Assembly (NCBI GenBank): GCA_029338835.1
Contig: JAQYBD010000085.1
Span: forward strand, 1 to 39,543
Direction: 5' to 3'
Source of the DNA: Selenomonadaceae bacterium
GTDB lineage: Bacteria; Bacillota; Negativicutes; Selenomonadales; Selenomonadaceae
DNA length: 39,543 nucleotides
In this document: in pieces, positions 1 through 39,543 of the stretch
Layout: each line of letters opens with the position of its first letter
Position numbering within the stretch: the first letter of the stretch is position 1
Notes under the pieces: model-generated
What the model saw: the letters and a program-made list of their open reading frames with translations, nothing else
What the model was told of the DNA's origin: nothing
Database searches by the model: none
Program-made: the position numbers and the translations under genes

Positions 1-150
1 CAGATGAACATCAAGAGACTCGTTGATATCGGCTGCTACCGTGGTCGTCGCCACCGTCTTGGCCTTCCTGTCCGTGGACAGAATACTAAGAATAACGCCC
101 GTACCCGTAAAGGCCCGAAAAAGGCCGTAGCAGGCAAGAAGAAAGACTGA
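1..150 (+). CDS. rpsM: 30S ribosomal protein S13, C-terminal fragment (cut by window edge)
   Basis: Frame 1 is open from the first base and encodes the last 49 residues of ribosomal protein S13. They include the [14 protein letters not shown] segment and a lysine-rich tail ending KKKD, which is the typical S13 C-terminus that contacts 16S rRNA and the tRNAs in the head of the small subunit. The start codon lies upstream of the window. The gene is followed after 17 nt by rpsK, as in the alpha ribosomal operon of Firmicutes. The window-edge truncation is the only reason it is partial; nothing suggests a broken gene. Confidence 0.95.
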
Positions 151-167
151 TAAAGGAGGGTTAACTG

Positions 168-560
168 GTGGCAGTTAAGAAAGCAGTTCGCACGAAGAAA
201 AAAGTTCGTAAGAACATTGAATATGGCGTGGCGCATATCAGCTCCACGTTCAATAATACGATTGTTACGCTCACTGATAAGAGCGGTAATGCACTTTCCT
301 GGGCAAGCGCAGGCGGTCTTGGTTTCCGCGGCTCCCGTAAGAGCACGCCGTTTGCCGCGCAGATGGCTGCTGAAACGGCGGCAAAAGCAGCAATGGAGCA
401 TGGGCTCAAGCAGGTTGAGGTCTATGTAAAAGGACCGGGTGCCGGCCGTGAAGCAGCAATCCGTTCCCTGCAGGCAACCGGCCTCGAAGTGAACATGATC
501 AAGGATGTTACTCCGATCCCGCACAACGGATGCCGTCCGCCGAAGCGTAGAAGAGTTTAA
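168..560 (+). CDS. rpsK: 30S ribosomal protein S11
   Basis: A 130-residue protein of normal S11 length, part of the small-subunit platform where it contacts 16S rRNA near the decoding site. The middle carries the typical [15 protein letters not shown] and [17 protein letters not shown] segments, and the end carries [13 protein letters not shown]. Translation starts at a GTG codon, supported by an AAGGAGGG ribosome-binding site 7 nt upstream and by the usual N-terminus [12 protein letters not shown]. It sits between rpsM and rpsD in the alpha operon and is probably co-transcribed with them. Confidence 0.97.
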
Positions 561-579
561 TAGGAGGTGCAGTAACCAG

Positions 580-1173
580 ATGGCAATTGATAGAGTACCA
601 GCCATTAAAAGATGCCGCGCTCTTGGCATCGAGCCGGCTGTTATCGGCCGTTCCAAAGAATCGAAGCGCCAGCCGCGCCGTACGAACCGCAAGGTTTCTG
701 AGTATGGTACGCAGCTGAAAGAAAAACAGAAAGCAAAGTTCATCTACGGCGTGCTTGAGAAGCAGTTCCGTGGATACTACGATAAAGCAAAGAAGATGCA
801 GGGCGTTACGGGTGAAAACCTCCTCGGCCTTCTCGAGCGTCGTCTCGACAATGTCGTTTTCCGCCTTGGCCTCGCCAACACGCGCCGTCAGGCTCGTCAG
901 CTCGTCCGTCATGGCCATTTCACGGTCAACGGCAAGCGTGTCGATATCCCGTCTGCACTCGTTGCAGTCGGCGATGTCATCGCTGTGGCCGAGAAGAGCC
1001 AGAGCAATGCATTCTTCAAGGAGCTCAAAGAGAGCAGCAATGCGCTGTCTGCTCCGGCTTGGCTCCAGGCCGATCAGGCCAATCTCACGGGTACGGTAAC
1101 GCGTTTCCCGAACCGTGAAGAAATCGATGTTCCTGTCAACGAGCAGGCTATCGTCGAGTTGTACTCCAAATAA
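580..1173 (+). CDS. rpsD: 30S ribosomal protein S4 (zinc-free form)
   Basis: A 197-residue S4, one of the primary 16S rRNA-binding proteins that starts small-subunit assembly. The S4 RNA-binding domain ([39 protein letters not shown]) lies around residues 90-130. An upstream in-frame ATG at 505 lies within rpsK. The ATG at 580, after the AGGAGG of 563-568, is the real start because it gives the usual S4 length. The N-terminus [19 protein letters not shown] has a single cysteine and lacks the four-cysteine zinc knuckle of zinc-type S4. It therefore belongs to the zinc-independent class. In many bacteria S4 represses its own operon; no operator was identified here. Confidence 0.95.
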
Positions 1174-1222
1174 TGAATATTTGTGCCTATGCGCATAGTG
1201 TTATTGAGGAGGTTCATTCAAG

Positions 1223-2182
1223 ATGATAGACATCGAGAAACCGAAAATTGAAATTGCGGAAATCAGTGAAGACAGCCGCTATGGCAAGTTCATCTGCGAG
1301 CCACTCGAGCGCGGTTACGGCACGACGTTCGGCAACAGCCTGCGCCGCATGCTCCTGTCTTCTCTCGAAGGTGCTGCGATTACCTCCATCCGGATTGATG
1401 GTGTACTCCAGGAGTTCTCCACGATTCCGGGCGTCCGGGACGATGTCACGAACATCGTACTCAACCTCAAAGAGCTCTGCCTCAAGATGGCAGGCAATGA
1501 GCCGCGCGTCATCCGCATTGACGTTGAGGGTGAGAAAGAGGTCACGGCTGCCGACATCATTTGTGATGCCGACATCGAGATCCTCAATCCGGATCTCCAC
1601 ATCGCTACGGTAAACGCTGACGGTAAGCTCAAGATCGAGATGACTGTCGAGCGCGGCCGCGGTTATGTTCCGGCTGACAAGAACAAGAAGCCGGATGATA
1701 CGATTGGCGTCATTCCAATCGATTCCATTTTCTCCCCGGTGAAGCGCGTGAACTACACGGTGCAGGATACGCGTGTCGGCAATGTGACGGACTATGACCG
1801 TTTGATCCTCGAGGTCTGGACGGATGGTTCGCTGCGCCCGGAGGAAGCTGTCAGCAAAGCTGCCGGTATCCTCGTCATGCACCTCAAGCTGTTCCAGAAC
1901 ATGGATGGCCTGCCGGAGGAAGTGGAGGAGGAGGAAGCATCCTTCCCCGAAGAGGAAGAGGACAATTCTTCGAAAGTCCTTGATATGACCATCGAAGACC
2001 TTGACCTTTCCGTACGTTCCTTCAACTGTCTCAAACGTGCTAATATCAATACGGTCGCTGACCTGGCTGAAAAGACGGAAGATGACATGATGAAGGTCCG
2101 CAACCTCGGACGTAAATCTCTTGAAGAAGTCAAGAAAAAGCTCGAGGAACTCGGTTTAACGCTCAAACAAGACAACGACTGA
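1223..2182 (+). CDS. rpoA: DNA-directed RNA polymerase subunit alpha
   Basis: A 319-residue alpha subunit, which dimerises to seed RNA polymerase assembly and contacts UP elements and activators. The N-terminal domain (about residues 1-230) contains [20 protein letters not shown] and the [14 protein letters not shown] segment. A very acidic linker ([16 protein letters not shown], about 233-248) leads to the C-terminal DNA-binding domain with [16 protein letters not shown] and [16 protein letters not shown]. The start is an ATG with an AGGAGG about 10 nt upstream. A perfect 12-bp palindrome (1187-1198) sits in the 49-nt gap after rpsD. Its place between rpsD and rplQ is the standard Firmicutes order. 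Confidence 0.98.
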
Positions 2183-2200
2183 CAGGAAAGAGGGAAATCA

Positions 2201-2539
2201 ATGAGCTACAGAAAATTAGGACGTAACTCCGCAGCCCGCAAGGCGCTGTTTACGAGCATTCTCACTTCCTTCTTCAGATATGGCCGCATTGAGACGACGG
2301 AAGCGAAAGCAAAAGAGCTTCGCAAGTTCGCTGAAAGCCTCATCACGCTTGCAAAGCGCGGTGACCTCAGCGCTCGTCGCCAGGCAATCGCTCAGCTGGC
2401 TGATGAAGATGTAGTAAGAAAGCTGTTTGATGAGATCGCAGGCAAGTACGCTGACCGCCAGGGCGGTTATACGCGTATCCTGAAGCTCGGCGTTCGCCGT
2501 GGCGACGCTGCTCCGATGGTCATCATCGAGCTCGTGTAA
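2201..2539 (+). CDS. rplQ: 50S ribosomal protein L17
   Basis: A 112-residue L17, a large-subunit protein near the peptide exit tunnel. The N-terminus [17 protein letters not shown] and the following [32 protein letters not shown] segment are diagnostic. The C-terminus with [25 protein letters not shown] is complete. It is the last gene of the ribosomal operon in this window. It starts 18 nt after rpoA and is followed at once by a good intrinsic terminator. Confidence 0.97.
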
Positions 2540-2557
2540 TTCCATAGCGAATTATCA

Positions 2558-2586
2558 GGTCATCTGCTTTGGCAGATGGCCTTTTT
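2558..2586 (+). terminator. Intrinsic terminator closing the ribosomal operon
   Basis: A 10-bp stem, GGTCATCTGC paired with GCAGATGGCC (one G-U pair), with a 4-nt loop and five T residues, 18 nt after rplQ. It ends the rpsM-rplQ transcription unit. Confidence 0.9.
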
Positions 2587-2616
2587 CGTGTATAAATTGT
2601 CAACTTGTGATTTGAT

Positions 2617-2650
2617 TTGTCTTGACAATCGAAGTGCGGTATAATAATAC
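2617..2650 (+). promoter_or_regulatory. Promoter for the ecfA1-ecfA2-ecfT-truA unit
   Basis: Two overlapping sigma-A type promoters can be read: TTGTCT (2617-2622) with TATAAT (2640-2645), and TTGACA (2622-2627) with TAATAC (2645-2650). Each has 17-bp spacing. The ~85-nt leader contains an imperfect hairpin (2661-2684, TTGCAGAGC against GCTCTTGCAA). It lies directly behind the ribosomal operon terminator, so the ECF genes probably have their own promoter here. Confidence 0.7.
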
Positions 2651-2738
2651 GGTTGATTCCTTGCAGAGCAGGAAGCTCTTGCAACAACCATTTGAAATGT
2701 TTCTGGAGAAATGAAGAAATCAGGAAGGAACGGATAGT

Positions 2739-3569
2739 ATGGCTTTTATTGAGCTGGATCATGTTTCTCATATTTATCATGCCGGTACGGAAAATGAACA
2801 CCAGGCTTTGTCCGATGTTTCTCTTTCCATTGAGGAAGGAGAATTTGTCGCAATCCTCGGAACCAATGGCTCGGGGAAATCGACATTGGCCAAGCATCTT
2901 AACGCGCTCCTGCTGCCAACGCGTGGCACTTGCCGCATTGCCGGTTACGATACGTGTGAAGAGGAAGACCTCTGGAAAATCCGTCAGGAAGTCAGCATGG
3001 TTTTCCAGAATCCGGACAATCAGATCATTGCAGCTGTAGTCGAGGATGATGTGGCTTTCGGCCCGGAGAACCTTGGCATGCCGCCCGAGACCATTCGTGA
3101 GAATGTGCATCGGGCCCTTGAAGCCGTGCATATGACGCGGTTCCGCAAGTTTGCGCCACATCTCTTGTCCGGTGGCCAGAAGCAACGTGTAGCCATTGCG
3201 GGGGCATTGGCCATGCAGACGCATTGTCTCGTACTTGATGAGCCAACGGCCATGCTCGATCCCCAAGGCCGTGAAGAGGTCATGACTACCGTGCGTCAGC
3301 TTCATCAGGAACGGGGGATGACCATCGTACACATTACGCACTTCATGGAAGAAGCGGTGGATGCGGACCGTATCGTTGTCATGGATCAAGGACGTCTGGT
3401 GGTTCAGGGGAAGCCGCGTGAGATTTTTGCGCAGGCGGACCGCATGAAGGATTTGGGTCTTGATGTGCCGCTGGCAGCAGAACTGGCCAGCCAGTTGCGC
3501 AAGAAAGGCGTGCCTTTGCCACAGAGTATCCTTACCGATGAAGAATTGGTGGCGGCACTGACGCAGTAA
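2739..3569 (+). CDS. ecfA1: Energy-coupling factor transporter ATP-binding protein EcfA1
   Basis: A 276-residue ABC ATPase of the energy-coupling factor (ECF) vitamin/cofactor transporters. It has a Walker A motif GTNGSGKST (41-49), the Q-loop MVFQNPDNQI (88-97), the signature LSGGQ (143-147) and Walker B LVLDEP (164-169). The QNPDNQ Q-loop is characteristic of EcfA1. It would form a heterodimer with EcfA2 at the membrane, docked on EcfT and shared among several substrate-binding S components. No S component is encoded next to it, so this is a group II, shared module. It starts with ATG after AGGAAGGA. Confidence 0.93.
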   Translation: MAFIELDHVSHIYHAGTENEHQALSDVSLSIEEGEFVAILGTNGSGKSTLAKHLNALLLPTRGTCRIAGYDTCEEEDLWKIRQEVSMVFQNPDNQIIAAVVEDDVAFGPENLGMPPETIRENVHRALEAVHMTRFRKFAPHLLSGGQKQRVAIAGALAMQTHCLVLDEPTAMLDPQGREEVMTTVRQLHQERGMTIVHITHFMEEAVDADRIVVMDQGRLVVQGKPREIFAQADRMKDLGLDVPLAAELASQLRKKGVPLPQSILTDEELVAALTQ

Positions 3570-3621
3570 AGCGGCTGCATCGATTATATAATTATGAAAG
3601 AAACAGATGGGAGTGAGCGCG

Positions 3622-4533
3622 TTGTCCATTGCGCTGGAACATATCGAATACCTCTATATGCCAAAGACCCCTTTTGAGCGTCAGGCCTTGTCAGACGTAT
3701 CAGCCATCATTGATGAAGGCTCTTTCACGGCGATTGCCGGTCATACAGGGTCTGGCAAATCGACGCTATTGCAGCATCTCAATGGTTTGCTGCATCCCAC
3801 ACGTGGGCGAGTACTCGTGGATGGTGTCGATCTACAGCCTGCTGACAAGAAGATGCGACAGGCTGTCAAGGAAGCGCGGCACAAAGTCGGCATGGTATTC
3901 CAGTATCCGGAACAACAGCTTTTCGAGGAAACGGTTGAGGCCGATGTGGCCTTTGGTCCCAGGAATCTCGGCTGCACGGAGCAGGAAATCTCACAGCGTG
4001 TGCAAGAGGCTCTGCAGCTCGTTCACCTTGACTATGATACGTATGCCAAGCGTTCCCCCTTTCAGCTGAGTGGCGGACAGAAGCGCCGTGTGGCGATTGC
4101 CGGAGTACTCGCTTTGCGGCCAAAGTATCTTGTCCTCGATGAGCCCACGGCCGGCCTGGATCCGCGGGGGCGCGAAGAACTTATCCGTACCATCCGCCGC
4201 CTGCATGAAAAACAGGGCATGACCATTATTTTTGTTTCACATAACATGGATGACATTGCCCGTCTGGCTGACCATTTGCTTGTACTCAATCAGGGACGAC
4301 TGGTGTGCGATGATGTACCGAAGCATGCGTTTGCACAGGAAGCGATGCTGCGCGAAGCAGGCTTGCGGCCGCCACATGTCATGAAGCTCATGCAGGATCT
4401 GTGTGCAGCTGGCCTGCCACTGCAGGAGGAGACGGCTCTGACGATGCATGAGGCGATGGATGAGATCCTGGCTGCATATCGTCGGCAAACCTCCAAGAAT
4501 CGACAGCGTAAAGAGAAAGGAGGGAAGCCCTGA
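3622..4533 (+). CDS. ecfA2: Energy-coupling factor transporter ATP-binding protein EcfA2
   Basis: The second ABC ATPase of the ECF module, 303 residues from the chosen start, with Walker A GHTGSGKST (40-48), Q-loop MVFQYPEQQLF, signature LSGGQ (149-153) and Walker B LVLDEP. The QYPEQQ Q-loop is typical of EcfA2. I prefer the TTG at 3622 because a GGAGTGAG ribosome-binding sequence lies 5-8 nt upstream and the resulting N-terminus (MSIALEHIEYLYMP) matches the family. An ATG five codons earlier (3607) is the alternative. The stop codon overlaps the ecfT start (ATGA), implying translational coupling. Confidence 0.9.
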   Translation: MSIALEHIEYLYMPKTPFERQALSDVSAIIDEGSFTAIAGHTGSGKSTLLQHLNGLLHPTRGRVLVDGVDLQPADKKMRQAVKEARHKVGMVFQYPEQQLFEETVEADVAFGPRNLGCTEQEISQRVQEALQLVHLDYDTYAKRSPFQLSGGQKRRVAIAGVLALRPKYLVLDEPTAGLDPRGREELIRTIRRLHEKQGMTIIFVSHNMDDIARLADHLLVLNQGRLVCDDVPKHAFAQEAMLREAGLRPPHVMKLMQDLCAAGLPLQEETALTMHEAMDEILAAYRRQTSKNRQRKEKGGKP

Positions 4534-5324
4534 TGCTTTCCGATATCACGATTGGACAATTTTTCCCAGGGGATTCCCTGTTGCACCGGCTGGATCCGCG
4601 TACGAAGATCATCCTGCTCTTTTTCTTCCTGGTGGCGATCTTTGCCGTGAGCAGTGCAGCTTCGTATGCATTGCTCGCGGGGATGACCTTTGCTCTCATC
4701 CTGGTTTCACGTGTACCGCTGCGCATGATGCTGCGTTCCGTGAAACCTCTCTGGTGGATCATCCTTTTTACCTTCCTCATTCATCTTTTCAGTACGCCGG
4801 GAGAAGAATTGGCGAAAATCTGGATTTTCACCGTGACCTGGCAGGGGCTGGCGCAGGGGTTCCTGGTTTGCCTGCGGCTTGTCCTGCTGATCCTGCTGTC
4901 TTCCCTACTGACGTTTACGACAAGTCCTCTGAAACTGACTGATGCCATGGAACGTCTATTGTCGCCATTACGGCGCTTTGGCGTGCCGGCGCATGAACTG
5001 GCCATGATGATGACGATAGCTTTGCGCTTCGTGCCGACGCTCATCGAGGAGACGGATCGTATCATGAAAGCGCAGCAGTCACGCGGTGCAGATTTCAGCG
5101 AGGGCAGCATCCTGAATCGTCTCAAGGCACTGGTGCCAATCCTTGTGCCGCTTTTCCTGTCCGCCTTTCGCCGCGCCGATGAACTGGCAATGGCTATGGA
5201 AGCCCGCTGTTATCGTGGCGGAGAGGGACGAACGCAGATGAAGGCATTGCAGGTGACCGGCATCGATTACATCGCATGTCTGTTTTCTCTGGGGCTTTTT
5301 GTGGTACTGGCCTTCCTGCGGTGA
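4533..5324 (+). CDS. ecfT: Energy-coupling factor transporter transmembrane protein EcfT
   Basis: A 263-residue integral membrane protein, the scaffold that transmits ATP hydrolysis by EcfA1/EcfA2 to the S components. Hydrophobic segments lie around residues 25-60, 70-90 and 100-125, with a final one near 245-262. The cytoplasmic coupling helices end in arginine motifs: KAQQSRGAD (about 179-187) and MEARCYRGG (about 221-229). The family length is about 265 residues. Its ATG overlaps the ecfA2 stop by one base. This completes the ecfA1-ecfA2-ecfT module, and truA follows 99 nt downstream. Confidence 0.93.
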   Translation: MLSDITIGQFFPGDSLLHRLDPRTKIILLFFFLVAIFAVSSAASYALLAGMTFALILVSRVPLRMMLRSVKPLWWIILFTFLIHLFSTPGEELAKIWIFTVTWQGLAQGFLVCLRLVLLILLSSLLTFTTSPLKLTDAMERLLSPLRRFGVPAHELAMMMTIALRFVPTLIEETDRIMKAQQSRGADFSEGSILNRLKALVPILVPLFLSAFRRADELAMAMEARCYRGGEGRTQMKALQVTGIDYIACLFSLGLFVVLAFLR

Positions 5325-5423
5325 AAATCATTCCTGGAAAGACGGGATGGCAGTCCGCAGGCATCTCCTGTGCTTTCTTTGATCCGTTGGTGGATTGTGA
5401 GTAAGAAAGGATCATGCATAGAT

Positions 5424-6218
5424 ATGAAACCGGAACATAAAGCTGAGATGAAGGCTCGGGCGCGCAACATTGCCTTGAAGGTTGCGTATGACGGTACCGC
5501 CTATCATGGCTTCCAGCGACAGACGCCACCGATTGTCGCCGTGCAGAATGTACTCGAGGAAAAACTACAGGTGGTCTTCGGAGACTCCATTGAACTCGCG
5601 GCTTCCGGACGTACAGATGCCGGGGTCCATGCACGCGGACAGGTGGTCAATTTTTTCACGGATGGCCGCATCCCTGTTGACCGCATCGTGCGTGCCGTCA
5701 ATAGCCTGCTGCCGGATGATATCGTCGTGCTGGCAGCAGCTGAGGCAGATTTTGATTTCAGTGCGCGTCACAGCGCGAAAAGCAAAACGTATTGCTATCG
5801 GATCCAGCAGGGAGATGTACCGGATCCCTTCACAGCACGGTATGCCTGGTATATACGTCGCCCGCTCAACCGTGCAGCGATGGAGACGGCGCTGCAGATG
5901 ATTCTCGGTACGCATGATTTTTCGGCTTTCCGTGCCAGCGGCGGCGCGCCGATGAGCCCGGTGCGAACCATGTATGAAGCTGTCTTGGAACAAGAAGGCC
6001 GCGATATCCTTGCCTGCCGGATCCATGGCAGCGGGTTCCTCTATCATATGGTGCGCAATATCATTGGCACATTGGTACGTGTCGGTCTTGATGATTTTAC
6101 GCCAGCTGATTTTCAGCGCATCATGGACAGCCGCGACCGCACCCGGGCTGCAGCTACGGCACCGGCTTGCGGGCTTTTCCTGGAAGCTGTGGAATACGGA
6201 GAGGCACTGCATCTGTAA
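5424..6218 (+). CDS. truA: tRNA pseudouridine(38-40) synthase TruA
   Basis: A 264-residue pseudouridine synthase that modifies positions 38-40 of the tRNA anticodon stem-loop. The catalytic aspartate is D65 in SGRTDAGVHA. Further TruA signatures are YDGTAYHGFQRQ near the N-terminus, SAKSKTYCYRI in the middle and GSGFLYHMVRNIIGTLVRVG toward the end. An in-frame ATG at 5370 would add 18 residues without a ribosome-binding site. The ATG at 5424 has GAAAGGA upstream and gives the normal length. The order ecfT-truA is conserved in Firmicutes. Confidence 0.94.
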   Translation: MKPEHKAEMKARARNIALKVAYDGTAYHGFQRQTPPIVAVQNVLEEKLQVVFGDSIELAASGRTDAGVHARGQVVNFFTDGRIPVDRIVRAVNSLLPDDIVVLAAAEADFDFSARHSAKSKTYCYRIQQGDVPDPFTARYAWYIRRPLNRAAMETALQMILGTHDFSAFRASGGAPMSPVRTMYEAVLEQEGRDILACRIHGSGFLYHMVRNIIGTLVRVGLDDFTPADFQRIMDSRDRTRAAATAPACGLFLEAVEYGEALHL

Positions 6219-6263
6219 CGAAGGTACTTGCACCCCCTTTGTATATGCGCTAAAATATGAAAG

Positions 6264-6284
6264 AAGCCTGTAAAAGGCTTTTTT
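6264..6284 (+). terminator. Intrinsic terminator after truA
   Basis: A 6-bp stem (AAGCCT against AGGCTT, loop GTAAA) runs into six T residues, 45 nt after the truA stop codon. It is short but canonical and would end the ECF-truA transcript. Confidence 0.75.
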
Positions 6285-6318
6285 CGTCAATAACGTTATA
6301 ACACTAGGTGGTGTAAAC

Positions 6319-9300
6319 ATGAAATCAGTATTGAACGTAGGGATTGACGTAGGTTCGACAACGATCAAGCTTGTGGTCCTCGATCATGAGAAGAAGATCC
6401 TCTACAAGAACTACGCCCGCCATTTCTCGGAAATCGGCAATGCCCTGCAGGAGAATCTGACGCATCTGAAATCCATCGTTGGTGAGCAGAAGTTTTCATT
6501 TGCTCTGACCGGGTCTGCCGGTATGGGCATTGCGCAGCGCATCGGCCTGCCCTTCGTCCAGGAGGTCATCGCCTGTGCGGCTGCGGTAAGGCAGCTGATA
6601 CCACAGACGGATACCGTGGTGGAACTCGGTGGCGAAGATGCTAAGATTACCTACTTCGGCGATGCCCCAGAGCAGCGCATGAATGGAGTCTGTGCCGGTG
6701 GTACGGGATCTTTCATTGACCACATGGCATCTTTGCTTTCGACAGATGCCAAAGGGCTCAACGACCTGGCTGCCAAAGGCAAGCAGATCTATACAATCGC
6801 TTCGCGCTGTGGCGTATTTGCCAAGACGGATATCCAGGCACTCATGAATGATGGTGCCGAGAAAGCCGATATTGCTCTTTCCATCTTCCAGGCCGTGGTC
6901 AATCAGACCATCGGCAATCTGGCGCAGGGGCGTCCTATCAATGGCAAAGTAGCTTTTCTTGGCGGGCCGCTTCATTTCCTGCCAGAACTCAAGAAACGTT
7001 TCATCGAGACGCTTGAACTGGACGACGAACATGTTGTCGATGTCGATTACGGCAACTATTTCGTGGCCATGGGCGCAGCGCTTGCCGATGAGGCGAAGGT
7101 CATCGACCTGCCCATCCTTGAACAGAGTATCGAGCGGGCCAGGGAAGCTGCGGCCAAGGAGACGCGCAAAGCCGATTTCACCCTGTTTGAGGATCGTGAG
7201 GATTATGCGCGTTTCAAGGCACGTCATGACAAGGACAAGGTGAAACGCGGTGATCTGGCGACGTACCAGGGACCTGTTTATATCGGTATCGATGCAGGTT
7301 CGACGACGACGAAGATTGCGGCTATCGGCAAGGATAAGGAAATCCTCTATACCTCGTATGGCAGCAATCATGGTTCGCCGCTCAAGACGGTGGTACAGGA
7401 AATCAAGGAACTCTATAAGGCTCTGCCGGAAGGCACGCATATTGCCGGCACGATGACGACGGGATATGGCGAGGCCATTGTCAAGGCGGCTTTGCATGCT
7501 GACGGCGGCGAGGTCGAGACCTTCGCGCATCTGCGGGCGGCACAGGAATTCTGCCCGCAGGTCACATTCGTACTCGATATCGGCGGACAGGATATGAAGT
7601 GCTTCTTCGTCAAGGATGGCAGCATTGGCAATATCACGCTCAACGAAGCGTGTTCCGCCGGCTGTGGTTCCTTTATCCAGAATTTTGCCGAGGGACTGCA
7701 CATGACGCCGGCAGAGTTTGCGGCCAAAGCCATTGATTCGAAGGCGCCCGTTGACCTCGGCACGCGTTGCACCGTCTTCATGAACTCGAAGGTCAAGCAG
7801 GCGCAGAAGGAAGGTGCGGAAGTTGCCGATATTTCCGCGGGCATCGCGTTCTCCGTCATCAAGAATGCGCTCTTCAAGGTCATGCAGCTCAAAGACGTAC
7901 GGGAACTCGGTGACCATATCGTCGTGCAGGGCGGCACCTTTTATAATGATGCCGTACTGCGCTGCATGGAGAAGCTGCTGGATCGCGAGGTCATTCGTCC
8001 GGATATTGCCGGCCTCATGGGGGCATACGGTGCAGCAATCCTGGCATTGGAATCGGGACAGGAACATTCTTCTCTGTTGTCTGCAGATGCACTCGATGCG
8101 TTTTCCGTTGCCACGAGTTCCTATCGTTGCCGTGGCTGCGGCAACAAATGCCTCATCACGATGCAGAAATTTCCGGATGGCAGCAAGTACTTCACAGGCA
8201 ATCGCTGCGAACGCGGTATTGGCAAGGAGAAAAAGGAAGCCGACACCCCGAATATCTATCGTTACAAATACGAGCGTGTCTTTGCTCACTACCGTCCGCT
8301 CGAACATCCGCAGCGCGGTGAGATCGGCATCCCGCGCACGCTCAACATGTATGAGGAGTATCCGTTCTGGTTCACATTCTTCACGGAACTCGACTACCGT
8401 GTCGTACTCTCGGGCAAATCGAGTGCCAAGCTCTATTTCAAGGGCATGGCGACAGTCCCGTCGGATTCGCTCTGTTACCCCGCTAAGCTTGCGCATGGTC
8501 ATATCATGGATCTCGTCGAGAAGGGCGTAAAGAAAATCTTTTATCCCTGCGAGCCGTACAATATGAAGGATGATGTCCATCCATCGGAAAATCATTTCAA
8601 TTGCCCGATCGTTGCTTCGTATGCCGAGAATATCCGTGGCAATATGGATATCCTGCGTGAGAAGGACATCGATTTCATCCAGCCATTCCTGCCCATTCAC
8701 GACAAGAAGCGCATGATTGCACGCCTCGTGGAGGAACTCGGCGCGCATGAGCATCTGACGAAGGAAGAGATTACCGCAGCGGCAGAAGCCGGCTATCGGG
8801 AACTTGCCCAGTACCGTCAGGATGTCCGCGATTATGGACAGAAGATTCTCAATCGCATCGCTATGACGGGAGAACAGGCTATCCTGCTCGTGGGACGCCC
8901 GTATCACATCGATCCGGAAATCAATCATGGCATTCCGGAGATGATCCAGTCGTACCATCTGCCCATCCTGTCTGAAGATGCCGTGTACCATATGCCGGTC
9001 CATGGCAGCAAGCTCGAAGTGGTCAATCAGTGGAGCTACCATGCGCGTCTCTATCATGCTGCACAGTTCGTGGCGGAACATCCGAATCTCACACTCATCC
9101 AGTTCAGCTCGTTTGGCTGCGGTCTCGATGCATTGACAACAGGACAGGTCAAAGAAATCCTCGAACAGCATCACCGTATCTACACGATGATCAAACTCGA
9201 TGAGGTTTCGAACCTCGGCGCGGCTCGCATCCGCCTGCGTTCCCTGATGGCAGCGCTCGCACGCCGCAAACCCGTGCCGTATCAGGAAGTCGCGCCAATC

Positions 9301-10608
9301 GAGCGTCCGCATTTCACTGAGGACTGCAAGAAGACACACACGATCCTTGCCCCGCAGATGGCTCCCATCCACTTTGAACTCATCAAGGAAGTCATGCGCG
9401 ATTTCGGCTACAATCTTGTCGTACCGCAGATGCCGGACAAGGCGGCCATCGATCTTGGCCTGCGCTATGTCAACAATGACATGTGCTATCCGTCGATTGT
9501 CGTCATCGGCCAGCTCATCGCGGCACTCAAATCGGGCAAATACGATCCGGATCACACGAGCATTGCCATGTTCCAGACGTGCGGCGCCTGCCGTGCGACG
9601 AATTACATGAGTGTCATGCGCCAGGCGCTGAAATATGCGGGCTTCCCCCAGGTGCCGGTCTTTGCTGTACACGGCCTGCCGGAGGAAACGGATTCCTTCC
9701 GTTTGACGCGCCCGATGCTCGTGGCGGCTGTCAAGGCTGCAATCTTCGGCGATCTCTTGCAGAATGTCCGCAACCGCATGCTGCCGTATGAACTCCAGCA
9801 GGGCGAGACGCAGCGCCTTTACGACAAATGGATGACGAAGTGCAAAGACATCCTGCGCGATGGCGGCTTCTTCGCTTACAAGCGGGCCATCAAGCAGATT
9901 GTCCGGGAGTTCGACAACATCCCCATCGATGAGACGCTCTGGAAGCCCAAGGTCGGTATTGTCGGCGAGATCCTCGCCAAGTACCATCCGGTGGCTAACA
10001 ACCATATCGAGCGCGTACTCATCGAGGAAGGCGCTGAGGTAGTCATGCCGGATTTCGTGGATTTCTTCCTGTACTCGGCATACGATTCCATTTCCAAGCA
10101 CGAGCTGCTGGACGGCAAGTACAAGGATGAATTCTTTGCCAAGATCTTCATCAAGATCATTGAATTCTTCCGCCAGCCCATGAAGAAAGCGCTGGAGAAG
10201 AGCCGCCATTTCATGCCGCCGCACTCCATCTACAAGACGGCAGAACTCGCTTCGCGTCATGTCAGCCTGGGCAACATGGCCGGCGAGGGCTGGTTCCTCA
10301 CGGGCGAGATGGTCAAGCTCATTGACGAAGGTGTGCCGAATGTGGTCTGCCTGCAGCCCTTTGGCTGCCTGCCCAACCATATTACCGGCAAGGGCGTCAT
10401 GCATGAACTGCGCGAGAGCTATAAAGGCGCAAACCTCACGGCTATCGATTGTGATGCCGGTTCATCAGAAGTCAATCAGCTCAATCGCATCAAGCTGATG
10501 CTGGCCGTTGCCAAAGAGCGCGGTCCCAAAGCACAGCCGAAGACGGAACCGCTTTCCGAGGAACAGCATGATGCCGCTGGCATGAAGATCGCGGAAAGCC
10601 ATCTGTAA
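6319..10608 (+). CDS. Acyl-CoA dehydratase activase-related fusion protein (two BadF/BadG/BcrA/BcrD ATPase domains plus DUF2229)
   Basis: A 1429-residue protein. Two ASKHA-fold ATPase domains resemble the activator of 2-hydroxyacyl-CoA dehydratases (HgdC type): about residues 6-258 (GIDVGSTTIKLVVLD) and 322-575 (GIDAGSTTTKIAAIG). HgdC holds one [4Fe-4S] cluster per homodimer through two cysteines per monomer. Equivalents are visible in each half here: C125 and C164, then C445 or C449 and C484. A four-cysteine cluster (C604, C607, C611, C630) links to a DUF2229-like part with further conserved Cys and Pro residues. Such proteins are common in anaerobic Firmicutes, but their substrate is unknown. 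The gene stands alone, and no dehydratase alpha/beta subunits are nearby. Confidence 0.88.
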   Translation: MKSVLNVGIDVGSTTIKLVVLDHEKKILYKNYARHFSEIGNALQENLTHLKSIVGEQKFSFALTGSAGMGIAQRIGLPFVQEVIACAAAVRQLIPQTDTVVELGGEDAKITYFGDAPEQRMNGVCAGGTGSFIDHMASLLSTDAKGLNDLAAKGKQIYTIASRCGVFAKTDIQALMNDGAEKADIALSIFQAVVNQTIGNLAQGRPINGKVAFLGGPLHFLPELKKRFIETLELDDEHVVDVDYGNYFVAMGAALADEAKVIDLPILEQSIERAREAAAKETRKADFTLFEDREDYARFKARHDKDKVKRGDLATYQGPVYIGIDAGSTTTKIAAIGKDKEILYTSYGSNHGSPLKTVVQEIKELYKALPEGTHIAGTMTTGYGEAIVKAALHADGGEVETFAHLRAAQEFCPQVTFVLDIGGQDMKCFFVKDGSIGNITLNEACSAGCGSFIQNFAEGLHMTPAEFAAKAIDSKAPVDLGTRCTVFMNSKVKQAQKEGAEVADISAGIAFSVIKNALFKVMQLKDVRELGDHIVVQGGTFYNDAVLRCMEKLLDREVIRPDIAGLMGAYGAAILALESGQEHSSLLSADALDAFSVATSSYRCRGCGNKCLITMQKFPDGSKYFTGNRCERGIGKEKKEADTPNIYRYKYERVFAHYRPLEHPQRGEIGIPRTLNMYEEYPFWFTFFTELDYRVVLSGKSSAKLYFKGMATVPSDSLCYPAKLAHGHIMDLVEKGVKKIFYPCEPYNMKDDVHPSENHFNCPIVASYAENIRGNMDILREKDIDFIQPFLPIHDKKRMIARLVEELGAHEHLTKEEITAAAEAGYRELAQYRQDVRDYGQKILNRIAMTGEQAILLVGRPYHIDPEINHGIPEMIQSYHLPILSEDAVYHMPVHGSKLEVVNQWSYHARLYHAAQFVAEHPNLTLIQFSSFGCGLDALTTGQVKEILEQHHRIYTMIKLDEVSNLGAARIRLRSLMAALARRKPVPYQEVAPIERPHFTEDCKKTHTILAPQMAPIHFELIKEVMRDFGYNLVVPQMPDKAAIDLGLRYVNNDMCYPSIVVIGQLIAALKSGKYDPDHTSIAMFQTCGACRATNYMSVMRQALKYAGFPQVPVFAVHGLPEETDSFRLTRPMLVAAVKAAIFGDLLQNVRNRMLPYELQQGETQRLYDKWMTKCKDILRDGGFFAYKRAIKQIVREFDNIPIDETLWKPKVGIVGEILAKYHPVANNHIERVLIEEGAEVVMPDFVDFFLYSAYDSISKHELLDGKYKDEFFAKIFIKIIEFFRQPMKKALEKSRHFMPPHSIYKTAELASRHVSLGNMAGEGWFLTGEMVKLIDEGVPNVVCLQPFGCLPNHITGKGVMHELRESYKGANLTAIDCDAGSSEVNQLNRIKLMLAVAKERGPKAQPKTEPLSEEQHDAAGMKIAESHL

Positions 10609-10639
10609 AAATAGGATACGGTTTCCCTAGAAAGATTCA

Positions 10640-10686
10640 ACAGGCCGCTGCTTATGCATCCGATTGCATAGGCAGCGGCCTGTTTG
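10640..10686 (+). terminator. Long hairpin terminator after the activase gene
   Basis: A 19-bp nearly perfect stem: ACAGGCCGCTGC pairs with GCAGCGGCCTGT and extends by TTATGCA against TGCATAG, around a 6-nt loop. Only three T residues follow. The stem is very stable, so termination is likely in spite of the short T run. It separates the activase gene from the purine operon. Confidence 0.75.
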
Positions 10687-10740
10687 GCATGTATGATATA
10701 TTGCGCCAAGGATATGCAAGGACATGTGTCTCCTTTTTGG

Positions 10741-10769
10741 TTGACAGGTGGAAAAAATCTCGTTATGAT
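10741..10769 (+). promoter_or_regulatory. Promoter of the purine operon
   Basis: A consensus TTGACA (10741-10746) and TATGAT (10764-10769) are separated by exactly 17 bp. Transcription would start near 10776, giving a leader of about 50 nt before purC. I found neither a B. subtilis-type PurBox nor a clear purine riboswitch. The sequence TTGCGATTGCAA (10795-10806) just downstream is a weak inverted repeat that could be an operator. Confidence 0.8.
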
Positions 10770-10825
10770 GGATATGTAAAGATATTACCCATTATTGCGA
10801 TTGCAAAAACGGAGGACGATCATTC

Positions 10826-11698
10826 ATGAAAGAGTATAAGCCGTTTAAATCCGGAAAAGTTCGCGAGGTCTACGACGCAGGCGACAGCATCATCATGGTG
10901 GCTACGGACCGCATCTCGGCTTTCGACCACATCCTCAAGAATAAGATCACGAAAAAAGGCGCAATCCTGACCCAGATGTCGAAGTTCTGGTTCGACTTCA
11001 CGAAGGATATCCTGCCCAATCACATGATCTCGGTGGATAATAAGGACATGCCGGAATTCTTCCAGCAGCCGCAATTCCTCGGCAACAGCATGAAATGCAA
11101 GAAGCTCACGATGATCCCGATGGAATGCATTGTCCGTGGTTATATCACGGGCAGCGGCTGGGAGAGCTACAAGGAAAACGGCACGATCTGCGGCATCAAA
11201 CTGCCGGCAGGACTCAAGGAATCGCAGCAGCTGCCTGAACCGATCTTTACGCCGAGTACCAAGGCAGAGATTGGCGATCATGATGAAAACGTTTCCCTCG
11301 AGCAGGGAGCCAAGGTCCTTGAGAAGAGTTTCCCGGGACATGGCCAGGAATATGCGGAGAAAGTTCGCGATTACACGATTGCCATTTACAAGAAATGCGC
11401 CGATTATGCACGTTCGCGCGGCATCATCATCGCCGATACGAAGTTTGAGTTCGGTCTTGATGAAGAAGGCAATATCATCCTCGGCGATGAGGTCCTGACG
11501 CCGGACAGCTCCCGTTTCTGGCCGCTGGAAGGCTATGAAGCAGGTAAGTCGCAGCCGTCGTATGACAAGCAGTTCGTCCGTGACTGGCTGAAAGCCAACC
11601 CGGATAGTGATTATGAACTCCCGCAGGATGTCATCGACAAGACGATTGCCAAATATAAAGAAGCATTCAAGATGCTGACGGGCAAGGATTTTGAATGA
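10826..11698 (+). CDS. purC: Phosphoribosylaminoimidazole-succinocarboxamide synthase (SAICAR synthase)
   Basis: A 290-residue PurC, which joins CAIR and aspartate with ATP to make SAICAR. The N-terminus KSGKVREVYDAGDSIIMVATDRISAFD contains the ATP-binding loop and the DRISAFD motif. Further signatures are MECIVRGYITGSGWESY and GIIIADTKFEFGLDEEGNIILGDEVLTPDSSRFWP. It is of the longer subtype (about 290-300 residues), unlike the ~240-residue B. subtilis enzyme. It is the first gene of the operon, with a GGAGG site upstream. purE follows after 44 nt. Confidence 0.96.
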   Translation: MKEYKPFKSGKVREVYDAGDSIIMVATDRISAFDHILKNKITKKGAILTQMSKFWFDFTKDILPNHMISVDNKDMPEFFQQPQFLGNSMKCKKLTMIPMECIVRGYITGSGWESYKENGTICGIKLPAGLKESQQLPEPIFTPSTKAEIGDHDENVSLEQGAKVLEKSFPGHGQEYAEKVRDYTIAIYKKCADYARSRGIIIADTKFEFGLDEEGNIILGDEVLTPDSSRFWPLEGYEAGKSQPSYDKQFVRDWLKANPDSDYELPQDVIDKTIAKYKEAFKMLTGKDFE

Positions 11699-11742
11699 AC
11701 TTGCCCGGCTATTCGTCGTATTGCATTAGGAGATGATCTTTC

Positions 11743-12228
11743 ATGAAAGTCGCTGTTCTCATGGGGAGTGATTCCGACTGGCCAATCTTGAAGCCAGCCG
11801 TTGAGCTCTTGAAACAGTTTGGGATTGAATCGGTCGTAGAAGTTGCTTCGGCACATCGCACGCCTGCCAAGGTGCGGGAGTTCGTACTCCATGCGCCGGA
11901 AAAAGGCGTGGGGGCCTTTATTGTGGCAGCTGGTGCGGCTGCACACCTCGCGGGTGTCGTAGCCAGCTATACGACGCTGCCCGTCATTGGTGTACCCATC
12001 AATGCCACGGCTCTGAACGGCATGGACGCTCTGCTCTCCACCGTCCAGATGCCTTCGGGCATCCCTGTGGCCACGATGGCCATCAATGGGGCCAAGAATG
12101 CGGCCATCTTTGCCGTTGAGATCTTTGCTGTTGCGGATGAGAGCCTCCAGAAGCAGCTCGCAGATTATCGTGCCAAGATGGTCGAGGAAGTTGACAAGAA
12201 AGCAGCTCGCGTAGCAGCGCAGCTCTAA
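11743..12228 (+). CDS. purE: N5-carboxyaminoimidazole ribonucleotide mutase
   Basis: A 161-residue PurE with the substrate-binding GSDSDWP loop at residues 8-14, the SAHRTP motif and a [11 protein letters not shown] segment. SAHRTP and the bacterial-type GSDSDWP indicate a class I mutase, which converts N5-CAIR (made by PurK) to CAIR. No purK gene is in the window, so PurK should lie elsewhere; if it is absent from the genome, a direct CO2-using role would have to be considered. The gene is followed by a terminator-like hairpin before purF. Confidence 0.95.
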
Positions 12229-12235
12229 AGAAGAG

Positions 12236-12261
12236 CGGTCCACCTTCGTGGACTGTTTTTT
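12236..12261 (+). terminator. Terminator-like hairpin between purE and purF
   Basis: An 8-bp stem (CGGTCCAC against GTGGACTG, one G-U pair) with loop CTTC and six T residues. It lies 8 nt after the purE stop but inside an otherwise continuous pur gene row. No convincing promoter follows before purF, so it probably acts as a partial terminator that lowers expression of the distal genes. Confidence 0.75.
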
Positions 12262-12319
12262 CATCATTTTTGACGAGTCAAGCAAAATAGGAAAGTGAAA
12301 AGGAAGAAGCAAAACAACC

Positions 12320-13759
12320 ATGTATGAAAATGGCTACAACCCAGAACCGAAATGGAAAGAGGAATGTGGTGTCTACGGCGTTTATTCTCACACGGAAGAC
12401 GTCTCAGGACTGACGTATCTCGGACTCTATGCTCTGCAGCATCGCGGGCAGGAAAGTGCCGGCATTGCCATCACGGATGGAGCCTGGATGGATGTAACGC
12501 GCGGTATGGGCCTTGTTAATGAGGTCTTCCGTCATCAGGTCCCGCATATGGAGAATCAGTGCATTGCGGTCGGTCACGTGCGGTATTCGACGACGGGCTC
12601 GAGCCTGCTCGCAAATACGCAACCGCTGCTGGTCAACTATGCAGGCGGCAAGATTGCACTCGCGCACAACGGCAATCTCACGAATGCAGCAGAGATCCGT
12701 CATGAACTCGAGCAGCAGGGGACAATCTTCCAGACGTCCATCGATTCGGAAGTCATCGTGAATCTGGTGGCTCGTTCCCACCAGGAGACCATCGAGGAGC
12801 GTATCGTCGAGAGCCTCAAGCTGGTCAAGGGATGCTACTGCCTGGCCATCATGACGGAGGAAAAACTCATCGGTGCCCGTGACCCTCAAGGCTTCCGCCC
12901 GCTCTGCATCGGCAAAACGGAGGAAGGCAGCTGGATCCTTTCCTCAGAGACCTGTGGGCTCGATGTGGTCGGTGCCGAGTTTGTCCGCGATGTCCTGCCG
13001 GGTGAGATGGTTGTCATCGATAAGGACGGTCTCAAGTCGTATCCTTTTGCGACGGAGGAAAAGAAGGCTGGCTGCATCTTTGAGTATATTTACTTCGCAC
13101 GCCCGGATTCCATCATTGACGGGCAGAGTGTCCATGAAGCACGTTTCCTCATGGGTCGCGAACTCGCACGTGAATCGGGGTTCAAGGGGGACATCGTCAT
13201 ATCGGTTCCCGACTCCGGTACGACGGCCGCGACTGGGTTCGCTTATGAATCCGGCATTCCCTTCGTTGAGGGGCTCATCAAGAACCGCTATATTGGCCGT
13301 ACGTTCATTCAGCCGACGCAGAAAAAGCGCGATACGGCAGTCAAGCTCAAACTCAATGCCATCCGCTCGGTCGTCGCTGGCAAGTCGGTCATCATGGTTG
13401 ATGATTCCATTGTCCGCGGTACGACGAGCGGCAAGATTGTCCGGATGCTTCGCAATGCCGGTGCAAAAGCTGTGCATGTCTGCATCAGCAGCCCGCCGAT
13501 TGGTTATCCGTGCTTCTATGGCATCGATACGAGCGTGCGCAAAGAACTCATTGCTGCGTCGAAGAGCGTTGAGGAAATCCGCGAGTTCATTGGTGCAGAT
13601 TCCCTGCACTTCCTGAGCATCGATGGACTCAAGAAGTGTGTGCCGCAGCTCAATGCCGATGATATGTGCTATGCCTGCTTCAACAGTGCATACCCGATTG
13701 AAGATGGAGCGAAGCCGGCTGGCAGCAGCAAATATGTATTTGAGCAGCGCAAGTGCTGA
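12320..13759 (+). CDS. purF: Amidophosphoribosyltransferase
   Basis: A 479-residue PurF, the first committed step of purine synthesis (PRPP plus glutamine to phosphoribosylamine). A 15-residue propeptide precedes the catalytic Cys16 (ECGVYG), exposed by self-cleavage in the B. subtilis-type enzyme. The glutaminase domain (to about 240) carries [11 protein letters not shown] and GHVRYSTTG. The phosphoribosyltransferase domain carries the PRPP loop [14 protein letters not shown]. Cysteines matching the [4Fe-4S] ligands are present in [22 protein letters not shown] and MCYACF, so this is the Fe-S, oxygen-sensitive form. Family members are feedback-inhibited by AMP/GMP. Confidence 0.96.
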
Positions 13760-13812
13760 GCAAAGTGTGTCGCAAGCATATAGTGGACAGGAAAGGAAAT
13801 AAGAGGAAGAAA

Positions 13813-14865
13813 ATGGCAGAACAACTTACCTATAAAGATTCTGGTGTCGATATCGATGCTGGCAACTATTCCGTCAAACTCATCAAGGACAGCGTGAAAG
13901 CAACGTATCGTCCAGAAGTCCTCGGCGACCTCGGCGGTTTCGGCGGCCTCTTTGCGTTGAACGCTGGTAAATATAAGGAACCGGTCCTGGTTTCCGGCAC
14001 AGATGGTGTCGGTACGAAGCTGCGCCTGGCTTTCATGCTGGATAAACACGACACCATTGGCCAGGATGCCGTCGCAATGTGCGTCAATGACATCCTGGTA
14101 CAGGGCGCAGAGCCCCTGTTCTTCCTTGATTATCTTGCTGTTGGCAAGCTGGACCCGGAACAGGTGGCCGCAGTGGTCAAGGGCGTGGCAGGTGCCTGCA
14201 AGGAATCGGGGTGTGCGCTCATAGGCGGCGAGACGGCTGAGATGAGCGGCTTCTATCCGGTGGGCGAGTACGATATCGCAGGCTTCGCGGTCGGCGTTGT
14301 CGAAAAATCCAAGGTCATTACGAGCGAGCGTGTCCAGGAAGGCGATGTACTGCTCGGCCTGCCCTCTTCCGGTGTCCATTCCAATGGCTATTCACTCGTC
14401 CGCAAGATCTGCTTCGAACACAAGGGCTTCAAGGGCGATGAGTACATCGATGAACTCGGCAAGACGATTGGTGAGGAACTCTTGACGCCGACGCGTCTCT
14501 ATCCCAAAACGTGTCTGCCGCTCATTGAGAAATTCGACATCCACGGGATGGTACATATCACGGGCGGCGGATTCTATGATAATATCCCGCGCGCACTGCC
14601 GGATGATATGGCTGTCACGATTGACAGTTCTGTCTGGCAGATGCCGGCCATCTTCCGTCTCCTGCAGCAGTGGGGCAATGTTGATTGGCATGAGATGTAC
14701 CGCACGTTCAACATGGGCATCGGCATGGTCATCATGACCAGCCGTGAGGAGGCCGATAAGATGAAAGCGTATCTGGCCGCCCAGAACGAAACGGTCTATG
14801 AGATCGGACGTGTTATCCGCGGCAACCATGATGTGACGATCAAAGGCGGCGTATTCGATGAGTAA
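13813..14865 (+). CDS. purM: Phosphoribosylformylglycinamidine cyclo-ligase (AIR synthetase)
   Basis: A 350-residue PurM, which closes the imidazole ring of FGAM to AIR with ATP. The start is ATG 13813 after AGAGGAAG. An in-frame ATG at 13753 overlaps the end of purF and would add 20 basic residues, so it is unlikely. Typical segments are [12 protein letters not shown] at the N-terminus, [44 protein letters not shown] and [16 protein letters not shown]. The stop codon lies 8 bp inside purN, indicating translational coupling. Confidence 0.96.
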
Positions 14866-15469
14866 ACAGATTTTAGGCGTGCTTTGCTCCGGCCGCGGCA
14901 CAGACCTCCAGTCCATCATCGATGCCATTGGTCGTGGCGAAGTGGATGCCACGATCGCTGTCGTGCTTGCCGACAAGCCGGATGCCTATGCGCTGACGCG
15001 TGCAAAAAAAGCTGGCATACGGGCTGTTTGCATTGACCGCAAGCAGCATGAAGGCCGTGAACCCTTTGAAAAGGCACTGATCGCGGCACTCGAAGAAGCT
15101 GGTGTTACGCTGGTCGTGCTGGCAGGTTTCATGCGCATCCTGACGCCATATTTCGTGCGTCACTTTGCAGGACGCATCATGAACATCCATCCGGCCCTGC
15201 TGCCGAGTTTCCCTGGGGCTCATGCGCACCGTGACGTACTCGCCTATGGCGTCAAGATCAGTGGCTGTACGGTACACTTCGTCGATGAAGGTACGGACAG
15301 CGGCCCCATCATCTTGCAGGCTGCCGTGCCTGTACTCGATGACGATACGGAAGAAACGCTCGGCGCCCGCGTACTCGAACAGGAACACATCATCTATCCG
15401 CAGGCCATCCAGCTTTACTGTGAAGGGCGCCTGAAGGTAGAAGGCCGTCATGTGCGGATTTTAGATTAA
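14858..15469 (+). CDS. purN: Phosphoribosylglycinamide formyltransferase (folate-dependent)
   Basis: A 203-residue PurN, which transfers a formyl group from 10-formyltetrahydrofolate to GAR. The catalytic triad of the family is visible: N109 and H111 in [13 protein letters not shown] and D147 in [10 protein letters not shown]. The substrate loop near the N-terminus reads SGRGTDLQ rather than the commoner SGxGSNLQ. The start codon overlaps purM by 8 bp. It is the only folate-dependent formyltransferase of the pathway in this window, because the purH gene downstream lacks its transformylase domain. Confidence 0.95.
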
Positions 15470-15487
15470 GAAAGAGGTACAAAGACC

Positions 15488-16081
15488 ATGAAGATCAAAC
15501 GCGCACTGATCAGTGTATCGAATAAACAGGGTGTCGTTGAATTTGCAAGAAAGCTCCATGAGGCTGGTGTCGAAATCGTTTCGACGGGTGGCACGATGAA
15601 AGCCATCAAGGAAGCAGGTATTCCCGTTACGTATGTCAGCGATGTCACGGGCTTCCCGGAGATCATGGATGGCCGTGTCAAGACGCTGAACCCGTACATC
15701 CATGGCGGCATCCTGGCTGTCCGCGACAACCCGGAACACGTCAGAGAGATGGAGGAACACCATATCACGGGCATCGACCTCGTAGCCGTCAATCTCTACC
15801 CATTCAAAGAGACAATCGCAAAGCCCGGTGTCACGCTCGCAGAAGCTATCGAGAACATCGATATCGGTGGCCCGGCCATGGTCCGTGCCGCTGCGAAGAA
15901 CTTCAAATTCGTCACCATCGTGACGAATCCGTCCCGCTACGATGCCATCGCTGAACAGGTCGCGAAAAATGGCTGTGTCGATGACCGCACGCGTATGGAA
16001 CTCGCACAGGAAGCCTTTGCCCATACGGCTGCCTACGATACGATGATCAAGGATTATCTCGCCGAACAGCTCAAGAAATAA
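15488..16081 (+). CDS. purH: Stand-alone IMP cyclohydrolase (PurH N-terminal domain only)
   Basis: A 197-residue protein matching only the IMP cyclohydrolase half of bifunctional PurH, which is normally about 510 residues. The methylglyoxal-synthase-like fold signature STGGTMKAI and [14 protein letters not shown] are present. So are the residues known to matter for cyclohydrolase activity: K65, Y104 (NLYPF), D125 (IDIGG) and K137 (RAAAKN). The protein ends at YLAEQLKK, the usual boundary before the AICAR transformylase domain. The 79 nt before purD have no remnant of that domain, so this is not a recent frameshift. The last purine step (FAICAR to IMP) is encoded here; AICAR formylation must come from another gene. 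Confidence 0.9.
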
Positions 16082-16086
16082 GAAGA

Positions 16087-16146
16087 AGCCTTCTCCCGCC
16101 GGAGAAGGGGGTATCCCCTTGCGGCCTGTGGGAGAGGGCTGTTTTT
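16087..16146 (+). terminator. Large imperfect hairpin with T run between purH and purD
   Basis: An outer stem AGCCTTCTCCC (16087-16097) pairs with GGGAGAGGGCT (16130-16140) and is followed by G and five T residues. Inside, GCCG pairs with CGGC and GGGG with CCCC. The left arm can instead pair locally with GGAGAAGG (16101-16108), which would disrupt the outer stem. It lies between two genes of one operon and overlaps the leader of purD. A related design (CGCCTTCTC, GCCG, CGGC, GAGAAGGCG) occurs at 22910-22949. Confidence 0.6.
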
Positions 16147-16160
16147 GTGGAGGAATCATC

Positions 16161-17444
16161 ATGAATATCTTAGTAATCGGTTCGGGTGGCCGCGAGCATA
16201 CGCTGGCCTGGAAACTTGCACAGTCGCCGCTGGCTGCGAAACTCTATGCCGTGCCGGGCAATCCTGGCATGGCGGAAGTGGCAGAATGCATCCCGGGGGT
16301 CGATATCTGCGACAATGCAGCTCTGGTCAGGCTTGCTCAGGATAAAGCCATCGACCTTGTGGTTGTCGGTCCGGAAGTCCCCTTGACCAATGGGGTGGTT
16401 GATGCCATGAATGCAGCTGGCATCAAGGCCTTTGGCCCGACGAAGCTCGCTGCAGAGATTGAGGGCTCCAAGTCCTTCTCGAAGAATCTCATGAAGAAAT
16501 ACGGCATCCCGACGGCGAAGTATGAGGTCTTCACCAATGCAGATGATGCCCGTGCTTATGTGGAAAAAGAAGGGACTCCTATCGTCATCAAGGCAGACGG
16601 CCTTGCTGCCGGCAAAGGCGTTGTCGTTGCCATGACTCTTGACGAGGCACTCGATGCCATCCATGAAATCATGGATGATGCTGCTTTTGGTCAGGCTGGC
16701 AGTCGTGTGGTCATCGAAGAATTCATGGCTGGGGAAGAAGCTTCTCTCCTGGCATTCACGGATGGCAAGACGATTGTGCCGATGGTCAGCTCGCAGGATC
16801 ATAAACGTGCTTATGATGGAGATAAAGGGCCGAATACGGGCGGTATGGGAACGTATGCCCCAGCGCCGGTCATGACGAAGGAACTCGTTGCGGAAGCTGT
16901 GGAAAAGATCCTGAAGCCTGTCATTGACGCCATGGCTAAAGAAGGCCGTCCGTATAAGGGCTGTCTCTATGCCGGCCTCATGATCACGGATGATGGCCCG
17001 AAAGTCGTCGAGTTCAATGCCCGTTTTGGCGACCCTGAGACACAGGTTGTCCTGCCGCTGCTAGAAAGCGATCTCGTCAAGATCATGCTTGCCTGTGTCG
17101 ATGGCACGCTGGCGGATCTCGATATCGCGTGGAGCCACGGTGCTGCTGTCTGTGTCGTCATGGCCTCGGGCGGCTATCCGAAGTCTTATCAGAAGGGCTT
17201 TGCCATTGACGGCTTGGAAAAGGCCAAAGCTGCGGGTACGCTGGTATTCCATGCCGGCACAGCTGCGAAAGACGGCAAGATCGTCACAAGCGGCGGCCGT
17301 GTTCTCGGCGTCGTAGCCACGGCCGAGGACGTCAAGCAGGCTGTGGATAAGGCCTATAAAGGTGTTGCTGCCATTTCGTTCCAGGATGCATTCTATCGCA
17401 AGGATATCGCACATCGTGCGCTGGAACGCTTGCAGAAAAATTAA
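16161..17444 (+). CDS. purD: Phosphoribosylamine-glycine ligase (GAR synthetase)
   Basis: A 427-residue ATP-grasp enzyme joining phosphoribosylamine and glycine. The N-terminus MNILVIGSGGREHTLAWKL is diagnostic. The ATP-grasp domain shows VIKADGLAAGKGVVVA, SQDHKRAYDGDKGPNTGGMGTYAPAP and EFNARFGDPETQVVLPLL with metal-binding E and N residues. The ATG at 16161 is chosen over an in-frame ATG 14 codons upstream because it has GTGGAGGA at 16147-16154 and the normal N-terminus. It is the last gene of the pur operon in this window; purB, purK and purL/purQ/purS are not present. Confidence 0.95.
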   Translation: MNILVIGSGGREHTLAWKLAQSPLAAKLYAVPGNPGMAEVAECIPGVDICDNAALVRLAQDKAIDLVVVGPEVPLTNGVVDAMNAAGIKAFGPTKLAAEIEGSKSFSKNLMKKYGIPTAKYEVFTNADDARAYVEKEGTPIVIKADGLAAGKGVVVAMTLDEALDAIHEIMDDAAFGQAGSRVVIEEFMAGEEASLLAFTDGKTIVPMVSSQDHKRAYDGDKGPNTGGMGTYAPAPVMTKELVAEAVEKILKPVIDAMAKEGRPYKGCLYAGLMITDDGPKVVEFNARFGDPETQVVLPLLESDLVKIMLACVDGTLADLDIAWSHGAAVCVVMASGGYPKSYQKGFAIDGLEKAKAAGTLVFHAGTAAKDGKIVTSGGRVLGVVATAEDVKQAVDKAYKGVAAISFQDAFYRKDIAHRALERLQKN

Positions 17445-17451
17445 AATATAG

Positions 17452-17480
17452 TTTACAAAGTTACATAAGTACATTATAAT
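17452..17480 (+). promoter_or_regulatory. Promoter of the symporter gene
   Basis: TTTACA (17452-17457) and TATAAT (17475-17480) have 17-bp spacing. The direct repeat AGTACAT occurs at 17468-17474 and 17481-17487, flanking the -10 box; it may be an operator. Transcription would start near 17487 and leave a leader of about 125 nt. Confidence 0.8.
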
Positions 17481-17486
17481 AGTACA

Positions 17487-17610
17487 TGTAGACGTCAACG
17501 ATGGACGCTCTGGAGTCTTCGCTGGGACTGCTCATTTCCCGTGAAGGCACAGGGCGTCTTCTTGTCTTAGGGACTTATATGTATGTATGTTATCTTTGGG
17601 AGGGCTTTGT
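17487..17610 (+). promoter_or_regulatory. Long, possibly structured 5' leader of the symporter gene
   Basis: About 124 nt lie between the predicted transcription start and the start codon. GACGCTCT (17504-17511) can pair with AGGGCGTC (17552-17559), closing a ~40-nt internal region that contains smaller complementary stretches (AGTC with GACT, CCC with GGG). The sequence does not match the glycine, lysine, T-box or other riboswitch consensus sequences I know, and it has no T run. I see no supported leader ORF. Function is unknown. Confidence 0.35.
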
Positions 17611-19041
17611 ATGGATTTTGCTAAACTTCTGGCAGAAGTCAACAACTTCGTCTGGGGACCCATCATGCTCGCACTGCTGGTCGGGACCGGTATCTTCCTG
17701 ACGGTCCGGCTGCATTTCCTGCCATGGCGGAATCTCTGGTATGCCGTTTCGATGATCTTTCGTCATCGCGACCACCATGCGGGAGATATCTCACCGTTCC
17801 AGTCGCTGATGACTGCTTTGTCGGCTACCGTCGGCACGGGCAATATCGTCGGCGTGGCGACAGCCATGGTACTCGGTGGTCCCGGGGCCATCATCTGGAT
17901 GTGGATCAGTGCCGCGTTCGGGCTTTCGACGAAATACGGCGAATCCGTCCTGGCCGTCAAGTACCGCGAGACGAACAGTGTGGGGGAGATGGCCGGCGGT
18001 CCGATGTATGCCATGAAGAACGGTATCCGCAATCGCTACGTGGGACATACCCTGGCTTTCCTGTTTGCCTCTTTTGTCGTGCTGGCATCCTTTGGCATCG
18101 GCAACATGACACAGGCGAATTCCATCTCTGCCGCACTCTTCTCAAGTTACGCTGTCCCTACGGAGTTCACGGGCGGTCTCATTGCCGTCGTTGCACTTTC
18201 TGTCCTGATTCGCGGCATTCGCCGCATTGGCATGGTCTCGAGCATCATCGTGCCGGCCATGGCACTTTTCTATTTTGCCGTTGCTCTGGTGGTCATTATC
18301 GTGAATTTTGAAGCGGTGCCGGCCGGCATCGCGGAGATGTTCCGCATGGCATTCTCCTTTGATTCCGTGGCAGGCGGTGTCGGTGGCTCCATTGTGGCTA
18401 CTGCACTCACTTCGATGCGTTGGGGCGTGGCGCGCGGCGTATTCTCGAATGAGGCCGGCCTGGGGTCTGCGCCGATTGCTGCGGCTGCTGCCCGCACAGA
18501 CCATGCCTCGCGGCAGGGCTACGTCAATATGACGGGGACGTTCTTCGATACGATGATTGTCTGCATGCTGACGGCTCTCGTCATCTCTTCTTCCGGTGTG
18601 CTGGGCATGACCGATCCCGAAACGGGCAAGATGCTTTCGGGCGCCCAGCTGACCATCGCTGCATTCAGCACGGTCTTTGGTCCGTATGGCAAACTTATCG
18701 TATCGATTTCCCTGACCCTGTTTGCCTTCTCGACCATCCTGGGCTGGGAGTATTATGGCGAAAAAGCACTCGAGTACCTCGTCAAGAATCGCAAGGTCAT
18801 CATGGGGTATCGTGTGCTTTTCAGCCTGGTGACGTTTGTCGGTGCAACCACGACGCTTGATATCGTCTGGAATTTCTCCGATACGATGAATGGGCTCATG
18901 GCCATCCCGAATCTCATCTGCCTGCTCTGGCTCAACAAGGATATCGCGGAAGAGTGTTTTGAGTTCCAGCATGCTGTCGTGGAAAAAGAGAAACAGGGGG
19001 AAAGCATTGATTATCAGCCGGAAGACGCCAAGCTCAGCTGA
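17611..19041 (+). CDS. Sodium:alanine/glycine symporter family protein (AGCS family)
   Basis: A 476-residue inner-membrane transporter of the alanine or glycine:cation symporter family. Diagnostic segments are SLMTALSATVGTGNIVGVATAMVLGGPGAIIWMW near residue 70, GEMAGGPMYAMKNG, and the later GVARGVFSNEAGLGSAPIAAAAARTDHASRQGYVNMTGTF. About ten hydrophobic helices are visible. It would import alanine, glycine or a related small amino acid with Na+. ATG 17611 follows GGGAGGGC; an in-frame ATG eight codons earlier lacks a site. The exact substrate cannot be told from sequence. Confidence 0.93.
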   Translation: MDFAKLLAEVNNFVWGPIMLALLVGTGIFLTVRLHFLPWRNLWYAVSMIFRHRDHHAGDISPFQSLMTALSATVGTGNIVGVATAMVLGGPGAIIWMWISAAFGLSTKYGESVLAVKYRETNSVGEMAGGPMYAMKNGIRNRYVGHTLAFLFASFVVLASFGIGNMTQANSISAALFSSYAVPTEFTGGLIAVVALSVLIRGIRRIGMVSSIIVPAMALFYFAVALVVIIVNFEAVPAGIAEMFRMAFSFDSVAGGVGGSIVATALTSMRWGVARGVFSNEAGLGSAPIAAAAARTDHASRQGYVNMTGTFFDTMIVCMLTALVISSSGVLGMTDPETGKMLSGAQLTIAAFSTVFGPYGKLIVSISLTLFAFSTILGWEYYGEKALEYLVKNRKVIMGYRVLFSLVTFVGATTTLDIVWNFSDTMNGLMAIPNLICLLWLNKDIAEECFEFQHAVVEKEKQGESIDYQPEDAKLS

Positions 19042-19067
19042 GTCCTTGCGCTCATGCCTGGTATGAC

Positions 19068-19109
19068 AAAAAGATGTGGCATGCATTCCATTTGCTGCCA
19101 CATCTTTTT
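19068..19109 (+). terminator. Intrinsic terminator after the symporter gene
   Basis: A 14-bp perfect stem (AAAAAGATGTGGCA against TGCCACATCTTTTT) with a 14-nt loop, 26 nt after the stop codon. The A-run/T-run symmetry lets it also stop transcription from the other strand, downstream of the tRNA. Confidence 0.85.
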
Positions 19110-19144
19110 GACTGCAATTTTCCAAACAATATAAGAATAGATAC

Positions 19145-19172
19145 AAAAAAGCCGTCAGCATAAGCTGACGGC
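19145..19172 (-). terminator. Terminator of the tRNA-Pro transcript
   Basis: On the minus strand a perfect 9-bp stem GCCGTCAGC / GCTGACGGC with loop TTAT is followed by six T residues, 14 nt past the tRNA CCA end. Confidence 0.9.
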
Positions 19173-19185
19173 TTGACCATTCAAA

Positions 19186-19262
19186 TGGTCGGGATGACAG
19201 GATTCGAACCTGCGGCCTCATCGTCCCGAACGATGCGCGCTACCAAACTGTGCCACATCCCG
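19186..19262 (-). tRNA. tRNA-Pro (anticodon CGG)
   Basis: On the minus strand a complete 77-nt cloverleaf can be folded. A 7-bp acceptor stem CGGGATG/CATCCCG, an anticodon stem CATCG/CGATG around the loop TTCGGGA (anticodon CGG, reading CCG), and a T arm with GGTTCGAATCC are present. The discriminator A and the terminal CCA are encoded in the DNA. It lies convergently behind the symporter gene and has its own promoter and terminator, so it is a single-gene unit. Confidence 0.96.
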
Positions 19263-19276
19263 CAATCACAAGAAAT

Positions 19277-19305
19277 ATTATACGGAAAAGCAGACGCTTT
19301 GTCAA
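19277..19305 (-). promoter_or_regulatory. Consensus promoter of tRNA-Pro
   Basis: On the minus strand a perfect TTGACA (19300-19305) and TATAAT (19277-19282) with 17-bp spacing lie directly upstream of the tRNA. The start would be about 8-10 nt before the mature 5' end. Confidence 0.9.
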
Positions 19306-19323
19306 CAACTTTTTTTAAATTTT

Positions 19324-19350
19324 ACCCGGAGTGATGTATGGACTCCGGGT
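19324..19350. other. Perfect 9-bp inverted repeat without T run
   Basis: ACCCGGAGT and ACTCCGGGT flank a 9-nt spacer between the tRNA promoter and the 3' end of the M48 protease gene. On neither strand does a T run follow, so it is not a canonical terminator. It may protect the 3' end of the protease mRNA. Confidence 0.4.
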
Positions 19351-19372
19351 ATCTTCACCGATTGTAATGAAA

Positions 19373-20470
19373 TCATTTGATCTTATTGAGTTTTTCTGCC
19401 AGGCTGGCTGCACTTTCATCGTTGCCGTTACAGGTGATGATGGGTTGTACGCCGAGCATCACGGTGTTGCCGTCGGCATAAGCCTGTTCCTTGTTGTGCC
19501 CGTTGTGATAGGCTGCGGCGAGATTGCCGGCGACGAAATACGAGCGTTCTGCAGAAGACATGTCACCGTGGGGAGCTGGTTGATCGAACTCCTTGCCATT
19601 GACGCTGACAACGCCGTCTTTGACCGTCACATGCTTGTTGCTATAGGCCGTGAGCTTCTTGGCGTAGGCATCGCGGCGGTCGTTGTCACTCGGGTGGTCA
19701 GACAGGAATTCCTGCAGGGCGCTGGGCTCTGTCTTTGATTTATCGAGTACGCGCTGCCAGACGGCTGCACAGGCTCCTGGATTGTAATTGGAATGCGTGA
19801 TGTATTCAAAGGCCAGGGCATCGGCCTCACGTTCCATCGGTTTCGTGATGTTGCGGTTATTGATGACGCTCGTGACGATACTGCCGAGCGTCGTCCCCGT
19901 TGCTGCGCCGATGATAGCCATGTTGAGGCTGCGGCGTGCGCCTTTGGCCGGATGATCCTTCTGGCCGTGGCCCATCTCGTGGCCGAGTACGACGGCAATC
20001 TCGTCTTCATTCGTCAGAACGGAAAAGAGCCCCGTATTGACGCTCATATTGTGTCCGAGCGTGCAGAAGGCATTGAAACTCGTTTCTTTATTGATGAAAT
20101 AATTATATGGCTTGTCATAGATCGTTGGATCAACGGCACCGATGGCTGCAGTCAGATTGGTCATGATGGTATCGAGACGATTGTTGAGATACGCATCGTC
20201 ATTGACACCATACTGCTTTTTCATCTCTTCAAAGAATTCCTGACGTCCTTCTTCGGAATCGTTGTACCTCTTGAGGATCTTCGTGAGCTGTGCATGCGCT
20301 GCTGCGCCCTGGATGCCCGCTCCGATGACGCTGCCCCAGCCAAATTCGGCAGATGCCTGTGGTGCAGGTGCAATCGCATAGCCGCCTGGTATGACGAGAC
20401 AGGCGGAAAGAGCGAGCGGCAGCAGTTTCTTCTTGAATCTTGATGCATGGGATTCCTGATATTGAGTCAT
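19373..20470 (-). CDS. Secreted or periplasmic M48-family zinc metalloprotease
   Basis: A 365-residue protein with an N-terminal signal peptide: basic RFKKK, hydrophobic LLPLALSACLVIPGGYAI, and a likely cleavage near AQASAEF-type residues 39-42. The Ste24/M48 zinc motif HEMGH lies at 164-168 (VVLGHEMGHGQKDHP). A second metal-ligand region EREADALAFEY follows around 213-223. Such proteins (BepA/LoiP-like) degrade misfolded envelope proteins in diderms, which fits a Negativicutes cell with an outer membrane. The chosen ATG (20470) has AAAGGGG upstream. Upstream in-frame codons would add a non-signal-like 32-residue extension. No tetratricopeptide repeats are obvious, unlike BepA. Confidence 0.88.
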   Translation of the reverse strand: MTQYQESHASRFKKKLLPLALSACLVIPGGYAIAPAPQASAEFGWGSVIGAGIQGAAAHAQLTKILKRYNDSEEGRQEFFEEMKKQYGVNDDAYLNNRLDTIMTNLTAAIGAVDPTIYDKPYNYFINKETSFNAFCTLGHNMSVNTGLFSVLTNEDEIAVVLGHEMGHGQKDHPAKGARRSLNMAIIGAATGTTLGSIVTSVINNRNITKPMEREADALAFEYITHSNYNPGACAAVWQRVLDKSKTEPSALQEFLSDHPSDNDRRDAYAKKLTAYSNKHVTVKDGVVSVNGKEFDQPAPHGDMSSAERSYFVAGNLAAAYHNGHNKEQAYADGNTVMLGVQPIITCNGNDESAASLAEKLNKIK

Positions 20471-20499
20471 CCTCAACACCCCTTTTCTCTCAACAAATA

Positions 20500-20529
20500 T
20501 TGTCTGGCAAGTTTTATTTGTTTTATTAT
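20500..20529 (+). promoter_or_regulatory. Possible divergent promoter region between the M48 and CBS genes
   Basis: On the plus strand TTGTCT (20500-20505) and TATTAT (20524-20529) have 18-bp spacing, pointing toward the leader of the CBS gene. On the minus strand a TATAAT (20525-20530) overlaps it and could serve the M48 gene, but its -35 box is poor. The plus-strand start would be near 20536. Confidence 0.45.
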
Positions 20530-20560
20530 AGCACGATTCTGTCAGGGAGACGGAGAGAAA

Positions 20561-20656
20561 ATGCAATTATTTCTCGGAATTTTCCTGCAAAAGAAGGAGA
20601 GTGCTGCCAATATCGCGAATATTAACAGAAACAAGAATAGTCGGGCTTGCGCCTGA
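20561..20656 (+). CDS. Putative 31-codon Asn-rich leader peptide upstream of the CBS gene
   Basis: A short ORF starts with ATG after AGGGAG and GGAGAG sequences (20544-20557), which are good ribosome-binding candidates. It has an N-terminal hydrophobic start (MQLFLGIFLQ). Residues 17-26 read NIANINRNKN, five Asn in ten codons. Its last codons and TGA stop (20654-20656) lie inside the stem of the terminator at 20636-20664. This is the layout of an amino-acid or ribosome-mediated attenuator. I see no homologue, and it could also be a chance ORF in an untranslated leader. Confidence 0.35.
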   Translation: MQLFLGIFLQKKESAANIANINRNKNSRACA

Positions 20657-20664
20657 CTATTTTC
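20636..20664 (+). terminator. Terminator-like hairpin in the leader of the CBS gene
   Basis: An 11-bp stem AATAGTCGGGC / GCCTGACTATT (one G-U pair) with loop TTGC leads into four T residues. It sits 28 nt upstream of the CBS gene start, and no annotated plus-strand gene precedes it. It is therefore either an attenuator for that gene or the end of a ~125-nt small RNA. Confidence 0.75.
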
Positions 20665-20692
20665 CTGATTTGTGAAAAGAGGTGTTTTCATT

Positions 20693-21139
20693 ATGCTGGT
20701 GAAAGAAATCATGACACCAGATGTCATTACCGTCAAACGGGATGCCTCAATCCGGGAAATTGCCGAGACGCTCATCCACAATCATATTTCGGGTCTGCCT
20801 GTCGTAGATGATGATGGCAAGGTCTGCGGCATCGTCAGCGAGGGAGATCTCATGTGCAAAGAAGTCACGCCGGATCTGCCGGATGAACTCTGCATCCTGG
20901 GTGCTGTCATCTATTATTCGGGACTGCGCGAGTACCGTGAGGCTTTCCGTAAGATTGCCGCGACGACAGCAGAGCAGATCATGACGGAAAAGGTCATTTC
21001 CGTTCGCGCCGATGATGAAGTCAGCAAGGTGGCCAAGCTGATGTTTGACAAGCATATCAAGCGCCTGCCCGTCATCGATGGCGAAGGGAAACTGCATGGC
21101 ATCATTGCACGCCGCGATATCATCAAGATGCTGCTTTGA
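20693..21139 (+). CDS. CBS-domain pair protein
   Basis: A 148-residue cytosolic protein made only of two CBS domains: MLVKEIMTPDVITVKRDASIREIAETLIHNHISGLPVVDDDGKVCGIVSEGDLM (about 1-55) and IMTEKVISVRADDEVSKVAKLMFDKHIKRLPVIDGEGKLHGIIARRDIIKML (about 97-148). CBS pairs bind adenosine nucleotides and act as energy or ion-strength sensors. Stand-alone pairs have no assigned partner here. The ATG at 20693 with AAGAGG about 10 nt upstream is preferred over a GTG seven codons earlier that overlaps this site. The leader contains a terminator-like hairpin and a short ORF. Confidence 0.9.
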   Translation: MLVKEIMTPDVITVKRDASIREIAETLIHNHISGLPVVDDDGKVCGIVSEGDLMCKEVTPDLPDELCILGAVIYYSGLREYREAFRKIAATTAEQIMTEKVISVRADDEVSKVAKLMFDKHIKRLPVIDGEGKLHGIIARRDIIKMLL

Positions 21140-21199
21140 TTGCTGCAAAATCGTACAATATCATACAGAAGGGTCTCATAGACTCCTGGTTGGCACAAC

Positions 21200-21253
21200 G
21201 AGCGGCCATACATCCTCGTCAGGAAGGTTCCTGGCGAAGCTGTATGGCCGCTC
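21200..21253. other. Two-tiered long hairpin
   Basis: An outer 13-bp perfect stem GAGCGGCCATACA (21200-21212) / TGTATGGCCGCTC (21241-21253) encloses an inner stem CGTCAGGAA / TTCCTGGCG (one wobble pair). No T run follows on either strand. It lies between the convergent CBS and zinc-ribbon genes and probably ends or protects both mRNAs. Confidence 0.6.
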
Positions 21254-21290
21254 AGCCTGTTCATGATGCAAGCTTGGGCATCCTGTTTTG

Positions 21291-21620
21291 TCAGATATGA
21301 TCTTTCTCTCCGGCCGATCCATGTTGCTTCTTGGGCTTCCTAGTGGCAAAGAAGTAGACGAGAATCGTCAAGATGATACCGAGCAGGCCGTACAGGGGGC
21401 CTCGCGCGATAAAAGCATAAATGGTCGCGGCCAGACAAAAGAGGACGGCAAGCAGGGTTTGCTTGGCATTTTCTCGGCGATAACGGAATGTATCGTAATC
21501 TGTACCCACGGCTTCTTCGAAACATTTTCGGCAGACGATGCGCTTGCGACCTGATTCATCCCGGTTGATCAGGGCTTCTTTTTCCGAGATCTCGCGCCCG
21601 CAAATCGAACAGTTCAGCAT
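21291..21620 (-). CDS. Small membrane protein with an N-terminal zinc-ribbon-like motif
   Basis: A 109-residue protein. The cytosolic N-terminus has two CxxC pairs (C4/C7 in CSICGR and C30/C33 in CRKCFE), spaced like a small treble-clef or zinc-ribbon fold. Two hydrophobic helices follow at about 54-73 and 76-93, then a basic polar tail. AAGGAAGGG precedes the ATG. No enzymatic motif is visible and I cannot name a family. It could be a regulatory or assembly factor; function unknown. Confidence 0.7.
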   Translation of the reverse strand: MLNCSICGREISEKEALINRDESGRKRIVCRKCFEEAVGTDYDTFRYRRENAKQTLLAVLFCLAATIYAFIARGPLYGLLGIILTILVYFFATRKPKKQHGSAGEKDHI

Positions 21621-21850
21621 GATCGATCCCTTCCTTTCCGCTTCTCTCGTTTACATCTTAGCTCAAAATCAAGAAATAAGCAATTGTTGCCAGGCTCGCT
21701 GCAGGCACTGGTTTTTTGCAGCATTATAAAGTCAAAAAGAGGAATTTCCTTCTGTACTGTCGTATATCTTATAGAAAGCGTAAAATGGCCGCACGTATCT
21801 TGGAGTTCCAGCAGTCAGGCGGTCATTCATCATAGATTGGAGGAGTTATC

Positions 21851-22894
21851 ATGAACATCATTGTCACGGGCGGAGCCGGTTTCATCGGTTCCAATTTCAT
21901 TTATTATATGCTCAAGAAGCATCCGGCAGACCGCATTATCTGCGTGGATAAATTGACATATGCCGGCAACCTTGAAACTCTCGAGGGTGCCATGGAAAAG
22001 AAAAATTTTAAATTCATCCGGGCGGATATTGCAGATCGCAAAATGGTGTATAGTATCTTTGAGCGGGAAAAGCCGGATATTGTCGTCAATTTTGCAGCGG
22101 AATCCCATGTAGACCGCTCGATTGATAATCCGGAGATTTTCCTGCAGACAAATGTCATTGGTACGAGTGTTTTGCTCGATGCCTGCCGCAAATACGGGAT
22201 CGACCGTTACCATCAGGTCTCGACAGATGAAGTGTATGGTGATCTGCCGCTCAATCGTCCGGATCTCTTCTTCACCGAGGATACGAATCTCAAGACATCC
22301 AGTCCGTATTCCGCTTCGAAAGCCGGCGCGGATCTTCTTGTCATGGCATACCATCGCACGTACAACCTGCCGACGACAATCTCACGCTGCTCCAACAATT
22401 ACGGACCGTATCATTTCCCGGAGAAACTCATCCCACTCATGATCATCAATGCATTGTCTGACAAGAAACTGCCGGTTTATGGCGATGGCAAGAATGTCCG
22501 TGACTGGCTCTATGTTGAAGATCATTGCCGCGCCATTGACCTGATCCTGCAGAAAGGCCGTGTGGGTGAGGTCTATAATGTCGGCGGGCACAACGAGCGT
22601 GCGAATATCGAGGTTGTCAAGACCATCCTCAAGGAACTGGGCAAATCGGAAGACCTTATCGAATATGTCTCGGATCGCAAGGGTCATGACCGCCGCTATG
22701 CCATTGATCCGGCAAAAATCCAGCAGGAACTGGGATGGCAGCCGGAAACGAAGTTTGAGGACGGCATCCATAAGACCATCCAATGGTATCTGGAGCATCG
22801 TGACTGGTGGATGGGCATTATCAGCGGCGATTACCAGAGCTATTACGAGCGGATGTACGACAGCCGTGCCATCCTCGAATATGCCAAAATTTAA
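21851..22894 (+). CDS. rfbB: dTDP-glucose 4,6-dehydratase
   Basis: A 347-residue RmlB of the extended short-chain dehydrogenase family, making dTDP-4-keto-6-deoxyglucose from dTDP-glucose. The NAD-binding motif TGGAGFIGSNF lies at residues 6-16. The catalytic YSASK motif occurs in TSSPYSASKAGADLLV, and STDEVYGDL provides the Thr-Asp-Glu catalytic set. NNYGPYHFPEKLIP and VYGDGKNVRDWLYVEDHCRAI are typical of RmlB. Together with rmlC and rmlA downstream it supplies dTDP-L-rhamnose for O-antigen or cell-surface glycan; rmlD is not in the window. GGAGGAG precedes the ATG, and a terminator follows. Confidence 0.96.
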   Translation: MNIIVTGGAGFIGSNFIYYMLKKHPADRIICVDKLTYAGNLETLEGAMEKKNFKFIRADIADRKMVYSIFEREKPDIVVNFAAESHVDRSIDNPEIFLQTNVIGTSVLLDACRKYGIDRYHQVSTDEVYGDLPLNRPDLFFTEDTNLKTSSPYSASKAGADLLVMAYHRTYNLPTTISRCSNNYGPYHFPEKLIPLMIINALSDKKLPVYGDGKNVRDWLYVEDHCRAIDLILQKGRVGEVYNVGGHNERANIEVVKTILKELGKSEDLIEYVSDRKGHDRRYAIDPAKIQQELGWQPETKFEDGIHKTIQWYLEHRDWWMGIISGDYQSYYERMYDSRAILEYAKI

Positions 22895-22909
22895 CCTGAT
22901 GATGCCATT

Positions 22910-22949
22910 CGCCTTCTCATGCCGCTCGACGGCGGGGAGAAGGCGTTTT
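22910..22949 (+). terminator. Terminator after rfbB
   Basis: CGCCTTCTC pairs with GAGAAGGCG and an inner GCCG with CGGC around loop CTCGA, followed by four T residues, 15 nt after the rfbB stop. It resembles the hairpin at 16087-16146 in sequence and layout. Confidence 0.85.
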
Positions 22950-22986
22950 CCTGTAATATGGGATTGCTTGCCGAGGTGGGACGTGG

Positions 22987-24204
22987 ATGGAACATCGACG
23001 TGAACAAGCCGGGAAGGAATGTGATACTTTGTCAAACGAACAATCTGCTCAGCCCGTCAGAGCTGCCTATCAGCAAGAGATGCTCAAACGCGGGCACATC
23101 ATCGTGCGCACGAGCATGGTGGGGATCGTGGTCAATATCCTGCTGGCCGCCTTCAAGGCGGCTGTGGGCATTACGGCCAATTCAATTGCCGTCCTGCTCG
23201 ATGCGGTCAATAATCTTTCCGATGCCTTGTCTTCCGTCATCACGGTAGCTGGCGCAAAATTGGCCGGCAGGAAACCAGACCGCGAACATCCTTTTGGACA
23301 TGGCCGCATCGAGTATCTGAGTGCAATGATCATCGCTGCCATCGTATTCTATGCCGGTCTGACGGCTCTTTGGGAATCCGGCAAGAAAATCCTGGAGCCG
23401 GAATCGGCGGATTACAGCATGCTGTCCCTGGTCATCATTGCGGTGGCTGTGGTGGTCAAGATCGTGCTGGGACGGTATTTCAAGCGGCAGGGAAATGCGG
23501 CAGAATCCGCTGCCCTGGTGGCCTCTGGAGCCGATGCGCTTTTTGATGCGGTTCTTTCCTTTTCCGTACTGGCGTCTGCACTGGTTTTTCTCGGGACCGG
23601 GATATCGCTCGAGGCATATGTCGGCGCCATCATCGCACTTTTCATCGTGAAATCCGGCATCGATATGATGAGGGATACCTTGAACGATATCCTTGGTGAG
23701 AGACCGGATCCTGTCCTGGTCCGCAGGATCAAGGGCATGCTGGCTGCCGAACCAGAGATCCGCGGTGCGTACGATCTCATGCTCAATAATTATGGTCCGG
23801 GTCGCAACTATGCATCGGTGCATATTGAACTGCCGGATACCATGACCGTGGAAGAAGTGGATCGACTGACGCGCCGCATCCATGACAAGGTCTATCAGGA
23901 GACTGGGGTTCGTTTGATGGGCGTCACGGTTTACTCCTACAACACGAATGATAACGAGGCCATTGCGATACGCAAGCAGGTCTACAGGATCGTGCTGGCT
24001 CACAGGGAGTGGATCCTGCAAGTGCATGGCTTCTATGTCAATCGGCAGAAGAAGGAGATGCGCTTTGATGTCGTCGTGCGCTTCGGCACGGATATCCCTG
24101 TCGTCCTGCAGACCTTGCAGCGGGAAGTTCAGGCAGCCTTTCCCGCTTACGACATCCTCATCGATGTCGATATGGATATTTCTGCGCTGGGGCATAATTC
24201 TTAA
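22987..24204 (+). CDS. Cation diffusion facilitator family metal transporter
   Basis: A 405-residue CDF protein, an inner-membrane divalent-metal/proton antiporter. Transmembrane segments begin near residue 38; the cytoplasmic domain covers about 290-400. TM2 reads LLDAVNNLSDA and TM5 reads SGADALFDAVLS. The transport-site positions are therefore D72/N76 and a DxxxD, unlike the HxxxD/DxxxD pattern of zinc-specific members; a manganese or iron role is possible but uncertain. PDREHPFGHGRIEYL is the usual loop motif. ATG 22987 has GAGGTG 8 nt upstream. A TTG at 23029 with AAGGA is the alternative start. The C-terminal extension after the metal-binding domain is longer than in FieF. Confidence 0.9.
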   Translation: MEHRREQAGKECDTLSNEQSAQPVRAAYQQEMLKRGHIIVRTSMVGIVVNILLAAFKAAVGITANSIAVLLDAVNNLSDALSSVITVAGAKLAGRKPDREHPFGHGRIEYLSAMIIAAIVFYAGLTALWESGKKILEPESADYSMLSLVIIAVAVVVKIVLGRYFKRQGNAAESAALVASGADALFDAVLSFSVLASALVFLGTGISLEAYVGAIIALFIVKSGIDMMRDTLNDILGERPDPVLVRRIKGMLAAEPEIRGAYDLMLNNYGPGRNYASVHIELPDTMTVEEVDRLTRRIHDKVYQETGVRLMGVTVYSYNTNDNEAIAIRKQVYRIVLAHREWILQVHGFYVNRQKKEMRFDVVVRFGTDIPVVLQTLQREVQAAFPAYDILIDVDMDISALGHNS

Positions 24205-24246
24205 AGGCTGCGTTCTTGCCGGCTGGTTCTGTCAGTTGCCTTTTCC

Positions 24247-24264
24247 ACTGAAATTATATTCAGT
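24247..24264. promoter_or_regulatory. Inverted repeat at the rfbC promoter, possible operator
   Basis: ACTGAA and TTCAGT form a perfect 6-bp inverted repeat around a 6-nt AT-only spacer. A third half site TTCAG follows at 24269-24273. The repeat covers the expected -35 region of the rfbC promoter. No regulator is known to me for this motif. Confidence 0.4.
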
Positions 24265-24280
24265 AAAGTTCAGAAAACTA

Positions 24281-24289
24281 TGTTATAAT
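24281..24289 (+). promoter_or_regulatory. Extended -10 promoter for rfbC-rfbA
   Basis: TGTTATAAT matches the extended -10 consensus TGnTATAAT. No good -35 box stands at the usual distance, which is acceptable for extended -10 promoters. The start would be near 24296, about 46 nt before rfbC. Confidence 0.65.
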
Positions 24290-24341
24290 GAAACAATAGT
24301 GTTGCTGCTTATGCAGAACAAATATAGGACGAAGGGGTGTC

Positions 24342-24911
24342 ATGAATTTGGATGTAGTAGAAACGAAGCTCAGAGGTGTTTATGTCTTGGAGCCACAGGT
24401 GTTCGGTGATGCACGCGGCTGGTTCATGGAGAGCTGGTCCCGTCGCAAGATGGAAGCGGCAGGCCTTGTGGTGGACTTCGTGCAGGATAATCAGTCGTAT
24501 TCTGCCGAGAAGGGGACACTGCGCGGCTTGCATTATCAGCTGAATCCGATGTGCCAGGCCAAACTCCTGCGAGTGACACGTGGTACGATTTTTGATGTTG
24601 CCGTTGACATCCGCAAGGGCTCGCCTCAGTTTGGCCAGTGGGTCGGTGTGGAACTCTCGGCGGAAAACAAGAAGCAGCTCTTCATCCCGCGTGGTTTTGC
24701 GCATGGGTTCCTGACGTTGACAGATGATGTCGAGGTCCAGTACAAGGCCGACAATTATTATGCGCCGGAGTGTGATGGCAACATCCGCTGGGATGACCCG
24801 GACATTGGCGTTGCGTGGCCTCTTAAGCCGGTTATCCTGTCTGACAAGGATCAGGAAGCGCCGTCGCTGAAAGAGCGGCTGGCAACCTCTTTGAATTTCG
24901 TATATGAATGA
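24342..24911 (+). CDS. rfbC: dTDP-4-dehydrorhamnose 3,5-epimerase
   Basis: A 189-residue RmlC of the cupin fold, epimerising dTDP-4-keto-6-deoxyglucose at C3 and C5. Family signatures are VFGDARGWFMESW near the N-terminus, DNQSYSAEKGTLRGLHYQ with the catalytic His in RGLHYQ, GTIFDVAVDIRKGSPQFGQW with the catalytic-dyad Asp, and IPRGFAHGFLTL. The length is normal. It is followed after 44 nt by rfbA and preceded by an extended -10 promoter. The cation transporter gene separates it from rfbB. Confidence 0.96.
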   Translation: MNLDVVETKLRGVYVLEPQVFGDARGWFMESWSRRKMEAAGLVVDFVQDNQSYSAEKGTLRGLHYQLNPMCQAKLLRVTRGTIFDVAVDIRKGSPQFGQWVGVELSAENKKQLFIPRGFAHGFLTLTDDVEVQYKADNYYAPECDGNIRWDDPDIGVAWPLKPVILSDKDQEAPSLKERLATSLNFVYE

Positions 24912-24955
24912 TGTGATGACAGTAGAACAAGGTTTTTGAGGAAGGAGTGTAATGT

Positions 24956-25831
24956 GTGATACGCAAGGGAATCATTCTGGCCGGCGGTTCGGGCACGCGT
25001 CTGTATCCGCTGACGATTGCGGTATCGAAGCAGCTCATGCCCGTCTACGACAAGCCGATGATCTATTATCCGCTGTCGACGCTGATGCTCGCAGGGATAC
25101 GGGATATCCTCGTCATCACGACACCTGTGGATAATGCCAATTTCAAACGTCTGCTAGGCGATGGCTCGCAGTGGGGAATCTCAATCTCATATGCCGTACA
25201 GCCGGAGCCGAAAGGACTGGCGCAAGCTTTTCTGATCGGCGAAGAATGGCTGGCGGGCGAAGGGTGTGCGTTGGTACTCGGTGATAACATCTTTTACGGC
25301 TCGGATCTTGCTGTCATGATGCAGCGGGCTGCTCAGCAGGAAGATGGTGCGACCGTTTTTGCATATTATGTCCGTGATCCGGAGCGTTACGGTGTCGTCG
25401 CCTTCGATGCGGCGGGCGAGGCTGTCAGTCTCGAGGAGAAGCCTGCCGTGCCCAGATCCCATTTTGCTGTGACGGGCCTCTACTTCTATGATGCAGGCAT
25501 CGTGGACATTGCAAAGTCTATCCGCCCGTCAGCGCGCGGAGAACTTGAGATCACGGATGTCAATAAGGTGTACCTGGCGCGTCATACACTCCATGTCGAG
25601 ACGATGCGGCGCGGCTATGCCTGGCTTGATACGGGGACGCATGAATCTTTGCTGCAGGCAGCTTCTTTCGTGCAGACCATCCAGGAACGTCAGGGCCTCA
25701 AGATTGCCTGTCTCGAGGAAATCGCATATCGCATGGGGTATATCACGAAAGAACAGGTCGTGAAACTGGCTGAACCGCTCGAGAAGAACGAGTACGGTCA
25801 GTATCTCCTGCGCATGGTGCAGGAATCGTGA
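24956..25831 (+). CDS. rfbA: Glucose-1-phosphate thymidylyltransferase
   Basis: A 291-residue RmlA, making dTDP-glucose from dTTP and glucose-1-phosphate, the first step toward dTDP-rhamnose. The nucleotide-binding motif [16 protein letters not shown] is at the N-terminus, followed by [26 protein letters not shown], then [10 protein letters not shown] and [14 protein letters not shown]. The start is a GTG at 24956 placed 8 nt after GAGGAAGGAG; the ATG at 24952 is in another frame. A weak hairpin follows the gene. Confidence 0.96.
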
Positions 25832-25880
25832 GAGTATAAAGAGTGGAATATGTAAGATGTAAGATATAAGGTTATGGATT

Positions 25881-25909
25881 GCCAGCTCCGGAAAGAAGGC
25901 TGGCCTTTC
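25881..25909 (+). terminator. Weak terminator-like hairpin after rfbA
   Basis: GCCAGC (25881-25886) pairs with GCTGGC (25899-25904) around a 12-nt loop, followed by CTTTC. The stem is short and the T run poor, so read-through into the next gene is possible. Confidence 0.45.
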
Positions 25910-25930
25910 AAAGAAAGGGCGTGACAATTC

Positions 25931-27652
25931 ATGGAGGCATATCAGTTCAAGATCCAGATTGAGGGTGCGCGGCCAACGATATGGAGGCGCTGTTTCGTAC
26001 CGGTGCATATGAATCTCTTCCAGTTTTCCTATGCCATCCAGCTGATGTTTGGCTGGTCGGGGGATCATCTGGCGGATTTCTCGAAAGAGGATGGACGTTT
26101 CCGTGTGCCGGTTGATACACCGGAGGCAGTGGAAGGTTCGGAAGATGGGATGCCCGAGCATAGAGCATCGGAAACCGACCTCGCGGATTTTTTTGGTTCG
26201 GATCAATGGATACATTATACATATGATTTTGGTGATGAATGGGTTCATCGGGTCACGCGCGAAGGCATGGTCGAAGATTATCCCTATGATTATCCGCAGG
26301 TCATCAAGGCGCAGGGCGATGACCCTGCAGAAGACTGTGGCGGCGTAGATGCCTTGAATGCTGGTCGTTGGGCAGAAGAACGCACACCGTTCGATGCTGA
26401 ATTTGTGAATGATGAGTTGCAAGAACCATTGTTCCGGGCTGTTGCCTCTGGCCAGGAAACACCGGACTGGCACAAGCTGGCAAAAGAATACAGGGATGAC
26501 TCAGATCTGATTCCCATGTGTTTTGATGAGGACGATACGGCGTATTTCTGTATAGCGGATGATTTGACGGATACTCTGGCGCCGATGACGAAGTCCGCTT
26601 TGCTGGTCATGGCGGAGCGCAAGGGCTTTCCCATCAAGCGGAGCCTTTGCAAAGCGGATTACTGTCAGGAGATCTCCCGTCAGATGCTGTCGGATGAAGT
26701 TTTGCGATCCTGCCTGCTCTGGCTGTCCAAAGAGGAAATGATGGCACTTGTCAGTGTCCTGCAGGATGTTGAAGCGCCTGCTTATCTGTCGTCCCTGTGT
26801 CCAGTTGGCGAAGATGCACAGATTTTTGGCCTGCCTATGCTGCACTACCTCGGTTATGTGGCGGAACTGGAAGATGATAAAGCCTGTGTTATCCCGCAGG
26901 ATGCTGCCGATGCCATGCGCCGGGTGATGACGGATGATTTCTGGCAGGAATACCGTCAGGATCTCTGGATCGAGGCAGCTTTGTCGATGAGTGCTGACCT
27001 TTATCTGCAGCTTCCCTGGATTGTTTTCATGAAGATCTTGCAGCAGGTTCCTGCTTTTTCCCTGGATGCGCGCGAAACCTTGCGGAGAATCCGGGAGATC
27101 CCTGCAGAGATGCAGCAATTCGTTTGCGAAGATGGGATCCTGCACCTCAAAGTGCCGGAGTCTTGTCTGCCCAATCTTCCGCCCGTGGCTGCCGATGCAG
27201 ATTATTATATCCCATCCATTGAGGAAATCTGGAAGCATGACTTATTCGATGCCGAAGGATCAGCTCTGCTGGAGGGATTCCTGCAATGTGCTTATGCAAA
27301 ATGGCCGGATGCCTTGAAGAAAATCATGGCATCTGAGCTGTCGACGCTGCTCTATGCCATCGTGCATGCAGATTCACTTGAGGTGGTCCAGTCTGCCATG
27401 CGGGGAGATCTTGATTTCCGCAACTGCGGCCTGGAGAACAGCGATGAACTGGCACGGATTTACCGGCGCGATGTGCAGCGCTACTTGAGCGAATTGCGCG
27501 CGCATGTGCGCCGCCCGGAATTCCATGGCTTTACGCAGGCGGAGCAAAAGAACAGCATCAAGGCGTCATGCCAGCAGGCGATGAGAGAAGCGTCAACGGG
27601 ATGGACGCCTAAGGTGATCTCCTTGGTGGATTACAGACGCAGCAGGAATTGA
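25931..27652 (+). CDS. pRiA4b ORF-3 family protein with long C-terminal extension
   Basis: A 573-residue protein. The first ~190 residues match the plasmid pRiA4b ORF-3 family: YQFKIQIEGARPTIWRRCFVP, the IQLMFGWSGDHLADF helix, and IHYTYDFGDEWVHRV with ED..CGGVDAL. Biochemical function of that domain is unknown. The remaining ~380 residues are mostly helical-looking, acidic and without a motif I recognise, ending SLVDYRRSRN. No transmembrane segment or signal peptide is seen. The gene stands alone between rfbA and the pheST T-box. The family was first noted on mobile elements, but nothing mobile is visible around it. Confidence 0.75.
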   Translation: MEAYQFKIQIEGARPTIWRRCFVPVHMNLFQFSYAIQLMFGWSGDHLADFSKEDGRFRVPVDTPEAVEGSEDGMPEHRASETDLADFFGSDQWIHYTYDFGDEWVHRVTREGMVEDYPYDYPQVIKAQGDDPAEDCGGVDALNAGRWAEERTPFDAEFVNDELQEPLFRAVASGQETPDWHKLAKEYRDDSDLIPMCFDEDDTAYFCIADDLTDTLAPMTKSALLVMAERKGFPIKRSLCKADYCQEISRQMLSDEVLRSCLLWLSKEEMMALVSVLQDVEAPAYLSSLCPVGEDAQIFGLPMLHYLGYVAELEDDKACVIPQDAADAMRRVMTDDFWQEYRQDLWIEAALSMSADLYLQLPWIVFMKILQQVPAFSLDARETLRRIREIPAEMQQFVCEDGILHLKVPESCLPNLPPVAADADYYIPSIEEIWKHDLFDAEGSALLEGFLQCAYAKWPDALKKIMASELSTLLYAIVHADSLEVVQSAMRGDLDFRNCGLENSDELARIYRRDVQRYLSELRAHVRRPEFHGFTQAEQKNSIKASCQQAMREASTGWTPKVISLVDYRRSRN

Positions 27653-27697
27653 ACGCAGGGCTTCTTGCATCATATCCTGCGCCGCAGCGGACAGGGA

Positions 27698-27726
27698 TTG
27701 CAATTTCTTTCGCCTTGTGCTATATT
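27698..27726 (+). promoter_or_regulatory. Promoter of the T-box-pheST-zapA unit
   Basis: TTGCAA (27698-27703) and TATATT (27721-27726) with exactly 17-bp spacing, just upstream of the T-box stem I. Confidence 0.75.
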
Positions 27727-27732
27727 TAAGAA

Positions 27733-27957
27733 TCATGACGATGAAAAAGAAGAGTAGCCTGTGTGCCGCCTATAGGGAGTCCCGCCTGGACTGGAAGCGG
27801 GATGACGACAGCAGGGGAACGTTCGCTTTGGAGTCTCCGTAGGAAATGACGGACGCAGGACTGCGTTATGGTCAGGAAGCAAGTGATAAATCAGGGTGGT
27901 ACCGCGAATAGACCTTCGCCCCTATGGCTTTTTGCCGGGGGTCGAAGGTTTTTTTAT
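27733..27957 (+). ncRNA. T-box riboswitch leader, phenylalanine specifier
   Basis: The conserved T-box core AGGGTGGTACCGCG lies at 27893-27906. A stem I region with GGGAGT/GGGAACG type segments precedes it. The codon TTC (Phe) stands at 27822-27824 in the specifier loop position, before GCTTTGGAG. A terminator stem GACCTTCG ... CGAAGGT with seven T residues (27911-27955) competes with the antiterminator. Uncharged tRNA-Phe would bind the specifier and the T-box and permit read-through into pheS. The specifier matches the downstream gene, which strengthens the call. Confidence 0.95.
27911..27955 (+). terminator. Regulated terminator of the pheS T-box
   Basis: Stem ACCTTCG...CGAAGGT with an additional CCCC/GGGG helix and a run of seven T residues, directly upstream of the pheS ribosome-binding site. 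Confidence 0.9.
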
Positions 27958-27971
27958 TTAGGAGGTTCGGT

Positions 27972-29000
27972 ATGGAAGAAAAGATTGAACAGCTGAAAGC
28001 ACAAGCTGCTGCAGCCATCAAGAATGCCGCAGGAAATCTCTCGGAACTTGACGATATCCGCGTCAAGTTCCTGGGCAAGAAGGGTGAGTTTACGACCATC
28101 CTCAGGAGCATGGGGGCCATCGCCAAAGAAGACCGTCCGCGTGTCGGCAAGATCGTCAATGAGGCAAAGGCCCAGATTGCAGAACTCATCCAGCAGAAGA
28201 ATGAGGAACTCAAGGCGCGTGCCATGGCTGACAAACTTGCCAGTGAGAAGATCGACGTCACGCTGCCGGGACGCCAGCAGCCGCTCGGCCATCTGCATCC
28301 GCTGACGCTGACGCTTGAGCGCATCAAGGACATCTTCTTCCGCATGGGATTCTCTGTCGAAGAAGGTCCGGAAATCGAGAAGGACTATTACAATTTTGAA
28401 GCTCTGAACCTGCCAAAAGACCATCCGGCCCGCGATATGCAGGATTCGTTCTACATCACGGAGGATATCCTCATGCGTTCGCAGACGTCGCCGGTACAGG
28501 CGCGCACGATGCAGAAGAATGAGCCGAATGCGCCAATCCGCATGATTGCACCGGGCCGCGTCTATCGTCGCGATGAGTACGATGCCACGCATTCTCCGAT
28601 GTTCACGCAGGTCGAGGGCCTCGTCATTGATGAAGGCATCACGTTTGCGGATCTCAAGGGCACACTCGAACTCTTCCTGCGCCAGATCTTCAATGATGAT
28701 GTCAAAGTCCGCCTGCGTCCGAGCTTTTTCCCTTTCACGGAGCCTTCGACGGAAGTCGATATTTCCTGTGTCATGTGCCATGGCAAGGGCTGCAAGGTCT
28801 GCAAGGGTACGGGCTGGCTTGAGATCCTGGGGGCCGGCATGGTCCATCCTCATGTACTCGAGATGAGCGGTTACGATCCGAAGAAGGTCTCGGGATTCGC
28901 ATTCGGCATGGGCGTAGAGCGCATCGCGATGCTTTCGTATGGTGTCGATGACTTGCGCCTGTTCTATGACAATGATATGCGCTTCCTGCGCCAGTTCTGA
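27972..29000 (+). CDS. pheS: Phenylalanine-tRNA ligase alpha subunit
   Basis: A 342-residue class II aminoacyl-tRNA synthetase subunit, the catalytic half of the (alpha-beta)2 PheRS. An N-terminal coiled coil (about 1-90) binds tRNA. Motif 2 appears in [23 protein letters not shown] and motif 3 in [50 protein letters not shown] is also diagnostic. ATG 27972 with AGGAGG at 27960-27965 is chosen; the upstream in-frame ATG lies inside the T-box terminator. The [16 protein letters not shown] segment holds four cysteines, a feature of many bacterial PheS proteins. Confidence 0.97.
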
Positions 29001-29019
29001 ATGAGAAAGGGGATACACT

Positions 29020-31455
29020 ATGCAGGTTTCCATTAAATGGTTAAAGGATTATATTGATTTTGACTGGTCTGCGGAAGAACTCGCCGATCGTTTCACGATG
29101 GCTGGCGTACCGGTGGAGAATGTCATTCGTGCCGATGAGGGACTCGATAAAGTCGTGACGGGCCGCATCGAGAAGCTCGAGAAACATCCGGATTCCGATC
29201 ACCTCCAGATCTGCCAGATGAATGTCGGTGAGAAAGACCTCATCCAGATCATCACCGGGGCTCAGAATGTGGCAGAAGGGCAGGTTGTACCGGTAGCCAT
29301 GGTTGGTGCCCATCTGCCGAATGGCCTCCACATCAAGAAGGGGAAACTCCGCGGCTTGCCATCAAACGGCATGCTCTGTTCGGCTGGTGAACTGCATCTT
29401 GACCTCACGAAACTGACGGAAGAGGAAAAAGACGGTATATACATCCTGCCGGCCGATACCCCGGTCGGTGTGCCGGCGAAAGAGGTGCTGGGTCTCGATG
29501 ATGTGGTGCTTGAATTCGAGCTTACGGCGAACCGCGGGGATTGCTTCAGCGTACTTGGTCTCGTGCGTGAAATCGCTGTGCTGACAGGCAACAAGCCGAA
29601 ATGGCCGGTCATTGCCTGCCAGGAAGATGATGCGGCGCAAGCCTCGGACATGGTTTCTATTGGCATTGCCGCCCACGAGCTTTGTGACCGTTTCAGTGCG
29701 CGTGTCATCAAGAATGTCAAGATCGGCCCGTCTCCTGAGTGGATGCAGCAGCGCCTTGAAGGTGCTGGCATCCGCGCTATCAACAATGTGGTCGATGTGA
29801 CGAATTTTGTCATGATTGAACTCGGTCAGCCGATGCATGCCTATGATTACGATGAGATTACGGGACATACGCTGACGGCACGTCTTGCGAAGGCTGGTGA
29901 GAATCTCCATACGCTGGATGACAGTTCGCGTCTTGCCAAAGGCACGGAACTCGTCATCGCCGATGCGGAGCATCCGGCAGGTCTGGCAGGCATCATGGGC
30001 GGACTGGAAACGGAAGTCACGGAAAAGACAACGACGGTCGTCCTCGAAGCGGCTTCTTTCAATGGCCCGAGCATCCGCCGTACGGCACGTGCCTGTGGCC
30101 TGCATTCTGAGGCTTCGGGACGCTTTGAGCGTGGTGTCGATGTGACGAATACGCCGCGTGCTTTGGATCGTGCCTGCCAGCTCCTCCAGGATATGGGTGC
30201 CTGCACGGTCACAAAAGGGATTGTCGATTGCTATCCGGAGAAAAAGCAGCCGGTGACGATTGATTATACGACGGCTGAGATCAATCGTCGCCTTGGCACG
30301 GATATCCCGGGAGCAGAAATGGTCAAGATCCTTACAGAACTCGGTTTCCAGGTCGAAGCCAAAGGGGCAGAATCTTACCGTGTCACGGTTCCTTCCTGGC
30401 GCAATGACTGCACGTATATGGAAGATCTTTCGGAAGAAGTCGCCCGTATCTATGGCTTCGACAAGATTGCCAGCACGACGCCGTTTGGCCGCATGGTCCA
30501 GGGACGACAGAGCAGCAAGCAGGACTTTGTGGATACCATCAAGCACACGCTGGCTTCCCTTGGCATGACGGAAGAACTTTCCTTCTCTTTCACGAGTACG
30601 GATCTTTTTGACAAACTGCTGGTGCCGGCGGATTCACCGCTGCGTCAGGCCATCCCCATCATGAATCCGCTGACAGACGAAGCACCGCTCGTACGGACTT
30701 GTCTCTTGACTTCCATCATGGAGAATGCCGTACGCAACTTCTCACGCAAGAATAACGACCTCAAACTCTTCGATGTCGCACCGGTATTCCTGCCCAAGGC
30801 ACTGCCGCTCACGGAACTGCCGGAAGAACGGCTGAAGGTGGCTGGACTCATCACGGGTCGCCGCCATGAAGTAGGCTGGAACCAGGCTGGCGACATGGTT
30901 GACTTTTTCGATATGAAGGGCATTGTCGAAGAACTCTTCCGTGTGCTTGGTATCACGAAGTACACGGTTGAAGCCGGTGAACACTTTGCCCTGCATCCGG
31001 GCAAGACCGCTCTTTTCAAGAAGGGGCGCGAGGTCATTGCCACGGTCGGAGAGCTGCATCCGCAGGCTGCTGAGAACTTTGGCATCAAACAGAAGGTATA
31101 TCTCTTTGAGATGGATGTAGAAGTCCTCATGAAATATACGGGCAAGAGCTTCCACTTCGAATCCCTGCCGAAATATCCGGCGATTGAGCGCGATCTTGCT
31201 ATCGTAGTGACAGAAGATGTTGCGGCAGCAGATATCGAGCGCGTCATTGCCAAGAATGGCGGCAAGCATTTCAAAGGTGTGACGCTCTTTGATGTCTATA
31301 CGGGCGAGCATGTTGCCAAAGGCAAGAAGAGCCTGGCCTTCAATCTGCAGTTCCAGTCGAAGGACAAGACACTGACCGATGAAGAAGCCGATACTGCTTT
31401 CCAGAGCATCCTCAAGGCTGTGGAAAAACAGTTTGCCGCAGAATTGCGCGCTTGA
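29020..31455 (+). CDS. pheT: Phenylalanine-tRNA ligase beta subunit
   Basis: An 811-residue PheT of normal length. In order: an N-terminal tRNA-binding (EMAP-like) domain (about 39-150, KVVTGRIEKLEKHPDSDHLQICQMNVG), the B3/B4 editing domain (about 210-390, INNVVDVTNFVMIELGQPMHAYD), the B5 domain (about 405-475), the catalytic-like domain, and the C-terminal FDX-anticodon-binding domain (about 715-808, PKYPAIERDLAIVV). The editing domain hydrolyses Tyr-tRNA-Phe. It starts 19 nt after pheS with AAAGGGG upstream and is controlled by the same T-box. Confidence 0.97.
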   Translation: MQVSIKWLKDYIDFDWSAEELADRFTMAGVPVENVIRADEGLDKVVTGRIEKLEKHPDSDHLQICQMNVGEKDLIQIITGAQNVAEGQVVPVAMVGAHLPNGLHIKKGKLRGLPSNGMLCSAGELHLDLTKLTEEEKDGIYILPADTPVGVPAKEVLGLDDVVLEFELTANRGDCFSVLGLVREIAVLTGNKPKWPVIACQEDDAAQASDMVSIGIAAHELCDRFSARVIKNVKIGPSPEWMQQRLEGAGIRAINNVVDVTNFVMIELGQPMHAYDYDEITGHTLTARLAKAGENLHTLDDSSRLAKGTELVIADAEHPAGLAGIMGGLETEVTEKTTTVVLEAASFNGPSIRRTARACGLHSEASGRFERGVDVTNTPRALDRACQLLQDMGACTVTKGIVDCYPEKKQPVTIDYTTAEINRRLGTDIPGAEMVKILTELGFQVEAKGAESYRVTVPSWRNDCTYMEDLSEEVARIYGFDKIASTTPFGRMVQGRQSSKQDFVDTIKHTLASLGMTEELSFSFTSTDLFDKLLVPADSPLRQAIPIMNPLTDEAPLVRTCLLTSIMENAVRNFSRKNNDLKLFDVAPVFLPKALPLTELPEERLKVAGLITGRRHEVGWNQAGDMVDFFDMKGIVEELFRVLGITKYTVEAGEHFALHPGKTALFKKGREVIATVGELHPQAAENFGIKQKVYLFEMDVEVLMKYTGKSFHFESLPKYPAIERDLAIVVTEDVAAADIERVIAKNGGKHFKGVTLFDVYTGEHVAKGKKSLAFNLQFQSKDKTLTDEEADTAFQSILKAVEKQFAAELRA

Positions 31456-31480
31456 TTTGATTTTGTGGAGGTGCTTTCCC

Positions 31481-31762
31481 ATGCCGAATCAGGATCCTCG
31501 TTCCTCACAGGTGGAAAAGAAATCGGCGCAGCGTATCGTTGTGGAGATCTTTGGCGATAGTTATCCCTTGAAAACGGATGACCCGGAGCATCTGAAGGTG
31601 CTTGCCAAAGGCGTTGATCAACTCATGAAGCGCACCGCTCGTTCCGTCAGCAGCTTTGATGGCACGAAGATTGCCGTGCTTACAGCGCTGCAGATTGCAG
31701 ATGAGTATGACAAACTGAAAAAAGATTACGATGAACTCGTTGCATTGCTTGACGAAAAATAA
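31481..31762 (+). CDS. zapA: Cell division protein ZapA
   Basis: A 93-residue ZapA-family protein, which binds FtsZ and bundles its filaments at the division ring. The family core is visible: RIVVEIFGDSYPLKTDDPEHLKVLAKGVDQLM (about 15-46), then a coiled-coil-forming helix IAVLTALQIADEYDKLKKDYDELVALLDEK to the end. ATG 31481 has GTGGAGGTG at 31465-31473; an in-frame ATG at 31379 lies inside pheT and is rejected. It is the third gene of the T-box controlled pheS-pheT-zapA unit, an order seen in many Firmicutes. Confidence 0.93.
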   Translation: MPNQDPRSSQVEKKSAQRIVVEIFGDSYPLKTDDPEHLKVLAKGVDQLMKRTARSVSSFDGTKIAVLTALQIADEYDKLKKDYDELVALLDEK

Positions 31763-31774
31763 TCGTTTCATTGG

Positions 31775-31816
31775 CAGGGCTGCCGTCCTCTTTCAGGGCG
31801 GCGGCCCTGTCTTTTC
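31775..31816 (+). terminator. Terminator after zapA
   Basis: A 15-bp stem with three wobble pairs, CAGGGCTGCCGTCCT / AGGGCGGCGGCCCTG, followed by TCTTTTCT. It ends the pheST-zapA transcript 12 nt after the stop codon. Confidence 0.85.
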
Positions 31817-31824
31817 TCATGGGC

Positions 31825-31853
31825 TTGCAATAATCTTTACCATATGTTAATAT
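31825..31853 (+). promoter_or_regulatory. Promoter of the small membrane protein gene
   Basis: TTGCAA (31825-31830) and TAATAT (31848-31853) with 17-bp spacing. The leader of about 45 nt is AT-rich and ends in AGGAGG. Confidence 0.65.
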
Positions 31854-31903
31854 TTAAGTATAAGTTTTACAAAAGTTAAATAAAATACTAGGAGGTTTGA
31901 CAT

Positions 31904-32377
31904 ATGGGAATTTTCAAGAAACGCATTGGCCGGATGCCTTTTCTCGTTATCAGCCTGGGGATTTATCTGCTGGCTCCTCTGTACGTTGCTCATGCCTGGG
32001 AACATCGCGCTTTGACACGGTATTTTACAGAACCACAAGGGCTCTTGGCTGGCTTCTTTCGCATCTTGGGTGATGGAGTGCCCTGCTTTTTCGCACATCA
32101 GGCTGGTGCCGGGACATCCCTGGAGATGACGATCCCGTTTGTATTGACCTTGATGCTGGTGACACTCTGGCGATGCAATGATTGCCGGGCGAGCCGCCGT
32201 TGTCTCGTCTTGCAGTGCCTGCCCATCGCAAGCCTGTTCGCCTTTGTCTATCTGAGTGCGCGCACGACATATCAGCCGCGTCGGCGCATGGCTGTGCGCA
32301 GGCAAGAGGACTGTAGCCGGACAAGCTGGCTGGGAAATCTCGAACACGACAGGAGGGGGCAGCGTCATATTGCTTAA
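31904..32377 (+). CDS. Small membrane protein, possibly DUF805-like
   Basis: A 157-residue protein with three likely membrane helices: about 12-30 (FLVISLGIYLLAPLYVA), 74-88 (MTIPFVLTLMLVTLW) and 102-117 (VLQCLPIASLFAFVYL). The N-terminal KKRIGRMPFLVISL and the later LWRCNDCRASRRC-LPI arrangement faintly resemble DUF805 proteins (RGRIGRxxFW, RRLHDxGRSGWW), but the conserved His/Asp are not kept. The region 89-99 is rich in Cys and Arg. The hydrophilic C-terminal 40 residues look unlike the rest and may be frameshifted or simply divergent. AGGAGG precedes the ATG. Function unknown. Confidence 0.6.
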   Translation: MGIFKKRIGRMPFLVISLGIYLLAPLYVAHAWEHRALTRYFTEPQGLLAGFFRILGDGVPCFFAHQAGAGTSLEMTIPFVLTLMLVTLWRCNDCRASRRCLVLQCLPIASLFAFVYLSARTTYQPRRRMAVRRQEDCSRTSWLGNLEHDRRGQRHIA

Positions 32378-32406
32378 GCCAGCCGGTTGGTGCGGGGAGG
32401 GATGCC

Positions 32407-32435
32407 TTGCACCTCCTGCAGTCAGATGATAGAAT
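32407..32435 (+). promoter_or_regulatory. Promoter of the XRE-ImmA pair
   Basis: TTGCAC (32407-32412) and TAGAAT (32430-32435) with 17-bp spacing. The leader to the regulator start is about 95 nt. No clear operator repeat was found near the promoter. Confidence 0.6.
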
Positions 32436-32536
32436 GGAAGCAACGCAATCAACATGGCCGTTTCGCATAAAGAAGCAGCTCATGGTAAATCGGAACCGTA
32501 GGATATTTTTGGATGGCCTGAGAGAGGATGGATCTT

Positions 32537-32941
32537 GTGAAATTCTGTGATAAATTGCTTCAGCTGCGGCGTGCCCGCAAGCTGACACAGAAAGAGGTGG
32601 CTGCTGCCTGTGGCATTACGCGTCAGACATACAGCGGCTATGAATCGGGTGACCGTTATCCGAAGAAGAAGGAGACGTATCAGGTGCTGGCAGATTTTTT
32701 CGATGTCAGCTTTGCTTACCTTTACACGGATGACGAGATGTTCATTGAGGCAGCAGGGGAACAGTATGGCAGTCGCGGGATGGCGCAAGCTAGAGATCTC
32801 GTGAGCCGTCTGGCTGGGATGTTTGCGGGCGGCGAGCTTTCCGACCAGGACCGTGAGGCCGTCATGCGCTCTCTGGAGCGTGCTTATTGGCTGGCCAAAG
32901 AGGACAACAAGAAGTATACACCGAAAAAATATCGGAAATGA
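32537..32941 (+). CDS. XRE-family helix-turn-helix transcriptional regulator
   Basis: A 134-residue regulator. The Cro/C1-type HTH occupies about residues 3-60: KFCDKLLQLRRARKLTQKEVAAACGITRQTYSGYESGDRYP, then VLADFFDVSFAYLY. The C-terminal half is helical and ends in a lysine-rich tail. I prefer the GTG at 32537 because AGAGAGG lies 9 nt upstream; the ATG at 32528 touches that sequence, leaving no spacing. It is followed 30 nt later by an ImmA/IrrE-type peptidase. In known pairs (ImmR/ImmA, DdrO/IrrE) the peptidase cleaves the XRE repressor. The regulator's targets are not visible. Confidence 0.88.
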   Translation: MKFCDKLLQLRRARKLTQKEVAAACGITRQTYSGYESGDRYPKKKETYQVLADFFDVSFAYLYTDDEMFIEAAGEQYGSRGMAQARDLVSRLAGMFAGGELSDQDREAVMRSLERAYWLAKEDNKKYTPKKYRK

Positions 32942-32971
32942 GAGTCTTGAGATGGGAAGTGACGGGACGGG

Positions 32972-33490
32972 ATGAATTCGCTACAGCTTTATCGGAAGGC
33001 GCAGCAAGTGAAAGCAAAGTCGGCAGCACGGGATATGCTGGGACTTGCAACAGAATTGGGCATTCTTGTCGAGTTTTCCGATGATTATAAGGATTTGCTC
33101 GGGATGTACTACAGCCATTGGCATCATCGCTTCATTTTCCTTAACAGCCGCCTTGACGAGGATTGGCTGCCGATGGTTGTAGCGCATGAGATCGGACATG
33201 ACCAGCTTCACCGGACCCTGGCGCAAGCCGGCCTGCAGGAATTTGAACTTTTCCGCATGAATAACCGTACGGAATATGAGGCCAATGCCTTTGCTTCCCA
33301 TCTGCTGCTGGATAATGAAGAAGTTTACCATCTGGTGCGCGAAGGTGCGGACATTGATACGATCTCCAAATGCATGCACTGCAACATCAATCTCATGCTC
33401 ATCAAGATGCGGGAGATGGCATCTTTGGGCTATGACCTGCGCCTTACCGATACGGCTGACAGCCATTTTTTCAAGCATATCCATGCGTGA
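32972..33490 (+). CDS. ImmA/IrrE family metallo-endopeptidase
   Basis: A 172-residue protein with the zinc-peptidase motif HEIGH at 72-76 (PMVVAHEIGHDQLH). The third ligand is probably E103 in RTEYEANAFASHLLLD, as in COG2856 peptidases. RFIFLNSRLDEDWLPMVVAHEIGHD is the usual context. Family members cleave XRE-type repressors after a signal, derepressing mobile elements or stress genes. It is encoded directly behind an XRE gene, so the pair may act as one regulatory switch. The same arrangement has also been predicted as a toxin-antitoxin type. No integrative element is nearby. The ribosome-binding site is weak (GACGGGACGG). Confidence 0.9.
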   Translation: MNSLQLYRKAQQVKAKSAARDMLGLATELGILVEFSDDYKDLLGMYYSHWHHRFIFLNSRLDEDWLPMVVAHEIGHDQLHRTLAQAGLQEFELFRMNNRTEYEANAFASHLLLDNEEVYHLVREGADIDTISKCMHCNINLMLIKMREMASLGYDLRLTDTADSHFFKHIHA

Positions 33491-33549
33491 CGGCAATTTG
33501 TGTGATTGGTTACGGCAGGACAGCAAACTGCTGTGGTAAAGTAGATGGG

Positions 33550-33602
33550 AGCATTGCCCTCCCCCTGACCGGCGGGAGCCGTCCGGCACTGCGGACAGGA
33601 CG
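33550..33602. other. GC-rich intergenic hairpin sequence
   Basis: The 157-nt gap after the peptidase gene holds a GC-rich stretch in which CCGTCCG can pair with CGGAC-A-GG around loop GCACTG. There is no T run. It resembles the type of GC-rich intergenic repeat seen at 16087 and 22910 only loosely. Confidence 0.3.
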
Positions 33603-33647
33603 ATAGGACAGGATGAAAATAGGGAACGACAGAAAGGCGGTTAAGGG

Positions 33648-34109
33648 ATGCAGGTTTTGACATGCAGGGAAAAGGCAGGCTGGAATATAGCCTTGGCAGA
33701 ACTCACAGGAACTTCACTGGAAGAGATTGCCAAAGAAGTCTTGAGGGAATACGGGCTCAATGCACAGTTTCCTTTTACGTATCTTGGTGTAGAGTACACG
33801 GTATTCTACGATGATGAGATTTTTACACGCGGCAGGAAGACCATTGTGGCCACGTTGTATCTTCAGGGGGATGCGACTCACAGCTATCTCGACCCTGAGG
33901 GGCCGGATCTCGTCTTTGGTGATTTTGTCATCGTGGGCGGACATGCTCATGACGGTGTCCTCAAGGGACTCGGAGAAGATGATGTCAAAAAGCTCTCGAC
34001 GTTTATCCTGGAAAGTGAGGCGACGCTCAAGGAGATGCGCCAGGCAAAATTGTTCCGCGATAACGAGACAATCCGTTCGGCTCTTGTCCAGCGACGTTTT
34101 GCCAAATGA
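33648..34109 (+). CDS. Hypothetical protein, no recognised family
   Basis: A 153-residue soluble, acidic protein. The N-terminus has CREKAGWNIALAELTGTSLEEIAKEVLREYG, with a helix that looks amphipathic. A central segment YLGVEYTVFYDDEIFTRGRKTIVATLYLQGDATHSYLDPEGPDLVFGDFVIVGGH is beta-rich. A charged helix ends the protein. No signal peptide, membrane segment or catalytic motif is seen. AAAGGCGG stands 8 nt before the ATG. It is the first gene after the XRE/ImmA pair, and its codon use looks like that of its neighbours. Function unknown. Confidence 0.7.
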   Translation: MQVLTCREKAGWNIALAELTGTSLEEIAKEVLREYGLNAQFPFTYLGVEYTVFYDDEIFTRGRKTIVATLYLQGDATHSYLDPEGPDLVFGDFVIVGGHAHDGVLKGLGEDDVKKLSTFILESEATLKEMRQAKLFRDNETIRSALVQRRFAK

Positions 34110-34210
34110 TGGCCGACGCAGTTGCAGCACGAAGGAACTGCCCTATATTCCGGATGGGCGCTTCGGCTTTGCACGCAGAAGCTGGCAGAAGAAAAGAAAG
34201 GTGGATGCGC

Positions 34211-34687
34211 ATGCGCAGGCATGACCGGGAAATCAAGGAATGGGCAGATCTTATTGCCGTGATCAGGCGGGCTCAGGTATGCCGCCTGGCTCTTAATGAT
34301 GAAGACGGCTTTCCTTATATCTTGCCCTTGAATTTTGGCATGGAAGAGAGGGAGGGGAAGCTGCGACTCTTTTTCCACAGTGCCTTGGAAGGGCGCAAGT
34401 TTGAACTCATGAAGCGGGACAACCGTGCTTCATTTGAACTGGATGGCAAGCATCAGTTGCAGTATTTTGCAGAACAGGGGTATTGTACGTATGCTTACGA
34501 GAGCATCGTTGGCAAGGGGCATCTTTTCATGGTGCCTGATGATGAGAAGCAGGCAGCACTTGCGTGCTTGATGGATCATTATCATCCAGGTGAACATGCC
34601 TATTTCAACCCTGCAGCTATCCCGCGCACAGCAGTCTACTGCCTTGAGGTCGACTCCTTCACGGGCAAGCGTAAGCTGCCGAAATGA
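34211..34687 (+). CDS. Pyridoxamine 5'-phosphate oxidase-like flavin-binding protein (NimA-like)
   Basis: A 158-residue protein of the PNPOx-like split-barrel family. The N-terminus MRRHDREIKEWADLIAVIRRAQVCRLALNDEDGFPYILPLNFGME resembles NimA/5-nitroimidazole-reductase-type proteins, where this segment binds FMN. LRLFFHSALEGRKFELMKRDNRASFELD and the later YESIVGKGHLFMV segment are typical. The C-terminus contains AVYCLEVDSFTGKRKLPK, a usual family end. ATG 34211 with AAGGTGG 6 nt upstream is preferred over ATG 34205 and over an upstream in-frame ATG that overlaps the preceding gene. The substrate is unknown; members of the family reduce flavins or nitro compounds. Confidence 0.85.
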   Translation: MRRHDREIKEWADLIAVIRRAQVCRLALNDEDGFPYILPLNFGMEEREGKLRLFFHSALEGRKFELMKRDNRASFELDGKHQLQYFAEQGYCTYAYESIVGKGHLFMVPDDEKQAALACLMDHYHPGEHAYFNPAAIPRTAVYCLEVDSFTGKRKLPK

Positions 34688-34721
34688 TCATAGGACTACG
34701 GGATTGAAGATGCTTTTATGC

Positions 34722-34750
34722 TTTTGACTGCTTCCGTAAAGCAGTCAAAA
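34722..34750. terminator. Bidirectional-type hairpin after the PNPOx-like gene
   Basis: A 12-bp stem TTTTGACTGCTT / AAGCAGTCAAAA with a 5-nt loop lies 34 nt after the stop codon. The T run is absent on the right side, so its strength as a terminator is uncertain. Confidence 0.6.
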
Positions 34751-34788
34751 TCTGGCTGCTCTTTGTACCTATCCGCCTGGGATAGATA

Positions 34789-34832
34789 AGACGAAATTTG
34801 TCGATAATTCGCGATAAATTTCGTCTTTTTTG
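34789..34832 (+). terminator. Strong intrinsic terminator
   Basis: An 11-bp stem AGACGAAATTT / AAATTTCGTCT with a 16-nt loop leads into seven T residues. It is the second of three hairpins in a row upstream of the micropeptide promoter. Confidence 0.85.
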
Positions 34833-34848
34833 TTTGCTCGTTCGGATT

Positions 34849-34877
34849 CTATCGGTTTTCTTTCGATAGTTATTTTT
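34849..34877 (+). terminator. Third hairpin of the series, terminator-like
   Basis: CTATCG (34849-34854) pairs with CGATAG (34864-34869) around a T-rich loop and is followed by TTATTTTTT. Short stem, good T run. Confidence 0.55.
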
Positions 34878-34897
34878 TGAACGAATTCGCAAAAAAG

Positions 34898-34928
34898 TTG
34901 TGTCACAGCGCCAAAAGTATGTTATAAT
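34898..34928 (+). promoter_or_regulatory. Extended -10 promoter of the micropeptide pair
   Basis: TGTTATAAT (34920-34928) is an extended -10 box; a weak -35 such as TTGTGT (34898-34903) stands 19 bp upstream. The start would be about 35 nt before the first micropeptide. It is isolated from upstream transcription by two or three terminators. Confidence 0.7.
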
Positions 34929-34969
34929 ATGAACAAATGAAATCAATGAAATAAATAGGAGGATAAATC

Positions 34970-35041
34970 ATGGCTATTGTTATTTTGGGGATTATGATTA
35001 CGTTTGTTCTTTGCCTTTGCGGTGTATTCACGACAGATTGA
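34970..35041 (+). CDS. Hydrophobic micropeptide, copy 1 (23 residues)
   Basis: A 24-codon ORF (MAIVILGIMI at the start, polar TTD at the end) preceded by AGGAGG with 7-nt spacing. Residues 2-20 form a single hydrophobic stretch long enough to span a membrane, with two cysteines (C15, C17) and a Gly at 18. It is nearly identical to copy 2, 162 nt downstream. The ORF is too short for standard gene finding, but the ribosome-binding site, the promoter and the synonymous pattern of differences support it. Small type I toxins and small regulatory subunits of membrane enzymes have this shape; I cannot assign either role. Confidence 0.75.
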   Translation: MAIVILGIMITFVLCLCGVFTTD

Positions 35042-35131
35042 GGATTTTAGGCATATTGATAGGGATATCCTGTGATGTCTGCATGGATTTTTACTTTGTG
35101 CTTCTAGTAACTTTTTATGGAGGGATAAATC

Positions 35132-35203
35132 ATGGCTATTGTTGTTTTGGGGATTATGATTACGTTTGTCCTTTGCCTTTGCGGTGTGTTCACGACGGAC
35201 TGA
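35132..35203 (+). CDS. Hydrophobic micropeptide, copy 2 (23 residues)
   Basis: The second 24-codon ORF differs from copy 1 at five nucleotides. Four are third-position synonymous changes (codons 13, 19, 22, 23); the fifth changes Ile5 to Val. GGAGGG stands 7 nt before the ATG, and the bases immediately upstream (GGATAAATC) are also shared. The 90-nt spacer between the copies is not repeated. No separate promoter is clear, so both may be on one transcript ending at the hairpin at 35268-35312. Confidence 0.75.
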   Translation: MAIVVLGIMITFVLCLCGVFTTD

Positions 35204-35267
35204 ATGCTTTTTGACAAAAGTTTTTGGGAAGGTCATGATGGCAATTATCAATGATATATATACGTAC

Positions 35268-35312
35268 AAAACAGGGCTCCTGCCTGCAACTGCAGCAATG
35301 GAGCCCTGTTTT
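35268..35312. terminator. Bidirectional terminator between micropeptides and the GH1 gene
   Basis: A 13-bp perfect stem AAAACAGGGCTCC / GGAGCCCTGTTTT with a 19-nt loop has A/T runs on both sides. It can end the plus-strand micropeptide transcript and the minus-strand glucosidase transcript, whose stop codon is 14 nt away. Confidence 0.85.
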
Positions 35313-35325
35313 AGTGAAGAATTTA

Positions 35326-36786
<1,461 letters not shown>

Positions 36787-36791
36787 CTATT

Positions 36792-36821
36792 ATTGTATTG
36801 GCACGTTGCTGTTTTTGTCAA
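36792..36821 (-). promoter_or_regulatory. Promoter of the GH1 gene
   Basis: On the minus strand TTGACA (36816-36821) and TACAAT (36792-36797) with 18-bp spacing. The leader is about 50 nt and ends in GGAAGGA. Confidence 0.75.
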
Positions 36822-36849
36822 ATGAAGTGAATACTAGTTTTTAAGGTTA

Positions 36850-36878
36850 TGGACTTTTGTTGTGTAATGATGTAATAT
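36850..36878 (+). promoter_or_regulatory. Possible promoter of the YbaK-type gene
   Basis: TGGACT (36850-36855) and TAATAT (36873-36878) with 17-bp spacing, divergent from the GH1 promoter. The -35 box matches the consensus at four of six positions. Confidence 0.45.
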
Positions 36879-36911
36879 AGTTACAAAAATTACAAGGAGA
36901 GCAGGTACTGT

Positions 36912-37376
36912 ATGTCGATTGAGAAAGTAAAAGCATTTTTGCGGGAGAAAGGTTTATTGGACAGGATAATTGAGTTTGAGGATTCAACAGCTACAGTGGA
37001 TCTTGCGGCGGCGGCACTCGGGGTAGAGCCGGGGTGCATTGCTAAATCCATGTCCTTTCTGGTCGATGGCTCACCATTGCTCGTATTGCTGGCCGGCGAT
37101 GTCCGTGTGGATAACCATAAGTTCAAGATGGCTTTCCACAAGAAAGGACGGATGATTCCGTTTGACCAGGTAGAGACCTATATCGGCCATGCGCCAGGCG
37201 GCGTCTGCCCTTTTGCTGTCAAACAGGGCGTCCCTGTTTATCTCGATGTATCGCTGCAGCGGTTCCCGGTAGTCTACCCGGCCGCTGGCAATGCGCATAG
37301 TGCTGTGCGCATGACTCCGGAAGAACTTGCGCCGTTAGTTGATGCTGCAGGCTGGGTGGATGTGGCAAAAGATTGA
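36912..37376 (+). CDS. ybaK: YbaK/EbsC-type aminoacyl-tRNA deacylase (Cys-tRNA(Pro) deacylase-like)
   Basis: A 154-residue protein of the YbaK/ProRS-INS superfamily, which hydrolyses mischarged aminoacyl-tRNAs. Family features include STATVDLAAAALGVEPGCIAKSMSFLVDG (with the conserved lysine in IAKSM), LLAGDVRVDNHKFK, GHAPGGVCPFAV, and FPVVYPAAGNAHSAVRMTPEEL. The GGVCPF and GNAHS motifs are the hallmark of the clade. It is probably cytosolic. AAGGAGAGCAGG lies upstream of the ATG. A promoter and terminator directly behind it belong to the next unit. Whether the substrate is Cys-tRNA(Pro) or another charged tRNA cannot be told. Confidence 0.9.
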   Translation: MSIEKVKAFLREKGLLDRIIEFEDSTATVDLAAAALGVEPGCIAKSMSFLVDGSPLLVLLAGDVRVDNHKFKMAFHKKGRMIPFDQVETYIGHAPGGVCPFAVKQGVPVYLDVSLQRFPVVYPAAGNAHSAVRMTPEELAPLVDAAGWVDVAKD

Positions 37377-37378
37377 GC

Positions 37379-37406
37379 TTGTAAAATCCCGGATTTATGA
37401 TATAAT
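37379..37406 (+). promoter_or_regulatory. Promoter directly upstream of a terminator
   Basis: TTGTAA (37379-37384) and TATAAT (37401-37406, with an upstream TG forming an extended -10) with 16-bp spacing. Transcription would start near 37413, ten nt before a strong terminator hairpin. Confidence 0.7.
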
Positions 37407-37422
37407 GATGACAATCGATACG

Positions 37423-37465
37423 AAAGACACGCAATGGAGCGTCGCAGCCCTTGCGTGTCTTTTTG
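37423..37465 (+). terminator. Leader terminator or end of a short RNA
   Basis: A 12-bp perfect stem AAAGACACGCAA / TTGCGTGTCTTT with a 16-nt loop and five T residues (37460-37464). It stands between its own promoter and the gene at 37536. GGAGC in the loop (37436-37440) can pair with GGCTCC-type bases at 37471-37475. Confidence 0.85.
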
Positions 37466-37535
37466 TATAGGCTCCCAAGATTGGGGTGATGTGAAACACA
37501 TGATGCCAGAAATGTGGTTGAGAGGAGGATGCCTT

Positions 37536-37913
37536 ATGATCAGCTTCCCGATTTTTTCTGAATTAGAAGCAAAACGCGATACCATCAACAAGAAGTTTCA
37601 CCGCGAAACAGAACCACAGGTCGTGGAACGTCTGCAGCAATTCGGTTTCAAGACACAAGGTGACGCCCATCATATGATACTGACGGAAAAGAGTACGGGG
37701 AATCATTATTTGCTGACCCTCAGCGCCTATGCGATTACTGTCGAGTTTGAGCATATCAAGAATGGAGAGAAAATCACCATCTGTGAAATCAGTAATTTTG
37801 GCCTCAGTGCGCATCATGTCATGGATGTCCTGATTCGTTCCATTGATTGCTGGCTGCAATACGGTGTTATCTTCGATTATCGCAAAGCGCAGCATTTCGG
37901 CTTGGAAGCATGA
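37536..37913 (+). CDS. Hypothetical protein, no recognised family
   Basis: A 125-residue soluble protein. It begins MISFPIFSELEAKRDTINKKFH, then VVERLQQFGFKTQGDAHHMILTEKSTGNHYLLTLSAYAITVEFEH, and ends with YGVIFDYRKAQHFGLEA. The middle looks like a small alpha/beta domain; no catalytic motif is seen. ATG 37536 with AGAGGAGG 7 nt upstream is chosen. An in-frame ATG at 37434 overlaps the terminator hairpin and adds residues that look random. The leader carries a promoter plus a terminator, so expression may depend on read-through. Function unknown. Confidence 0.65.
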   Translation: MISFPIFSELEAKRDTINKKFHRETEPQVVERLQQFGFKTQGDAHHMILTEKSTGNHYLLTLSAYAITVEFEHIKNGEKITICEISNFGLSAHHVMDVLIRSIDCWLQYGVIFDYRKAQHFGLEA

Positions 37914-38045
37914 GTGTCCTATTTGCTCTCCAGCCGTCTGCTGTGGATTTTGCTTCGTGACTGGCAGGATATCAAGCTTCCTGGCGAGAATACTATATCG
38001 TTTCACCGATATGTATTTAATAATTGAAAGGAAGCGATGAAAGCG

Positions 38046-38630
38046 ATGAGAAAGCAATGGGGATTGGTGTTGGTGAGCGTACTGGTCATCCTGGTCTTTG
38101 CGGCAGGTTGTGGCCAGGTGACCCTGACAAGTCAGGAAGTCAAGGGCAGTATGACGAGCCTGCAGATGGACCTGCCTTTCACCTTGGAGCAGCAACCGCA
38201 GGAACAAACAACGCAAAATCCATATGTCAAATCGATTACCAACAATATGATTACGCAGGCTAAGGGCATGGATTTCCATATGACCCAGTTCACGACCTAT
38301 GTATTGGATCAGGAGGCAGTCCAGAAAGCAGGGGCGGGAGAGCAGGCAAAACTCCAAGATAAGATCCTCTCTTCGTATCTCTTGTCCTTCGAGAAGCACG
38401 TCAAAGCAACGGAACAATCGCGTGAGAGCAAAGCTCTGACCATTGGAGACCATGAAGCTACGGTCACGACACTGTATTGCAAGATGAAGGGCGAAGATGA
38501 AGTCATAAAAGTTGTATTCCTGCCGTTACCGCAAGAGGACTGGTTCATTTCTTTCGCTTACCCCAAAGAACATGAGAAGGATCAGGGAAAGCTGGCAGAC
38601 CAGATCATTGCCAGTATCCAGGTAAAATGA
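38046..38630 (+). CDS. Predicted lipoprotein of unknown function
   Basis: A 194-residue protein with a lipoprotein signal peptide: MRKQWGLVLVSVLVILVFAAGCG, with the lipobox FAAGC and the acylated cysteine at position 22. The mature part has a Gln/Thr-rich segment (EQQPQEQTTQNPY) and two sections that look beta-rich (EATVTTLYCKMKGEDEVIKVVFLPLP and DWFISFAYPKEHEKDQGKLADQIIASIQVK). It would be anchored on the inner or outer membrane. I prefer ATG 38046 because AAAGGA (38027-38032) is better spaced there than for ATG 38037, but the earlier ATG adds only three residues. Family not recognised. Confidence 0.75.
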   Translation: MRKQWGLVLVSVLVILVFAAGCGQVTLTSQEVKGSMTSLQMDLPFTLEQQPQEQTTQNPYVKSITNNMITQAKGMDFHMTQFTTYVLDQEAVQKAGAGEQAKLQDKILSSYLLSFEKHVKATEQSRESKALTIGDHEATVTTLYCKMKGEDEVIKVVFLPLPQEDWFISFAYPKEHEKDQGKLADQIIASIQVK

Positions 38631-38670
38631 CGACGGAATCTTCGGTGATGGGACTGAAGAAAATAAAGAA

Positions 38671-38695
38671 GATCGAAAAAATCATCTTTTTTTCA
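38671..38695 (+). terminator. Weak terminator after the lipoprotein gene
   Basis: AAGAT and ATCTT flank an A-rich spacer and lead into seven T residues about 55 nt after the stop codon. The stem is short, so this is a low-confidence terminator. Confidence 0.4.
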
Positions 38696-38738
38696 GATAA
38701 TATAAGAATCTTTTCAGAAAAGATTGCTACACTATACG

Positions 38739-38876
38739 TGTCGAAAGGAAAACATATCCCCAAGGTTTTCTTCGACAGTGAAGTGAATCCCACTTCCTCC
38801 ATTTCTCTCAAAAGGATAAACGATTCTTTCCCAAGGAAGAGCGGGCTGTTATTATCCCATAACAGCTCGCTTTTCT
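38739..38876 (+). ncRNA. Candidate C-rich small RNA upstream of the rRNA operon
   Basis: A 5' hairpin (TGTCGAA and GAAAAC, 38739-38753, paired with GTTTTC and TTCGACA, 38765-38777) has an 11-nt loop containing CCCC. A pyrimidine-rich single-stranded stretch with CCCACTTCCTCC follows (38789-38800), then TTTCCC. A strong terminator (AGCGGGCTGTTAT / ATAACAGCTCGCT, loop TATCCC, 38840-38874) ends it. A -10-like TACACT (38728-38733) would start transcription at 38740. The C-rich segments are complementary to ribosome-binding sites, as in RsaE-type RNAs. It contains a poorly supported ORF that I do not trust. Confidence 0.5.
38840..38874 (+). terminator. Terminator of the candidate small RNA
   Basis: A 13-bp stem with one G-U pair and loop TATCCC, followed by TTTT. 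No coding gene ends nearby, so the terminator by itself points to a noncoding transcript or a long 3' untranslated region. Confidence 0.85.
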
Positions 38877-38927
38877 TTATGTAAGGCAGGGGATACAAAG
38901 AAAATCACATATTTTTTCTAACAGGTG

Positions 38928-38956
38928 TTGACAAGCCTGGAAGAAGCGTGTATCAT
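38928..38956 (+). promoter_or_regulatory. rRNA operon promoter P1
   Basis: TTGACA (38928-38933) and TATCAT (38951-38956) with 17-bp spacing, preceded by an AT-rich stretch (ATATTTTTTCTA) that may act as an UP element. Confidence 0.75.
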
Positions 38957-39067
38957 TATACAAGTCGTCACGAGAGACAGGCAGTTAAGAAAATAGCAAG
39001 CCTTGAATGGCAAGTATTTGAAACTGTATGGTTTCGAGTTCAGATAAAAAAGAGATTTTAAAATAGC

Positions 39068-39096
39068 TTGACAATCTGAATTGTGTGCGATATAAT
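39068..39096 (+). promoter_or_regulatory. rRNA operon promoter P2
   Basis: A perfect TTGACA (39068-39073) and TATAAT (39091-39096) with 17-bp spacing, 140 bp after P1. Tandem promoters are usual for rRNA operons. The stretch before it is AT-rich. Confidence 0.9.
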
Positions 39097-39140
39097 ATAA
39101 ATCGTCGCAAGGAACTTGTTTTCGTTGAGACGAATAAGTT

Positions 39141-39158
39141 GTTCTTTGAAAACTAAAC
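39141..39158 (+). promoter_or_regulatory. boxA-like antitermination sequence in the rRNA leader
   Basis: GTTCTTTGAAAACTAAAC is the sequence commonly found in Firmicutes rRNA leaders and resembles the boxA element bound by NusB/S10. A small hairpin GAATCA/TGATTC (39169-39184) follows. Confidence 0.65.
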
Positions 39159-39324
39159 AATGCAACATGAATCATTTGTGATTCAAGCCAGATGTTAAAA
39201 AACATCGATTGATTATGAACATAAGCAATCGGCAATTTCTTTGCTGACCTGTCCAAGAGCCATCAGGCGATTGGAAGCAGGCAGTAACCAAAGATAATTA
39301 GAGCCAATCAAGGCTTTCCTAAAT

Positions 39325-39543
39325 TTTATGGAGAGTTTGATCCTGGCTCAGGACGAACGCTGGCGGCGTGCTTAACACATGCAAGTCGTACGAGGGGATT
39401 TGAAAGCTTGCTTTTGAAGAACCGAGTGGCAAACGGGTGAGTAACGCGTAGACAACCTGCCGTAAAGATGGGGACAACAGTCCGAAAGGACTGCTAATAC
39501 CGAATGTTGTAGAGTTTCCGCATGGGAATCCTACTAAAGATGG
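39325..39543 (+). rRNA. 16S ribosomal RNA, 5' end (cut by window edge)
   Basis: The first ~219 nt of a 16S rRNA gene. Universal segments are AGAGTTTGATCCTGGCTCAG (39332-39351), GACGAACGCTGGCGGCGTGC and GGCAAACGGGTGAGTAACGC. The first base is placed by alignment of GAGTTTGATC to E. coli position 9. The sequence after it, with GACAACCTGCCG and ACAGTCCGAAAGGACTGCTAATACC, is of the type found in Selenomonas and Mitsuokella, which supports the taxonomic inference. The gene continues beyond the window. The transcript starts at P1/P2 about 370 and 220 nt upstream. Confidence 0.97.

Follow-up and report, generated by a model that had tools for sequence, protein, structure and literature searches.

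Does a tandem pair of very small ORFs in a Selenomonadaceae genome encode a peptide, and what might this peptide do? Micropeptides of such length escape annotation and homology searches. One of the few ways to recognise an orphan as a likely gene from the sequence alone is to find it repeated within its genome. We analysed this question in a window of 39,543 nt (contig JAQYBD010000085.1 of assembly GCA_029338835.1, forward strand), i.e. the whole stretch of DNA available around the pair.

The two ORFs are on the plus strand, at 34970-35041 (MAIVILGIMITFVLCLCGVFTTD) and 35132-35203 (MAIVVLGIMITFVLCLCGVFTTD). As described in the initial annotation, each has 24 codons (23 residues), starts with ATG and has a ribosome-binding site 7 nt before this start: GGAGG at 34958-34962 for copy 1 and GGAGGG at 35119-35124 for copy 2, the latter possibly part of a local hairpin. 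They belong to a repeat family of the window, an 81-nt unit present in 2 copies with a period of 162 nt and 94% identity, a match that is beyond chance. The unit consists of the tail of the ribosome-binding site, the ORF and the stop codon. This coincidence of borders suggests a simple screen for other orphans. The initial annotation was also correct on the period and on the existence of a non-repeated spacer, with one precision: the second ATG follows the first stop after 90 nt, of which 81 (35042-35122) have no similarity to the repeat and the last 9 are part of it. Outer flanks and spacer resemble neither the repeat nor one another. We ruled out that the spacer is a decayed third copy (22 of the 81 positions are identical in register, against a shuffled mean of 24.3). 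An assembly artefact is unlikely, given the five differences between the copies and the unique flanks of each.

We then compared the two ORFs base by base. As first reported, one of the five differences changes Ile to Val (I5V) and the others are synonymous third-position changes (V13, V19, T22 and D23). All five are transitions. Third positions are identical in 19 of the 23 codons. Among the 22 shared residues, 18 have identical codons, when 10.7 would be expected for independent codons (p = 0.0007). Hence, the two ORFs have a common descent. The initial annotation went further and proposed purifying selection on the peptide. Five random substitutions would produce at most one residue change with a probability of 0.023-0.037, which speaks for selection at p about 0.02-0.04, but there are only five changes and frame 1 of the minus strand likewise shows 1 non-synonymous change among 5. 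The estimates of dN (0.019) and dS (0.30) between the copies have the same narrow base of five changes. Purifying selection is thus only suggested by the substitutions. The tight borders of the repeat, together with the 19 of 23 identical third positions, favour a precise duplication or a subsequent gene conversion over the preservation of old copies by selection only. After the duplication and drift of a larger segment, the flanks would be expected to be still recognisable at a synonymous divergence near 0.3, and they are not. Hence, probably either only the cassette was duplicated or the ORFs were homogenised by gene conversion after the flanks had diverged. Both scenarios would fit the data equally well.

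The predicted peptide is hydrophobic and uncharged along a single stretch, ends in a polar C-terminus and has no basic residues. It has one predicted membrane helix and a best 18-residue hydropathy of 2.9. Among the 37 short ORFs of the window led by a ribosome-binding site, the pair has a best 16-residue mean of 3.0, and the next has 1.6. We extended this analysis to 1.25 Mb of the same genome (about 56%), where only 25 such ORFs reach a hydropathy of 2.2 and no second near-identical pair occurs among these 25. Elsewhere in the genome there is a single-copy, SD-led micro-ORF of 25 residues (L172, 18458-18535 in reverse-complement coordinates), whose hydropathy of 3.8 is above that of the pair.

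The surroundings of the ORFs have the features of an independent unit. A promoter-like site with an extended -10 (GTGTCA-17-TATAAT, preceded by TG) is found at 34900-34928 on the plus strand; it matches 10 of the 12 consensus positions plus the TG, and 41 nt separate its end from the first ATG. Upstream of it, a terminator-like 16-bp stem with a T tail (34788-34827, plus strand) would end the preceding gene and isolate the unit. Downstream, 65 nt after the second ORF, a perfect 13-bp inverted repeat (35268-35312) forms a bidirectional terminator-like stem, which would be common to the unit and to the converging GH1 gene; the segment including it folds at z = -3.7. Hence, the claims that the pair has its own extended -10 promoter isolated by terminators, and that it encodes a duplicated single-span membrane peptide, are well supported by the sequence, the former in the form of consensus matches. 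Both ORFs are probably on one transcript. The leader of copy 1 is less structured than shuffled sequences (z = +1.2) and is thus predicted to be open, and the ribosome-binding site of copy 2 may be partly paired, with ordinary stability (z = -0.45). We also observed a palindrome, TGTGTCACA, over the -35 element (34899-34907), and CGAATTCG just upstream of the -35, which might constitute an operator.

We searched for relatives of the peptide at increasing phylogenetic distances. A protein search of its own genome retrieved only the two copies. The peptide search of related genomes that had been proposed as a check of selection found no copy, intact or broken: two congeners were negative, and 189 genomes of the family or order, 380 of the class and 398 of a phylum sample gave no homologue, only weak matches. 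Those inspected (in G005, G199, G200, G372, G193, G091, G500/G751, G735 and G503) were rejected because they are in other frames or are segments of longer frames. For example, one match covers 19 residues at 68% in a frame of ~636 codons, with E = 0.002 per genome, which is not significant over 398 genomes. Two others (G028 and G029) have E about 0.4 and lie in frames of 581 and 723 codons. At the DNA level, the family genomes share only ribosome-binding-site leaders with the locus. Phages, plasmids, Pfam, PHROGs, NCBIfam, PADLOC and PDB gave no homologue. Scans of genome and viral collections with degenerate patterns gave about the number of matches expected by chance, none of them a matching short ORF. 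It is important to highlight that distant relatives would be missed at 23 residues, so what can be claimed is the lack of a detectable relative and not uniqueness. With this reading, the pair is a credible lineage-restricted orphan. A direct consequence is that conservation of the peptide cannot be shown.

The genomic context also appears to be variable. The neighbours of the pair are a gene for a PNPOx-like protein and the converging GH1 gene. We found ybaK in both congeners, and none of the other neighbours (31904-36738) is near it in these genomes. This suggests that 31904-36738 is a variable or inserted region. The PNPOx-family protein (34106-34687, plus strand) has sub-cutoff similarity to Nim nitroimidazole reductases. 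Further upstream, at 32528-33490 on the same strand, an Xre-type HTH gene is followed by a gene for an ImmA/IrrE-type metallopeptidase. In PADLOC they match capH/capP and RmrA weakly, and they may be the paired regulators of a defence locus or mobile element.

What could such a peptide do? We tentatively favour, at somewhat less than an even chance, a unit restricted to this lineage: its two genes would encode a single-span membrane micropeptide that acts on a membrane partner, the duplication serving dose and gene conversion perhaps homogenising the copies. A stand-alone unit of ~390 nt, once transcribed and translated, would yield a pair of almost identical peptides of 23 residues, with a separate ribosome-binding site for each. 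The peptide would span the cytoplasmic membrane as a single helix without charges, at about residues 3-20, leaving a short polar end (TTD). The two copies would raise the dose, which is the simplest reason for the duplication. By helix-helix contact, the peptide would then most probably act on a lineage-specific membrane protein, as a regulator or accessory subunit. The precise duplication of tail and ORF, the shared descent, the outlying hydropathy, the promoter-like and terminator-like sites, the open leader and the lack of an antisense promoter above the shuffled level all speak for this reading. Against it, no partner gene shares an operon with the pair, the genomes searched contain no relative, and the substitutions make a weak test; were the partner conserved in the family, its subunit should have been retained there too. 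Should the peptide prove to be a regulator, it would be a membrane micropeptide specific to its lineage, in a group that has been studied little. In a more specific version, which we regard as unlikely, the micropeptide would be species-specific and possibly de novo, and would regulate a membrane protein in a dose-dependent way, its tandem pair being kept by gene conversion confined to the ribosome-binding site and the ORF.

The main rival is a membrane-depolarising toxin like Ibs or ShoB, an excess of which would arrest growth and which an antisense RNA, a trans-acting RNA or a repressor would hold down. Length, hydrophobicity, repetition and lineage restriction all fit a toxin. The peptide lacks basic residues; a review (PMC8309996) notes that sequence conservation is missing among type I toxins and that IbsC, ShoB and DinQ have no basic C-termini. 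The initial annotation had seen no convincing antisense promoter, and indeed the best minus-strand score (8.5) is below the shuffled mean (9.2). The Rfam search also found no antitoxin RNA, nor any other match above threshold. Two copies with consensus ribosome-binding sites would be dangerous unless tightly repressed. Hence, because of the lack of an antisense promoter above the shuffled level, the unstructured leader of copy 1 and the absence of basic residues, we consider a type I toxin possible but doubtful, less likely than the membrane regulator or subunit.

The pair may also be untranslated, either a DNA or RNA repeat element of 81 nt or the functionless product of a recent chance duplication. 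This would explain the lack of homologues and the substitutions, which do not single out the plus frame, the minus frame 1 being equal. Yet, the borders coincide with the ribosome-binding-site tail and the stop codon, the spacing is kept, the hydropathy is extreme, shuffled sequences fold at least as well as the repeat on both strands and Rfam has no match above threshold, which makes this quite improbable. A secreted peptide duplicated for output, either a pheromone precursor or bacteriocin-like, has the length of short hydrophobic pheromone precursors, and exported peptides are known to be encoded by small ORFs in tandem, each with its own ribosome-binding site, but the least probable reading is this one, given that it has no basic N-terminus, recognisable export signal or recognised neighbouring receptor or transporter gene.

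Finally, we compared the pair with known systems. As for pheromones of the RRNPP (SHP) kind, no TPR-type receptor gene was recognised between about 31.9 and 38.6 kb, and the HTH protein encoded at 32528 is 137 residues long. The operons of the phenol-soluble modulin alpha type resemble the pair in having near-identical ORFs of 20-odd residues, without signal peptide, on one transcript, but their products are amphipathic with basic residues whereas ours is uniformly hydrophobic and has none. The peptide resembles Ibs (of Ibs/Sib) and ShoB, whose sequence similarity was checked through profile libraries only, in its about 20 highly hydrophobic residues, single span and non-basic C-terminus, and Ibs also occurs as repeats. 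Like type I toxins, it is hydrophobic, under 60 residues and has one predicted membrane helix. It differs from them in that no antisense promoter above the shuffled level was found, in that the repeat covers only the ribosome-binding-site tail and the ORF, and in that the predicted mRNA structure, open in the leader of copy 1 and of ordinary stability at copy 2, would not hide the ribosome-binding sites. AcrZ, MgtS, CydX and KdpF are likewise short single-helix membrane peptides, and the micropeptide would, as they do, act on a membrane partner. It differs from this kind in lacking family relatives, a partner operon (no gene of a CydX- or KdpF-type complex adjoins the pair) and a profile match (no Pfam or NCBIfam family up to E 10 or 1, with the limited sensitivity of short profiles). 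While assigning it to no named family, we infer that the micropeptide works most like these small single-span membrane proteins.
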